Shown here: positions 1 through 49,278 of the stretch, one piece after another
Position numbering within the stretch: position 1 is the first letter of the stretch
Layout of the letters: every line of letters starts with the position of its first letter
Virus record (IMG/VR): IMGVR_UViG_3300050821_003302
Location: 1 to 49,278 of that record
Reading direction: 5' to 3' (one strand)
Length of the DNA stretch: 49,278 bases
Origin: a virus
Program-made: the position numbers and the translations under genes
The notes under the pieces: generated by a model
What the model saw: the letters and a program-made list of their open reading frames with translations, nothing else
Database searches by the model: none
Told to the model about the DNA's origin: nothing

Positions 1-56
1 GGGACGTTAGGCTTCTTTGCGTCGGGTACATCAACGCCACTCAGTACATTCTCAGA
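1..56. repeat. Terminal direct repeat (contig closure)
   Basis: These 56 bases recur exactly at 49223-49278, the other end of the window. The spike reading frame passes through the repeat without a break, so the simplest reading is a circular or circularly permuted genome assembled to completion with a short overlap. It could also be an assembly k-mer overlap with no biological meaning as a repeat. It is too short and too gene-internal to be a convincing physical terminal repeat. Confidence 0.93.
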
Positions 57-1359
57 TAGTGGCTTATCTATAGCAAACCCTAATCCGGTTGTGCTGGACT
101 CGGCTGGTCGCGCAGGAAGTGTGTTCCTGCAAAACCTGGCCTACAAGGTCACTCTTACTGACGTAAATTCCAACCTCATCTGGACAATAGACCCGGTCTA
201 TACCTCCGATTTCTCGACGGTTGCCGCGTTCCTGACCAACGCCGGTAATCCTAACGGATCGGTAGCCGGAACGGCCGGGTCTGGAACTGTCCCGTCATCG
301 GTAATTTGGGACCGCACGAACAACATTCTCTATGTCGCCACCACGACGGGCTCTAGCTCGACTACGGTATGGACGGCCGTTAACCCCTCATCTGCCGCAG
401 TCCTCTCTCTGGTTGAGCCGCAGGGCTATCTAGGGCCAGACGGCAGCAATCCCATCCCCATCGCTGGATATGGGTCAGGCGAGACCAACGCGGTAGCTAC
501 CGCTTTTTTCTATACGCCATACGTCGGCGACCTCATCCCGATCTACAACGGCTCCAACTTCGCCAACACGGCATTTGCCCAGCTTACGCTGACCCTGAAC
601 GCCACTCCGCACGTCGCGAACAACCTCTATGACGTGTTTGTCTTCGTAAACAGCGGCGTTGTAACGATAGGCACAGGACCGGCATGGACCACCCCAACTG
701 CTGGATCTTCAAGCCGTGGGACTGGAGCCGGTACTACTCAGATTGGCCGCTTTCAGGGCATCAATGTCAACACCAATCTGATCACGCTGAAGAACGGCGC
801 CTCGACCTTCAGCAACATTCCCGCCCAGCAGGCGACCTACGTTGGGACGATCTGGATTGATGGAACCAACGCCCAGGTCACGCTGAATCGCAACTACGGA
901 CAGAACCGAAAATGGGGGTGCTGGAATGCCTACCAGAGACAGCAAATCTATCTGAAGGCCGGTGACAACACGGCCTCCTGGACCTATGCCTCAGCCACCA
1001 TTCGTCAATCAAACAATGCCGCTGGTAACAACCTATCAGTGATGATGGGCCTGGCAGAGGAAATGTTCAACGTTTCCTTTAGTCAACAGGCAAGCGCAGT
1101 AGGACAGAGCTCTTTCCAGTCCGCGTCTGGGATCGGTCTGAATTCAACAACGGTCTACAGCGGGAGGGTCGGCGGCTTCAACGCCGTCAACGTTACGGGT
1201 GGGGGCGCGGGCGGCAGCGATATGATGTCGCAATTTTTAACCAATCCAAGCATCGGCATAAATCAGTTCAATTCCCTCGAGTCTGTCCCAGCCGCAACTT
1301 CCACAACATACTTGGGAACAGAAGCTCACATGCTTCTCTCGGGGCTGTACCGAGGATGA
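1..1359 (+). CDS. Tail spike/fibre, C-terminal part (gene continues from 49157)
   Basis: This is the 3' part of a gene starting at ATG 49157. Joined across the terminal repeat it encodes 474 residues. The first roughly 90 residues (NGLPYAGGTLGFF..., then a turn-rich stretch ending in TIDPV) have the layout of phage spike head-binding domains such as that of P22 gp9: a short beta-rich adaptor with a conserved G-G-x-L and a PVVLDSAG-like turn. The rest is rich in Gly, Ser, Thr, Asn and Val, typical of a beta-structured receptor-binding protein. No enzyme motif is seen. It is the last gene of the structural run and overlaps the next gene by ATGA at 1356-1359. Role as receptor-binding spike is inferred from position and the N-terminal layout. 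Confidence 0.75.
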   Translation, partial: GTLGFFASGTSTPLSTFSDSGLSIANPNPVVLDSAGRAGSVFLQNLAYKVTLTDVNSNLIWTIDPVYTSDFSTVAAFLTNAGNPNGSVAGTAGSGTVPSSVIWDRTNNILYVATTTGSSSTTVWTAVNPSSAAVLSLVEPQGYLGPDGSNPIPIAGYGSGETNAVATAFFYTPYVGDLIPIYNGSNFANTAFAQLTLTLNATPHVANNLYDVFVFVNSGVVTIGTGPAWTTPTAGSSSRGTGAGTTQIGRFQGINVNTNLITLKNGASTFSNIPAQQATYVGTIWIDGTNAQVTLNRNYGQNRKWGCWNAYQRQQIYLKAGDNTASWTYASATIRQSNNAAGNNLSVMMGLAEEMFNVSFSQQASAVGQSSFQSASGIGLNSTTVYSGRVGGFNAVNVTGGGAGGSDMMSQFLTNPSIGINQFNSLESVPAATSTTYLGTEAHMLLSGLYRG

Positions 1360-1748
1360 CAGTCATACGAGGCATTCTAGCCTTCCTGATCGGTCTCACC
1401 CTTGCTCTCGCCCTCAAAATCACCTTCGCCCAAGCTCACTGGAAACCGGAATACGCCCAACTCTCCCCGCAGATTCAGCACTGGTTTCAGGGGCTGAGGG
1501 CGCCGGACAGCATAGTTCCGTGTTGCGATCTCGCGGACGGAATGAGCCCCAACGAAGACGATGTCGAATACGACACCAAGGGCGACCACTATCGCGTTCG
1601 TATCAAGGGCAAATGGTACGACGTTCCAGACAGCGCAGTAATCAAACAACCGAACATGTATGGCCGCACTGTCGTTTGGTACTACCCAATCGAGGGTGAC
1701 AGTCCTTCAGTTGTAATCCGGTGCTTTATGCCAGGCGGTGGTGTGTAA
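1356..1748 (+). CDS. Secreted cysteine-containing protein of the lysis region
   Basis: This 130-residue protein starts with a clear signal peptide (MTVIRGILAFLIGLTLALALKITFAQA) and a mature part with a CC pair (near residue 57), YDVPD, PNMYGRTVVWY and a terminal IRCFMPGGG. I recognise this pattern as a family common in rhizobial genomes and their phages; its function is unknown. It starts by ATGA overlap with the spike gene and lies directly before a tiny membrane protein and the endolysin, so a role in lysis or in the periplasm of the infected cell is likely. It is not an obvious spanin: there is no lipobox after the signal sequence. Confidence 0.8.
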   Translation: MTVIRGILAFLIGLTLALALKITFAQAHWKPEYAQLSPQIQHWFQGLRAPDSIVPCCDLADGMSPNEDDVEYDTKGDHYRVRIKGKWYDVPDSAVIKQPNMYGRTVVWYYPIEGDSPSVVIRCFMPGGGV

Positions 1749-1849
1749 TGGATCTTCTCATCTTTCTGCTTGTGGTCTTTGCCGGTGGGGCTGCTGGAGC
1801 AATTGCCGGTGGCGCCGCGGCTGCAACACTCTGGAAACTGCTCGTGTGA
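1748..1849 (+). CDS. 33-residue single-span membrane protein
   Basis: A tiny gene encodes MDLLIFLLVVFAGG... with one Gly/Ala-rich hydrophobic helix and a short WKLLV tail. Its start overlaps the preceding stop (TAATG) and its stop overlaps the GTG start of the endolysin (GTGTGA), so it is tightly packed and probably translationally coupled. It could be a small holin-like or antiholin-like peptide, but nothing in the sequence proves that. Confidence 0.65.
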   Translation: MDLLIFLLVVFAGGAAGAIAGGAAAATLWKLLV

Positions 1850-2634
1850 CCGCAGCAAACAGAGACGCCTGTATCCTTGAGACCCTGAAATGGGAGGGTG
1901 GATACTCCAACGACCCGGGTGATTCAGGCGGTCCAACCAGATGGGGCATTACTATCTGGGATGCCCGCAAATACTGGCGCAAGAATGCTACCGCTGCCGA
2001 TGTCAAGGCAATGCCTCGCAGCGTTGCCGTTCAAATCTATGAAGGCAAATACTGGAAGACGCCCTTTTACGACTGTGACCACTTAGTCGATGGGGTTGAT
2101 CTTTGTGTCTTTGATTACGGCGTAAACAGCGGCCCAGCCCGCGCCAAGCGCGCACTGATGATGTCAATCGGTGGCCCTACTGACGATACGATCAAGCGCA
2201 TCTGCTCCTATCGGCTAGGCTTTCTACGTAGGCTCGGTATTTGGCGCCTGTTCGGCAGAGGCTGGGCAAGCCGTGTGGCTGGCATTCAGGCCAAAGCTCT
2301 TCACATGGCCGCCCATCCAACAAAACCAATCTCAACACCCGAACCAAAGGAACCACCCGTGACCACACCCGCTCCAGCCCCCACACTCCCGATTTCGATC
2401 GACGCAGGCTCTATCCTGCAACTCCTGCTCAACAACCTGCCCGCTCTGCTTGCTGGCGTCGGCAAATTCTATCCGCCTCTGGCTCCGGTCGTCGCTGTGG
2501 TTACTGCGGTTCAGGATGCGGTGGTCAAGATCCCCGCCTCTGACGGCTCACTGGCAGCCATTGAGAAAATCCTTGCCGCCGAAATGTATGCGGTCGCAAT
2601 CGCACTTGATCCTACACTCGCACCAAAGGCTTGA
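1846..2634 (+). CDS. Endolysin, GH108 muramidase
   Basis: This 262-residue protein starts at GTG 1846, overlapping the previous stop. The N-terminal domain carries the E-G-G-Y motif (E17 as catalytic acid) followed by SNDPGDSGGPTRWGIT, typical of glycoside hydrolase family 108, which cuts the glycan strands of peptidoglycan. Residues about 100-165 (DYGVNSGPARAKRAL...) fit the peptidoglycan-binding part usually attached to GH108. A Pro/Thr-rich linker (around 167-185) leads to an unusual hydrophobic C-terminal tail of about 75 residues (LLLNNLPALLAGVGKFYPPLAPVV...), which is not part of the normal family and could bind membrane. There is no signal peptide, so export would need a holin. Confidence 0.92.
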   Translation: MTAANRDACILETLKWEGGYSNDPGDSGGPTRWGITIWDARKYWRKNATAADVKAMPRSVAVQIYEGKYWKTPFYDCDHLVDGVDLCVFDYGVNSGPARAKRALMMSIGGPTDDTIKRICSYRLGFLRRLGIWRLFGRGWASRVAGIQAKALHMAAHPTKPISTPEPKEPPVTTPAPAPTLPISIDAGSILQLLLNNLPALLAGVGKFYPPLAPVVAVVTAVQDAVVKIPASDGSLAAIEKILAAEMYAVAIALDPTLAPKA

Positions 2635-2637
2635 AAG

Positions 2638-2811
2638 ATGCCCTTCTTTTTCCTGTTGAACTGGCAAACCACACTGGCTGGGGCCATCCCGATCGTAATT
2701 GCTGGAGCTCAGGCCGCCGGTCTTGCCATTCCTGGCGTGCCCCACATCGATCTTGCGACGGCACTAAGCACCCTGTTGCTTGGCTTCCTGGCCAAAGATG
2801 CAAATAAGTAA
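2638..2811 (+). CDS. Small holin-like membrane protein
   Basis: It encodes 57 residues with two hydrophobic stretches (about 8-32 and 38-52) and a KDANK tail, directly after the endolysin. Size, topology and place suggest a holin component. The stop overlaps the ATG of the next gene (TAATG). No family could be assigned by eye. Confidence 0.65.
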   Translation: MPFFFLLNWQTTLAGAIPIVIAGAQAAGLAIPGVPHIDLATALSTLLLGFLAKDANK

Positions 2812-3032
2812 TGACCTGGTTCTGGGCTATCTGGTTGTTTGGTGGCGTCCCCGTTTCCTTCGCATTAGCTGAAGGATATGCCTGCTACAAAAGCAAGCAA
2901 ACGCTCTCCGCCTTTGTCTGGCAAATAGAACAAACTCGTATCGCTCGTCTATTTGCTTGGGCAGTTGGCGTCCTCACAGGGGGCCTCGCCGTGCATTTCT
3001 TTTGGGGAGGCTATGTCTGCTTTGGACAGTAA
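2811..3032 (+). CDS. Two-span membrane protein
   Basis: It encodes 73 residues: a hydrophobic N-terminus (WFWAIWLFGGVPVSFALA), a short polar middle and a second span (RLFAWAVGVLTGGLAVHFFWGG). It is coupled by overlap to the preceding small membrane gene and followed by the endonuclease gene. A holin or antiholin role is possible from context only. Confidence 0.65.
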   Translation: MTWFWAIWLFGGVPVSFALAEGYACYKSKQTLSAFVWQIEQTRIARLFAWAVGVLTGGLAVHFFWGGYVCFGQ

Positions 3033-3035
3033 ATC

Positions 3036-3515
3036 ATGAATACAAGCAAACGAAGAGAGCGACGTTACCGCTTAACGCAAGAGCGCTTTGACTCGCTATT
3101 CGCAGAACAAAACGGCCTGTGCGCCATCTGCTCTGAAAGACCGCCTTGTGATGTAGATCACGACAAAAAGACCGGAATATTTCGTGGTCTTCTCTGCCGC
3201 TCCTGCAATCTCGGGCTTGGCATGTTTTCTGATAATCCAGAGAAGATGCAGCGAGCCATTGCCTATCTACAGAGACCGGCGCAGCGGCTAGCCGATAGAT
3301 TTCCAATCGAATGTGTTGGGTGGCAGGGACCCTATCGACAAGAGCGCGGTGAAAAGAATCACAATGCAAAGCTAACTAATGAAGAAGTGCGTCGGCTGAG
3401 GTCAGAATATGCCAGCGGAGGCATTTCTTATAGGGAACTTGGGCAGAAGTATAGTCTTCATCCTGTTCACGTGGGACGCATTATTCGCCGCGTTGAATGG
3501 ACGCACGTTCAATGA
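3036..3515 (+). CDS. Endonuclease VII-like HNH nuclease with C-terminal HTH
   Basis: This 159-residue protein has two parts. Residues about 15-75 carry C29xxC32, D39VDHD43 and C54xxC57-N58, the zinc and metal ligands of the recombination endonuclease VII family, which resolves branched DNA. Residues about 108-157 (AKLTNEEVRRLRSEYASGG...YSLHPVHVGRIIRRVEWTHV) form a helix-turn-helix of the kind joined to HNH homing endonucleases. It interrupts a run of membrane and lysis genes, so it may be a homing-type insertion and not a packaging nuclease. Its stop overlaps the next ATG. Confidence 0.88.
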   Translation: MNTSKRRERRYRLTQERFDSLFAEQNGLCAICSERPPCDVDHDKKTGIFRGLLCRSCNLGLGMFSDNPEKMQRAIAYLQRPAQRLADRFPIECVGWQGPYRQERGEKNHNAKLTNEEVRRLRSEYASGGISYRELGQKYSLHPVHVGRIIRRVEWTHVQ

Positions 3516-3730
3516 CCCAACGCACAGATGGTGAGCGTCTAGCGGTGCTGGAATGGACTGTAGAGGCTATCAAGCGGCACCAAGACGCGATGGAAATAAA
3601 GATTGATGAAATGCACGCCGTTCTCCTTCAGGCGAAGGGCGTTCGCTGGATTGTTGGCGGAACAATCTTAATAGTCAGCTCAATGGCGGCGGCTGGTTTC
3701 TATCTGATCAGCCTATTGCACATGCGTTGA
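3512..3730 (+). CDS. XhlA-like coiled-coil membrane protein
   Basis: I chose ATG 3512 because it overlaps the preceding stop (ATGA); ATG 3497 is an alternative. The 72 residues start GERLAVLEWTVEAIKRHQ..., an amphipathic coiled coil, followed by one membrane span (WIVGGTILIVSSMAAAGFYL). This is the architecture of XhlA/haemolysin-type lysis accessory proteins, which act with a holin. Assignment is from architecture and position. Confidence 0.7.
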   Translation: MTQRTDGERLAVLEWTVEAIKRHQDAMEIKIDEMHAVLLQAKGVRWIVGGTILIVSSMAAAGFYLISLLHMR

Positions 3731-3748
3731 CGCAACCAATTGGGATAG

Positions 3749-4705
3749 ATGGGCAAGTTATCAAGCCTGACTGACGACGAATTTTCCCATACATTTAATT
3801 CACTAGGACCATCAAAAACAGCATCACACTACGGCGTTGGTCTGCGCACCGTATACGAGCGCAGGCGACGATTAGAAGCCCGCACTGGCGTCTCTATTAA
3901 ATCACCATTTGCGGCTGGCGGCGTTCTTCAGGAATTACCCGACTATCCCGATCACGTCCCATTAACAGTGAAGGATGGAACGATCATTGTGGGGGCCGAC
4001 GCCCACATCTGGCCAGGTGAGCGCTCCCCGGCTCTCAGAGCGTTTATCAAGTTCATAAAGGATCTTGGTCCAAAGGCCGTCATCCTCAATGGTGACGTTA
4101 TGGACTTTCCGCGCATCTCGCGCCACGCCCCGATCGGCTGGGAAAAGAACCCGCAAGCCAGCGAGGAAATAGAGGCTGCGCAGGACGCTCTACACGACAT
4201 AGAGCAGGCCGCAGGTAATGGGGTACGCAAGATTTGGCCCGTGGGGAATCATGACCTCAGATTTGAGAGCCAGATTGCGCAGCATTGTCCAGAATACGCC
4301 AGGATCAAGGGCATTCACCTATACGACCATTTCCCAAACTGGGAGCGCGGCTGGTCTGTTGAGATTAACAACTGGGTAATTGTCAAACATCGATACAAGA
4401 GCGGTAAGCACGCCGCCAGTAATAACGCCCTCAACTCCGGCCGGCCGATGATTACGGGCCATCTCCACCAGCAGACCATGTCTCCCATCACAGACTATAA
4501 CGGAACCCGTGATGGTATCGAGCTTGGCTGCCTCGCCAACATCTATCACCCAGCATTTAGGAATTACACCGAGAACAACCCAAGGAACTGGGTTGCCGGG
4601 TTTGGCGTGTTCACATTCCGCGACTCCGTAATGCTCCCACCGGAGTTCGTTCGTGTCATGAGCAAAACCACCGTAGCTTTCCGTGGCGAACTTATAGAGG
4701 TCTGA
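3749..4705 (+). CDS. Calcineurin-like metallophosphoesterase with N-terminal HTH
   Basis: This 318-residue protein has all metal-binding blocks of the family: D84-A-H86, G-D116-V, G-N167-H168-D169 and G-H238-L-H240. About 55 N-terminal residues (LGPSKTASHYGVGLRTVYERRRRLE) look like a helix-turn-helix, a fusion often seen in proteobacterial phages. The substrate cannot be told from sequence; family members act on nucleotides, nucleic acids or phosphoproteins. It lies after the lysis genes and overlaps the next small gene. Confidence 0.9.
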   Translation: MGKLSSLTDDEFSHTFNSLGPSKTASHYGVGLRTVYERRRRLEARTGVSIKSPFAAGGVLQELPDYPDHVPLTVKDGTIIVGADAHIWPGERSPALRAFIKFIKDLGPKAVILNGDVMDFPRISRHAPIGWEKNPQASEEIEAAQDALHDIEQAAGNGVRKIWPVGNHDLRFESQIAQHCPEYARIKGIHLYDHFPNWERGWSVEINNWVIVKHRYKSGKHAASNNALNSGRPMITGHLHQQTMSPITDYNGTRDGIELGCLANIYHPAFRNYTENNPRNWVAGFGVFTFRDSVMLPPEFVRVMSKTTVAFRGELIEV

Positions 4706-4944
4706 TGATGGGCGAAGTTGTTTCGATACGAAAATCCACCAACGACGATATCAATGAGACCATAGATGATTTTAATAAAATCATTTCAGAGCATGAAATA
4801 GTTTCAATTGCTGCGGTAGTGCTCACGAACACAGGCGACACGTATAGGATTTATACTGACACGGTACATGACAGAATCAAAATTCTAGGCGCTCTAGAAA
4901 TTCTAAAGCATGACCTCTTGCCTGATCCTAGAGAGGAGGACTGA
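4705..4944 (+). CDS. Conserved small phage protein
   Basis: It encodes 79 acidic residues, with a middle part VVLTNTGDTYRIYTDTVHDR followed by ILGALEILKHDLL. The pattern of a displayed strand pair followed by GALExxKxxL resembles a small protein common in rhizobial phages, function unknown. Two ATG codons in a row begin it (4705, 4708); the first overlaps the preceding stop. Confidence 0.7.
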   Translation: MMGEVVSIRKSTNDDINETIDDFNKIISEHEIVSIAAVVLTNTGDTYRIYTDTVHDRIKILGALEILKHDLLPDPREED

Positions 4945-5087
4945 TGCAAAACCAATTAAATGATGACGAACACGACCCGGACGCCTTATCGCTCCCTGGC
5001 AACACGAAGGCAGAAAAGCGTAGCAAGAAGGTAGGGCCGCGCCAGCCTAAGCGGCGCAAGGCACAGGTAGAGAATGACAATTCTTAA
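4944..5087 (+). CDS. Small basic protein, 47 residues
   Basis: The gene has a good ribosome site (GAGAGGAGGA) and starts by overlap with the preceding stop (TGATG). The product is acidic at the start and strongly basic at the end (KAEKRSKKVGPRQPKRRKAQ), so it may bind nucleic acid. Its 3' end overlaps the next start by 14 bases. No family recognised. Confidence 0.6.
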   Translation: MQNQLNDDEHDPDALSLPGNTKAEKRSKKVGPRQPKRRKAQVENDNS

Positions 5088-5475
5088 GATGGAAAGACCC
5101 CAACTCGTTCTAGCCAATCTTAGGGTCTATTCCTTTGTATATTTGGCAACCCCATATTCAAAGTATCCTGGTGGCTTACAGAAGGCGTTTGAAGACGCCT
5201 CCAAGCTAACAGCTCGGTTGCTTATCAATCACGTCAAAGTCTATTCGCCTATCGCCCACACCCACCCCATTGCGATCTACGGCGAGCTAAATCCCCTCGA
5301 TCATTCAATCTGGCTGCCCTTCGATGAGGCCATCATGCGCGTTGCTCCTGCGCTATTGGTGGCTGAAATGGAAGGTTGGAAAGAGTCGTACGGCATTGAC
5401 CAGGAGATTAAAATCTTCACCCGTGACGGCAAGCCAATCCACTATATCAATCCCAACTCACTGGCCATCCGATGA
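5074..5475 (+). CDS. DUF1937 protein, deoxyribosyltransferase-like
   Basis: This 133-residue protein shows YLATPYS (near 23), SPIAHTHPIAIYG (near 58), a WLPFDEAIM segment and LLVAEMEGWKESYGIDQEI. These are the conserved blocks of DUF1937, a phage-rich family with the fold of nucleoside 2-deoxyribosyltransferases; the ATPYS and EMxGWxxSxGxxxE motifs match the substrate pocket region. It could act in nucleotide metabolism or in handling modified nucleotides. ATG 5089 is an alternative start. Confidence 0.82.
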   Translation: MTILKMERPQLVLANLRVYSFVYLATPYSKYPGGLQKAFEDASKLTARLLINHVKVYSPIAHTHPIAIYGELNPLDHSIWLPFDEAIMRVAPALLVAEMEGWKESYGIDQEIKIFTRDGKPIHYINPNSLAIR

Positions 5476-5646
5476 GTGGGCGTCCATATAGTCGGCAATC
5501 CACCTCAGTTCATCCGATGTGAATTCGGCATCTAGCGTTGCCGTTTTATTGCCCGGCGTCCAAGCCAGATACCATCCCAAGCAATATAGCCCACCGTCCG
5601 GCTGTATTAACTCTTTCATTTTCAAGAGTTCAGAATCATCCAACAT
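5458..5646 (-). CDS. Small protein on the opposite strand, 62 residues
   Basis: The product contains GGLYCLGWYLAWTPGNKTATLDAEFTSDELRWIADYMD, which reads like a real folded protein and resembles small proteins I know from phage early regions. It lies tail-to-tail with the DUF1937 gene (18-base overlap) and starts just before the rightward gene at 5656, so it is an isolated leftward gene in a rightward stretch. Function unknown. Confidence 0.65.
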   Translation of the reverse strand: MLDDSELLKMKELIQPDGGLYCLGWYLAWTPGNKTATLDAEFTSDELRWIADYMDAHSSDGQ

Positions 5647-5655
5647 GAGTCACCT

Positions 5656-5919
5656 ATGACCGAACGTGATCCTTTACTTGTCGAGCGCAATAAGACGCAC
5701 GGTAGCTTTCGGCTCAACGCTCATTTCTCCCAAACGTTAAAGTCTATAGTTCAAAGCGACTCAAGCGGCTATGCCCTGATGAAACCAGAGCATCGTGAGG
5801 CGCTCGATATGATCATGATGAAGGTATCGCGCCTTATGTCAGGCCATGCCCATTTTAAGGATCATTGGGACGACATAGCCGGGTATGCGAAGCTTGGGGC
5901 AGAAGCCTGCGAGGACTGA
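5656..5919 (+). CDS. DUF6378-like phage protein
   Basis: It encodes 87 residues: ERNKTHGSFRLNAHFSQTLK, then MKPEHREALDMIMMKVSRLMSGHAHFKDHWDDIAGYAKLG. The THGxFxxNA, REALDMIxxKxxR and HWDDIAGYAxL blocks are those of a widespread phage family (DUF6378) of unknown function, usually found among DNA-metabolism genes. It is the last rightward gene before the leftward early block. Confidence 0.8.
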   Translation: MTERDPLLVERNKTHGSFRLNAHFSQTLKSIVQSDSSGYALMKPEHREALDMIMMKVSRLMSGHAHFKDHWDDIAGYAKLGAEACED

Positions 5920-5924
5920 CGGGC

Positions 5925-6071
5925 CTATTCTGTGCTCTTAGATTGTTCATGCTTGCCGCGATAGACTGAATAGACATTCTTATCCATCATCGCCTTGCGC
6001 CACTCCTCATAGGACGGCAGCCTGCCAAGCTTCTCTTTAAGTTCTAGGGCTACCTTGGCTCCCTCATCCAT
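5925..6071 (-). CDS. Small leftward protein, 48 residues
   Basis: I chose the start at 6071 because the upstream gene stops at 6080, leaving nine bases between them; a longer form from 6143 would overlap that gene. The product (MDEGAKVALELKEKLGRLPSYEEWRKAMM...) is mostly helical. It ends in the same ACAGAATAGGCCC string as its upstream neighbour. Last gene of the leftward early block. Confidence 0.55.
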   Translation of the reverse strand: MDEGAKVALELKEKLGRLPSYEEWRKAMMDKNVYSVYRGKHEQSKSTE

Positions 6072-6079
6072 GGCGGGGC

Positions 6080-6238
6080 CTATTCTGTGCGGTTGGGTCG
6101 ATTCAAAATCTCTGCCGCCCAACGCTCTCGCTCTGCGCGCCAAAGGGCCTCAGCCTTGTCCATTTCCTCTTGCGTGAATGGCACTCCATCACGCCAACGC
6201 CAAAATTGCTTATCCCTGTATGGGCGGATTAAGATCAT
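6080..6238 (-). CDS. Small charged helical protein, 52 residues
   Basis: It starts by ATGA overlap with the upstream gene at 6235. The product (MILIRPYRDKQFWRWRDGVPF..., then EEMDKAEALWRAERERWAAEIL) is rich in Arg, Trp and Glu and probably forms a long helix. No family recognised. Its place in a tightly coupled leftward string supports it being real. Confidence 0.6.
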   Translation of the reverse strand: MILIRPYRDKQFWRWRDGVPFTQEEMDKAEALWRAERERWAAEILNRPNRTE

Positions 6239-6468
6239 GATGGCCCTTTATTGTGTTTCCATAGAGCCATACGAACGATGTAGCTAATGCCTGCGTAACC
6301 CACGCCGTCCTTGGAGGCCGCCTCAACGTCCCTCAGAAGTTCCCGCAGCCGCTCGATCTCGTCGGCGGCATCCTTGAATAACTGAAGGCTATAGCCGTTC
6401 AGCCCCTCTATTAATACGGCCGAATAATGAGCCTCACCATCACGTAGCCGCTTCACAAGATCGCTCAT
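6235..6468 (-). CDS. Small coiled-coil protein, 77 residues
   Basis: The start lies in the repeated context AAGGATAGACGATGAG, shared with the next two genes upstream. The product has LVKRLRDGEAHYSAVLI and a helical segment KDAADEIERLRELLRDVEAA, of the kind seen in Ea/Ead-type phage early proteins. The function is unknown. Confidence 0.65.
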   Translation of the reverse strand: MSDLVKRLRDGEAHYSAVLIEGLNGYSLQLFKDAADEIERLRELLRDVEAASKDGVGYAGISYIVRMALWKHNKGPS

Positions 6469-6471
6469 CGT

Positions 6472-6690
6472 CTATCCTTTAGCGGTGCCATTCAGGGCTC
6501 GCGTTGCAATTTCGTTTGCAATGTCACCACGTTTCCCATGATTGGTCGCCAGCATCTCTAGACTGGTAGCGCGCTGAATCTCCTTAAGCGCCGCCCCTAG
6601 CCGCTCGACCTCGGCCTCTGCCTTGCAACAGCGGTCGCCCCAATACGCCACATTCTTGTCAATGTACGCCCCATTCTGGTCAATGCTCAT
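6472..6690 (-). CDS. Small coiled-coil protein, 72 residues
   Basis: The product has CCKAEAEVERLGAALKEIQRA as its core and ends TAKG, like the RAKG end of its upstream neighbour. The end and start signals (GGATAGACGATG) are nearly the same in both, suggesting a cassette-like duplication. Function unknown. Confidence 0.6.
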   Translation of the reverse strand: MSIDQNGAYIDKNVAYWGDRCCKAEAEVERLGAALKEIQRATSLEMLATNHGKRGDIANEIATRALNGTAKG

Positions 6691-6693
6691 CGT

Positions 6694-7020
6694 CTATCCC
6701 TTCGCTCGTTGTTGCTCTTTTTCAAACAACATCCAGTCATCGTATTCAATGATGGCATTTCGTATCCCCTCAATGACAGATCGAAGCCGCTCGACCTCGG
6801 CATCAACCAAACACTTAGCCTCATAGACCGCTAAATATCTCCCCTCAGCATCATCGCGGGCCTCCCGCAGCCGCTCGATCTCTTGCTGATGCCTTATTTG
6901 CTCGCAGGGTGTACCATAATGGTCAGCGAGTAGCGTCACTAACTCAGAAACCCGGGCGCGCAGCCTCTCAATTTCGGCCTCTGCCCAACGACGATAGATC
7001 ACATTTGGTTCGTCGGTCAT
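6694..7020 (-). CDS. Coiled-coil protein, 108 residues
   Basis: Three IERLR / VERLR heptad blocks (near residues 17, 48 and 76) make an almost continuous coiled coil; an AEIERLRARVSELVTLLADHYG part resembles early phage proteins of the Ea family. It starts in the repeated AAGGATAGACGATGA context and is preceded by a 200-base gap, so it heads a sub-operon. Confidence 0.65.
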   Translation of the reverse strand: MTDEPNVIYRRWAEAEIERLRARVSELVTLLADHYGTPCEQIRHQQEIERLREARDDAEGRYLAVYEAKCLVDAEVERLRSVIEGIRNAIIEYDDWMLFEKEQQRAKG

Positions 7021-7222
7021 CGTCTATCCTTCAGCGGCTTACCCATTGCTTACCCACAAGCTTTTATGTCCTACATCGCATTGATTTAATTACACAATCC
7101 TAAATTAGCCCCGTTACGCTTTGTAACATAGTTCGAGTACCAAGAAGCGCAAAAGAATACCAAAGAGTATGAACACATTGGAGAAATCCAATCCTGTCAA
7201 CACCATCCAATAACAACGAATA
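7021..7222. other. Gap with palindromes and GCTTACCC repeats
   Basis: This A+T-rich gap separates two halves of the leftward block. It holds a perfect inverted repeat ATTGGA-GAAA-TCCAAT (7177-7192), a second one GTTAC-N5-GTAAC (7113-7127), and one of two pairs of GCTTACCC repeats (7037-7055; the other pair is at 7244-7262). A leftward TTGACA lies at about 7196-7201, without a good -10. A 30-residue leftward hydrophobic frame (7114-7206) exists but has no ribosome site. It probably contains a promoter and regulator sites. Confidence 0.5.
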
Positions 7223-7519
7223 TCATCGTATACCAGATTTTCCGCTTACCCGGCGCTTACCCAGCTCATCCCATGTTTTAAATCCCATAGGACACGGTTG
7301 ATTGCTACAGGCAGCTAGACCGTGCTGATTGGGGTTCCAACCACATTTGGGACATTTGCCGTCGAGCCTCAACGCATCCCTAAGCCTTAGCCCGCATCGA
7401 CGCGGCGACAACCAGACGAACTTGTCACGGTAATTGTTGCGCACCGTATTCACATGCACGCCCATAAGCTCCGCAGCGCGCTTGAGCGTAATGATGCGGT
7501 CTAGTTCGATCTCAGTCAT
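7223..7519 (-). CDS. MerR/excisionase-like HTH plus zinc-ribbon protein
   Basis: The N-terminal part (ITLKRAAELMGVHVNTVRNNYRDK) is a MerR/HTH_17-type helix-turn-helix as in excisionases. The C-terminal part has CPKCGW...CSNQPCPMGF, four cysteines spaced like a zinc ribbon. This suggests a small DNA-binding regulator. It might be an excisionase, but no integrase is seen in the window. It starts by ATGA overlap with the upstream gene. Confidence 0.7.
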   Translation of the reverse strand: MTEIELDRIITLKRAAELMGVHVNTVRNNYRDKFVWLSPRRCGLRLRDALRLDGKCPKCGWNPNQHGLAACSNQPCPMGFKTWDELGKRRVSGKSGIR

Positions 7520-7737
7520 CGTTCGATATATCCGGGCGGCGGCGGCAGATCATCAAAGACAAGTTCAATTCCGGCGAGGGTGCCATCGTCCGCGATGTCT
7601 AGTATCGCCCTTACTTCGCGCTGCTCATGATATGGCGGCCAACGTCGGTTGGACGGCGCGAAATAATATGCATGTGCATCCTCGTCGTAGTACCACCACG
7701 CTGGCTGTTCCTTCATGTGCATTTTACTAAGTTTCAT
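7516..7737 (-). CDS. DUF2283-like protein
   Basis: I chose the start at 7737 (MKLSKMHMKEQ...), just after the upstream stop at 7734. The 73-residue product has WWYYDEDAHAYYFAPS followed by VRAILDIADDGTLAGIELV, which matches the YDxxADALYI...DxDxDGxxxGIEI pattern of DUF2283. Its function is unknown. Confidence 0.7.
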   Translation of the reverse strand: MKLSKMHMKEQPAWWYYDEDAHAYYFAPSNRRWPPYHEQREVRAILDIADDGTLAGIELVFDDLPPPPGYIER

Positions 7738-7871
7738 CGTTTCGGATTCCCGATGTACCAGTCCCACACAGTTTGATTGAGGCTCAGTAGCCAGATCAGG
7801 AAGAACCCAACCGGCACCCCGAAGATGATGCCAAGCGATACGCCTATTAGTCCTTGTAGAATTTCGTTCAT
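7734..7871 (-). CDS. 45-residue membrane protein
   Basis: From ATG at 7871 the product is MNEILQGLIGVSLGIIFGVPVGFFLIWLLSLNQTVWDWY..., with one or two membrane spans and a polar tail. It follows the upstream stop by two bases and its end overlaps the next start. A longer frame to 7985 would overlap the nuclease gene. Function unknown. Confidence 0.6.
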   Translation of the reverse strand: MNEILQGLIGVSLGIIFGVPVGFFLIWLLSLNQTVWDWYIGNPKR

Positions 7872-7873
7872 CG

Positions 7874-8248
7874 TTATCTCGCGTTCTTTATGACTAGTGT
7901 TGCGCTTTCGTAGTCGCCCGAGTACTTCCAGATACGCAGCGCTATATCCAGCGGGTCGTCCTTTGGTGCCGTCATAGACGACCAAAAAATCTCTTCTCCA
8001 ACGTCGTGTTGGCGAGCGTGACAGTCCGAACAGAGCGGTACGGTAAAAGCGTCGTCCGGCTTTTGTCCTATGCCGCTCTCGCTCTTTGCAAACTTGGCGC
8101 TTGCCATTCTTATGTGGGCTGCCTCAGTCCTGGTGTCATCGCCACAAATCAGGCAAGGCAAGCGCCCGACAAACTCCAAGTGACTCTTGCTCTCAGCGCG
8201 TGGGCGCTTGATGCGCGAGGCTTGCTTTGCTGGTAGACGGAAGCCCAT
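7874..8248 (-). CDS. HNH nuclease, DUF968/Rap-like
   Basis: This 124-residue protein has LPCLICGDDTRTEAAHIRMA and later KPDDAFTVPLCSDCHARQHDVGEEIFW. The AHIR, VPLC..CH..QH blocks are those of DUF968-type HNH proteins, small phage nucleases that may nick recombination intermediates. Its neighbours (a possible OB-fold protein and a conserved recombination-region protein) fit a role in recombination. It overlaps the upstream stop by one base. Confidence 0.82.
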   Translation of the reverse strand: MGFRLPAKQASRIKRPRAESKSHLEFVGRLPCLICGDDTRTEAAHIRMASAKFAKSESGIGQKPDDAFTVPLCSDCHARQHDVGEEIFWSSMTAPKDDPLDIALRIWKYSGDYESATLVIKNAR

Positions 8249-8571
8249 TAGAGTCTCATTTCCGCTCGTCTGTTCGCATTAGCACTCTGCCACTCCATAA
8301 ATTTCATCCGACACCATTCCATCTTAACCTTCGCGAGATTGGCTTCCTTCCTCGCCTTTATCATTGAATTCAAATAATCGGCCCAAGCAGCGCTTCCCTT
8401 GACCCTCATTTCCGCCTTGCTAACGGGCATGTCGCCAAGCTCAAGCATCGCCTGAGAAAGAAAAGCGCTTTTGCTTTCCTCCATGATCGAAGCGGCCATG
8501 TCGAGATCAACCCAGCGCTTGCTGACAAGCCTGAATTGCTCAGACCAGGGAAGATCGTCGCGCGTATCCAT
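8248..8571 (-). CDS. Conserved protein of the recombination region
   Basis: The 107-residue product is helical: KRWVDLDMAASIMEESKSAFLSQAMLELGDMPVSKAEMRVK and a later AKVKMEWCRMKFMEWQSANANRRAEMRL. I recognise the KRWVDLxxAAxxxEExKSA and MEWxRMxFxEWQS patterns from many proteobacterial phages, usually next to recombination genes. The biochemical role is unknown. Confidence 0.72.
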   Translation of the reverse strand: MDTRDDLPWSEQFRLVSKRWVDLDMAASIMEESKSAFLSQAMLELGDMPVSKAEMRVKGSAAWADYLNSMIKARKEANLAKVKMEWCRMKFMEWQSANANRRAEMRL

Positions 8572-8573
8572 GG

Positions 8574-9041
8574 CTAGTAAGGAACCTCATCCCCGAACTC
8601 ATCCAACAAACCTGCTTTGCAGGTTTTGAAAGCCTTAGAGATTGCGCTAACATTCAGCTCCACCTTGCCGGCCTCGATAAAGCTTTTCAGGATGCCGACA
8701 GCAGAAATCTCTGGATTGGCGCCGCCATTCAGCATCTTGGCGTAGGCTTTCTGAGTGCTGGCTGGAGCTGGAATTGGACGACGCTCCGGTGTCACTGCAA
8801 CGCCATTCGCGTCACGCGCTGTCTCCAGATAGTTCTGGACGTTTCCAGGCGGGTACTCTCTCGTTTCGTATTCGATCTCGTAGACACCGCCGACCTGAAA
8901 CACATCGAGAAGTTCAGGCTTTACGCGGTAAGACGTTCCATCCTTGGCCTTAATAGAACCAGTCTTTGCGTCTCCCCTTGGGGGATTAACAAACGCAACC
9001 GTTACTTCTGTTTCGCGTAACGCGGGCGCAGCTCGAGCCAT
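8574..9041 (-). CDS. Possible OB-fold DNA-binding protein
   Basis: The 155-residue protein opens with a beta-rich block (VTVAFVNPPRGDAKTGSIKAKDGTSYRVKPELLDVFQVGGVYEIEYE) that looks like an OB fold, followed by a Pro-rich linker and a helical C-terminus (VELNVSAISKAFKTCKAG). This is what a phage single-strand-binding or recombination accessory protein would look like, and the neighbours agree. I cannot name a family with certainty. Confidence 0.65.
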   Translation of the reverse strand: MARAAPALRETEVTVAFVNPPRGDAKTGSIKAKDGTSYRVKPELLDVFQVGGVYEIEYETREYPPGNVQNYLETARDANGVAVTPERRPIPAPASTQKAYAKMLNGGANPEISAVGILKSFIEAGKVELNVSAISKAFKTCKAGLLDEFGDEVPY

Positions 9042-9042
9042 G

Positions 9043-9234
9043 TCAAACCTCTTGATTTTCTGGAGCGTGCAAAAGATCGCGATAGATGCGCAGCCTGCGG
9101 ATCAGCGCCCGAAGCTCCGCGATATCGACGCAGGTTTGGCGGTTCATCTCGCAGATTTCAGCGGTCAGTTCTTCGGTGGTAATTGCGGCCCTGCTGACAA
9201 TTCTCGCGAGCGTCCCAGCTTCAAGTTTTGTCAT
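9043..9234 (-). CDS. Small helical protein, 63 residues
   Basis: I chose ATG 9234 because it overlaps the upstream stop (ATGA) and drops an implausible extension. The product (MTKLEAGTLARIVSRAAITTEELTAEICEMN...) looks like a short helical bundle. No family recognised. Confidence 0.6.
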   Translation of the reverse strand: MTKLEAGTLARIVSRAAITTEELTAEICEMNRQTCVDIAELRALIRRLRIYRDLLHAPENQEV

Positions 9235-9509
9235 GACACCAATTCCGGTGTTGGAGCGAGAAGCTTTGTGAAAATCTCGATGCTGGTCTTTTTGACTGGG
9301 CGGAAACTTCCAGACCAAAAACCGTGGATATATTTTGCGTTCCCATTCCATTGCAGTTCTTCAAATTGAAATTGGACGACAATCCCGCGGCGCGCGCGCG
9401 CGCTAAATATCTCGCTTATCGTATAAACCCCACCCCTATAGAGGCCCGACATCGGCACATCTGGATTAGGGTCATCAATACAAACGACCTGCTGGCCTAT
9501 ATGGAACAT
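9231..9509 (-). CDS. Conserved early protein, 92 residues
   Basis: The start at 9509 has a GGAG ribosome site six bases upstream and shares a base with the upstream stop (TGATG); ATG 9521 is an alternative. The product runs FHIGQQVVCIDD...GLYRGGVYTISEI, then WNGNAKYIHGFWSGSFRPVKKTSIEIFTKLLAP. This beta-rich family with a terminal KKTxIEIFTKxL block is known to me from rhizobial phages, without a function. Confidence 0.72.
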   Translation of the reverse strand: MFHIGQQVVCIDDPNPDVPMSGLYRGGVYTISEIFSARARRGIVVQFQFEELQWNGNAKYIHGFWSGSFRPVKKTSIEIFTKLLAPTPELVS

Positions 9510-9766
9510 CAGACGCTCCATCCATGTTCGCGCTCTTCGTCGTAGTCCTTCTGGACTTCGTCATCCGGCGAGGTCGTCAGAAGATTGCGGTAGAGTTGGC
9601 GAAGCGCAGCCTTTTCGCGCGCCGCCTCATAATCGAAGGGCGGGTATTCTGGCTTCGCCCGCTCTAGTCGGTATGAGAGGTCATTTAGCAGTCTGCGCTT
9701 TTCCGCGAGATTGCAGAGAAAGAGATGCAGCAAATAGTTGCCAGTCTGAACCCTGCGGTCGCTCAT
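9509..9766 (-). CDS. Charged helical protein, 85 residues
   Basis: ATG 9766 overlaps the stop of the upstream small gene (ATGA). The product is rich in Leu, Arg and Glu (LFLCNLAEKRRLLNDLSYRLERAKPEY...AAREKAALRQLYRNLLTT), so probably helical. Function unknown. Confidence 0.6.
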   Translation of the reverse strand: MSDRRVQTGNYLLHLFLCNLAEKRRLLNDLSYRLERAKPEYPPFDYEAAREKAALRQLYRNLLTTSPDDEVQKDYDEEREHGWSV

Positions 9767-9867
9767 GGCACGCCTCGCAGAACGATGATGCAGATTGCGA
9801 CGAAGAAGATGACGACGGCCCAATCTTCTATGTTCGCGTCCTTAATGGCTTTGATGATGTCTGACAT
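9763..9867 (-). CDS. 34-residue single-span membrane protein
   Basis: It encodes MSDIIKAIKDANIEDWAVVIFFVAICIIVLRGVP: an amphipathic start and one membrane helix. It is the first gene of the leftward early operon, right after the operator-like element at 9899-9920, and overlaps the next start by ATGA. Function unknown. Confidence 0.6.
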   Translation of the reverse strand: MSDIIKAIKDANIEDWAVVIFFVAICIIVLRGVP

Positions 9868-9898
9868 GCGGTGCCTCCATCTGATGGAAGCACCCTAA

Positions 9899-9920
9899 TA
9901 CAGATTTTCTGATTACGCAA
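9899..9920 (-). promoter_or_regulatory. Operator-like element, left copy
   Basis: Read leftward, this 22-base element (TTGCGTAATCAGAAA...) matches the one at 10899-10920 in 21 of 22 positions. It contains the interrupted palindrome CAGA-TTT-TCTG. Both copies lie just upstream of a first gene of an early operon and in the same orientation toward it, so a common repressor/Cro binding site, overlapping a promoter (TTGCGT as a possible -35), is likely. Confidence 0.65.
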
Positions 9921-9943
9921 TAGCTAAGTTCAGAAAAATTGTA

Positions 9944-10351
9944 TCAGCGAGGAAATGCCCTGAGCCGTTCGGCTGCGTCTAGAATGATCGTACGAGATAA
10001 ATCGGGGCCGACCGGCGGCTTGAGCATGTGACGACCGCGTATATAATAATACCGCCCATACTTCCACGCGTAATCGTGTTGAACGAGGAAATCGAGCCTG
10101 GTTTGAGCGGTTGTTCGCGGCATACCGAGGTATAGAGCAAGCTTATTGGTCGTGAGCGGCTTGCCGCTTAAGTGCCCGTTAAAGACCGCTAGAGCGACCA
10201 AAGACGTGTCCAGGTGCGCCGCAGCCCTTGGCTTGATACCCCTGCCAAATAGCACGACAAGCTTAAGAACCGTGCTCGAAAGCAATAGACGTTCCTGCCG
10301 CCTGGGGATTTGATCTATTGGAAACGGGCGTCTATCCGCGTGGCCGCTCAT
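9944..10351 (-). CDS. Winged-helix transcriptional regulator
   Basis: The 135-residue protein has LTTNKLALYLGMPRTTAQTRLDFLVQHDYAWKYGRYYYI at about residues 66-104, a MarR-like winged helix with helix-turn-helix and wing strands. A perfect palindrome lies four bases before its start codon (10355-10370), suggesting self-control. It sits between the leftward operon and the repressor region. Confidence 0.8.
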   Translation of the reverse strand: MSGHADRRPFPIDQIPRRQERLLLSSTVLKLVVLFGRGIKPRAAAHLDTSLVALAVFNGHLSGKPLTTNKLALYLGMPRTTAQTRLDFLVQHDYAWKYGRYYYIRGRHMLKPPVGPDLSRTIILDAAERLRAFPR

Positions 10352-10354
10352 ATC

Positions 10355-10370
10355 ATTACCAATCGGTAAT
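10355..10370. promoter_or_regulatory. Palindromic operator ATTACC-AATC-GGTAAT
   Basis: A perfect 6-base inverted repeat with a 4-base spacer lies immediately before the start of the winged-helix gene. It is a likely autoregulatory site. The TTAC...GTAA core also occurs at 7114-7126 and 17184-17196. Confidence 0.5.
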
Positions 10371-10455
10371 ACTGTCCAATTCCGACACTATGACGATTGT
10401 GTGACGAGTCGCCGCGGGCTACCTATGGTGGTATAAACACGCGGGGAGCGATAAA

Positions 10456-10668
10456 ATGCCGCAAAATAAAGCCTGGAGACGCAAGGCCGCGCTGCACATC
10501 GCAGCGCAGTTGCCAGACGATCCTACCGACGCTTTGATTGTTTTGGAGATTGCCGGACAGGTGGTCCGGGATTATTGGCGCGCTCGGCCGCTTCCGCAGC
10601 CCGAATGCGCTGAACCATCTGAAGCGATAGTCCACCTTCCGCTCCGTCATAGAGCCAATCCCTCGTAA
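10456..10668 (+). CDS. Small rightward protein overlapping the repressor gene
   Basis: The first 43 residues (NKAWRRKAALHIAAQLPDDPTDALIVLEIAGQVVRDYW) look like a small family known from rhizobial phages (a short helix pair with QLPxDxxxALxVLExAxxLV). The last 25 residues are read through the antisense of the repressor gene and look less natural. A ribosome site (GGGGAGCG) precedes ATG 10456. The two genes overlap tail-to-tail by 146 bases. Confidence 0.55.
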   Translation: MPQNKAWRRKAALHIAAQLPDDPTDALIVLEIAGQVVRDYWRARPLPQPECAEPSEAIVHLPLRHRANPS

Positions 10669-10843
10669 GTCCGTGAAAGGTACGGATTAGTTGGGTGGCG
10701 ACGCGAGCGGACAGATACTCTCCCCCGACGATATTCATCCAACGAGAATAGCCGATCCCCATAGCTGCCGCGACCGCAGCTTGGGTGGGTAATCCCGTAA
10801 TATGCGGGATTAGGATCAGCCTGTCTTTGACATCCATTCGCAT
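10523..10843 (-). CDS. Repressor-like HTH protein (CI-type position)
   Basis: This 106-residue protein has LPTQAAVAAAMGIGYSRWMNIVGGEYLSARVATQLIRTF (about residues 18-56), a lambda-repressor-type helix-turn-helix, followed by LTRDWLYDGAEGGLSLQM, a block common in small rhizobial phage repressors. There is no cleavage/dimerisation peptidase domain. It faces the Cro-like gene across a 90-base operator gap, as in lambda-like immunity regions. Confidence 0.82.
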   Translation of the reverse strand: MRMDVKDRLILIPHITGLPTQAAVAAAMGIGYSRWMNIVGGEYLSARVATQLIRTFHGLTRDWLYDGAEGGLSLQMVQRIRAAEAAERANNPGPPVRQSPKQSKRR

Positions 10844-10933
10844 ATTCTATTTTCATAAAATCTGAAGTCCATTGCGTTTTTCTGAATGGCGCTCCCTCTT
10901 GCGTAATCAGAAATTCTGTAGTAAGTAGCGGGT
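10844..10933. promoter_or_regulatory. Repressor-Cro intergenic control region
   Basis: The gap between the divergent repressor-like and Cro-like genes holds several copies of a TTCAGA/TCTGAA half-site: leftward TTCAGAAAAA near 10885 and TTCAGATTTT near 10865, and the interrupted palindrome CAGAA-A-TTCTG at 10908-10918. It should contain both promoters and the operators of the switch. Confidence 0.65.
10899..10920 (+). promoter_or_regulatory. Operator-like element, right copy
   Basis: This copy of the 22-base element (TTGCGTAATCAGAAAT...) contains CAGAA-A-TTCTG and differs at one base from the left copy at 9899-9920. It lies 14 bases before the Cro-like start, so it probably overlaps the rightward early promoter. 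Confidence 0.65.
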
Positions 10934-11155
10934 ATGGATGCACGGTTACTAACCTCCGCCAAGCAGGTCTTTCTGGAGTTGGGTGGCATCGCGGAAGTCG
11001 CGAGGCTAACCGGCTCCAACTATTCTGCAGCCGCTAACTGGTCCCACGAAAACAAGTTTCCTGCCAGAACCTACATCACGTTACAGCGTGAGTTGGCTCG
11101 CAAGGAGTGTACCGCGCCTGATGAACTCTGGGGTATGTCGCCCCCGGTGTCGTGA
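10934..11155 (+). CDS. Cro-like HTH regulator
   Basis: It encodes 73 residues: KQVFLELGGIAEVARLTGSNYSAAANWSHENKFPARTYITLQREL, then APDELWGM. The LGGxxxVARLTGxxxxAxxNW...FPxxTY pattern is that of small Cro-type repressors of alphaproteobacterial phages. It faces the repressor-like gene and is the first gene of the rightward early operon; its stop overlaps a GTG. Confidence 0.85.
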   Translation: MDARLLTSAKQVFLELGGIAEVARLTGSNYSAAANWSHENKFPARTYITLQRELARKECTAPDELWGMSPPVS

Positions 11156-11178
11156 AACCCATGACACGGAGTTTGGCC

Positions 11179-11547
11179 ATGAGTACGGGAAACATTGCCA
11201 ATTTCGATATACGCCAGCTTCTGGTTGAGGTTGGCGGCAAGCGTGAAGTTGCCGAGCCGCTTTCCTTCTATTTCGCTCGTGTAGCTCGCAGAGTTGGCAT
11301 TTCAGCTCGGGCGGCGCGAGCGGCTTGGAACCGCGAAATCAATAACCCATACAGCAAAACCGCGATCCGGTTACGGGAGGCAGCCAAACATGTTGAAAAT
11401 GCGCCTGCTACTGAATTGGCCGCGCTCCGACAGCGAATTGATATTCTGGAAAAACGTCTGCAAGCGGCAGACCCGGATTTCCATAGCCCGGACATTGATG
11501 CACTGCGCGGGATCGCTGCTCGATCTGGCGCAAAAAATCGCGCCTGA
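11179..11547 (+). CDS. Putative DNA-binding early regulator
   Basis: I chose ATG 11179 because a GGAG lies seven bases upstream; GTG 11152 and ATG 11161 are alternatives. The 122-residue product has EVGGKREVAEPLSFYFARVARRVGISARAARAAWNREINNPY, a helix-turn-helix-like core, and then a coiled coil (LAALRQRIDILEKRLQAA). Its place after Cro recalls CII-type regulators, but homology to CII is not claimed. Confidence 0.65.
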   Translation: MSTGNIANFDIRQLLVEVGGKREVAEPLSFYFARVARRVGISARAARAAWNREINNPYSKTAIRLREAAKHVENAPATELAALRQRIDILEKRLQAADPDFHSPDIDALRGIAARSGAKNRA

Positions 11548-11591
11548 GATAGCAACGCCATAACGAAAATTTCAAAACACGGGGCTGGCGA

Positions 11592-11849
11592 ATGTGGTCG
11601 GAAGAAAAAACCGAAGAATTGAAACGTCTTTGGTTGGATGATCTCTCAATCCGCGAGATCGCACGGATAATCGAACTTCCTTATGAGTCGGTGCGGTTCA
11701 AAGCTCGCAAACTCCAGCTCCCAATCAGGGGCGTTGGCCGCCATCCTGATCACGACAGCACTTCAAAGCGGGTCCGCGAAAAAACCAAGGCTCAACGTAT
11801 CACGACACAATTCCTGAAGCTCTTGGCCGCCGAGGTCCGCAATGTATGA
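11592..11849 (+). CDS. Small GcrA-like HTH protein
   Basis: The 85 residues begin MWSEEKTEELKRLWLDDLSIREIARIIELPYESVRFKARKLQLP, matching the GcrA DNA-binding N-terminus (W-x-E-x(3)-E-x-L-K-x-L-W...I-A...R-x-K-A-x-x-L). There is no C-terminal RNA-polymerase-binding part. It directly precedes and overlaps a full-length GcrA-like gene, suggesting duplication. It could compete for GcrA sites. Confidence 0.75.
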   Translation: MWSEEKTEELKRLWLDDLSIREIARIIELPYESVRFKARKLQLPIRGVGRHPDHDSTSKRVREKTKAQRITTQFLKLLAAEVRNV

Positions 11850-12429
11850 GGCGAGCTGGAGCTACGAACAGGAAGAGCTTGGCAAGCGGCTATGGCGCGA
11901 AGGCCACACAGCAAGTTCGATCGCTGCGCGGCTGTGCAAATCCAAAAATGCTGTGATCGGCAAGGCAAACCGCGCTGGCTGGCACGGTGGCAGGCGCCCG
12001 AAGGTCGGGCGAAAGAGTCGGGTTGCTCTCTGGTCGCGGTGGAGCAATGGCGACATGCTGCGGCGCGCCCAGGAAATGTGGGCGCTTGGGACTGAGCGAT
12101 CAGAGGTCATTGCCTGCCAGCTCGGCATCACTGCCGGGTCGCTGCGGGCCAAGATGTCCCGCGACGGCATCACCCGCGAGAACCCCGTTGCGCGCAGGTC
12201 TGTCAATCAATGGGTCAGGCGAGTTCGGCCCATCGTAAACCTAAACCTGCCTACTTCTGCCGCGCCAGAGCCTGCGGTAATGCCTTATGGAACCTTGCCT
12301 TTTTCTGATCTAGCATGGGACACATGCCGCTATCCGGTGGGCGATGGCCCATTCATGTTCTGCGCCGGCAAGGCCGAGAACGGCAGCTATTGCCACTTCC
12401 ACCATCATGTCACGCACCGCCATGACTAA
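11842..12429 (+). CDS. GcrA-family cell-cycle regulator
   Basis: This 195-residue protein starts with W6-SYEQEELGKRLWREGHTASSIAARLCKSKNAVIGKANRAGWHG, the GcrA helix-turn-helix. A second helix-turn-helix-like unit follows (residues about 65-112: MLRRAQEMWALGTERSEVIACQLGITAGSLRAKM). The C-terminus has TLPFSDLAWDTC162RYPVGDGPFMFC174 and YC184HFHHH, the zinc-like GcrA tail that binds the housekeeping sigma factor. In alphaproteobacteria GcrA reads CcrM-methylated GANTC sites. A phage copy may redirect host transcription or time its genes to the cell cycle. Confidence 0.9.
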   Translation: MYEASWSYEQEELGKRLWREGHTASSIAARLCKSKNAVIGKANRAGWHGGRRPKVGRKSRVALWSRWSNGDMLRRAQEMWALGTERSEVIACQLGITAGSLRAKMSRDGITRENPVARRSVNQWVRRVRPIVNLNLPTSAAPEPAVMPYGTLPFSDLAWDTCRYPVGDGPFMFCAGKAENGSYCHFHHHVTHRHD

Positions 12430-12691
12430 ACAGCGCTGCTGCAACTATTGCGGCCAACCACTGCCGGATATTCGGCTTGGCGTGAAGCTAACGCCTGAGA
12501 AGGCGCGGATATTCGATCACATACAGCGATGCGGCGAATGGGGGATTTCTGGCCCTCACCTAGCGGAACTAACCCGCAAAAATCTTAAATGCGTTCAGGC
12601 GCACATTTTCCAGATCAACGAATACTTGTTGGAAACAGACTACCACATTGATCACGTAAATGGCGCTTACTTGTTGGTGCAAGCTGGATGA
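12422..12691 (+). CDS. Zinc-finger winged-helix protein
   Basis: ATG 12422 overlaps the GcrA stop (ATGACTAA); ATG 12407 is an alternative. The 89 residues show CCNYCGQPLP at the start, then LTPEKARIFDHIQRCGEWGISGPHLAELTRKNLKCVQAHIFQINEYL and DYHIDHVNGAYLLV, a winged helix like the response-regulator C-terminal domain. This family is common in rhizobial phages; it probably binds DNA. Confidence 0.75.
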   Translation: MTKQRCCNYCGQPLPDIRLGVKLTPEKARIFDHIQRCGEWGISGPHLAELTRKNLKCVQAHIFQINEYLLETDYHIDHVNGAYLLVQAG

Positions 12692-12993
12692 CGCATCCAT
12701 CAAAGCGCAAGGGAAGCGGCTTCGAGCGAGAAGTTGTGGCCCTCCTGCAAGAGCGCGGGATTGCTGCCGAGAAGGTGCCGTTGAGCGGCGCCATTAAGGG
12801 CGGGTCGTTTGATCATGACGTGACGTGCCCTGTTCGCGGCTCTGACCGCAAGATCGAATGCAAGCGACGGGCTAGGGCATTTGGGACGATCTACGCCCTG
12901 TTAGGGCCGAACGATTACTTGGCCATCCGCGACGACCACACGCCACCGCTGATTGTCATGACCTTGGATGCCTTCGCGGAGTTGGCAAAATGA
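12688..12993 (+). CDS. Hjc-like PDDEXK nuclease (Holliday junction resolvase type)
   Basis: The 101-residue protein has KGSGFE13RE, VPLSGAIKGGSFDHD44V and KIE57CK59, the catalytic layout of PDDEXK nucleases of the Hjc/RecB type, with S33 in the position conserved in archaeal Hjc. Such phage enzymes resolve branched DNA before packaging. It overlaps both neighbours by ATGA. Confidence 0.85.
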   Translation: MTHPSKRKGSGFEREVVALLQERGIAAEKVPLSGAIKGGSFDHDVTCPVRGSDRKIECKRRARAFGTIYALLGPNDYLAIRDDHTPPLIVMTLDAFAELAK

Positions 12994-13961
12994 GCGAGCG
13001 TTGGCTGCGTTGGTACGACGGAACGGTGCGGGACGGAAAATTCCGGGTCGTGTCGGAACTGAGCGACGTTCCCGTTTGCACGGTCATCGGGGTATGGGCA
13101 TCCCTATTAGAAGATGCGTCAACCAATACGCCGCGCGGCATCGCGGATAAGGGCGTCGAGTTCCATTCGCTTTGGCTTGGGATTGCAGAGCACGAGATTG
13201 GAACGGTGTGGAACGGCATGGAACGGGTTGGACTGATAGAGCGGAACGGTGATGAAATTGTCATCCTAAATTGGAGTCGAAGGCAGTTCGAAACTGACGG
13301 CAAAGACCCTACTGCAAAGGAGAGAAAAAGCAGGTGGAAACAACGACATAGGTCTGGTGGAACGGAGCGGAACGCTCAGGAACGCTCAGGAACACCAGAG
13401 ACAGAGACAGAGTCAAAGACAGATAAGAAAGAAAGATATTGGTCATTTGAAAAATTCTGGAGTGCTTATCCAAAAAAGAAAGCCAAGAAAGCTGCTGAGA
13501 GGGCATTCAGGAAAGTAGAGCGAGAAGGCGAGGTCTCCCTTGAAGGCCTCATAGGGGCCATAGCCACAATCACCAAAGACGAAAAGTTTATTCCGTACCC
13601 GGCCTCTTGGCTGAACGCTGGAGGCTATCTCGATGGTCAGGCCGCGCCGCCGCCGTCCAACGAACTATCTCCCGAAGAACAGGCCAACCGCGATTACTGG
13701 CTGGCCGAACTAGCAAAGGAAAAACATGCCGAGGGAACCGAACTGGGAAAAGCTTCATCCGTGGTGGAGGCAAAGTTTGGACATCGCGAGGGTTCAAGGA
13801 AGTTGGGCAGCGGTTCGTCCTGGGTCCCCAGAATTCAACGCATGGGTCGAGCATTTCAGGCGGGAAATGGGTCGAATTCCGCTGTTTATGACGACGGCAA
13901 TCCAGACCAACAAGGAAGTGACGTTGCCGGGTCGGTGGCCAAATCAACGGGGACAGAATGA
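12990..13961 (+). CDS. Replication initiator / helicase-loader-like protein
   Basis: The 323-residue protein begins with a winged-helix-like domain (WYDGTVRDGKFRVVSELSDVP...VIGVWASLLEDASTN...GLIERNGDEIVILNWSRRQ), a charged linker and a second block YWSFEKFWSAYPKKKAKKAAERAFRKVEREG...PYPASWLNAGGYLD, the DnaD/DnaT-like organiser pattern of phage O-type proteins. It is the only replication gene recognised. From about residue 247 on it overlaps the frame of the next gene, and its last part looks unnatural; the true end may be shorter or shifted. Confidence 0.82.
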   Translation: MSERWLRWYDGTVRDGKFRVVSELSDVPVCTVIGVWASLLEDASTNTPRGIADKGVEFHSLWLGIAEHEIGTVWNGMERVGLIERNGDEIVILNWSRRQFETDGKDPTAKERKSRWKQRHRSGGTERNAQERSGTPETETESKTDKKERYWSFEKFWSAYPKKKAKKAAERAFRKVEREGEVSLEGLIGAIATITKDEKFIPYPASWLNAGGYLDGQAAPPPSNELSPEEQANRDYWLAELAKEKHAEGTELGKASSVVEAKFGHREGSRKLGSGSSWVPRIQRMGRAFQAGNGSNSAVYDDGNPDQQGSDVAGSVAKSTGTE

Positions 13962-14010
13962 GCAGGGTTTGGAGAAAGTGGACCAAAGAAGAAGATGGGA
14001 TGCTGATTGA
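13726..14010 (+). CDS. Overlapping conserved small protein
   Basis: ATG 13726 has a good AAGGA ribosome site five bases upstream. The 94-residue product (EPNWEKLHPWWRQSLDIARVQ...GSPEFNAWVEHFRREMGRIPLFM...TLPGRWP) resembles a phage family I know with the PEFxAWxxHFRxxxGxxP...xxPxxWP pattern. It lies within the 3' end of the replication gene in another frame for 236 bases. Real overlap, or a frameshift in one of the two, cannot be decided by eye. Confidence 0.65.
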   Translation: MPREPNWEKLHPWWRQSLDIARVQGSWAAVRPGSPEFNAWVEHFRREMGRIPLFMTTAIQTNKEVTLPGRWPNQRGQNEQGLEKVDQRRRWDAD

Positions 14011-14188
14011 ACTGATGGGCAAGAAAATAACATTCCCAAAGATGCGGATTGAGGGCCGCTCGCTTAGGGCCATCGAATCCAGGGCATTTCATCTAGGGCT
14101 TAAATTGGGGACCAGAAGTGCGCCAAAGATAGAGCATCGCGTGTATCCGCGCCGTCTAAAAATTGGGGAGATTTATTGCGGTGAGTAA
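13958..14188 (+). CDS. Myb/SANT- or GcrA-like DNA-binding protein
   Basis: The 76 residues start by ATGA overlap with the replication gene. RKWTKEEDGMLIELMGKKITFPKMRIEGRSLRAIESRAFHLGLK has the W...ED..L..L...GRS..AI..R...LGL pattern of Myb-like or GcrA-like helix-turn-helix units. This is the third such domain in the rightward operon. Confidence 0.68.
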   Translation: MSRVWRKWTKEEDGMLIELMGKKITFPKMRIEGRSLRAIESRAFHLGLKLGTRSAPKIEHRVYPRRLKIGEIYCGE

Positions 14189-14726
14189 ACGCCAGAAACT
14201 GAAAGCAGCGGTTATTACAATAGCCACGACTGAAGTTGTGTACGATCGAAGGGCCACCGACCTAACGCTAAACGCGGTTGTGGCGCCGCTCGAAATAATT
14301 GATCCTTTCGGCGCCAAAGTCGTGGTGCTGGCGAGCCTACTGGGTGACGTTTTGCGTGATTTGAGAGTGCGGTACCTAATCGATGAGGCTCAATTCACTG
14401 CTGGCCGTCAATGGCAGCGGCATTGGGAGGCTTGCGAGCTCGGCATCAAGGGAATGGACACCACGAAAGAGCCGGTTGATGGCGGCGGAGTATCAGCAGA
14501 CATCGTCACAGAATGCAGCCGTCGCGCTCGTTTGCGGATAGTTCATTGCGCCAAAGTTCTAGGACGGGAGCGCGATTCCCTTGTGGTTGATATTCTTGGG
14601 CGCGGGATGCTTATCAAAACCGCCGCATCTGCCCGAGGCATTCACACGGAGCGCGGTCGCCAGAAAGTTGGGCAATCGTTTCGCGAATGTTTAGAAATTT
14701 TAGCGCGCGAGTTTAATTATGCTTGA
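14181..14726 (+). CDS. Candidate late-gene regulator
   Basis: I chose GTG 14181 (VSKRQKLKAAV...), which overlaps the preceding gene's end; ATG 14163 is an alternative. The 181-residue product has RYLIDEAQFTAGRQWQRHWEACELG, TKEPVDGG and a C-terminal helical part LVVDILGRGMLIKTAASARGIHTERGRQKVGQSFRECLEILAREF, somewhat like sigma region 4. I know related proteins from rhizobial phages (compare DUF6456) but no function. It lies near the end of the operon, before a promoter-like site and a terminator, the place of Q in lambda. Confidence 0.7.
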   Translation: MSKRQKLKAAVITIATTEVVYDRRATDLTLNAVVAPLEIIDPFGAKVVVLASLLGDVLRDLRVRYLIDEAQFTAGRQWQRHWEACELGIKGMDTTKEPVDGGGVSADIVTECSRRARLRIVHCAKVLGRERDSLVVDILGRGMLIKTAASARGIHTERGRQKVGQSFRECLEILAREFNYA

Positions 14727-15009
14727 GATACTGAACTTAGACAAAAGCACTAGCTCGAACTTGGTATGGATAGCCCCACCGAACGAAGAAATTGTTGAAG
14801 GCAACAGAAGGTTGCTAGGCATACGAGTTCCGCCGTCGTCATCCACGCAAGACCGCTATCAGAAATGCCGCATTTACCGATTTAAGAATGGAAAGCTGAA
14901 AATTCCAAAGGCGTGTGAACTTTGGTGGAGCGACGCTCCACCACCAGCTTGGGTTAGGCGCCAGGGCAATTTTTTATCATTTGGCCCGTATCGCGTTAAT
15001 AACGCTTGA
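14719..15009 (+). CDS. Unknown protein, 96 residues
   Basis: It overlaps the preceding gene by eight bases and ends the rightward early operon. The product has a moderate number of Trp and Pro residues (LWWSDAPPPAWVRRQGNFLSFGPYR) and no recognised motif. Base composition is more A+T-rich than its neighbours, so it may be a recent arrival. Confidence 0.6.
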   Translation: MLEILNLDKSTSSNLVWIAPPNEEIVEGNRRLLGIRVPPSSSTQDRYQKCRIYRFKNGKLKIPKACELWWSDAPPPAWVRRQGNFLSFGPYRVNNA

Positions 15010-15034
15010 CAAGGATGTCGGGTCAATGTACCCA
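15006..15034 (+). promoter_or_regulatory. Possible late promoter before terminator
   Basis: TTGACA (15006-15011) is followed 17 bases later by TACCCA, a poor -10. The TTGAC and GTCAA (15022-15026) also form an inverted repeat. It lies just before the terminator at 15058, an arrangement like lambda pR'-tR'. The -10 is weak, so this is a suggestion only. Confidence 0.3.
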
Positions 15035-15057
15035 AATCAGTCAGTATGCGATTTTGC

Positions 15058-15088
15058 GCCCGCAGAGCCCTTTCTTGCGGGCTTTTTT
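15058..15088 (+). terminator. Rho-independent terminator after the rightward early operon
   Basis: Stem GCCCGCA (15058-15064) pairs with TGCGGGC (15076-15082), loop of 11 bases, followed by six T. It should stop the rightward early transcript before the accessory and late genes. Confidence 0.88.
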
Positions 15089-15140
15089 ATTTCCAAAATA
15101 CCCCATCATCAACGCCTAAGTCCTTGAAAGGATTAAGGAA

Positions 15141-15611
15141 ATGTGCGACTACAGCCTCGAAATGGTCGCCTCTCGCCCGGCAGTCGTGGGCGAAAAGTTG
15201 GTTGTTACCCGATTCAAGACCGCCACCACTGGTTTTGCGGCCCCTGGTGACGCAGAAACTGCGGTTTGCGTGCTTCCGGGCACTGAGCTTGCTTTCGATG
15301 CCAACATCACTGAGCGGCCGTTTTATGCATGGGAGTGTGCCGGCGCGGAAGCAAAAACGCACGAGTACGCCGTTGGCGTGTTTACGCAGATTGATACCGA
15401 GGTCACGTTCCGGCATCACGATGCATTCAAGCTCCCAAATGACGTTTGCGTGAGGCTCAACGACATCGTGCCGGGTCAGACCGCGACTGTGTTGCAGTTG
15501 CCCAAGTCGGGAATTGATGAACTCCCTGGCCAATCGGTCATGGATCACATCGAATTGCCCGCGGATTGCGAGGCTTCTGCTCCGGCGCCGTTGGAAATGG
15601 CTGTGATTTGA
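15141..15611 (+). CDS. Conserved alphaproteobacterial protein of unknown function
   Basis: The gene has an AAGGA ribosome site at close to ideal distance. The 156-residue product begins MCDYSLEMVASRPAVVGEKLVVTRF and has TTGFAAPGD, AVCVLPGTELAFD. I recognise this family from Bradyrhizobium-type genomes and phages, where it has no assigned role. It is the first gene after the terminator. Confidence 0.75.
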   Translation: MCDYSLEMVASRPAVVGEKLVVTRFKTATTGFAAPGDAETAVCVLPGTELAFDANITERPFYAWECAGAEAKTHEYAVGVFTQIDTEVTFRHHDAFKLPNDVCVRLNDIVPGQTATVLQLPKSGIDELPGQSVMDHIELPADCEASAPAPLEMAVI

Positions 15612-15718
15612 TGTCCCACTCCTTCGAACAGGATGGTTATCGCGTATACGTAGAGCACATTCAGCAATCAGATGGCTCTTGGTTGTCGCGATACACATAC
15701 TGGAAAATTGTGATTTGA
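15611..15718 (+). CDS. 35-residue protein
   Basis: It starts by overlap with the previous stop (TGATG). The product (MSHSFEQDGYRVYVEHIQQS...) looks like a small beta hairpin unit ending YTYWKIVI. No family recognised. Confidence 0.5.
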   Translation: MSHSFEQDGYRVYVEHIQQSDGSWLSRYTYWKIVI

Positions 15719-15794
15719 GGGTTTTGTCCCCCCGGAACCCTCGATAGGCCCGGATGGGAGCCGATCACCTCCCTGATTACGGCCCGTCCGGGCC
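15719..15794 (+). promoter_or_regulatory. Two structured hairpins before the 15815 gene
   Basis: GGGTT...AACCC (15719-15740) is followed by a larger nested structure: GGCCCGGA (15747-15754) pairs with TCCGGGCC (15787-15794) and, inside it, GGGAG (15756-15760) pairs with CTCCC (15769-15773). There is no T-tract, so it is not a standard terminator. It could be a leader RNA structure or an RNA-stability element. Confidence 0.5.
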
Positions 15795-15814
15795 ACTAAT
15801 TCCGAGACAGTAAA

Positions 15815-15967
15815 ATGCCCTACAAATCACTCAAGCAAGAACGCTGGGCCCACACCGCCACCGGTACTAAGGCTCTTGGTGGTTCGGCAAAGGTTGCAGA
15901 ATGGGACCAAGCGACTAAAGGCAAAAAATTGCCGATGAAGGTTAAGCGCAAGAAGGGTAAACGCTAA
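15815..15967 (+). CDS. Small basic protein, 50 residues
   Basis: The product MPYKSLKQERWAHTATGTKALGG...AEWDQATKGKKLPMKVKRKKGKR is short and basic. The KSxKQxRW/F start and Lys-rich end resemble a family of tiny phage proteins often found near packaging genes. It follows the hairpins and overlaps the next ATG (TAATG). Confidence 0.65.
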   Translation: MPYKSLKQERWAHTATGTKALGGSAKVAEWDQATKGKKLPMKVKRKKGKR

Positions 15968-16140
15968 TGCCCGATTTTGATTTTAAGGCTGAATATGATC
16001 GCATTCGCGATCTTGATACGCCTTGGGCCAAGGCGTTCATGACTCCATTAGAATCGAAAAAACCAGAAAAATACAAAGCATTTTTTGATCGTCTTAAAAA
16101 CGAATTTGTGGAGAAGATTGATGCCAAGTCTCAAGCCTGA
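15967..16140 (+). CDS. Small protein, 57 residues
   Basis: It starts by one-base overlap with the preceding stop. The product (MPDFDFKAEYDRIRDLDTPWAKAFMTPLES...FFDRLKNEFVEKI) is charged and probably helical. No family recognised. Confidence 0.6.
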   Translation: MPDFDFKAEYDRIRDLDTPWAKAFMTPLESKKPEKYKAFFDRLKNEFVEKIDAKSQA

Positions 16141-16366
16141 AAATTCAATTCGTCAGCATAAGTCGCTGGCTGAAAACAAAGGTATCTGGCCGGAGTCAGA
16201 AACCTTTGGTGTACAGGCCCTGCATGACCATGACAGGCCCGCTGGTCCCGATTTCAAGGAAGGGCGCACCCGCCATATGCACGATGGCAAGCGCGCTATC
16301 CCTGGGCCTAAGAAGCCGTTTCATAGCGAGCCTCGGCATCACGACGGCGATTGGAACGAGTACTAA
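16121..16366 (+). CDS. His-rich small protein, 81 residues
   Basis: ATG 16121 lies inside the previous gene's end. The product is rich in His and charged residues (HDHDRPAGPDFKEGRTRHMHDGKRAIPGPKKPFHSEPRHHDGDW), likely unfolded or metal-binding. No family recognised. Confidence 0.55.
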   Translation: MPSLKPENSIRQHKSLAENKGIWPESETFGVQALHDHDRPAGPDFKEGRTRHMHDGKRAIPGPKKPFHSEPRHHDGDWNEY

Positions 16367-16368
16367 AA

Positions 16369-16560
16369 ATGGCGCTAATCACCACTGGAGCACATCCATT
16401 AGCGTTGCAGGGATCGGCTCAAAAGGTAGCCGAACAATCTCCGCAGAACGTGCCGCTTCGAGCCGTTGCTGGCCGCTTTGTAGGATCTGGCAAAAAGCCT
16501 CCGCACATCAAGCGTGCATTTGGTGCGAGCACATATGGCAAGGCTTTCAACAAAGACTAA
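16369..16560 (+). CDS. Small protein, 63 residues
   Basis: From ATG 16369 the product is MALITTGAHPLALQ...VAGRFVGSGKKPPHIKRAFGASTYGKAFNKD. It begins two bases after the previous stop. Its basic, Gly-rich end is consistent with a minor virion or nucleic-acid-binding protein, but no family is recognised. Confidence 0.55.
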   Translation: MALITTGAHPLALQGSAQKVAEQSPQNVPLRAVAGRFVGSGKKPPHIKRAFGASTYGKAFNKD

Positions 16561-16585
16561 AGAATATCAACCCAGATTGGTTGAT

Positions 16586-16762
16586 ATGTCTACCTATGAC
16601 GTGTGGGGCTCTCGGCGCTTGCGCGCATTAGCTAAAACGCCAGAACAAAAACAAGAAATCTTGGTCAAGGCTCTGACTGAAATAGCGCTAATAGGCCACC
16701 AGGACGGCGTAGAGCGCTATATTGCGCGCGCAGCTCTAATGTTAACGGGCGAACTGAAATGA
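16586..16762 (+). CDS. Small helical protein, 58 residues
   Basis: ATG 16586 is chosen as start; ATG 16535 would give 75 residues and overlap the previous gene. The product (MSTYDVWGSRRLRALAKTPEQKQEILVKALTEIALIGHQDGVERYIARAALMLTGEL) is mostly helical. No family recognised. Confidence 0.55.
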   Translation: MSTYDVWGSRRLRALAKTPEQKQEILVKALTEIALIGHQDGVERYIARAALMLTGELK

Positions 16763-16998
16763 TCAAGGTGGGCGACACGGTTCGGCTTAAGTGTGGCAGC
16801 CCATTTATGGTGGCTCTGAAAATCCGGGGGTTAATTACGGTTTGCTGGTATTTCGATGGCAGCATTCTTGAATACGATCTCCCGCCGGACGTTTTAGAAG
16901 TCGTTGATATCGATAAAGAAATGAAAAAAGCCGAAAACATGGTAATCAGCGCGCTCAAAAATCAATTAGAGAATAATCAGTCGAGTTATTCGAATTGA
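16759..16998 (+). CDS. DUF2158-like protein
   Basis: The 79 residues start by ATGA overlap. KVGDTVRLKCGSPFMVALKIRGLITVCWYFDGSILEYDLPPDVLEV matches the GDxVxLKSGSPxMxV...CxWF pattern of the small DUF2158/COG5475 family. A longer helical tail follows. Function unknown. Confidence 0.72.
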   Translation: MIKVGDTVRLKCGSPFMVALKIRGLITVCWYFDGSILEYDLPPDVLEVVDIDKEMKKAENMVISALKNQLENNQSSYSN

Positions 16999-17183
16999 GC
17001 GATAAGGTCGGTAAGGCTACCGTAAATTATAGTTACGGTATGCGATCGCGGCATTGTGGGCGGGTTGTTGAGTGGCCTGAATCTGGCGACTGCAGGAATT
17101 TCCAAGAGCCGGATGGATGCTCAAAGGTTAGAGGCGACATCAAGCCGGAGTATTGGTGCCGCCTCTGGGAACGCAAGAGCTAG
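16995..17183 (+). CDS. Four-cysteine small protein
   Basis: It starts at TTG 16995, overlapping the preceding stop (TTGA). The 62 residues carry cysteines at HC, DC, GC and WC, in a spacing like small HiPIP-type or zinc-binding proteins seen in rhizobial phages. The cofactor is not known. Its end overlaps a leftward gene by a few bases. Confidence 0.62.
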   Translation: MSDKVGKATVNYSYGMRSRHCGRVVEWPESGDCRNFQEPDGCSKVRGDIKPEYWCRLWERKS

Positions 17184-17305
17184 TTACACTTGGTAACGAT
17201 TGAATTCCCGACAACGCGGCTTTGGCAGGTTGATTGTGCTTGGGCTACGTAAGAACAGACTAAAACAGATAGCCCGACGATCAGAAGTAGACCAGATTTC
17301 CACAT
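17180..17305 (-). CDS. Tiny secreted protein with two cysteines
   Basis: A GGGGG ribosome site precedes ATG 17305. The 41 residues are a signal peptide (MWKSGLLLIVGLSVLVCSYVAQA) and a mature part of about 18 residues, QSTCQSRVVGNSIVTKCN. Such C...VGN...T.C peptides are common in Bradyrhizobium-type genomes. It is the last gene of the leftward island and may be a secreted factor acting in the lysogen or infected cell. Confidence 0.65.
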   Translation of the reverse strand: MWKSGLLLIVGLSVLVCSYVAQAQSTCQSRVVGNSIVTKCN

Positions 17306-17329
17306 TTTATCCCCCGTTGTTGAATGTTG

Positions 17330-17575
17330 CTATTCAACCCCGTCTTTGTGATTAAAATGTGGTCTTTTTCTTTTATGGTCTGCTGGCCATACTAAGAGCG
17401 TAGGGATTTTGTACCTCTCTATTATGGTTAACAGTTTTGCTACGGGTAGGGGTATCGGCGCCTCGCCGGCCTCATATCGTTGAGCCTGTCTAAGGCTAAC
17501 GCCCAGAATGGGAGCTAGGGCATAGTTAGAGAGCCCTAGCTGTTTTCTAAGCTTGATGTACTGAGTTGGTGTCAT
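17330..17575 (-). CDS. XRE-type HTH regulator
   Basis: The 81 residues have YIKLRKQLGLSNYALAPILGVSLRQAQRYEAGEAPIPLPVAKLL, a classic Cro/C1-type helix-turn-helix. It lies in a small leftward island away from the main switch and overlaps its upstream frame by ATGA. It may control this island. Confidence 0.8.
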   Translation of the reverse strand: MTPTQYIKLRKQLGLSNYALAPILGVSLRQAQRYEAGEAPIPLPVAKLLTIIERYKIPTLLVWPADHKRKRPHFNHKDGVE

Positions 17576-17709
17576 GCTGCTGGCTCTGAAATTTCAACGA
17601 TATCGGCCTCATGCCAGCCTGCGTCGTCGCCTTGGATTATCTTCCTTGGCAAGATAAGCCTCTGCGTCGTCTCGTGTTGCGAATGGGCCAACGACTGACG
17701 GCTCATCAT
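17572..17709 (-). CDS. Alternative-frame small protein, 45 residues
   Basis: Starting at two ATG codons (17709, 17706), this frame encodes MMSRQSLAHSQHETTQRLILPRKIIQGD...WHEADIVEISEPAA and ends in ATGA overlap with the HTH gene. It shares 101 bases with the 17609-17737 frame. Its C-terminal half reads like a natural protein. It may be a true overlapping gene, or part of one gene split by a frameshift. Confidence 0.4.
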   Translation of the reverse strand: MMSRQSLAHSQHETTQRLILPRKIIQGDDAGWHEADIVEISEPAA

Positions 17710-17737
17710 GTAGATAGCTAAATACGATTACGGTCAT
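17609..17737 (-). CDS. Small protein, 42 residues
   Basis: From ATG 17737 it encodes MTVIVFSYLHDEPSVVGPFATRDDAEAYLAKED and ends in five Arg residues. The VVGPFxTRxDAEAYxA pattern is typical of small helper proteins in many proteobacteria. The Arg-run end, after the point where the other frame becomes natural-looking, hints at a frameshift. Confidence 0.55.
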   Translation of the reverse strand: MTVIVFSYLHDEPSVVGPFATRDDAEAYLAKEDNPRRRRRLA

Positions 17738-17744
17738 TTCTCTC

Positions 17745-17882
17745 TCATTCGAGTGGTTCTGCTAGTATCTCGCGATACATTTTGCGGCATTCGCGTGTCT
17801 CTTTTCGGTTTCCACTCTTTCGTGCGCGCTCTATCAGCAAAGCTAACGCCGCTAGAGCGCACTCTTTTTCGTGGGCTGTCAT
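17745..17882 (-). CDS. Small helical protein, 45 residues
   Basis: It starts by ATGA overlap with the upstream gene. The product (MTAHEKECALAALALLIERARKSGNRKETRECRKMYREIL) is a charged helix pair. No family recognised. Confidence 0.58.
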   Translation of the reverse strand: MTAHEKECALAALALLIERARKSGNRKETRECRKMYREILAEPLE

Positions 17883-18106
17883 TCCCATACTCCAGGAATT
17901 GGGATTAGCCATTCGCTACGGACGCCATCGCGTGGATTATACATCTTGCCCGGTTCATATTGAAGGCAAGTAACCTTTGCTAGGAAATCGGCGCCCTCTG
18001 TATGTTTGAAATTGAATCCACTCCGTTTGACACACACAATCTCTTGGACTGTTCGCCCTGCGTCTAGATGCTTAATTATTGAAGCTACTCGATCATTCGT
18101 GCCCAT
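17879..18106 (-). CDS. Small protein, 75 residues, first gene of leftward island
   Basis: ATG 18106 has a GGAGAGAG ribosome site. The product has VASIIKHLDAGRTVQEIVCVKRSGFNF...TCLQYEPGKMYNPRDGVRSEWLIPIPG. No family recognised. It lies just after a near-consensus leftward promoter. Confidence 0.65.
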   Translation of the reverse strand: MGTNDRVASIIKHLDAGRTVQEIVCVKRSGFNFKHTEGADFLAKVTCLQYEPGKMYNPRDGVRSEWLIPIPGVWE

Positions 18107-18162
18107 CTCTCTCTCCCATCTGATGCAGTGACTAGACTGTGGCTTACTGTTCCCATGATCAG

Positions 18163-18191
18163 AATATACGTCATCCCGACACATACGTCAA
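18163..18191 (-). promoter_or_regulatory. Near-consensus sigma-70-type promoter, leftward
   Basis: Read leftward: TTGACG (18186-18191), 17-base spacer, TATATT (18163-18168). It would drive the leftward island starting at 18106. Three ACGTCA repeats (18168, 18185, 18193) cover the promoter and may be regulator sites. Confidence 0.7.
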
Positions 18192-18218
18192 CACGTCATA
18201 TGATCACGTATTGTTACA

Positions 18219-18437
18219 ATGGTGATTTGGTTTAGATGTAACCGGTGCGGCATTGATACGCCAAAGTACTGGCGCACGGTGCCCGCTGATGGCAAGCTCT
18301 GGATGCAATGCTGTGGCGACTTCAACGCTACGCCCATCACGTATCGCCACACAGACTTACCTAGTATGCAACCTATCTATCTATGGCCACCAGGGAGTGA
18401 GCCAAGCGACACATGGAAATCCAACCGACTGGTATGA
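18219..18437 (+). CDS. Small zinc-finger-like protein
   Basis: The 72 residues begin MVIWFRCNRCGIDTPKYWRTVPADGKLWMQCCGDF, with CxxC and CC as possible metal ligands. There is no clear ribosome site, and a TACAAT box overlaps the start, so expression may be unusual. No family recognised. Confidence 0.55.
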   Translation: MVIWFRCNRCGIDTPKYWRTVPADGKLWMQCCGDFNATPITYRHTDLPSMQPIYLWPPGSEPSDTWKSNRLV

Positions 18438-18442
18438 GGTAA

Positions 18443-18865
18443 ATGTCTAAGGCTGTTACAGTTGCAGAGTTGCGATCACTGTGTCGCTCATATACTCGAG
18501 CTGCCGTTCAGACTGCTGGCAGCATCATGGCGCAACCAGACTGCCACCCAATGGCTAGAATGAAAGCAGCTGAATTCCTCATGGATAGAGGATGGGGAAA
18601 AGCAGCTCAACTCATAGAAGGTGAACAAGGCAAGCATGGTCCAACAGAGATCAAGCTAGTCATCATCAATGCTCCAAGCCGTAACGAGACAATTATCGAG
18701 CAAGCTCAAATCAGCTCGGACAATTTAGACCAAACTCAAATCAGCCCTGGAAGCTGCTCCGCATCTAGTGCTACTTCAGCTAATGCTCAGATTGAGCATA
18801 AACCTTCTGCTCATGTTGAGCATAAGCTGGTCGAGCTAGTGCCGATCGAGACCAAGCTTCCCTAG
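18443..18865 (+). CDS. Possible small terminase subunit
   Basis: The 140 residues begin VTVAELRSLCRSYTRAAVQTAGSIMAQPDCHPMARMKAAEFLMDRGWGKAAQLIEGEQ. The AxLLDRGWGKAxQ block following ELRxLxRxYT is typical of small proteins encoded before the large terminase in rhizobial phages, where they are candidates for TerS. The C-terminal half is low-complexity (QAQISSD, QTQISPG, IEHKPSAHVEHKL). It is followed by a repeat-rich gap that could be the packaging site. The assignment is tentative. Confidence 0.5.
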   Translation: MSKAVTVAELRSLCRSYTRAAVQTAGSIMAQPDCHPMARMKAAEFLMDRGWGKAAQLIEGEQGKHGPTEIKLVIINAPSRNETIIEQAQISSDNLDQTQISPGSCSASSATSANAQIEHKPSAHVEHKLVELVPIETKLP

Positions 18866-19138
18866 TGCTTCCCCGACCATGATGCATATAGCGATACATA
18901 AGCAATATCAATAGCTTATGTGTCCAGTTCCTCTATGTATGAAATAGCGTCTATTAGCCAAGGGACGTTACCCCTACCGGGGCACCCCCCCCCTAGCCTT
19001 ATAGGCTAAGGAGGTAAGCTTGGGGCCCCAAACCCGTCCGCGTAAGAGTTGGGTCCCATCTAGCTAGTATCTGTGAAATTTAGGGTCCCATTTCTTTCTA
19101 TAGAAAGCTTGGGTCTCATCTGACTAACAGAAAGAGAT
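18866..19138. other. Repeat- and palindrome-rich gap, candidate packaging site
   Basis: This 273-base gap has no supported gene. It holds a 9-C run (18985-18993), TAGCCT-TAT-AGGCTA (18994-19008), the perfect palindrome TTGGGGCCCCAA (19020-19031), the palindrome CTTTCTATAGAAAG (19094-19107), and three GGGTCYCAT repeats (19051, 19083, 19111). Two TGACTAACAG repeats begin at 19121 and 19140, with a third at 19155 inside the next gene. Its place between a TerS-like gene and TerL suggests pac/cos or a promoter-operator region. Confidence 0.5.
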
Positions 19139-19417
19139 ATGACTAACAGTGATGTGACTAACAGATGTGATGCTTGCGGAGCCAATCTTGCGTTGGTTGG
19201 TCGCGCGCACAACTGTCGCCCAATCCCCGCTGTCATTCTGGAGCCTCGTAAGCTTGATCCTGTCCGCGAGCTAGCGGGTGGGGCTGCTGTGCGACCCGGC
19301 GGCCCGCAGGAGTTACGACAGGGCGATGGCGGGGGCCTCTACAAGTATCGGGACCCGGATAAGTGGCGCGAGTACATGAAGGGCTACATGCGTGCTCGCC
19401 GGGCTAAGAAGCCATGA
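19139..19417 (+). CDS. Zinc-ribbon basic protein
   Basis: The 92 residues start MTNSDVTNRCDACGANLALVGRAHNCRP (CxxC...H-x-C, a possible zinc site) and end YKYRDPDKWREYMKGYMRARRAKK, a basic tail. This architecture is common just before the terminase in rhizobial phages. The first codons are made of the TGACTAACAG repeat. A role in packaging or DNA binding is possible. Confidence 0.65.
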   Translation: MTNSDVTNRCDACGANLALVGRAHNCRPIPAVILEPRKLDPVRELAGGAAVRPGGPQELRQGDGGGLYKYRDPDKWREYMKGYMRARRAKKP

Positions 19418-19638
19418 AGCCTGTGACGGTTCAGTTATCGCCAAAGCTACATAGCAAGCTTTGTGTGGATGCCAGGGTGTGTAGTTGTTCGGTCGAGGAC
19501 CTGATCGTCCTGCGTCTGCAAAGCGGCTACGGCAGCGGGATTGAGGATGAGGGGTTGCTGCGCAGGTTCGCCCGCAAGCTGGCTAGGGAGCGCCGCAATC
19601 GCACTGTTGTGATTGGGCAGGATGGGTTGCGTGTCTGA
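19414..19638 (+). CDS. Small RHH-like protein
   Basis: The 74 residues begin VTVQLSPKLHSKLCVDARVCSCSVEDLIVLRLQSG, a strand followed by two helices as in ribbon-helix-helix proteins, then a basic tail (LLRRFARKLARERRNRT). It overlaps the previous gene by ATGA. The RHH reading is tentative. Confidence 0.6.
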   Translation: MKPVTVQLSPKLHSKLCVDARVCSCSVEDLIVLRLQSGYGSGIEDEGLLRRFARKLARERRNRTVVIGQDGLRV

Positions 19639-19711
19639 CGAGAAGCAGAAGCCGGTGACTGACAGCTACCGGGAGAACTGGAAGCGTATCTGGGGAAAGA
19701 AGGGCAAATGA
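19622..19711 (+). CDS. 29-residue protein
   Basis: From ATG 19622 (or GTG 19631) it encodes ...SDEKQKPVTDSYRENWKRIWGKKGK. Small KPVxDxYRENWxRIxGKK peptides are frequent before phage terminases. It overlaps both neighbours. Confidence 0.55.
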   Translation: MGCVSDEKQKPVTDSYRENWKRIWGKKGK

Positions 19712-19800
19712 TCTCATCGATCATGATCGGCATATCTATTCCGGCCTGCCTCTTTTTCCTGGTCTGGGGTCTAGGCCGGATGACTGGCTACATCAGGTGA
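19708..19800 (+). CDS. 30-residue membrane peptide
   Basis: It encodes one membrane span (MISSIMIGISIPACLFFLVWGLGRM) and overlaps the previous stop (ATGA) and the GTG start of TerL. Function unknown. Confidence 0.5.
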   Translation: MISSIMIGISIPACLFFLVWGLGRMTGYIR

Positions 19801-21119
19801 GCGGCCCCAGTGTGGAGGTTGCTCCGGTCTTCGGTCCACTGTTGGAGGAAGCCAGGTACAAGGCGGCTCATGGCGGGCGGGGTTCTGGGAAGAGCCATTT
19901 CTTTGCGACCATGATGGTTGTGGAGTGTGTCAGGAAGCCTGGCACCTTTGCGGTTTGCATTCGCGAGGTTCAGAAGACCCTGGCGGAGTCCTCGAAGCGG
20001 TTGATTGAGGACAAGATCAAGGAGCTGGGGGTTGGGGACCAGTTCGAGGTTCAGGACGATCGGATCAGGACCCCCGGTGGGGGTCTTATTATTTTTCAGG
20101 GGATGCAGAACCACACGGCGGAGTCGATCAAGTCTCTGGAGGGCTACCGGATAGCCTGGGTTGAGGAAGCGCAGACTCTTAGCGCTAGATCCCTGGAGCT
20201 TCTGAGGCCGACCATCCGAGACACGCCGCGAGTGAAGGGTTCGCAGATTTGGGCCTCCTGGAATCCGCGGAGGAAGAAGGATGCCATTGATCAATTTTTC
20301 CGAGAAAAGAAGCCAGACAACGCGATTGTCGTTCAGGCCAACTGGCGAGACAATCCATGGTGGAAAGATACTAACCTTGAGAACGAAAGGAAGCTGGACC
20401 AGGCCCGGTATCCTGAGCGCTATCCCCACATCTGGGAAGGGGATTACGCCCGCGCTTTTGAGGGCGCGTACTTTGCTACGCTTCTGCACGAAGCTAAGGA
20501 TCAGGGACGTATTGGGAAGGTTCAACCCGATCCGTTACTTGCATATCGCGCCTTCTGGGACATCGGTGGTGCTGGGGCGCAAGCTGACGCGATGGCAATA
20601 TGGGTCACCCAATGGGTCGGGCGTGAAATCCGTGTCATCGACTACATTGAAGGACAAGGGCAAGTGCTGGCTTATTACGTGGATCAACTCCGCGCCAAAA
20701 AATACGGGCACGCTATCTGTTATCTGCCCCACGACGGGCTTGCCACGAATAACATCACGGGACTCCGGTACGAGGACCACATTGCCGAAGCCGGCTTCGA
20801 GACCATCGTTATACGTAATCAGGGGCGGGGCGCGGCCACCCAGAGAATAGAGGCGGTGCGTAGGATCATTCCTGCCTGCTGGTTCAATGAGAAGACCACG
20901 GAGGCCGGTCGGGACGCTCTTGGCTTCTATCATGAGAAGCGGGACGAGCAGCGCGCCACGGGTCTAGGCCCGGAGCACGATTGGTCAAGCCATGCCGCGG
21001 ACGCCTTTGGCCTGATGGCCGTCTGTTATGAGCAGCCCTATGAGGACACCGTAGACACGATGTTCGGACGGGCCAGGGATCAGGTTGACAACACCAGAAA
21101 CGAGATGACGGGGTACTGA
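19797..21119 (+). CDS. terL: Terminase large subunit
   Basis: It starts at GTG 19797 by GTGA overlap. The 440 residues have Walker A G26-GRGSGK-S33, Walker B with Y117RIAWVEEAQ (E123/E124 as catalytic Glu), and a nuclease domain with F253WDIGG and later E393HDWSSHAADAF (D402), the acidic metal ligands. This is the Terminase_3/XtmB type: ATPase motor plus headful or cos nuclease acting at the portal. Length is typical. The last codons (RNEMTGY) are repeated downstream at 21343-21369. Confidence 0.95.
   Translation: MSGPSVEVAPVFGPLLEEARYKAAHGGRGSGKSHFFATMMVVECVRKPGTFAVCIREVQKTLAESSKRLIEDKIKELGVGDQFEVQDDRIRTPGGGLIIFQGMQNHTAESIKSLEGYRIAWVEEAQTLSARSLELLRPTIRDTPRVKGSQIWASWNPRRKKDAIDQFFREKKPDNAIVVQANWRDNPWWKDTNLENERKLDQARYPERYPHIWEGDYARAFEGAYFATLLHEAKDQGRIGKVQPDPLLAYRAFWDIGGAGAQADAMAIWVTQWVGREIRVIDYIEGQGQVLAYYVDQLRAKKYGHAICYLPHDGLATNNITGLRYEDHIAEAGFETIVIRNQGRGAATQRIEAVRRIIPACWFNEKTTEAGRDALGFYHEKRDEQRATGLGPEHDWSSHAADAFGLMAVCYEQPYEDTVDTMFGRARDQVDNTRNEMTGY
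21093..21119 (+). repeat. Terminase 3' end, first copy of 27-base repeat
   Basis: This end of TerL (encoding TRNEMTGY and stop) recurs at 21343-21369 with only two changes (G to A, C to T), both synonymous. The two copies flank the 73-residue gene at 21121. It looks like the scar of a recombination between two related phages. Confidence 0.85.
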
Positions 21120-21120
21120 C

Positions 21121-21342
21121 ATGCTCAAGCGTCTGATGGCCAGGGCTAGGCACAGGCCGGAAAAGCTCCCGATTTCTTTGGGCGATGTCGAGACTCTGGC
21201 GAATGACATTGTTGCGATGGGTTTGTATCGCGATGAGGCTGGCATTTGGATTGCCGACGACTCTCAGTATGTCAGAGAGCAGATTATCGATGGGACGGTT
21301 AAGATTTATGGGATCCCTGTAGTCATTGACACCAATCTTTAA
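21121..21342 (+). CDS. Small protein between terminase repeats, 73 residues
   Basis: The product (HRPEKLPISLGDVETLANDIVAMGLYRDEAGIWIADDSQYVREQIIDGTVKIYGIPVVI) looks like a natural alpha/beta protein. No family recognised. It is exactly framed by the two copies of the terminase end, so it was probably brought in together with the upstream terminase allele. Confidence 0.65.
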   Translation: MLKRLMARARHRPEKLPISLGDVETLANDIVAMGLYRDEAGIWIADDSQYVREQIIDGTVKIYGIPVVIDTNL

Positions 21343-21369
21343 ACCAGAAACGAGATGACGGGATATTGA
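21343..21369 (+). repeat. Terminase 3' end, second copy
   Basis: This non-coding copy still reads TRNEMTGY-stop and its TGA overlaps the next ATG (TGATG), which is how the ancestral terminase probably joined the 21369 gene. Compared with the first copy only third codon positions differ. Confidence 0.85.
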
Positions 21370-21497
21370 TGCGGTTCGATGACGTTGAATACGCAGTGAA
21401 TTTACTTCTGTATGCCCGAACAAGATTGAGCCCAAAGAAAATTAAAGAGATCATTGATGAGCTTGAAAAACGTTTGAAAAAGAGTGGCACAGACTAA
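21369..21497 (+). CDS. Small helical protein, 42 residues
   Basis: The product MRFDDVEYAVNLLLYARTRLSPKKIKEIIDELEKRLKKSGTD is helical. Its end overlaps the GTG start of the portal gene. No family recognised. Confidence 0.6.
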   Translation: MRFDDVEYAVNLLLYARTRLSPKKIKEIIDELEKRLKKSGTD

Positions 21498-23622
21498 TTT
21501 AGCGGTTGTTCCGGCGGAACAAAATCAACCTGATTTAGATCAACACCAAAAGCTTCTGCGTTGGATCAAGGCTGTCAACATCGCGGAAGAGTTGGACGAT
21601 ACCCAACTCCAGGCAATGGGGGATCGTTGCGTTCGTGAATACAACATAGATGTGACCTCATGCGCGGACTGGAAGCAAAAGACCGAGAAGGCGATGGAAC
21701 TCGCCATGCAGGTGGCCAAGGAGAAGCAGTTCCCTTGGCCGAAAGCTTCAAACGTTATTTTCCCTCTGATGACTACAGCGTCTATACAATTTGCTGCCCG
21801 CGCCTACCCTGCGATTGTCCAGAATCGGTCTGTCGTAAAGGGTATCGTTATTGGATCAGATGATGGCAAACCCCAAATCGACCCACGCACCGGACAGCCT
21901 GTTATGGGACCTAACGGTGCGCCGGTATGGGCGATACCGCCGGGTGCCAAGCAGAACATGGCCGACTCCATCGGGGAGCACATGTCCTGGCAACTCCTTG
22001 ATGAGCAACCAGAGTGGGAGTCGGAGACTGACACGCTTCTACACGTCCTTCCGATCGTTGGTTGCGTCTTTCGCAAATCGTATTTTGACCCTGGCAAGGG
22101 ACGCAATTGCTCGCTGATGTGTTCAGCGATGCACCTAGTCATCAACTACAAGGCCAAGTCGACTGAGCTGGCTCCGAGGCTTTCCGAGGAAATCCAGTAT
22201 TATCCTCATGAGATTGAGGAACAGTTCCGCGCAGAACTTTGGAGGCGCCCGGTTACGCCGTTTGGATTGCCTGACGGTGCGGCCGACGACATGGACGCTC
22301 CGCACGAGTTCATCGAACAGCACCGTTACTGGGACCTGGATGGAGACGACTATGCGGAGCCGTATATCGTCACTGTACATAAGAGGTCGCGGCAGGTGGT
22401 TCGGGTCGTGGCTCGCTACGACGAAGAGGGCGTTAAGTTCAACGCTCGTAGTCATGCCGTCCAAAAGATCGACCCGATACATTACTACACAAAATACGAC
22501 TTTCTCCCCAATCCCGATGGAGGAATCTACGGCATTGGTTTCGGCCAGCTACTGCGACCTATTAATGAGGCTGTAAACACGACGCTCAATCAACTGATCG
22601 ACGCCGGCACGCTTCAGAACACCGGCGGCGGGTTCATCGGCAAGGGTCTGTCGATGAACGCCGGTTCGATCAAGTTCATGATGGGAGAGTACAAGGTTGT
22701 CAATGTATCTGGGAATGACCTTCGAGCAAACCTACTGCCGTTGCCCTTCGCGGGACCGTCGCCCGTTTTATTCAACCTGCTGGGTATGCTTGTTGAAGCG
22801 GGAAAGGAAATCGCGTCGATCAAGGACATCCTTACCGGAGACGCTGGAAAGCAAAATGCAAACACTCCGGCCACTACAACCCTTGCGCTTATTGAACAGG
22901 GTTTGAAGGTTTACACAAGCATCTATAAGCGCGTTCACCGCGCACTGAAATCCGAACTTGCAAAGCTGTACAGGTTGAATCGGATCTACGGGGACGAAAC
23001 GTCGGAATACAAGGTTGGCGATACCTGGAAACAAGTTACAAAACAGGATTACGTCAATGGTTCTGGTGTTGAGCCTATATCTGATCCGACGATGGTTTCT
23101 GACATGCAACGGCTCGGAAGAGCCCAATTCCTGATGCAATTTGCCAACGATCCGTTCTTCAAGGGCGCCGAGGTCCGCAAGGTCATTCTCAAGGCCGCCT
23201 CGATGGAGAACATCATAGACCGCGTCCTTAACGAGCAGCCACCCACAAACCCGGCAATCGCGATAAAGGGTATGGAGCTTGAAATCAAGGATGCGGATTC
23301 CAAAGCCAGTCAAAACCTGCGCAAGGCGCAGGAAGTCCAGGCTTATGCAACCGCGATCAACCAGCTCGCGATGGCCGACAAGACGGTAGGCGATCAGCAC
23401 CTTGGCTGGCTTGATGGCCATCTCCGGGTCTGGGAGGCGCAGTTTGACGCGGCCACCTCGCCAACACCTGAAGGCCAGTCGGCTCCTGCCGGTGGAGGGC
23501 CTCCGCCCCCGCAACTGCCTCACCCGGTAGGCTTACCTCAGCCGTCAGAGGGTGCGACTGATCAATCGACGGTCAATCCGCACAACCCCGCGGCGGCCCT
23601 GGGTCCGATCAGCAGACAATAG
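21484..23622 (+). CDS. Portal protein (P22-like size)
   Basis: It starts at GTG 21484. The 712 residues match the length of P22 gp1-type portals. Characteristic parts are FPWPKASNVIFPLMTTASIQFAARAYPAIV (near residue 78), a stem region, NPDGGIYGIGFGQLLRPINEAVNTTLNQLIDAGT (near 342), and a C-terminal helical barrel with a Pro-rich tail. It would form the dodecameric ring for DNA passage, partnered by TerL and scaffold. Position directly after TerL supports the call. Confidence 0.92.
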   Translation: MAQTNLAVVPAEQNQPDLDQHQKLLRWIKAVNIAEELDDTQLQAMGDRCVREYNIDVTSCADWKQKTEKAMELAMQVAKEKQFPWPKASNVIFPLMTTASIQFAARAYPAIVQNRSVVKGIVIGSDDGKPQIDPRTGQPVMGPNGAPVWAIPPGAKQNMADSIGEHMSWQLLDEQPEWESETDTLLHVLPIVGCVFRKSYFDPGKGRNCSLMCSAMHLVINYKAKSTELAPRLSEEIQYYPHEIEEQFRAELWRRPVTPFGLPDGAADDMDAPHEFIEQHRYWDLDGDDYAEPYIVTVHKRSRQVVRVVARYDEEGVKFNARSHAVQKIDPIHYYTKYDFLPNPDGGIYGIGFGQLLRPINEAVNTTLNQLIDAGTLQNTGGGFIGKGLSMNAGSIKFMMGEYKVVNVSGNDLRANLLPLPFAGPSPVLFNLLGMLVEAGKEIASIKDILTGDAGKQNANTPATTTLALIEQGLKVYTSIYKRVHRALKSELAKLYRLNRIYGDETSEYKVGDTWKQVTKQDYVNGSGVEPISDPTMVSDMQRLGRAQFLMQFANDPFFKGAEVRKVILKAASMENIIDRVLNEQPPTNPAIAIKGMELEIKDADSKASQNLRKAQEVQAYATAINQLAMADKTVGDQHLGWLDGHLRVWEAQFDAATSPTPEGQSAPAGGGPPPPQLPHPVGLPQPSEGATDQSTVNPHNPAAALGPISRQ

Positions 23623-23629
23623 GCAGGTA

Positions 23630-23803
23630 ATGATTACGCTACATGCGCCACAGGCAATTTATACTGTTCTGTTCTTGTTGGGTGTCTTTATTCACATAGC
23701 AAGACACGGTCAGAAACGTACCGATACATATGATGGGGGCATCGCCCTTCTAGCGACAGGAATTACTTTTGCACTCTTATGGTGGGGCGGTTTCTATCAA
23801 TGA
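23630..23803 (+). CDS. Two-span membrane protein, 57 residues
   Basis: ATG 23630 follows the portal stop by seven bases, with AGGCAGG as ribosome site. The product has two hydrophobic spans (AIYTVLFLLGVFIHIA and GGIALLATGITFALLWWGG). No family recognised. A membrane protein in a head-gene cluster is unusual. Confidence 0.62.
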   Translation: MITLHAPQAIYTVLFLLGVFIHIARHGQKRTDTYDGGIALLATGITFALLWWGGFYQ

Positions 23804-23955
23804 GGTTGGTGGCTTACTTTCTTAGAAATCTCGCTGAGTGGTTTGACCCGATGCATCGATGTAATCGATGCAGGGGAGAGGCTAACTTTGGGATCAATGG
23901 CACCGACTGGTGCCGAGCCTGTTATGAGTTAAAAAGGAAACAGTCAAATGCTTGA
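23800..23955 (+). CDS. Zinc-ribbon protein, 51 residues
   Basis: It starts by ATGA overlap. The product has HRCNRCRGEANFGINGTDWCRACYE, a CxxC...CxxC zinc ribbon. Its role is unknown. Confidence 0.62.
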   Translation: MRLVAYFLRNLAEWFDPMHRCNRCRGEANFGINGTDWCRACYELKRKQSNA

Positions 23956-24178
23956 TATGAGGTTTTCTACCTACATTCGTCCGGCCCCCGGCAAGTCTTA
24001 TGTTTATCATCTCGGGCTTCTAGGCGCAGACCGGCAGATTCCAGGCCCTGGACGCGCCTCTGCTGACAAGTCGGCGGAAGCGGCGTGGCAGGATTACGAG
24101 AGCGGTTACGTTACCCTTACGCAGCGTAAGCTATCCGACGGCATCTACGAATATATCGCAGTAGGGCTGGAGAAATGA
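23948..24178 (+). CDS. Small protein, 76 residues
   Basis: The product (MRFSTYIRPAPGKSYVYHLGLLGADRQIPGPGRASADKSAEAAWQDYESG...DGIYEYIAVGLEK) reads as a beta-rich natural protein. It overlaps the previous gene by eight bases. No family recognised. Confidence 0.62.
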   Translation: MLDMRFSTYIRPAPGKSYVYHLGLLGADRQIPGPGRASADKSAEAAWQDYESGYVTLTQRKLSDGIYEYIAVGLEK

Positions 24179-24181
24179 ATC

Positions 24182-24334
24182 ATGACGAAGAAGCATCCAG
24201 GTTTCAAAGCCGTTGCCAAGAAAATCCAATCGGAAGGCTATTCAGCAAAAAGCGCAGCAGCGATCTTGGCCTCAAAAACCCGTCACGCTTCATCAGCCGC
24301 CAAGAAGAAGAATCCACGGTTGAGGCGAGTCTAG
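24182..24334 (+). CDS. Small basic protein, 50 residues
   Basis: The product MTKKHPGFKAVAKKIQSEGYSAKSAAAILASKTRHASSAAKKKNPRLRRV has the KKIxxxGxSxxxAxAILAxxTRxASxAAKxxNPxLxxV pattern that I know as a tiny conserved protein next to portal genes in podoviruses. It may be a minor virion or DNA-binding protein. The competing frame at 24175 looks like a shadow. Confidence 0.72.
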   Translation: MTKKHPGFKAVAKKIQSEGYSAKSAAAILASKTRHASSAAKKKNPRLRRV

Positions 24335-24358
24335 TCTACGACTATTCAGTTTGGCCGT

Positions 24359-24613
24359 ATGATTACTAAAGAGCAATACGCTGAGTGGCGTCACCACCCG
24401 GCCACCAAGTTCTTTCTTCAGTTCATCAAAGACCGCCGCGAAGCACTGATAGGTCTCGCCACCGAGGCTTGGCTGAACGGCAACGAGTCCTTCAAGAACG
24501 AGGGCGAAGTCGATCGTGGCCGGGTCATGGAATTGTTCATGATCGAGGAACTTCAGTTTGATGTGATCGAAGAGTTCTACAAGAGTAGAGAAGTTGAAAA
24601 TCCCGAAGGCTGA
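24359..24613 (+). CDS. Conserved head-region protein, 84 residues
   Basis: The product begins MITKEQYAEWRHHPATKFFLQFIKDRREALIGLATEAWLNG and is helical. The WxxHPxTKxFLxxIxxRRExL pattern is common in podovirus head regions, usually between portal and scaffold. Function unknown. Confidence 0.7.
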   Translation: MITKEQYAEWRHHPATKFFLQFIKDRREALIGLATEAWLNGNESFKNEGEVDRGRVMELFMIEELQFDVIEEFYKSREVENPEG

Positions 24614-24761
24614 AAGAGACGCCGGGTTTGAGGTCATTCTGAAATACCCCGGCTATTACTCGACGGAAACAGCAAAATTTATAGTTAACGCCATTCTGCG
24701 GGCAGCCGCAAAAGTAAGAGAGAGAGATGGAAGAAAAACTACTAAAGACGATATACGCTGA
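24594..24761 (+). CDS. Possible small protein, 55 residues
   Basis: A TTG-started frame encodes KIPKAERDAGFEVILKYPGYYSTETAKFIVNAILRAAAKVRERDG..., which reads naturally, but it overlaps the GroES-like gene by 35 bases and has no ATG. It may be real, with coupled translation. Confidence 0.45.
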   Translation: MKIPKAERDAGFEVILKYPGYYSTETAKFIVNAILRAAAKVRERDGRKTTKDDIR

Positions 24762-25113
24762 ATACGTCCAGGCTCCCTACATGGGAGAAAACAAATCCGG
24801 ATGGAAACCCTGGGGCGATTACATTCTCATCCGCCCAGACATGATTGCCAAGAAGACATCCGGCGGCGTTGCTCTGCCCGACGATCTAGCAGAACGAATG
24901 CAACTGGCTGCCATAACCGGCGTGATTGTCGAGTGCGGCGACGAGGCATTCAAGTGGAACGCAGACCGCACTCGCCGGACTGAGGGGCGTGTACCCCAAG
25001 CCGGCGACCGCGTGATATTTGAAAAATACGCAGGCAAACCGATCATTGGTGAGGATAAGAACAACTACCGCATCATGGAAGATAAATCGGTTGGCGGAAT
25101 TCAGAGAAAGTAA
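24727..25113 (+). CDS. GroES-like co-chaperonin
   Basis: The 128-residue product contains W29GDYILIRPDMIAKKTSGGV48AL50PDD, then ITGVIVECGD, and RVPQAGDRVIFEKYAGKPI...YRIMED. This is the Cpn10 fold: PxxDxVxVxP, a mobile loop SGG-V-x-L where GroES has the hydrophobic triplet IVL, G-x-V-x-x-V/C-G, and VGDxVxF...G. Such proteins cap the host GroEL during capsid folding, as T4 gp31 does. It lies between portal and scaffold, which supports a role in folding the capsid protein. A 25-residue N-terminal extension is unusual for GroES. Confidence 0.92.
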   Translation: MEEKLLKTIYAEYVQAPYMGENKSGWKPWGDYILIRPDMIAKKTSGGVALPDDLAERMQLAAITGVIVECGDEAFKWNADRTRRTEGRVPQAGDRVIFEKYAGKPIIGEDKNNYRIMEDKSVGGIQRK

Positions 25114-25115
25114 TT

Positions 25116-25928
25116 ATGGCAGAAGAAAACGTTATCGAGAACGAATTGGCTACTCCAGAAGTTTCGGAAGTAGAACGTAAAGCCAGAAACGTCGGCTGGG
25201 TTCCGAAAGAGGAATTCAGGGGCGATCCGGCTAGGCACGTCTCTGCCGAGGAGTTTCTACAGCGATCCGACTCTCTTATGCCGTTGCTACGTCGCGACAA
25301 CGACAAGCTGCATAGGAAAGTAAGCGATCTTGAGGGTATCCTGAAGGAAACCAGGGACGCCCAAAAAGAGTTCGTGGAGTTCGCCAGCAAGGCTGAACAG
25401 CGCGCCTACGACAAGGCCAGGGCCGAACTACAGGCTCAGGCGGAGGCCGCCGCGGCTAATGCCGATCAGGCGGGCGTGCGGCACGCCATAAATCAGATGG
25501 AAGCGCTTGAAAAACCATTTAAGCCAACGCCCAAGCCGGTCGAAGCGCCCAGCAATGTAGATCCGACCATTCAGGGTTGGATCGCTCGGGAGCGCTGGTT
25601 CCAGACATCCGAAGCCCTCAAGGGTTATGCGACCGAGACCTTCGGAGAAATCGAGCGCGATCATCCCGGCATGGCAGTGGAAGACATGCTTGCGGAGACC
25701 AAGCGCAGGACAATGGACAGGTTTCCGGAGAAGTTCGGAATCAACCCAAGGCGAGACGCGCCGGCCACGGTTTCTACGCCAACCGGCGGCAACGCTCCGG
25801 TACGTCACAACGGCAGGTCATACGACAACCTACCGGCGGATGCTAGGGCTGCCTGCGAGAAGTTCATGAAGACCATTCCCGGCTTTACGCGCGAGCAGTA
25901 TGTCGCTTCTTATGATTGGGATTCTTGA
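25116..25928 (+). CDS. Scaffolding protein
   Basis: The 270 residues are acidic and helical: VGWVPKEEFRGDPARHVSAEEFLQRSDSLMPLLRRDNDKLHRKVSDLEGILKETRDAQKEF, a long coiled coil, a Pro-rich middle, and a C-terminus PADARAACEKFMKTIPGFTREQYVASYDW. WxPKxEFxGDPxxxVxAxEFLxR is a known N-terminal block of podovirus scaffolds. It lies before the capsid gene. It should guide procapsid assembly and leave. Confidence 0.86.
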   Translation: MAEENVIENELATPEVSEVERKARNVGWVPKEEFRGDPARHVSAEEFLQRSDSLMPLLRRDNDKLHRKVSDLEGILKETRDAQKEFVEFASKAEQRAYDKARAELQAQAEAAAANADQAGVRHAINQMEALEKPFKPTPKPVEAPSNVDPTIQGWIARERWFQTSEALKGYATETFGEIERDHPGMAVEDMLAETKRRTMDRFPEKFGINPRRDAPATVSTPTGGNAPVRHNGRSYDNLPADARAACEKFMKTIPGFTREQYVASYDWDS

Positions 25929-26142
25929 TGTGGAACTTTTTACGATCGTGTTTTTGGCCTTTATGGTCGGATCTGGAGAACAAGTCCTCCCCAGCATCCA
26001 CTCACAAGCCGCGGTCCCCGAAGAAATCTGCTGGAAAGTCGTCAGAGAAGAAGCCGACATTGTCAAAGAAAGCATCGAAGCCAAAAAAGGTTTCAAAGTA
26101 TTCGTAGTCGGCATTTGTGTTCCCGAAGAGAGAAAAGCTTAA
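25900..26142 (+). CDS. Small protein after scaffold, frame uncertain
   Basis: Two frames compete. This one (starts possible at 25900 or 25912) gives ILDVELFTIVFLAFMVGSG...AAVPEEICWKVVREEADIVKESIEAKKGFKVFVVGICVPEERKA, a hydrophobic start and a natural-looking folded part, ending two bases before the next gene. The other (ATG 25928, overlapping the scaffold stop as TGATG, to 26107) gives a Lys/Ser-rich basic peptide. I prefer the first by composition. Confidence 0.5.
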   Translation: MSLLMIGILDVELFTIVFLAFMVGSGEQVLPSIHSQAAVPEEICWKVVREEADIVKESIEAKKGFKVFVVGICVPEERKA

Positions 26143-26143
26143 A

Positions 26144-26617
26144 ATGGATGAGCAAGTAAAACGCGGGCCGGGTCGTCCCAGCCACGCAGAGATTGCCGCG
26201 CGCCACGATTATACGGGCGACAACTACCTGACGGAGTCCCCAGCCGCGCGCAGGCGCCAGAGTCTTCGAGTTCCGTTCGGCACGATGGGTCAGAAACTGG
26301 CATATGAAGCCCGCGAGGGATTTCACAGGCATTGGACCAACGACACACCAGGAAACGTGGCCGCCAGATTAAGCGGTGGCTATGAGCACGTTAAGGATAA
26401 GGAAGGAAAGCCCGTTAGTGCCGTAGTCGGCACGTTGGAGGGCGGTGGACCGCTTATCGCGTATCTCCTGGAGATACCGGACGAGTGGTACGAAGAGGAC
26501 ATGAAAAGGCAGCAAGAGGAAGTAGAGCGCCGCGTTGACGCTTTAAAGCGTGGCGAGGCCAACAGGCAGCAAGGCGACGGCCGCTACATTCCCGCGCAGG
26601 GCATTAGCATCAAGTAG
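26144..26617 (+). CDS. Conserved head-region protein with AT-hook-like start
   Basis: From ATG 26144 (ribosome site GAAGAGAGA) it encodes 157 residues starting MDEQVKRGPGRPSHAEIAA, an AT-hook-like RGPGRP, then RVPFGTMGQKLAYEAREGFHRHWTNDTPGNVAARLSGGYEHVKDKEG and YLLEIPDEWYEEDMKRQQEEVERRVDALKRG. I know this protein from several podoviruses just before the capsid gene; it may be a minor head protein. Confidence 0.72.
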   Translation: MDEQVKRGPGRPSHAEIAARHDYTGDNYLTESPAARRRQSLRVPFGTMGQKLAYEAREGFHRHWTNDTPGNVAARLSGGYEHVKDKEGKPVSAVVGTLEGGGPLIAYLLEIPDEWYEEDMKRQQEEVERRVDALKRGEANRQQGDGRYIPAQGISIK

Positions 26618-26680
26618 CCGTTTCACAAAATCCAATTTCACCCGCCCTGGCCATTGGCCGGGACGATGGAGTTTTAACCA

Positions 26681-27295
26681 ATGGCGAATGCGAACGTAGC
26701 TAGGGGTCTTATCCCCTACCGGATGTTCGATGGTGGCTATTACAATGGCTCCAACGACATCTATTTCGTTCCGTCATCGTATGGCACGGCACTGTTCATC
26801 GGCGATCCGGTGGACGTGATCTCGAGCTCGAACGATGCAAACGGAATTCCCGCTGTACAGCTTGCAACCGTCGGCTCTCCAATTCTTGGGGTTGTTGTCG
26901 GAATCGTTGATGGCGGCGAGCCGATTGTTACGGTCACTCGTGACCTTGCAATCTCTCACCCGGCATCAACCAAGCAGTACCTTCTGGTCACCACAGCCCG
27001 CGACCTGATTTTTCAGGTTCAGGACGATGCTTCCTCGCAAGCACGGGCGCCCAATCAGTGGGCCGGCCGCAACGCAAACCTCGTTGCAGGTTCTGGTTCT
27101 ACGGTTACGGGTTTCTCTGGATGGCAGCTGGCGGCCTCGACCGTCAACACCACCAACACGCTAGATCTGCATATTATCCGGCCACTTTCTCAGGCCGATA
27201 ACGTGATCAGCTCTGTCGCCAACACCAACATGAACGCCAAATGGCTTGTTCAGCTGAATAACTATCGGCTGGATAACCAGATTGCCGGCGTCTAA
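26681..27295 (+). CDS. Head decoration/structural protein
   Basis: The 204 residues (RGLIPYRMFDGGYYNGSNDIYFVPSSYGTALFIGDPVDVIS...ILGVVVGI...NNYRLDNQIAGV) are beta-rich, with the pattern of a conserved protein encoded next to the capsid gene. A GGAG ribosome site precedes ATG 26681. A capsid cement or decoration role is inferred from size, fold type and place. Confidence 0.72.
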   Translation: MANANVARGLIPYRMFDGGYYNGSNDIYFVPSSYGTALFIGDPVDVISSSNDANGIPAVQLATVGSPILGVVVGIVDGGEPIVTVTRDLAISHPASTKQYLLVTTARDLIFQVQDDASSQARAPNQWAGRNANLVAGSGSTVTGFSGWQLAASTVNTTNTLDLHIIRPLSQADNVISSVANTNMNAKWLVQLNNYRLDNQIAGV

Positions 27296-27307
27296 GGGAG
27301 CTGACCA

Positions 27308-28219
27308 ATGGCTGTCATTTCAACAGGCCAACACCCCAAAGCTCTTTGGCCGGGCATCAAGGCTTGGTGGGGGCGTTCTTACGCCGAACATCAGGAAGAG
27401 TTCCCCGAGATCTTCGAGAAGGAGACCTCGGACAAGGCATACGAAGAGGATGTCGAGATTTCGTCCTTCGGCTTGGCTCCGGTCAAGCAGCAAGGTACGG
27501 CAATCAACTACGACACCGAAACGCAAGGTTCTGTAACACGTTATACCCACGTGGCATACGCGTTGGGCTATATCGTCACTTTTGAAGAACTTCGCGACGA
27601 TCTCTACGAGGTCGTATCCAAGCGTCGTGCCAAGATGCTGGCGTTCTCGATGCGTCAAACGAAGGAAAACGTTGCTGCGAACGTTTACAATCGCGCGTTC
27701 AACGCAACCTTCACCGGCGGTGATGGCACTACGCTCATCAGCACCGCGCACCCGACCACGACCGGCGGCAACCAGTCAAATCAGTTGACGACTGCGGCAG
27801 ACTTGTCGGAGGCGGCAATCGAGGATCTGGTTATTCAGGTCATGCAGGCACAGAACGGTCGCGGGCTGCGCATTTCGCTCATGCCCGAGTCGTTGCACGT
27901 TCCTGTCCAGACATGGTTTGAGGCAAATCGCGTTCTCAAGTCGGTGTTGCAGAACGACACCGCCAACAACGCGGTCAACGTCCTCAAGGCAACGAACGTG
28001 TTCCCGAAGGGCATCAAGATCAATCACTACTTCACGTCGGCGACCGCCTGGTTCATTCGAACCAACGCACCGGACGGCATGAAGTGGTACGAGCGCGATG
28101 CCATCATGTTCGATCAAGACAACGACTTCGACACGAAAAACGCCAAGGCAGCCTGCTATGAGCGTTATTCGTTCAGCTGGTCGGACTGGCGCGGCCTCTT
28201 CGGCACCGCTGGAGTCTAA
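27308..28219 (+). CDS. Major capsid protein
   Basis: The 303 residues follow an AAGGGAG ribosome site. HPKALWPGIKAWWGRSYAEHQEEFPEIFEKETSDKAYEEDVEISSFGLAPVKQQGTAINYDTETQG, HVAYALGYIVTFEELRDDLYEVV and STAHPTTTGGNQSNQL fit an HK97-fold capsid protein of the Mu gpT-like branch (FGLAxxxxEG, Y-H-x-x-x-x-LGF-x-V-T-x-E-E/M). It is followed directly by a strong terminator, as expected for a highly expressed gene. Confidence 0.9.
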   Translation: MAVISTGQHPKALWPGIKAWWGRSYAEHQEEFPEIFEKETSDKAYEEDVEISSFGLAPVKQQGTAINYDTETQGSVTRYTHVAYALGYIVTFEELRDDLYEVVSKRRAKMLAFSMRQTKENVAANVYNRAFNATFTGGDGTTLISTAHPTTTGGNQSNQLTTAADLSEAAIEDLVIQVMQAQNGRGLRISLMPESLHVPVQTWFEANRVLKSVLQNDTANNAVNVLKATNVFPKGIKINHYFTSATAWFIRTNAPDGMKWYERDAIMFDQDNDFDTKNAKAACYERYSFSWSDWRGLFGTAGV

Positions 28220-28317
28220 CCCTCTCTGGTTCCCAAGGCCCATCTTACGAGGTTGGGAGCGATTAAATCGGCGGCCTGACCCGGCCTCCGAGCCAGTTTT
28301 TTTCTGACGCTGAGACT

Positions 28318-28345
28318 GGGCGGCGCAAATGCCGCCCCTTTCTTT
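28318..28345 (+). terminator. Terminator after the capsid gene
   Basis: GGGCGGC (28318-28324), a six-base loop, GCCGCCC (28331-28337), then a T-rich tail. It separates the capsid gene from the beta-rich cluster and may set high capsid expression. Confidence 0.85.
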
Positions 28346-28407
28346 TCTACGCCCCAGTGGGCGTATCCCGACGCACTGGCGTCATACTCTCATTAGGGTT
28401 CATTTAA

Positions 28408-29409
28408 ATGGCTCGTTCAGCTCTTACGGCCCCGGCGCATCGCGTTGCGCAGCGGGCTCCCGCTCAAATTTCCTCTTCTTCCCCCAATTCCACGGTTCAG
28501 CCGGATTCAGCCCAGTCGCTTGACTACGGCGGCGGCGGTCTTATTGACCATCGTCTTCCCTATAGCCGGTTTAATTCGCTCGGTAACAGTGCGGCTGGCT
28601 GCATCGCGGTTGGTTGGAATGGCAGCGAAAGCGTTGTGGTTCTGGATGCCACTCCGGTAGCGGCTGCTACGGCGAATATCGCAGCGCTCGCCAATGCTGT
28701 TAGCGGAACCCCCGTAACCCTAGTCAGCGTTTCAGGTGGTGGTGTTAGCGTTTTGGCCGCTCCTTATACAACGCTCCCATTCGGCAACGTTCTGCCTACG
28801 GGTTCTGTGGTCATGGGAACCGCGACCGGCAACTCCGGCACCGTTCCTGCTGGTGCTCCTGGGTATATGTTTGTCGGCGCACGTGATCAAACAGCCTATT
28901 ACGATCCGACGACGGCACTGACTTATGCCCTTTCGGTTACTGGGTCGGCCTCCGGTACTGGTGGAACGTTTATCGTCCGCGGCTTTGACTTTTATGGGCA
29001 GCCTATGTCCGAGAACCTTGTCGCAACCGCTGGCGCGACCACGGCTAACGGCGTGAAGGCATGGAAATCGATTACCTCGATTACCCCGCAGTTCTCCGAC
29101 GCACATCAATACAGCTTCGGCACACAGCTTATTGTTGGTCTTCATATTGCTCTCGACCTGAATGCTTATATGACGGAGTTCAAGATCGGCACCGGATATA
29201 CGGCTAATCCGACAATCACCGCATCGCTCGGTTCCTCGACCATCAACACGGCGGCTACAGCCACCAACGCTGATGTTCGCGGAACGTTTGTTCCGACCGC
29301 AGTCCGGGAGATTCTTACAGTAACGCCGACAGCACGCAGGACCAACAATCCGCAATCTCTCGGCGGCATGACGGTCGGACTGTTCGGCGTTACCCAATTC
29401 ACCCAGTAA
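28408..29409 (+). CDS. Beta-rich virion protein, 333 residues
   Basis: It has an N-terminal Ala/Ser/Gln-rich part, GGGGLIDHRLPYSRFN, and then Gly/Thr/Val-rich beta repeats (GSASGTGGTFIVRGFDFYGQPMSENLVATAG...). I know similar proteins after the capsid gene of podoviruses as structural proteins without a clear role. It is set off by terminators on both sides, so it is likely abundant. Confidence 0.65.
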   Translation: MARSALTAPAHRVAQRAPAQISSSSPNSTVQPDSAQSLDYGGGGLIDHRLPYSRFNSLGNSAAGCIAVGWNGSESVVVLDATPVAAATANIAALANAVSGTPVTLVSVSGGGVSVLAAPYTTLPFGNVLPTGSVVMGTATGNSGTVPAGAPGYMFVGARDQTAYYDPTTALTYALSVTGSASGTGGTFIVRGFDFYGQPMSENLVATAGATTANGVKAWKSITSITPQFSDAHQYSFGTQLIVGLHIALDLNAYMTEFKIGTGYTANPTITASLGSSTINTAATATNADVRGTFVPTAVREILTVTPTARRTNNPQSLGGMTVGLFGVTQFTQ

Positions 29410-29430
29410 GGTCATTTGATGACGTAAGAG

Positions 29431-29462
29431 CGGGGCCGGCAAACGCGCCTGCCCCCTTTTCA
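29431..29462 (+). terminator. Terminator-like hairpin
   Basis: GCGGGGC (29431-29437) and the later GCCCC form an imperfect stem, followed by CTTTT. It may end the capsid/28408 transcript. Confidence 0.6.
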
Positions 29463-29476
29463 TTTGGAGATTCATA

Positions 29477-29917
29477 ATGGCCCTCGCATATACGTTTCGT
29501 GTGCTGGAAAACAGCGCTCGGAACTACATATTGCAGGCTAATGCTGTTGATGTGGCGGCTACGGCGGTTGCAACTACCGGGACCGCGTCAACGGGCATTA
29601 TCGCTGCTAACGGCTACACGCCGACAACGCATCTGAAGCTGTCTCGGATTTGGTACAGCATCTACAACTTGGATGTGCGGCTTCAGTGGCACGCCACCAC
29701 CAACGTTGACATTGTCATCGTCTCCGGCGGCTACGGCGAGATGAACTTCGATGAGATGTTTGGCCACTCGACGTTTGTCTTTAACGATGGCGGCGCGGGT
29801 GTGACTGGCGACATTGATATTGCCCCGAGTTATGCCAGCACGATCACGACCGCCGGCGGCGTAACGGCCTCACTCTCAATCACCCTGTTTGCAATCAAGG
29901 GAGCCGGTTTCCCGTAG
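29477..29917 (+). CDS. Beta-rich virion protein, 146 residues
   Basis: The product (MALAYTFRVLENSARNYILQANAVDV...LKLSRIWYSIYNLDVRLQWHATTNVDIVIVSGGYGEMNFDEMFG) looks like a small jelly-roll structural protein. A GGAG ribosome site precedes it. A capsid-surface or head-completion role is possible; no family is assigned with certainty. Confidence 0.65.
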   Translation: MALAYTFRVLENSARNYILQANAVDVAATAVATTGTASTGIIAANGYTPTTHLKLSRIWYSIYNLDVRLQWHATTNVDIVIVSGGYGEMNFDEMFGHSTFVFNDGGAGVTGDIDIAPSYASTITTAGGVTASLSITLFAIKGAGFP

Positions 29918-29924
29918 TCTAACT

Positions 29925-30293
29925 ATGAAGCAGATGGGCTACTTCTTTCTTGACCACAGTAATTCTCCCGGACTTCCAGAAGATATAGCTCGCAAGGCAG
30001 GGTATGACCCGAAGCTTACGGGTGAAGGCAAGGTTTATGAGGCAGATTCTTTTACGTGTCCTCACTGCAAGTCTGCGGTGATTATGCATCTCGAAAGGGA
30101 AAGGCCCCGTGAGACTTGTGAAAAATGCACGTTTTCAAATGGCGTCAAGCGCTACATCTGCGATGGATGCGCGTGGATAGCCCGTCAGCCCGGTTACATC
30201 CATACGACCTTGGAACAGGCATATGAATACGGGCTTGATCCAACAATTATTTATGTACCCCGCTGGGGTGCTTCTAAAGAAGGATTCAAATAA
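29925..30293 (+). CDS. Zinc-finger protein, 122 residues
   Basis: ATG 29925 is chosen as start (MKQMGYFFLDHSNSPGLPEDIARKAGYD...). FTCPHCKSAV, ETCEKCTFSNGVKRYICDGCAWI give three CxxC pairs, suggesting one or two zinc fingers. It lies between structural genes. I know such Cys proteins from phage tail regions, without function. Confidence 0.68.
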   Translation: MKQMGYFFLDHSNSPGLPEDIARKAGYDPKLTGEGKVYEADSFTCPHCKSAVIMHLERERPRETCEKCTFSNGVKRYICDGCAWIARQPGYIHTTLEQAYEYGLDPTIIYVPRWGASKEGFK

Positions 30294-30805
30294 TGTCTAA
30301 ATGGTCTTTTAACGTTATGACGATGGCTCCGGCCGCCTCGGCAGACAACGCCTTGCTTACCGGTGGTTGGATGGCTCTGGGCGGCGGCACGGCTACTCAA
30401 TACATCAAGGTTCAGGAAATCCAGGAGACGGGCCAGGCTGTCGCCACCAGCGCAAACATCATGCAGTTTGCTCGGGATTCGACCGCCGGTGCTACACCGA
30501 CCGCATTGGCCGCCAACTCCGGTAACTCGATGGGCCCGCTAGATGCCAGCACGGCCGTTCTTGCGAACCCTAACACGGCGTTCATTGCGGCGACCACTGC
30601 ACCGACTCGTTCCGGTTCGGTCACGTCAGCCAAACTCAATCTGTCGTTCAATGCTTTCGGCGGAATTCTCCGTTGGCAGGCGGCGCCGGATGAGGAATGG
30701 GGCATTATCACTGCAACCGGTCCGGCCGGCGAAAGCTCGCTCTCAGGCTTCACCGGCACGGGTACCGGTCCGATGGGTGCTCATATCATCTTTGAAGTGA
30801 AGTAA
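30293..30805 (+). CDS. Beta-rich virion protein, 170 residues
   Basis: It starts by overlap (TAATG). The product (MSKWSFNVMTMAPAASADNALLTGGWMALGGGTATQYIKVQEIQETGQAVATSANIMQFARDST...LRWQAAPDEEWGIITATG) looks like a small capsid or head-decoration protein. No named family. Confidence 0.65.
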   Translation: MSKWSFNVMTMAPAASADNALLTGGWMALGGGTATQYIKVQEIQETGQAVATSANIMQFARDSTAGATPTALAANSGNSMGPLDASTAVLANPNTAFIAATTAPTRSGSVTSAKLNLSFNAFGGILRWQAAPDEEWGIITATGPAGESSLSGFTGTGTGPMGAHIIFEVK

Positions 30806-31086
30806 TGCCCATAACCTGTAGTGGTCCCCGGCCATACGCCGGGGACCTATTCATACCGGACGCGATCTATGCCGCAATATATCGCGCTCGGGAAGAACAT
30901 CTTAGTAGAATCATGATCAGGCGCGCTGGAGATGGTACCTATGATCTACTTATCCAGTCTGATGATGAAATTGACCCCATTGAGGACGCGAGGCGTAGGC
31001 CGGTGCTTTATTGCACGATAACAATCGATCCGGTGGATCACCGCGCGTACGTGGTTTATGTAGACGGCCGCACTGAAACAAGGTGA
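30805..31086 (+). CDS. Small protein, 93 residues
   Basis: It starts by one-base overlap with the preceding stop (TAATG). The product contains SRIMIRRAGDGTYDLLIQSDDEIDP and a strand pair LYCTITIDPVDHRAYVVYVDG. No family recognised. Confidence 0.6.
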   Translation: MPITCSGPRPYAGDLFIPDAIYAAIYRAREEHLSRIMIRRAGDGTYDLLIQSDDEIDPIEDARRRPVLYCTITIDPVDHRAYVVYVDGRTETR

Positions 31087-31089
31087 AAA

Positions 31090-31350
31090 ATGGTAACTCA
31101 AACTCAAGTCGCTAACGCCGACCCCGTCTACCAGAACATACTGAAGGTCAACGCTACTATTGTTGCGATCAATGCGGCGGTGCCGGTCGGATACACCGGG
31201 CCCATCACCCTCTACATCGGCGGCGGACCCGGCGGGAACAGTGTTCAGATTGACCTGTCTGCCATCGGTGTCAGCACTGTCCTCAATTCCATGTTCACGC
31301 AGGCGAACTCCACCCTCACCACACTGAATTCCCAACTCGCTGCGATCTAA
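31090..31350 (+). CDS. Small virion-region protein, 86 residues
   Basis: The product (MVTQTQVANADPVYQNILKVNATIVAINAAVPVGYTGPITLYIGGGPGGNSVQIDLSAIGVSTVLNSMF...) combines helices with a beta turn. No family recognised. Confidence 0.6.
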   Translation: MVTQTQVANADPVYQNILKVNATIVAINAAVPVGYTGPITLYIGGGPGGNSVQIDLSAIGVSTVLNSMFTQANSTLTTLNSQLAAI

Positions 31351-31644
31351 ATGGCCGCCCAGGGCTCGATCAACCTCAACTTCGGGGCGTTTCCGGGGGC
31401 CCTCCAGGCTCAGGCCGTGGTTGGTAGCCAGACCGGAATTCTCTCTACTTCATTGGTTGAAGCGTGGCTTTATCCTGTGGCCACTGCCGATCACAGCGTT
31501 GACGAGCAAATCTTTGACAGTACGTCATTGATTGTTACGGCGGCAAACATCGTCCCGGGTACCGGCTTTACGATCTATGGTCAGGTCGATCTTGGGAACG
31601 CTCCGCTTTACGGTAACTATAACATCGCCTGGGTGTGGAATTGA
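31351..31644 (+). CDS. Small beta-rich protein, 97 residues
   Basis: The product (AAQGSINLNFGAFPGALQAQAVVGSQTGILSTSLVEAWLYPVATADHSVDEQ...IVPGTGFTIYGQVDLGNAPLYGNYNIAWVWN) looks like a complete beta sandwich. I recognise the LxFGAFPGxxxAxxxVxGQxxI...VEAWLxPxxTxDHSxDEH pattern from rhizobial phage structural regions. It abuts its neighbours exactly. Confidence 0.68.
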   Translation: MAAQGSINLNFGAFPGALQAQAVVGSQTGILSTSLVEAWLYPVATADHSVDEQIFDSTSLIVTAANIVPGTGFTIYGQVDLGNAPLYGNYNIAWVWN

Positions 31645-32510
31645 CAGTCCAGATTGCCGGGAATGTAAACAGCACGGTTGCCGAAGTAGAGCTAAACACT
31701 CTTGCTGGTCGCCGCGCTGTTCGTCCTAATGACGTTCTTGGATCAAATCCGGTAATACAGCCTGTCGGCGGGTCGTTCAGCACAACGGCCATCGCGACGA
31801 TCACGGGCAACGGCACAACGTTTACTGCGCCAACAAACGCTCCGATCCTCGCAATGCAATGGGTTGACCCTAACAATCTGTTTGTTTTGAAAAAGCTAAG
31901 TATTAAGCAGGCTGCGCCGCCTACGACTACGTCCTATGCTACTGCCGGGGTTTGGACATTCCAGGTATTCCGGGCGCAGGCGTTTGTCCGTCAATACGAC
32001 ACTTACGGCGTTGACAATGTGACCAATGTTTGGTTGCAGGCTGCCCAAACCATGCCAGTCGGGGTGGGCGGAAAACGCAAATCAACGATGCTGAATGCTA
32101 GGGCTGGTGGGTATCAGCCCGGCGATATTGCCAATGTAACGCTCCCTACGGGGGGCGGCGGTACCCCGCTCAGTATTAATTCCAGTACAGTATCGGGCGG
32201 CTCAGTCGTTTTCCTGTTCACGCGCACGCTTCAAGCAAACGTGACCGCATTCCCGCCTCTTGGTGGTGGGCAAAATACCCTTGATCCATTTCCATTTGCT
32301 GCGATCACGACCAGCGTGCCGACAGCGACCCTGCCATACAACAACATTGGGTTGAATTCCCCAATATACGACTCAACCGACACATATCCGATGATCTTTG
32401 ATTGCATGACCGGGTTTGTTGTGCAGACGACATTTAACGGCAGCTTTGGTGTTGCCGCCACGATCTCATTCATCTTTTCAATGGACTGGGAAGAGCTCCC
32501 AAATTTCTGA
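31641..32510 (+). CDS. Virion protein, paralogue A
   Basis: I chose TTG 31641 (overlapping the previous stop) because it aligns with the start of the next gene: LTVQIAGNVNSTVAEVELNTLAGRRAVRPND against MATQIVGNVNSGTAAEVEVGTKALRSVIRPDD. Both end in a VQxxWEEL-like block (SMDWEELPNF here). The 289 residues are beta-rich. Probably a capsid- or tail-surface protein. Confidence 0.68.
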   Translation: MTVQIAGNVNSTVAEVELNTLAGRRAVRPNDVLGSNPVIQPVGGSFSTTAIATITGNGTTFTAPTNAPILAMQWVDPNNLFVLKKLSIKQAAPPTTTSYATAGVWTFQVFRAQAFVRQYDTYGVDNVTNVWLQAAQTMPVGVGGKRKSTMLNARAGGYQPGDIANVTLPTGGGGTPLSINSSTVSGGSVVFLFTRTLQANVTAFPPLGGGQNTLDPFPFAAITTSVPTATLPYNNIGLNSPIYDSTDTYPMIFDCMTGFVVQTTFNGSFGVAATISFIFSMDWEELPNF

Positions 32511-32516
32511 GGTACT

Positions 32517-33185
32517 ATGGCCACCCAAATAGTTGGTAACGTCAACTCTGGTACAGCAGCAGAAGTAGAAGTTGGCACCAAAGCGCTGCGTTCGGTCATC
32601 AGGCCGGACGACATTGGCTCGCTAGGCGCGTACCTGATTGACCTTACAAGCGGCACCATGGCGGCAGCTCTTGCTGCCAACTCTCCGGTATTCTCTTGGC
32701 GCAACGGCAACGCCTCTAACGTCATTGTAATCCGTCAGGTGCAGATCTCTGCCGGAGACTTGGTCGGGTTTACGGCTGGTATAGCCACTTTCACGATGTT
32801 CCGGGCTACGTCGTTCTCCGCGTCTGACACGGGTGGAACAACGTCTCTTCCTGGAACTGGCAGCAAGAAAAAGACCTCGATGGCGTCGTCCTTGATGACG
32901 GCCGGTAACAACTCTGACATTCGCATTAGTGCTACAGCCACGCTTACGGCTGGAACTAGAACGCTGGATGCTCTTGCAATGGGCACCGTCGCGACAAGCG
33001 TCATTGCTACGGCGGGGAATCCGATTACCCCCGGCAAGGTCACGCTGTTCGATGGGCGGGGCTCCGCGTGGCCGTTGGTGCTGGTGCAGAACGAGGGGTT
33101 TGTCATTCAGGCCACGGTCCCCATTACAGGCACCTGGACCTTCGACGTTCAGGTTGATTGGGAAGAACTCACCGCTTATCCATAG
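32517..33185 (+). CDS. Virion protein, paralogue B
   Basis: The 222 residues are a shorter relative of the preceding protein, sharing the Q-I-x-G-N-V-N-S start, the FTMFRATSF/FQVFRAQAF strand and the VDWEEL end. The pair arose by tandem duplication and has diverged strongly. Function unknown. Confidence 0.68.
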   Translation: MATQIVGNVNSGTAAEVEVGTKALRSVIRPDDIGSLGAYLIDLTSGTMAAALAANSPVFSWRNGNASNVIVIRQVQISAGDLVGFTAGIATFTMFRATSFSASDTGGTTSLPGTGSKKKTSMASSLMTAGNNSDIRISATATLTAGTRTLDALAMGTVATSVIATAGNPITPGKVTLFDGRGSAWPLVLVQNEGFVIQATVPITGTWTFDVQVDWEELTAYP

Positions 33186-33193
33186 GGAACATA

Positions 33194-33460
33194 ATGGCCA
33201 CATTCAACGTCACTGGGACTGTTACAGACGCCGATGGGCTCTCTACGCCGTTCACTGGTAGCTTCACTACGGCCTCGCCTCCGGTTGTCAATTCCGTGAC
33301 GGTTTCTCCGCAGTCGGCTCCCGCGGGGACGCTGAGGACTATCACGATCAGCGCAACCGACCCCAACACGCCCGGTGGCCCTCTGACCTATACCTGTTCG
33401 GTAAACGGAACCCCGGCAGCCGCTACAGCCCAAGCTAACGTATTCACCTTCACTGCATGA
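33194..33460 (+). CDS. Ig/PKD-like domain protein, N-terminal part
   Basis: From ATG 33194 the 88 residues (ATFNVTGTVTDADGLSTPFTGSFTTASPPVVNSVTVSPQSAPAGTLRTITISATDPNTPGGPLTYTCSVNG...FTFTA) look like most of an Ig/cadherin-like repeat, ending before the last strands. Those strands appear in the next gene, which overlaps by ATGA. So one domain is spread over two reading frames. Confidence 0.62.
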   Translation: MATFNVTGTVTDADGLSTPFTGSFTTASPPVVNSVTVSPQSAPAGTLRTITISATDPNTPGGPLTYTCSVNGTPAAATAQANVFTFTA

Positions 33461-34041
33461 CCGATCTTCCGGTCGCAGTAACAGTCACTGACTCGTCTGG
33501 GCTTTCGGCTTCGGCAAACGCCACAATCACTATCGCCAGCGGCACGACGACCATAAACGTCGGGGAAACGACGGTTCTCTCCGAGACCGATAACGGCAAC
33601 GGCAACCTTCTGGTAGCCCAGCCGATCACTCTGACCCAGCAGGGCACGTTACAGAGCATATCGTTCTATGTGGCTACTGTAGGAGGGCAACTCCGGTTGG
33701 GGCTTTATTCTGGGGTAACCCCGAATGCGCTGGTGGCCCAAGGAACCGCTTTTACCCCGGTGGCCGGTTGGAATATGCAGTCGGTTACATCGCCCTCGCT
33801 ACCACCGGGCCAGTACTGGCTAGCCTACCTTCCGTCATCTAATACGCTTGGGTTTCGGAAGGCTGAGACCGGTGGTACGAGTTACTTCAAGACTGAGAGC
33901 TTTGGAGCAATGCCAAGCACCTTTCCGGCCTCACCGAATACCACGACTTCGCACTGGTCGTTCTACGCAACCTTCATAGTCATCCAAGACACCACTCCGC
34001 CCAGCATTCCAACAAACCTGACGGCAACCAATGTTTCGTAA
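33457..34041 (+). CDS. Ig-like adhesin-type protein ending in an FN3 start
   Basis: The 194 residues begin LPVAVTVTDSSGLSASANATITI, the missing end of the preceding Ig-like repeat, continue with a lectin-like beta region (LTQQGTLQSISFYVATVGGQLRLGLYSG...), and stop at DTTPPSIPTNLTATNVS, the first strand of a fibronectin type III domain. The rest of that FN3 domain is in the next gene. A surface-binding role is likely. Confidence 0.65.
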   Translation: MTDLPVAVTVTDSSGLSASANATITIASGTTTINVGETTVLSETDNGNGNLLVAQPITLTQQGTLQSISFYVATVGGQLRLGLYSGVTPNALVAQGTAFTPVAGWNMQSVTSPSLPPGQYWLAYLPSSNTLGFRKAETGGTSYFKTESFGAMPSTFPASPNTTTSHWSFYATFIVIQDTTPPSIPTNLTATNVS

Positions 34042-35881
34042 AGTTAAATGGCTTCTCGGGCTGTTTGTTTGCATCTTCCTTGTTTCCTCTGCTATTACGC
34101 AGAGTGTTAGTGTCAGCCTAGCTTGGAGCCCTAGCACCGATAACGTCGGGGTTGCGGGGTATCACGTTTATCGAAACGAGGTCCTGATCGGGACTTCGTC
34201 TACAACGTCGTTCACGGACACGACGGCAAGTCCTTCTACGCAATACAGTTACACAGTTAGAGCCTTTGACGCTGCGGGTAATGAGTCTGGGGACTCTCTG
34301 CCTGCGGTCATTCTGACTGGGACGATCATTACGATCGGGGGCGGGAACGACAATACCTTCACTCCCACGGCATTGCGTTTCATGTCCCCGTCCGGGAGTG
34401 ATGCAGCTAATGGACTGACTCCTGCCACGGCTTGGGCAACGCCCAATCATGCGATGAACTGCGGGGACGTTATCCTTGCGGCGTCCGGAACCTATACGAC
34501 GCAGTTTGCTGGTAGTTGGGGCACCGTATCTAACTGTCCGTCTACGACTGGCGGTATCGATGGGACAGGCGGTATATGGTTTGCGGCTATCGTCTGTGCC
34601 GGACCTGACTTGGTGTCCTGCCCGCTAAACAGCACGAGTACCGGCGGCTCCAATGGAGTCGTGGCGCCGACAACGAATAACTGGTCAGTTCAGGGATTCA
34701 AGGTAACAGTTGCCGGCGGTGCCGATCGTGGTTTCGCAATTAATCCTCCCAATCAAACCACAATCCTGCACCATTACGCCTTTATCAACAATGTCGTATT
34801 TAACACTAATCAGGCGTTCGGTGGGAACGATTGCCCGGGGGGTACCTGCAATCACAATGTTCCGGGCGACGGCTTTGACTATTGGGCCATCATTGGGAAC
34901 ATAGCGCAAAATTCAGCCCAGGATGGCATATGCCTGGGTGCTATTGATGCGGTGGGTGTGGCCAACCAGGACACGTTGCCTGGAACGCACATCTATGTAT
35001 TCAACAATTTTGCAATCAGTAATAACACAGCGGACAATGGTTGCGTAATTGATGAAGAAGGTTCCATGTTCGATACCTGGGACGCGCATGGGTATGCCAA
35101 CCAAGGAGTGATAGCCAACAATATAGTTTATAATTCTATTCGGTATGGCTTTCAAATGTTCTCCCAATCGTTCAACACGTCATCTCCGACGATCAAAGTT
35201 TACAACAATACATATTTTAATAATTTGCAGCAGACTGGTACGGACTCGGCAGACGGCGAACTTAATTGGAGCTTCAGCAGCAATGGCGGGTCGATTGCTG
35301 GATGGACATTCTCAGTTCTAAGAAACATTGCCTATAATACCCACGCTACGTCTCCTGGCGGAACGACGCATAATCCGGTTTATGCCGCTGTCATTGGCGG
35401 AACGACATGGAGCAACTTCACCTTCGGCAGCACTGGGAATGAGAACGTATTGCTAGGCTCTGCTACATCGTGTGCTGGGACCTGCGATAGCGGTGTCGCG
35501 CCATTCACCATTAGCAATTTCAACAGCAATGGGCTGGGTACGAATTTTATTACCAATCCTAATTTCGCAAATACGACGGACCTTTTTGCCAACCATCTCG
35601 GTGTACCGGATTGTACGGGGTTCGAGAATGTCTCGCAGTGCATGGGCTGGGATGCGAGGAACCATTCGCTTTTCCCGTTATCTGTCATTTCTGATCTTAC
35701 CGCCGGCTGTGCTCAATGTACTGGTAAGGGGTTTCAGCGTCCCGACATAGTGTGTGCTCCAAACCCCGATTATCCAGCGTGGTTGAAGGGCATGAACTAT
35801 CTGCACGCCCTTGATGGGTTTACTGCCGGTTCCCGCATTGTGGAAAAGATGGGTCTAACCACCAAACCTTGCGGGATGTAA
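34031..35881 (+). CDS. FN3 plus beta-helix protein with hydrophobic leader
   Basis: The 616 residues start with a basic-hydrophobic leader like a signal peptide (FRKVKWLLGLFVCIFLVSSAITQ), then an FN3 domain lacking its first strand (SVSLAWSPSTDNVGVAGYHVYRNEVLIGTSSTTSFTDTTASPSTQYSYTVRAFDAAGNES). From about residue 115 on it has FMSPSGSDAANGLTPATAWATPNHAM..., the opening of a right-handed beta helix, with several Cys. This is the form of polysaccharide-binding or -cleaving adhesins. No catalytic residues can be assigned. A signal peptide would be odd for a virion protein. Confidence 0.7.
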   Translation: MFRKVKWLLGLFVCIFLVSSAITQSVSVSLAWSPSTDNVGVAGYHVYRNEVLIGTSSTTSFTDTTASPSTQYSYTVRAFDAAGNESGDSLPAVILTGTIITIGGGNDNTFTPTALRFMSPSGSDAANGLTPATAWATPNHAMNCGDVILAASGTYTTQFAGSWGTVSNCPSTTGGIDGTGGIWFAAIVCAGPDLVSCPLNSTSTGGSNGVVAPTTNNWSVQGFKVTVAGGADRGFAINPPNQTTILHHYAFINNVVFNTNQAFGGNDCPGGTCNHNVPGDGFDYWAIIGNIAQNSAQDGICLGAIDAVGVANQDTLPGTHIYVFNNFAISNNTADNGCVIDEEGSMFDTWDAHGYANQGVIANNIVYNSIRYGFQMFSQSFNTSSPTIKVYNNTYFNNLQQTGTDSADGELNWSFSSNGGSIAGWTFSVLRNIAYNTHATSPGGTTHNPVYAAVIGGTTWSNFTFGSTGNENVLLGSATSCAGTCDSGVAPFTISNFNSNGLGTNFITNPNFANTTDLFANHLGVPDCTGFENVSQCMGWDARNHSLFPLSVISDLTAGCAQCTGKGFQRPDIVCAPNPDYPAWLKGMNYLHALDGFTAGSRIVEKMGLTTKPCGM

Positions 35882-36670
35882 ATGGCGGTAGCTCTAGACG
35901 TAGCCGGCGCTGGACAAAGCCAGCATGTGGTCAGTTCGCCAGTTACGTTTGTCTCGCCTCTGACAACCAGCGGGTCACTGGCAAACGGGGCCATCGTTGT
36001 AGGAATAGTATTCGGGGTAAAGACGGTCCCCGCTCTTGTTACCAGTGTAACATGGGGCGGTACCCAGACAATGACCGCCATTCCCAGCTCGACTCAACTA
36101 TCGAGTGGGGCCAATGGTGCCACGGTCTTCTACGGTCTGGTCGGGGTCAATAAGTTTGGCGCGCAGAATATTGTCATTACGTTCACTGGAGGGTCAGCTA
36201 CCGATATAACGCTCGTTGCCTGCTCGTGGACTGGGGTTGACCAGACAACGAGTTTTGCTGGTTCTGCGACCGGAGCAACCAGCACGGCCCCTGCAATAAC
36301 GGTTACGAGTCTGACCGGCAATGCCGTAATGGCAATCTTTGCCGATCTAACGGTTGGGTTTACGTCAACTAATAATACAAACCTGTTTCTCGACAACTCT
36401 CAAACACAATTCAATGCTGCGGGATTGAGGGCGGCTGGGGCATCGAGTGTAAGCTGCACGACCAATACGATTACATCAGAGGCATGGATTGCATCTGGTG
36501 TTAATATCATTGCAGTTGGCGCCGGTGCTGCGCCATTCTTCCAGACAGATTGGCCGGTTCCCGGGCGGACGACCTACGATCCTCGGGTTCAGCAGCAGCT
36601 AAACATAGTCAATCAGCAGACCAACCAGCAAACGACGCAGGGCCCAGTAACCGGCTCGCAATGCATGTAG
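35882..36670 (+). CDS. Beta-rich virion protein with DWP tail
   Basis: The 262 residues are beta-rich (VVSSPVTFVSPLTTSGSLANGAIVVGIVF...ITVTSLTGNAVMAIFADLTVG). The C-terminus has PFFQTDWPVPGRTTYDPRVQQQ, the same DWP motif repeated in the 38779 gene. It ends in a Gln-rich tail. Probably part of the same surface structure. Confidence 0.66.
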   Translation: MAVALDVAGAGQSQHVVSSPVTFVSPLTTSGSLANGAIVVGIVFGVKTVPALVTSVTWGGTQTMTAIPSSTQLSSGANGATVFYGLVGVNKFGAQNIVITFTGGSATDITLVACSWTGVDQTTSFAGSATGATSTAPAITVTSLTGNAVMAIFADLTVGFTSTNNTNLFLDNSQTQFNAAGLRAAGASSVSCTTNTITSEAWIASGVNIIAVGAGAAPFFQTDWPVPGRTTYDPRVQQQLNIVNQQTNQQTTQGPVTGSQCM

Positions 36671-38011
36671 ATGTATAATAGAAGCCGGATTCTAGTCGTT
36701 CCGAACAATCAGTTTCCGGGACAACCTGGTAATCCGGTTGGGTATGCGGCCTGGCCTGGGAATACTCTGTCGGGCAATTCCACCGTAACTCCTTGGCCAC
36801 CCACCATCGGTAATGGTGGGGTTACTTCTGGCCCAACTTGGGGTAGCGGAACCGCCAGCAATCCGACGATAGTAACCAATAAGTTGTTTGATACTGGTGT
36901 CCAGGGGAGCAGCTTTGCCAACTTCCTGGTATCGCTGAATGGAACGTCCAATGCCTCGCCAGCAAACTGGGTTGTGTTCCAGGGATGCTGGTTTCAGGGA
37001 AATGTTCTAACAGGATTTAATAATCTTTCGGCCCTGATAGACTGCGCATCTGCCGGGTCCACCAATATCATTTTTTCGTATTGTAGTTTCACCCCACGCG
37101 CGACCTTTAGTGCTGGTCCAGCCAATACGGCATGGGTTACACAAGCGTGGCCTTCTCCGCCGGCCGCGTCGTGGCCCTCATCTAGTGCCGCTAGTGGTCT
37201 AGATGATAATACGCTCGGCCTTGGCTGGATGCTCCCCAGGAACGATAGCTACCAATATGCTATGTTTGTGGGGTCGGCATCCGGGGGATTTATAACTTTA
37301 GATCATTGCGACGCATGGGGTGCCGCTGATCTCATACAGCCGGCCATGAGCAGCACCGCGCAGATCAATATAGTAGACTGTTGGCTGCACGATGGCAGGT
37401 TTGGATTTGGGCCGGTTTGGGATGTAACGCTTACATATCCCCCCGGGTTTTTCGTTTCAAGTTCCTCGCCTCCCACGATCTCTAACCAGTTTTCTGCCAA
37501 TACGACCGTTACTCCCGGCCAAGCCAATCCGGCAAGTAATGCAAATTGGTCGGCTGGCACCAACGATCACCAAGACGGCATTCTCCCCAACAACGGGGCG
37601 AGCAATCTATCAAATATGATGATCAGGCATAATACGATTGCCAGTCTTGGAAACACGAATGCCATAGCATTTCAGCACAACACTGGCGGCCTCTATCAGA
37701 AAATTTCTATCGTCAATAACTATCTAAGCGGCTACAATCACCCAATTGATTTTAATTCCTCTGGAAGCACGCCGATTACCGCGCAGGATAGCAATTTGGT
37801 CTTTACAGACAATGTCGTCGGCACAGATTTGCTGTTTGGCTCTGTCCTGCAAAGAGACCTGTCGCCACAGTTCAATAACATTGCGGGTTGCATCTGGCGC
37901 CGCAACAAATTGAAGGTTTATCCAGGCGACACCTGGTCTGGTCTCAATGCGAACGATGGGAAATTCATCTGGCCGGATACTACATTCAACAACACGGACT
38001 GGCCTAACTAA
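36671..38011 (+). CDS. Beta-helix-like protein with DWP end
   Basis: The 446 residues carry Asn/Gly-rich strands like a beta helix (FANFLVSLNGTSNASPANWVVFQGCWFQGNVLTG...NIIFSYCSF, IDCASAG, IVDCWLHDG, MMIRHNTIASLGNTNAIAFQHN) and end FNNTDWPN. Such proteins may bind or degrade surface glycans. There is no recognisable active site. Confidence 0.68.
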   Translation: MYNRSRILVVPNNQFPGQPGNPVGYAAWPGNTLSGNSTVTPWPPTIGNGGVTSGPTWGSGTASNPTIVTNKLFDTGVQGSSFANFLVSLNGTSNASPANWVVFQGCWFQGNVLTGFNNLSALIDCASAGSTNIIFSYCSFTPRATFSAGPANTAWVTQAWPSPPAASWPSSSAASGLDDNTLGLGWMLPRNDSYQYAMFVGSASGGFITLDHCDAWGAADLIQPAMSSTAQINIVDCWLHDGRFGFGPVWDVTLTYPPGFFVSSSSPPTISNQFSANTTVTPGQANPASNANWSAGTNDHQDGILPNNGASNLSNMMIRHNTIASLGNTNAIAFQHNTGGLYQKISIVNNYLSGYNHPIDFNSSGSTPITAQDSNLVFTDNVVGTDLLFGSVLQRDLSPQFNNIAGCIWRRNKLKVYPGDTWSGLNANDGKFIWPDTTFNNTDWPN

Positions 38012-38772
38012 TGGCTCGCAGTTTTAATGGCACCGATCAGTCATTCTATGCAGACCGTGGAACTGGTGCTCCGACCGGGTTGGCGACCGGCACCAGTTTC
38101 TCGATGGCGTGCTGGGTGAATTTTGCTGCCTTTCCTGGATCCGGGTCGCTGACATTTCTTGGCAAGGGCTTCGACGGCACAGACACAAACTATTTCTTTC
38201 AGGTTGACTCAACTCCGACGGTTCAGGTCGGGGCATTCAACGGGACCACGCAGGGGGTTAATGGATCGTATACAGCCGGCACTGGCGTCTGGACTCACAT
38301 CTACGGCGACTGGAATGGCTCCGTGTGGAGCATTTGGTTCAACGGGAATTCGCAAGCCTCTGGTAGCACCACGGGGCCATCAGTAATCGTTAATCCGCGC
38401 TACTTTGTCATGGCCGCTGCGGATGCCACAGGCACGGCCGGATCATTTACTCAGTGGACCAACTGCTCGTTAGCCGACTGTGCCGTGTGGAGTGGCCCGC
38501 TGAACTCGACGGACATTGGAAACATATCCGGAAAGACGCTTGGTGGTGGTCCCAACTCTGCTGGTCGCGCCAGCACTGCAACCAACACTGGCCGCACACT
38601 GCTGGGGTATTGGCCGCTTAACGGCTCAACCAACACCGAGACTGATCATTCGGCTAACGGCATAAACGCAACCGGCAGTGGGGCCACATCCCCAGGGGTT
38701 GTAGCCGACCCCATTCAACTCCAGCCGTTTGGATTTACGGCAGTAACCCTCATGGGCGCGATTTGTATGTGA
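38011..38772 (+). CDS. LamG/concanavalin-A-like protein
   Basis: The 253 residues start ARSFNGTDQSFYADRG and have FSMACWVNFAAFPGSGSLTFLGKGFDGT, GVWTHIYGDWNGSVWSIWFNG and LADCAVWSGPLNSTDI, the pattern of LamG-type lectin domains (FSMxxWVxF, W-x-H-I, A-V-W...L). Likely a glycan-binding module of the virion surface. It starts by one-base overlap. Confidence 0.75.
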   Translation: MARSFNGTDQSFYADRGTGAPTGLATGTSFSMACWVNFAAFPGSGSLTFLGKGFDGTDTNYFFQVDSTPTVQVGAFNGTTQGVNGSYTAGTGVWTHIYGDWNGSVWSIWFNGNSQASGSTTGPSVIVNPRYFVMAAADATGTAGSFTQWTNCSLADCAVWSGPLNSTDIGNISGKTLGGGPNSAGRASTATNTGRTLLGYWPLNGSTNTETDHSANGINATGSGATSPGVVADPIQLQPFGFTAVTLMGAICM

Positions 38773-38778
38773 TGATGG

Positions 38779-40740
38779 ATGGCCTTACTTCTCACCCAAA
38801 CTACCAGATTTGGGACGCAAACATATTCACGCACACAAACGCCCCGCTATCCGGCAACGCTCGGCTGGACGAATGCCAGCATACCGGCACCTCCAGCGCC
38901 GTTCGCGCAATACGATTGGCCGGTTCCTAAGGGCGCTAGGCCGGCTGGGTTTGACTGGATACGCAGTACACCGATCCAATTAATTGGATCGGATACTGTC
39001 TACGGAGCCCCTGGGCAGGTTCCGACCTATCCATTTCCGCCTCCGCAACTACCGCTCCGGGGCAGGGATTGGATTTGGTCAACACCGCTAAATCTTATCG
39101 GGCGGGACACGGTTTACGGGGCCCCCGGCCAAGTCCCAACTTATAATACGAATGCTCCCGTACGGCGCCCTGACGGCCCATTTGGCTTTATTGGCAGCCC
39201 TCCATCGGCAACGCCAGCGCCGTTTGCGCAGTATGACTGGCCCCTTGCTAAGACTACGCCGCCGAAGGCACGAGACTGGATTTGGTCAACCCAAATCCAA
39301 CTCATCGGGAAAGACACGGTTTACGGCGCGCCGGGGCAAGTACCGACTTATAATACCAATGCTCCAATACGAGCTGCTCTTGGTCCGTTTGGCTGGCTGA
39401 ATCCGGGGATTATCCCGTCTGGCACACCGTTTGCGCAATACGATTGGCCAGTTCCGAAGGTTACCCAATATAGCCCGCGCCCGTGGATTCTAAGCGGCCT
39501 ACAGGCGCCGGTAGTCGGGCCGGTTCCGTTTAACCAATACGACTGGCCACTTCCGCAAACAGCATCACTCTATCCGGTCCATAGGAATGGCTGGCTAGAC
39601 ACTATGATGGTGGTGTTCTCGCCGCCACCGACGAACTACGACTGGCCGCTACCGCAGAGGCCGGCGTATCCGACCGCGCTACAGACCTGGATACAAGCGG
39701 GGTCTACGGCTGCCGGCGTCATCAATCAGCCTGGGGCGATCTCGTTCTCGCCGCCCCAGCAGCCCAGACAGCCGGCCCGCAGGGGCTGGGAGTGGCCGAC
39801 CCCGATCAACCTGATCGGCAAGGACACGGTCTATGGGGCTCCGGGTCAGGTCCCGACTTACGATCTTCGGCCGCCCTTACGGGCGCCTATTTCTACCAAC
39901 CTGAATGGTTGGCTGAATTTCGGAATAGTGGTTGGTCCGGCTCCGTTCGCGCAATATGACTGGCCTGTACCACAGAGAACGAAGCAGCCGATCTTCTCAA
40001 TCGACTTTGATTCATTCCAGCCGGCGATAAATCCGTTTTTCCAGACGGATTGGCCCAATATGTTTGGGCCGGTATATCCAACCAGTTTACGAACCTGGAT
40101 ACAGCCCGGCTTTCAACCGCCCCCGACTCCGTTTTCCCAGACGGACTGGCCACAGGTACGCGCTACCGTTCGTCCGAGAGACTGGATTTGGTCAACGCCT
40201 ATCATCTTGATAGGTCAAGACACCGTTTACGGGGCACCTGGGCAGGTTCCTACATACGACCTGAGCCCGCCAAAACTGCGGCCTTATGCGGCCAATCTGA
40301 ATGGCTGGCTGAACCCAGGCATTACGGTAACGCCACCGCCGTTCTCGCAGACGAATTGGCCCACGCCACCGCGCGGGCCGACTCCCGGCAAAGATTGGAT
40401 TTGGAGCACCCCTCTAAATCTAATCGGCAAAGACACGATCGCCGGGGCCCCAGGTCAGGTTCTGACTTACCCGTTCCCGGTCCCGCAGAGGCCGCTGCCT
40501 AGAAGCGATTGGATATGGCCCACCCCCCTGGTCTTAATCGGCCAGGACAAGGTTTACGGGGCACCTGGGCAGGTTCCTACATACGACATTCAATTGGCCC
40601 CGCGCGGCAAGGTACTCCCGCCGCCCGGCTTCATAAGCTTCCCATATCCCGGGACTATCCCGGCGCCGTTCACGCAAAGCACTCAGCGTCCGCTTTTGAC
40701 GCTTCCGATTTATCCCGTGTTCTGGAAAGGACGATCTTAG
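38779..40740 (+). CDS. DWP / DTVYGAPGQVPTY repeat protein
   Basis: The 653 residues consist almost entirely of mixed short repeats rich in Pro, Trp, Tyr and Gln. Seven copies of LIGxDTVYGAPGQVPTY lie near residues 68, 105, 175, 345, 477, 548 and 586; about nine copies of PFxQ(Y/T)DWPxP are placed between them; and W-(I/L)xxG and DWIWSTPxxLIG link the units. There is no signal peptide or enzyme motif. I recognise DWP-repeat proteins from environmental alphaproteobacterial phages, with no assigned function. A fibrous or adhesive virion protein is likely. Confidence 0.75.
   Translation: MALLLTQTTRFGTQTYSRTQTPRYPATLGWTNASIPAPPAPFAQYDWPVPKGARPAGFDWIRSTPIQLIGSDTVYGAPGQVPTYPFPPPQLPLRGRDWIWSTPLNLIGRDTVYGAPGQVPTYNTNAPVRRPDGPFGFIGSPPSATPAPFAQYDWPLAKTTPPKARDWIWSTQIQLIGKDTVYGAPGQVPTYNTNAPIRAALGPFGWLNPGIIPSGTPFAQYDWPVPKVTQYSPRPWILSGLQAPVVGPVPFNQYDWPLPQTASLYPVHRNGWLDTMMVVFSPPPTNYDWPLPQRPAYPTALQTWIQAGSTAAGVINQPGAISFSPPQQPRQPARRGWEWPTPINLIGKDTVYGAPGQVPTYDLRPPLRAPISTNLNGWLNFGIVVGPAPFAQYDWPVPQRTKQPIFSIDFDSFQPAINPFFQTDWPNMFGPVYPTSLRTWIQPGFQPPPTPFSQTDWPQVRATVRPRDWIWSTPIILIGQDTVYGAPGQVPTYDLSPPKLRPYAANLNGWLNPGITVTPPPFSQTNWPTPPRGPTPGKDWIWSTPLNLIGKDTIAGAPGQVLTYPFPVPQRPLPRSDWIWPTPLVLIGQDKVYGAPGQVPTYDIQLAPRGKVLPPPGFISFPYPGTIPAPFTQSTQRPLLTLPIYPVFWKGRS
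40225..40260 (+). repeat. Exact 36-base direct repeat, copy 1
   Basis: GTTTACGGGGCACCTGGG... occurs here and at 40552-40587 without any change, 327 bases (109 codons) apart, within the repeat-protein gene. Other copies of the unit differ at silent positions, so this pair is recent. Confidence 0.85.
40552..40587 (+). repeat. Exact 36-base direct repeat, copy 2
   Basis: Second copy of the repeat at 40225-40260, in the seventh DTVYGAPGQVPTY unit (which has DKVYG). Recombination between the copies would remove or add 109 codons in frame. Confidence 0.85.
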
Positions 40741-41252
40741 TGGGAACCCGAAACCTAATTGGTGAAAGGTTTGGCCGCCTAACTGCCGTCATGTCCTATG
40801 GGGCGATGCCCTACGGCGGAAGGGCGTGGGCGTGTAACTGTGATTGCGGCAGATGGACGGTAACTGCCGCAAAAACTCTTCTAAACGGCCGAACAAAGTC
40901 ATGCGGCTGCCTTGCATCAGAGGTGCATTCGATAGCTGGCAAATTAACAATGACTAAGCATGGAATGTCTGGAACGCCAATGTTCCAGGGATGGCAAACA
41001 ATGATCATGCGCTGCCATAACCCCAACGTAAAATCCTATCCAAACTACGGCGGTCGCGGGATTTATGTTTGCGATCGCTGGCGCAAAAGCTTCGAGTTGT
41101 TTTTGTATGATGTCGGCAATCCTGGAGACGAAAGTCTTACGTTAGACCGCATAAATGTTAATGGCCCGTACGAGCCAGAAAACGTGCGTTGGGCGACAAG
41201 AAAAGAACAAGCACAAAACACACGAGCTAGGACGGCATACCGTGGGGACTGA
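40740..41252 (+). CDS. HNH/AP2-type homing-endonuclease-like protein
   Basis: It starts at GTG 40740, sharing a base with the previous TAG. The 170 residues have NLIGERFGRLTAV, CNCDCGRWTVTAAKTLLNGRTKSCGCL (a four-Cys zinc site), MRCHNPNVKSYPNYGGRGIYVCDRWRKSFELFLYDVG and LTLDRINVNGPYEPENVRWATRKEQAQNTR. This set is a known phage HNH/AP2 family of mobile endonucleases. It interrupts the structural cluster. Confidence 0.85.
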   Translation: MGTRNLIGERFGRLTAVMSYGAMPYGGRAWACNCDCGRWTVTAAKTLLNGRTKSCGCLASEVHSIAGKLTMTKHGMSGTPMFQGWQTMIMRCHNPNVKSYPNYGGRGIYVCDRWRKSFELFLYDVGNPGDESLTLDRINVNGPYEPENVRWATRKEQAQNTRARTAYRGD

Positions 41253-41706
41253 CTTACACTTTGTACCCGGCGAGTTCTACAGGATTTGCGACAGGACCGG
41301 ATTTGCTACACGCGCGCCCGCGACCAAGAAGGAATGGACCGGCCTTTACGTCAAAAAAGAGGTCTGGGAAATCCGGCAGCCGCAGGATTTCGTCAAGGGT
41401 GTTATTGACGATCAGACAGTCCCCGATCCGCGTTCTCGATCCATTGATACGTTCATCGGACCTCTCTGCACGAACATCGCGATCCAGGGCAGGCCTGGAG
41501 ACACGGTCCTTAACGTCAATTCATCCATCCGGTTTGTTGCGTTGGACAAGATCATTGTCGTTACCGATACCGTCTCGCTCTATACGAGCGTCGTTAGTAC
41601 ACCCTCCGCTACTCAAATCACCATTGCCAATCCCCTTCCATATTTTGCCTCTGTCGGGAATGAAATCACCGACCGGACGGCTATAGCGCAAGCGAATATC
41701 GGTTAA
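41242..41706 (+). CDS. Head/tail structural protein of podovirus type
   Basis: I chose GTG 41242 (VGTDLHFVPGEFYRICDRTGFATRAPATKKEWTGLYVKKEVWEIRQPQDFVKGVIDDQ). FYRICDRTGFKxR...EWxGLxVxxxxWExRQPQDFVKGV is a conserved pattern in proteobacterial podoviruses, next to the gp4-like gene. The start region resembles the start of the inserted HNH gene (GTGGGRAC). 154 residues. Confidence 0.75.
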   Translation: MGTDLHFVPGEFYRICDRTGFATRAPATKKEWTGLYVKKEVWEIRQPQDFVKGVIDDQTVPDPRSRSIDTFIGPLCTNIAIQGRPGDTVLNVNSSIRFVALDKIIVVTDTVSLYTSVVSTPSATQITIANPLPYFASVGNEITDRTAIAQANIG

Positions 41707-42695
41707 TGCCAACCTCCGGCACTGCGACTTTCAATTATAATCGCAATCAAATCATACTGAGGGCACTGCGCATTGTTGGTGCATTCGCGTCCGGTGAAAC
41801 GCCTGACGCCCAGTCGGTCACTGACGCATCAGACGCCATGAACGCCATGATCAAGGCGTGGAACGGGTCTGGCCTGCACATCTGGACCGAGGAAGAGGCC
41901 ATTCTTTTCCTTCAGGTCGGACAGCCCACTTACATTATTGGGGGTACAACAACCGATCACTGTGCCTATGGCGCGTCCTATAACGTGCCCACGTCCGGGC
42001 AGGGCTACAACAACACGACCCTACTCTCTAACGCCGGCCTTAGCACCACCATCTCGGTTGTGTCTGCCACGAACATCACTAACGGCGACAAGATCGGCGT
42101 GACCATGGACAACGGCGTTGTCTTTTGGACAACGGTCAATGGCGCGCCATCTGGCACGACGGTTACCCTTGCTAGTGCTCTGACAGATACAGCCGCGGCA
42201 GGTATGAATGTGTTCAATTATACTACCGATATTATACGTCCTCTGCGTGTTGTCTCTGGTCGCCGTTTTACTTTTGTTAACTCATTGGACACGCCGATGA
42301 TCCCGCTGTCGCGCATCGATTATCGGAATATGCCCAACAAGCTATCCACTGGGACGATCACGCAGTTCTTTTATGACCCTCGTGGTGGAGCTAACACGCA
42401 GGGTGTCATCAACTTGTGGCCAACTCCCTCGGATGCCCTCTCTGCCTTCAAGTTCACCTGGTACAGACCTCTCCAGGACATCACTACGCAGTCCCAAATT
42501 CCGGATCTCCCGACCGAGTGGCTGAATGCCATCATCTGGAATCTGGCTGCCGAAATCAGTCTGGAGTACGACGCACCTCCCCAGCGTATGCAGATGATTG
42601 ACCAGCGGGCCTCCCGCTACCTCGACTTGGCGGCCGGCTGGGATCGGGAAATCGAGTCTTACATGTTTGGCTTTAACGCAGACCAGACGAATTAA
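41706..42695 (+). CDS. P22 gp4-like head-tail adaptor
   Basis: The 329 residues begin TATFNYNRNQIILRALRIVGAFASGETPDAQSVTDASDAMNAMIKAWNGSGLHIWTEEEAILFL, a helical start, and end in LPTEWLNAIIWNLAAEISLEYDAPPQRMQMIDQRASRYLDLAAGWDRE. RxALRxVG...P...A...LNxMIKAW and the LPxEWxxAIIWNLAxELAxEY part are typical of podovirus tail accessory factors of the gp4 type, which bind the portal. A beta insert occupies the middle. Confidence 0.78.
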   Translation: MPTSGTATFNYNRNQIILRALRIVGAFASGETPDAQSVTDASDAMNAMIKAWNGSGLHIWTEEEAILFLQVGQPTYIIGGTTTDHCAYGASYNVPTSGQGYNNTTLLSNAGLSTTISVVSATNITNGDKIGVTMDNGVVFWTTVNGAPSGTTVTLASALTDTAAAGMNVFNYTTDIIRPLRVVSGRRFTFVNSLDTPMIPLSRIDYRNMPNKLSTGTITQFFYDPRGGANTQGVINLWPTPSDALSAFKFTWYRPLQDITTQSQIPDLPTEWLNAIIWNLAAEISLEYDAPPQRMQMIDQRASRYLDLAAGWDREIESYMFGFNADQTN

Positions 42696-44102
42696 ATGCA
42701 AATCCCGTTTGCGACGGAATCATACAAGCATCGCTCGCTTCCGATTTCCGCGCAGCGGTGTGTTAACGCATACGCGGAGAAGGAGCCACAGGGCGCCAAG
42801 ACGCAAATTGCCGTGCTTGGAATGCCTGGGCTGACGCTGTTTGCCACGGTTGGGTCTGGCCCAATCCGGGGGATGCATCTCATGGGGGGCACTTTGTTCG
42901 TCGTCTCTGGGATGTTTCTTTATCAGGTGAACCCCAACGGAACATCCACGCTGCTTGGCGGGCAAGTAACTGGAACCAATGTTGTCAGCATGGCTGACAA
43001 TGGAACACAGGTCATTATCGTCAATGGCGTGAATGGCTGGATTTGGTCGGCGACCAATGGGTTCCAGACAATCAACAGCATCAATTTCTTCCCATCAACG
43101 TCGGTTGTGTTCTTTGACAGCTATTTCGTTCTAAGCAGGGACGGGACTAACCAGTTTTTCATTTCAGCCATTCTGGATGGAACCACCTTCAATGGGCTGG
43201 ATTTCGCATCTGCGGAAGTTTCGTCGGATTTTGTTCTGGCAATCGTCAACCAGCAAGAAAACCTCCTTATCTTCGGACAGCGAACCATCGAAACATGGTA
43301 CGACGCCGGAGCCGTCCAATTCCCCTTTCTACGAGTTGACGGGGGAACGATCGAACGTGGTACTGCTGCGGCACTTACGCCGATCAAGGAAGATAACTCC
43401 GTCTTCTTCTTAGGGGATGATATTGTCTTCTATCGATTGGATGGAACCCAGCTAAGGAGAGTGAGTCAACATGCCATCGAGGAAACTTGGCAAAACTACA
43501 CAATCGTCTCAGACGCCTACACGTTCTCGTACACGTTCGAGGGACACAAGTTCATTGTCCTTCAATTTCCCTCAGCTAACGCAACCTGGGTCTATGATAT
43601 CTCGACCGGTCTGTGGCATGAACGTGAGTCATGGGACCTTAATAATAACTCATACGGAAAGTGGCGCGGCAATTACGCGATCGGAGCTTATAACCAAGTA
43701 TTGGTTGGAGATGCGTTCTCAGGCCAGATAGGCTTCATTGACGAGACGGTGGCTACCGAGTTCGGGAACACCACTCGCCTCCTGATGGTTAGTCCGGTGA
43801 TTCACAATGACAGAAAACGTTTGTTTCATTCCCGTTTCGAGCTTGACATGGAAAGCGGCGTTGGAACAGCTACAGGACAAGGGGCAAACCCCCAAGCAAT
43901 GCTTGACTGGTCAGACGACGGCGGAAGAACATTCAAGAACTTCCAACTCTGGCACAGCATTGGGGCCATTGGGGCTTACACCCAAAGACTTCGTTGGTTA
44001 AGGCTAGGGCAGGCTCGCCAGCGTTATTATAGGCTGACGATTTCCGACCCGGTCAGGCGGTCTGTGATCGCGGCTAATGCTGATATTTCGGCCGGAATGT
44101 AA
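42696..44102 (+). CDS. P22 gp10-like DNA-stabilisation protein
   Basis: The 468 residues begin MQIPFATESYKHRSLPISAQRCVNAYAEKEPQGAKTQIAVLGMPGLTLFATVGSGPIRGMH, the signature start of the P22 gp10 family (SYxxRSxPxSAQRxVNxYxE...PGLxxFA). The remainder shows beta-propeller-like strands. It forms the tail hub below gp4 and keeps DNA in. Gene order agrees. Confidence 0.88.
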   Translation: MQIPFATESYKHRSLPISAQRCVNAYAEKEPQGAKTQIAVLGMPGLTLFATVGSGPIRGMHLMGGTLFVVSGMFLYQVNPNGTSTLLGGQVTGTNVVSMADNGTQVIIVNGVNGWIWSATNGFQTINSINFFPSTSVVFFDSYFVLSRDGTNQFFISAILDGTTFNGLDFASAEVSSDFVLAIVNQQENLLIFGQRTIETWYDAGAVQFPFLRVDGGTIERGTAAALTPIKEDNSVFFLGDDIVFYRLDGTQLRRVSQHAIEETWQNYTIVSDAYTFSYTFEGHKFIVLQFPSANATWVYDISTGLWHERESWDLNNNSYGKWRGNYAIGAYNQVLVGDAFSGQIGFIDETVATEFGNTTRLLMVSPVIHNDRKRLFHSRFELDMESGVGTATGQGANPQAMLDWSDDGGRTFKNFQLWHSIGAIGAYTQRLRWLRLGQARQRYYRLTISDPVRRSVIAANADISAGM

Positions 44103-44546
44103 ATGGCCATCAGCGCGGCTGCACAACAGACGCCGGTTGTTACTCCGTCTACCAACCTTCAGTTTGTGGACAAGAACGGCTACCTTACCCAAACCGGAAA
44201 GCTGGTTCTTCAGCAGTACCATGATTTCATGGTCAATATGGCTCGGATCATCCCAGCCAACGCTACAACGGTTTCTAACGTAATTACTCTAACGCTTCTG
44301 CCAGTCCAGCCGGTAGTTACCCAATATGCGATTTTCGACACCTACGGATTTGTGGCTGATTCTACTTCCACTGGGTTGCTTACTGCTGTCGTTGTTACTG
44401 CTACTGGCCAGCTTGCTACACTGAAGGTCTTCAAGAACAACGGTGCGGCGCAGGCCACGACGGGCGACGTGGTTGTCAGCAGTCAGTACTTCCTGACCTA
44501 TGTAGACTCGCTCAATTCGGGTGCCGGAGGGTTTGTATTGAGATGA
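44103..44546 (+). CDS. Tail/ejection-region protein, 147 residues
   Basis: The product starts with a helical part (DKNGYLTQTGKLVLQQYHDFMVNMARII) and continues beta-rich (VVTQYAIFDTYGFVADSTSTGLLTAVVV). It follows the gp10-like gene, where P22 has the tail needle gp26, but the composition does not show the needle's coiled coil. Function open. Confidence 0.65.
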   Translation: MAISAAAQQTPVVTPSTNLQFVDKNGYLTQTGKLVLQQYHDFMVNMARIIPANATTVSNVITLTLLPVQPVVTQYAIFDTYGFVADSTSTGLLTAVVVTATGQLATLKVFKNNGAAQATTGDVVVSSQYFLTYVDSLNSGAGGFVLR

Positions 44547-45004
44547 ATGCGATACCTCTCCGCAATTATGAGTTGTCTGATTTAGTTTATGGACTGTCTG
44601 ATTACGAAAAAGTTGTTCTGATCGAAGAAAAGATGCGGGAGCACCCGCAGATTGACATACCGGTCAAGCACTACTTTTCGCAAGGCGTGTACGCGCGGGA
44701 GATTACGATCCCGAAGGGCACGCTACTGACCGGGAAGATCCACAAGTACCAGCAGCTCAACATCATGTCGTCCGGGGAGCTGTCGGTCTTGACGCCTGAG
44801 GGTGTGGTTCGCGTGAAGGCGCCCTTTACAATCGTGTCGCCTCCGGGGACCAAGCGCATTGCTTACGCGCACGAGGATACGGTCTGGACGACCATCCACG
44901 GGACGGATGAGACAGACCTGGAAAAGATAGAGGCGCATTACATTGCTAAAGACGAGCAAGAATATCTCGATTTTCAAAAGGTGCTTTTAGAATGGCTTGG
45001 ATAG
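44543..45004 (+). CDS. Cupin-like phage protein
   Basis: The 153 residues start by ATGA overlap. REITIPKGTLLTGKIHKYQQLNIMSSGELSVLTPEGVVRVKAPFTIVSPPGTKRIAYAHEDTVWTTIHGTDETDLEKIE has cupin strands and conserved H-K-Y/H-E-D. I know it from many podoviruses in the same place before the ejection genes. Whether it binds metal or is structural is unknown. Confidence 0.8.
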   Translation: MNAIPLRNYELSDLVYGLSDYEKVVLIEEKMREHPQIDIPVKHYFSQGVYAREITIPKGTLLTGKIHKYQQLNIMSSGELSVLTPEGVVRVKAPFTIVSPPGTKRIAYAHEDTVWTTIHGTDETDLEKIEAHYIAKDEQEYLDFQKVLLEWLG

Positions 45005-45672
45005 CAGCAGCAATCGGCGGCTCTGCGCTAATCAGCGGCGGCCTTGGTTTCTTGGGTGCCCAGGAGGCATCGAAGACCCAGGCTAACGCAGCGGCTAACT
45101 CGCTCGCGTTTCAGCAGCAGGTTTGGCAGACGCAGCAGGCTAACGCGGCCCCCTATCTCAATGTGGGTAAGGGCGCGACCTATACACTTGGGAATATGTA
45201 CGGGATTGGCCAAGACGGGAAGCCCGGCGGAACGCCAGTGGATTACTCGCAGTTCTATAACTCGCCCGATTATCTCTTTGCACAGTCGCAGGGAAATCTC
45301 GGAGTTAGCCGCATGTTGGCTGCCACCGGGCAGACCGAATCTGGCGGTGCCGCGAAGGCGATCTCCGACTATAATCAGGGGTTGGCCACGCAGCAGTTCG
45401 GGAACTACTACCAGCGGCTTTTGTCGCTCTCGCAGCTCGGCAATAACGCGGCCGTTGGCATCAATCAGACCGGCTCGCAGATGGCTAGCACGATCGGCGG
45501 AACTACGCAGGCGCAGGGTCAGGCGCAGGCGTCCGGCATTGTCGGCGGGACGAATGCTCTCATCGGGGCGGCTAACAGTGTGCCCAACAGCCTTCTGCTG
45601 TCTCAGTTGGTGGGAAACAACAATAAGAGTGCCTATGGCAACGTGGGCGCTTCTAGCGTGAGTACTGGCTAA
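44992..45672 (+). CDS. Ejection protein 1 (gp7-like)
   Basis: The 226 residues begin with a hydrophobic segment (WIAAAIGGSALISGGLGFLGAQEA), then KTQANAAANSLAFQQQVWQTQQANAAPYLNVG and a long Gln/Asn/Ala-rich part. This is the usual form of the first DNA-transfer protein in P22-like phages, which leaves the capsid during infection. Confidence 0.78.
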   Translation: MAWIAAAIGGSALISGGLGFLGAQEASKTQANAAANSLAFQQQVWQTQQANAAPYLNVGKGATYTLGNMYGIGQDGKPGGTPVDYSQFYNSPDYLFAQSQGNLGVSRMLAATGQTESGGAAKAISDYNQGLATQQFGNYYQRLLSLSQLGNNAAVGINQTGSQMASTIGGTTQAQGQAQASGIVGGTNALIGAANSVPNSLLLSQLVGNNNKSAYGNVGASSVSTG

Positions 45673-47000
45673 TGCCCGTCAATAACGCACTCGCAGAGTC
45701 GATCAGTACTGGCCAGTCCGAGGACCCGTTTAAGCGGGTTCTTGAGTATGGCCAACTTGGCAATCAGGCTTCGCTAAATCGACTGCGAGACGCGCAGATT
45801 GGTGCGGAGGGCGCCAGTGCTGCCAGAAGCATGGCCGAAGCCGCAAACGCTAGGGAGCGGACAAAATACGTTGGGCCAGAAGCTCAGGCCAGAATTACTT
45901 TGCAGGGCGCTGAGACTGGTTCCGCCAATGCCAGAACTGCCGTTGAAAATGTAAATCGAGATAACGCGCTTCTTCAGGTCACAAAGAATAAAATGGACAT
46001 TGGTGGCCGTATTGCCACCAGCGTTCTGAATGGGAACATGGACGCGGGGGAAGCGATCGATGCGTATGAGAAGGGAACCGGTGAGACGGTTCGCCCTGAC
46101 GTTAAGGCCCACATGCTTGCCAACCCTGAATTTCTACAACGCTGGGCTCGTCAGCAGTCTGGCAGCGGCCTGACCGCAGAGCAGGCAATGCAACCTCGGT
46201 TCCCGCCGACTGGGTCCGGGGAGTCCCGTATTGGGCAAACACTGGCTGCTCCAACCCCAGCGGCCCCCGCCGGTGCGCTAGCAACTCAGCCTGTATCCTC
46301 ATTGCCGCAGAACACTCCAGCGATGAGCCCGCGTGAGAAAACCGGCCAAGCTGGCATGGGCACGGCTGATGAGAAATTCAGTACGGATGTCAGTACACAA
46401 GCTGCCGCAGCCCGTACAGAGAACACTACTTTGGACAATATGAGAAGGGATGCCCAGGCCCTGGAAAAAGCTGGCCTGATGGGACCTGGAATGGAGAAGA
46501 CACGCCAGGGGGCCGCTCTCCTTCAGTCGTTCTACGATAACAATGTCCTTGGTGCTAAGTCGTGGATGCACGACCCGGGATCTAATGCGACCGCTGCCTA
46601 TCAGGACATGGAAAAGAATGCCGGTGCGCTAACTAGGCAAACTGCCATGGCGATGCATGATAGGGCCGCGTACGCCATGCCGATGATATCGAAGACACTT
46701 CCTGGCGGCGGGTTGACAGGCGGCGGGTTCGATCTGGTGACCTCTGAAATGCAGGGCATGAACGACGCCAAGCTGGCCAAAGAGCAAGCCATGGCAAAAC
46801 AACCGGTTGCTGGCCGCTCCGACAAGTTCAGCGCTGAATGGAACAAGAATGTCGATCCGTCATATTTCATTATACAGAGAATGAGCCCGGAGCATCGCGA
46901 CAGGATCGCTGCTGATCTTCAGAAGACCCCAGAAGGTCAGAGGGTTATAGCGTCCTGGAAACAAACAAGAGCATACCTGGCGGCCAATGGCGGACAGTGA
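45672..47000 (+). CDS. Ejection protein 2 (gp20-like)
   Basis: The 442 residues are helical and Ala/Gln-rich, with repeated coiled-coil parts (ARSMAEAANARERTKYVGPEAQARI; AAAARTENTTLDNMRRDAQALEKAG). The role as internal ejection protein comes from composition and its place between the two other ejection genes. It overlaps the next gene by 14 bases. Confidence 0.75.
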   Translation: MPVNNALAESISTGQSEDPFKRVLEYGQLGNQASLNRLRDAQIGAEGASAARSMAEAANARERTKYVGPEAQARITLQGAETGSANARTAVENVNRDNALLQVTKNKMDIGGRIATSVLNGNMDAGEAIDAYEKGTGETVRPDVKAHMLANPEFLQRWARQQSGSGLTAEQAMQPRFPPTGSGESRIGQTLAAPTPAAPAGALATQPVSSLPQNTPAMSPREKTGQAGMGTADEKFSTDVSTQAAAARTENTTLDNMRRDAQALEKAGLMGPGMEKTRQGAALLQSFYDNNVLGAKSWMHDPGSNATAAYQDMEKNAGALTRQTAMAMHDRAAYAMPMISKTLPGGGLTGGGFDLVTSEMQGMNDAKLAKEQAMAKQPVAGRSDKFSAEWNKNVDPSYFIIQRMSPEHRDRIAADLQKTPEGQRVIASWKQTRAYLAANGGQ

Positions 47001-49053
47001 TTGGCTAGACGCTATTAAGCTTCCGGCTGAAAGCGACAAGGCTCCAGTTTCTTCTGGCAAGGACTGGTTAGACAGCATTGATTTAAGTAAGGCGGCTCCA
47101 GAGGCTGAGAAGACTGGGCCAAAAGAGCGCTATCCATTCCGGTCTGAGGCCGGAAAGATGCTGACTGATATACCTCGCCAAATCGGTGAGAACTTCATGG
47201 GGGGTGTGCGGGACGTGGCGGCCGGTCACAAAGACCCCGGCTTTGGGGGCATGGCCCAAGAGGTCGCTGGCGTCGGTAAGATGATCGCCTCGCCCATTAC
47301 TGGCGCCGTCGAATCCTACGTCGGGCATGGTATTGCTGGCGCCCTTCACGGGGCTGGCCTGCTTATCAATAAGACTGGTCTGTTTGGCAATAAGGACGTA
47401 ACGGCCAAGGATACTCCGGAAGCCCTCTATAGTAAGGGGCGTGAAGCCGTAGACACGGCTTCTAGTGTGATTATGCCTGGTCGCGTTCCGGTCCCCGGTG
47501 CGGCGCCCGTAATGCCTCCTAGGGGGCCTTTGGGAGTCACTCTATCGGCTGGCCAGAAAGCGCAGGATGTTGGGCTAATAGCCAAAGAACAGCAGGCTCT
47601 GCGCGCTGGCAATCCTCGAGCTAAACAGTTTGAGGCCCAGCAGGCCGGACAGGTGGCGGCGGCTAAAGAGGATGTTCTGCGCTCTTTTGATCAGCCTCCG
47701 CCGCCCCCGGCTACGGGAAGCCAAACAACCATTAATATAAACGGCCAGCAACACACGATAACCAATGGCGTTACTCAAAAGACTGGCGAAATACTAGCCA
47801 ACACCCCTCAAGAGGCCGCCGACATTGCCCAACGGAAGTTTCAAGCTGAAGCGCAGGCAGCCAAGGCTGACGTTGATACTCGCTTTGAGGCGGCCAGGGG
47901 ACAGGGCGGGGCCATTCATGGCGGCACGATGCAACAGAGTTCCGCTGCCGTCAGGGACCGGCTGACGAATGGGCCAAATCCGGTTCTGGTTAATGAGAAG
48001 CTGACGCCTGCAACTTCGGATATGCTGGAGCACCTTGATAAGCGGACTGCTGGCTACGATCAAATGAGCCTTGAGCAGGTTGACCAACTCCGCAGGGAGC
48101 TTGGCCAATACCGCGACGCAGCTTGGTCGAACAACGCTTCTGACGGCAGGGCCGCCAGTAGGGCTGTGAGCGCGTTCAACGAACACATTAACAAAGCCGT
48201 CAACAGCGGAGATTTTATCGGGTCTCCAGGCGCTAGGCAGGCTTGGAACGACGCGGTTGCCGCCAGCGCTAAATACAAGGGCACATTCAAATCAGACGAC
48301 AAGGTCGGTAGCGTCGTTCAGAAGGTCTTGGGCGACTATAAAAATTCTGCTGCTATTCCGAATGATGTCGCGGATCAGTTGTATGGCGCATCTGGGGTTA
48401 ATCCGAATAGCCTGAATGTAGGGGTGGCTAATAGGTTCAAGCAGGTTCTAGGCGAGAACTCTAAGGAATGGGGCGCTGTCAAACAGGGTCTATTCCAGAG
48501 GATCGCCGGGGAGAATCTAGGTCCAAAGCAGGTCGCCGATCGGATTAATAAATTTCTGACTGGCGACGGCAAGGAAATGGCCGAGGCTATGTACTCGCCG
48601 GCTGAACGGGCCGCGATGCAGGCCTTTGCTGATTTGCATCGTCAGTTAGAGCTACCGAAGAATCTGGCTAGTCACCCCGAAGCCTCGACAGTCCTGCGAC
48701 CGGTGATGAACTTTATACAGAATAAGGTTGCTGCGGCGGCTGGATGGTTGGGGGCTCATGCCGTAGGGTTGGGGCCAGTTGCCGAGACCGCCGCGACTCT
48801 GGCGGCGGGCGCCGCTGAAAAAGTAGCGAGCACCGTCAGGCAGACAGCACAACTCCGAAAGCAGTTACCGCTTGTTACGGAACAGCTCGCACAGTTCCAG
48901 AAAGCGGTGGATGCTCATGCTAGGGCTAGTTCCACATATTCCGCTAAAAGATTGAGCGCCGCTACCGTCAGCCTGTCGAATGCCCTCAAACCACTCGGGA
49001 TTAATCTCGCTGACGCGCTTGTGGCAGGCCGTCCAGAGGGCTCCAAGCAGTAG
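46987..49053 (+). CDS. Ejection protein 3 (gp16-like)
   Basis: The 688 residues start with two DWLDxI(K/D)L repeats (near residues 4 and 26), continue with a membrane-active-looking Gly/Ala/Val part (about 90-125: MIASPITGAVESYVGHGIAGALHGAGLLI) and a very long helical Ala/Gln-rich region. Length, composition and place before the spike agree with the largest injected protein. No transglycosylase motif seen. Confidence 0.75.
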   Translation: MADSDWLDAIKLPAESDKAPVSSGKDWLDSIDLSKAAPEAEKTGPKERYPFRSEAGKMLTDIPRQIGENFMGGVRDVAAGHKDPGFGGMAQEVAGVGKMIASPITGAVESYVGHGIAGALHGAGLLINKTGLFGNKDVTAKDTPEALYSKGREAVDTASSVIMPGRVPVPGAAPVMPPRGPLGVTLSAGQKAQDVGLIAKEQQALRAGNPRAKQFEAQQAGQVAAAKEDVLRSFDQPPPPPATGSQTTININGQQHTITNGVTQKTGEILANTPQEAADIAQRKFQAEAQAAKADVDTRFEAARGQGGAIHGGTMQQSSAAVRDRLTNGPNPVLVNEKLTPATSDMLEHLDKRTAGYDQMSLEQVDQLRRELGQYRDAAWSNNASDGRAASRAVSAFNEHINKAVNSGDFIGSPGARQAWNDAVAASAKYKGTFKSDDKVGSVVQKVLGDYKNSAAIPNDVADQLYGASGVNPNSLNVGVANRFKQVLGENSKEWGAVKQGLFQRIAGENLGPKQVADRINKFLTGDGKEMAEAMYSPAERAAMQAFADLHRQLELPKNLASHPEASTVLRPVMNFIQNKVAAAAGWLGAHAVGLGPVAETAATLAAGAAEKVASTVRQTAQLRKQLPLVTEQLAQFQKAVDAHARASSTYSAKRLSAATVSLSNALKPLGINLADALVAGRPEGSKQ

Positions 49054-49115
49054 AGCCCCCACTAGTATCTTATCGATTACCGCAGTCCCTAGAAACACGA
49101 CAATCAAATAAAGCG

Positions 49116-49139
49116 CCCACCGTCTTCGGTGGGTTTTTT
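49116..49139 (+). terminator. Terminator after the ejection genes
   Basis: CCCACCG (49116-49122), TCTT loop, CGGTGGG (49127-49133), then six T. It separates the morphogenesis operon from the spike and lysis genes. Confidence 0.92.
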
Positions 49140-49156
49140 CTTCACCGGATGGTGCA

Positions 49157-49278
49157 ATGGCTAATAGATTACCTAACCCTGACATACAGTTTGCCGATCA
49201 GAACGGATTGCCCTATGCGGGCGGGACGTTAGGCTTCTTTGCGTCGGGTACATCAACGCCACTCAGTACATTCTCAGA
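49157..49278 (+). CDS. Tail spike/fibre, N-terminal part (continues at position 1)
   Basis: The gene starts at ATG 49157 (MANRLPNPDIQFADQ...), just after a strong terminator at 49116-49139, with a weak GGATGG-type ribosome site. It runs off the end of the window in frame with 1-1359 through the shared repeat. Being behind its own terminator, the spike gene may be transcribed from a separate promoter or by read-through from the ejection genes. See the entry at 1-1359 for the product. Confidence 0.8.
   Translation, partial: MANRLPNPDIQFADQNGLPYAGGTLGFFASGTSTPLSTFS

Follow-up and report, generated by a model that had tools for sequence, protein, structure and literature searches.

Optional Ig-like, FN3 and adhesin modules occur on phage structural proteins, and the adenovirus-type triple β-spiral shaft is a trimeric structure of β-strands with a repeat of ~15–20 residues. 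Modular phage adhesins are the subject of PMC13370021, and carbohydrate-interacting phage proteins that of PMC9853417. No description of a DWP-repeat protein or of the gene cassette to which it belongs was found in the literature. At least 198 contigs of uncultured phages carry this undescribed cassette, which is presented here from a bacterial virus record of 49,278 bases (the whole stretch analysed, referred to as the window), in which portal, capsid, SU10-type adaptor and head-closure genes were recognizable. The recurrence of the DWP protein in unrelated uncultured phages, nearly always with the same two partner genes, suggests a plug-in component of the virus particle that has not been described before. 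The features of the window are listed in Table 1.

Table 1. Features of the repeat gene and of the variable block in the window
Feature	Position	Strand	Basis
DWP-repeat protein, 653 aa, ~17 units plus lead and stub	38779..40740	+	ORF, composition, motif count, parse
Long lead-in copy 1, LIGSDTVYGAPGQVPTY	38980..39030	+	Copy comparison
Long lead-in copy 2	39094..39144	+	Copy comparison
Long lead-in copy 3	39301..39351	+	Copy comparison
Long lead-in copy 4	39811..39861	+	Copy comparison
Long lead-in copy 5	40207..40257	+	Copy comparison
Long lead-in copy 6, variant DTIAGAPGQVLTY	40420..40470	+	Copy comparison
Long lead-in copy 7, variant DKVYGAPGQVPTY	40534..40584	+	Copy comparison
Core PFAQYDWPVP	38899..38928	+	
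Core PFAQYDWPLA	39220..39249	+	
Core PFAQYDWPVP	39427..39456	+	
Core PFNQYDWPLP	39526..39555	+	
Core PPTNYDWPLP	39625..39654	+	Motif list and unit parse
Core PFAQYDWPVP	39943..39972	+	
Core PFFQTDWPNM	40033..40062	+	
Core PFSQTDWPQV	40129..40158	+	
Core PFSQTNWPTP	40339..40368	+	
Cassette partner 1, zinc-ribbon protein (CxxC..CxxC..CxxC), 121 aa	29925..30290	+	Pfam zinc-ribbon matches weak, below cut-off
Cassette partner 2, p170, 170-aa all-β protein	30293..30805	+	Profile search, AlphaFold
616-aa protein, FN3 match weak and narrowly under the Pfam cut-off	34031..35881	+	
262-aa β-sandwich-type protein (fold by inspection), one DWP unit PFFQTDWPVPGRTTYDP near C-terminus	35882..36670	+	
446-aa protein, end FNNTDWPN, β-helix-like by inspection only	36671..38011	+	
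LamG/ConA-like lectin-fold protein (PF13385, E 8e-14), C-terminal tag TLMGAICM	38011..38772	+	
Variable block with cassette, between conserved genes 29477 and 41155	29918..41154	+	

The repeat gene starts with ATG, and its product is rich in Pro (18.4 %), Trp (4.7 %) and Tyr (4.3 %), with 0.2 % Glu and almost no His. Nine [DN]WP cores were counted against 0.43 expected, the maximum in 10,000 shuffles of the same protein being four, and LIGxD..GAPGQV.TY was present in seven copies, of which five were exactly DTVYGAPGQVPTY. The ORF call and motif counts thus recovered the place, the 653 aa, the seven 17-residue copies and the approximately nine DWP units given in the earlier note; the regular alternation of two unit types that it had described gave way, in an explicit chain parse, to one unit type in two lengths. 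Seventeen full units of 30–41 residues (mean 34.6) run head-to-tail over residues 46–634, between an N-terminal lead and a 19-residue C-terminal stub. Each begins with the DWP slot, continues with a Pro-rich spacer, usually including a WI/WL element, and closes with an end segment, which was the long lead-in LIGxDTVYGAPGQVPTY in seven units and mostly PFxQ(Y/T) in the remainder. As 23 of 26 long lead-ins in relatives stood directly before D[WYF]P, GAPGQVPTY is an alternative, longer entry to the same core; in the window protein the DWP had drifted after all seven lead-ins (PFP, NTN, DLR, DLS, DIQ).

Pairwise comparison of the seven lead-in copies gave a pS of 0.78, a pN of 0.078 and a pN/pS of 0.10. 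With synonymous sites near saturation and pN low, the copies are old, and purifying selection maintains the peptide. Copies 5 and 7 share an identical stretch at the DNA level and have therefore probably undergone local exchange more recently. Close homologue pairs differed by whole-unit indels of 33, 34, 60, 71 and 74 residues, and whole units are thus gained and lost among relatives. No DNA-level tandem repeats were found, and tandem duplication at that level was rejected.

The repeat protein of the window had no significant match in Pfam, PHROG or PDB, in keeping with the absence of a known domain suggested previously, and 58 aligned family members gave only scattered single matches to profiles (phrog_8343, of unknown function, in five). 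By contrast with these null results, the window protein matched 54 loci by blastp (best E 9e-41), and searching IMG/VR with a DNA pattern for FxQTDWPxP retrieved 66 stretches, nearly all with multi-unit Pro-rich ORFs. At least 70 distinct homologues were identified in uncultured phages. The family was defined here as Pro-rich ORFs with at least three PFxQxDWPxP-type cores spaced by 27–42 residues; the window protein has nine cores and a mean unit of 34.6 residues. The 481 cores from 70 non-redundant proteins (3–27 cores each) gave the consensus PFxQxDWPxP, with P(−5) in 84 %, F(−4) in 61 %, Q(−2) in 77 %, D/N-W-P and P(+4) in 87 %. Core-to-core spacing had its mode at 31–34 residues (range 27–42), and the rest of the unit was weakly conserved. 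The earlier note had named absence from virions together with a lack of repeat conservation in relatives as what would refute its reading; the core was conserved in 70 distinct proteins, and the survey of DWP proteins in other phages that it proposed revealed a widespread uncultured-phage family with two near-constant partner genes.

Neither the window repeat protein nor the homologues used as queries had a match by tblastn in 50,697 phage records, and the cassette proteins were likewise without a match in these records. A tblastn match to MW202785 (E 0.8) was dismissed as chance, as it overlies a 72-aa ORF in another setting, and genome-collection matches in Marinobacter and in a gammaproteobacterial MAG were single chance matches. 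An Ignavibacteria MAG included cassette contigs, which are probably phage contigs in the bin. A five-protein alignment of the family was too diverse for a collection scan, and in a single-motif survey lone DWP units elsewhere than in the main repeat ORF were not common in other phages. Some repeat proteins carried additional elements: a C-terminal basic segment resembling GGxARAxxLTxxxRSxIAxxAAxxRW (L018, L020, L041, L047, L060 and L065), a second Trp-periodic array (DsQtxxWxxVxDsQ) after the repeat array, without a PHROG match when scanned singly (L033 and L049), or DWP cores mixed with LNLEAGSYxxTGADxT repeats (L217, L220, L223, L224 and L225).

Homologues of the zinc-ribbon protein and p170 were located upstream of the repeat gene, on the same strand and in the same order, in nearly all loci with enough flank, and the window has this arrangement, with the partners ~8 kb upstream compared with 0–5 kb in other loci. 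Profile searches detected the zinc-ribbon protein in 125 and p170 in 133 cassette loci and each in none of the 84 repeat-less relatives; the cassette loci were picked by repeat or p170, so that the zinc-ribbon count is the independent one. Where both partners were present, the zinc-ribbon gene was upstream of p170 on the same strand in 121 of 125 loci, 101 of them within 60 nt. Of the 16 repeat-carrying records tested, 15 contained p170, and the other was a 9-kb fragment. The converse search from p170 yielded 198 stretches, of which 80 were kept, and a repeat ORF was present in 40 of the 59 new loci with enough downstream DNA (a crude count). Most of the remaining 19 contained a divergent Pro-rich repeat ORF by inspection, which revealed no clear repeat ORF downstream in L198 and L206; L228 and L236 were cut by the fetched flank. 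p170 was detected in none of 398 Pseudomonadota genomes in a search run without a positive control.

The chassis families comprised the SU10 adaptor (PF24175), head closure Hc3 (phrog_578) and a P22-type stabilization protein (PF11134), and in the window the cassette precedes the adaptor and head-closure genes. Repeat-less relatives compared gene by gene were colinear with the window. The repeat gene was absent from all 84 loci fetched by capsid or head-closure protein, a zero count that rests mainly on the longer loci, many of the 84 being short fragments. The block between genes 29477 and 41155 measured 11.2 kb in the window, compared with 0 kb in L079, 1.8 kb in L081, 1.9 kb in L092, 2.2 kb in L095 and 4.2 kb in L087. 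At its edge, between the repeat gene and the conserved gene 41155, is an ORF at 40509–41252 (start likely nearer 40760) with scattered homologues in L129, L079, L146, L003, L142 and L088; its C-terminal part resembles relatives of HNH-type phage endonucleases by eye, with no Pfam match.

Five insertion places were identified within the capsid lineage of the window: on the MCP side of 41155 (window, L171 and L172), between portal and scaffold-side genes (L025), after head closure (L188), upstream of the portal (L183) and downstream of the adaptor genes (L066 and L221). The cassette therefore behaves as a movable unit, and it was also present in different capsid lineages. In L161, which has a different chassis, it was located between two tail-protein genes; among 10 flanking genes of L161, L165 and L203, five matched no family in the scan, which leaves a tail neighbourhood firmly shown for few loci only.

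Homologues of the 262-aa protein in other phages were fused to the repeat array. Fusions of arrays in relatives involved β-sandwich-type domains, N-terminal globular domains and, in some cases, Gly-rich and LamG domains, types that are common in fibres. The L060 homologue of the 446-aa protein lacked the FNNTDWPN ending. A C-terminal peptide, L[ML][AGPST][QA][IAS]xx (LMAQICL, LMGQIWM etc.), was common to cassette-locus proteins of different folds. It ended 28 of 1,810 distinct cassette-locus genes (0.38 expected from the internal rate) and none of 1,020 in repeat-less relatives (Fisher 4e-6 versus cassette loci), counts that are descriptive because the pattern was written after examples had been seen. 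The form L[ML]xQ[IA]xx was noted in the window gene at 38011–38772, in L161, L165, L045, L050, L017 and L200, and in other loci, and may be a docking or sorting tag.

The reading that we favour, plausible though still tentative, is that the repeat protein is a virion string, extended and multi-motif, by which the cassette adhesins are docked or tethered close to the short tail; we infer its place in the virion, the docking, the identity of the partner and the adhesion. The ~17 copies of one degenerate unit would form a non-globular, extended string, in which the PFxQxDWPxP core would act as a short docking motif on variable Pro-rich spacers, spaced by ~32 residues or by more where the LxGxDxxxGAPGQVPTY lead-in is present. 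The cassette would be self-contained, comprising the zinc-ribbon protein, p170, lectin- or adhesin-like proteins and the DWP string, and would pass between short-tailed phages, entering their genomes among the genes for head, neck and tail. A single virion protein, present in many copies, would serve as the docking site of the repeated cores; the likeliest candidate is the co-inherited p170 or another product of the cassette. The string would thereby tether or cross-link p170 and the adhesin-like proteins at the surface of the particle, beside the tail. p170 was modelled by AlphaFold as an all-β protein (pLDDT 91, pTM 0.88), on which NxFGGIxRW marks a conserved surface. Against PDB, virus jelly rolls were matched by 3Di, but with TM ≤0.34, too low to assign a fold; the best query TM in a viral structure library was 0.67, the matches being uncharacterized phage proteins, and no clear functional setting was found for the LIMEzero structural relative. 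p170 may also be co-inherited without touching the repeats. A wider version, which we regard as rather doubtful, is a plug-in virion system with a docking code of its own, in which the PFxQxDWPxP string and the C-terminal L[ML]xQ[IA]xx tag of neighbouring proteins would attach interchangeable adhesins to a constant p170/zinc-ribbon base, the kit moving between phage lineages.

The docking string is favoured over a glycan strip or a rigid shaft on the basis of the near-invariant ten-residue core, the variable spacers, the gain and loss of units, the near-constant partners and the lack of a predicted fold. A carbohydrate- or polymer-binding strip, close to the idea of the earlier note, would use Trp/Tyr-Pro loops to bind host capsule, EPS or environmental polymer weakly and gain avidity from their number. 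The repeats are indeed aromatic-rich, unit number varies freely among close homologues and the adjoining gene encodes a LamG lectin-like fold, but a core that is near-invariant across unrelated phages from many samples is easier to reconcile with an internal partner that stays constant than with host glycans that change, and this core travels with two constant genes; we consider such a strip unlikely.

Similarly improbable is a structured fibre shaft, either trimeric and β-spiral-like or another repeat solenoid, in which the DWP core would form a turn at each step. The regular period, the globular N-terminal fusions in relatives and the whole-unit indels would suit a shaft, whereas the core spacing of 27–42 residues and the poorly conserved spacers are loose for a fixed rise. 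When a seven-unit repeat segment was modelled by AlphaFold as a monomer from a shallow 46-row alignment (pLDDT 57.8, pTM 0.18), no strands or longer helices were predicted. A low score on a monomer is not proof of disorder, as an obligate trimeric fibre would be expected to look identical. The structural-gene setting agrees with the fibrous assembly or binding strip envisaged previously; the monomer model has no regular β or helical fibrous structure. That the cassette proteins are non-virion (e.g. assembly factors or host-takeover proteins) and their structural-gene setting merely convenient is very unlikely given the FN3- and LamG-type neighbours, the nearby SU10-type adaptor and head-closure genes and the array fusions to fibre-type domains, even though the zinc-ribbon partner, with weak zinc-ribbon matches only, has no obvious structural role.

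If the docking-string reading is correct, short-tailed phages would have in the cassette a portable means of displaying different binding proteins, which would help in interpreting host interaction from environmental viromes. In common with the Ig-like, FN3 and adhesin modules of phages, it is accessory, exchangeable, of surface type and placed among structural genes, the window block including FN3-like and LamG genes; it differs in that the DWP repeat is not a recognized globular domain and resembles a string of many motifs, accompanied by two partner genes that are nearly constant. Trimeric fibre-shaft repeats are likewise tandem repeats in a viral protein able to carry a globular domain, but the DWP period of 31–42 residues, the Pro-Trp core and the absence of predicted β-strands in the monomer model set it apart from the triple β-spiral. 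The chassis of the window belongs with the neck and tail modules of short-tailed phages, and its relatives are colinear with it, whereas the cassette is an extra block in the window that these relatives do not share.
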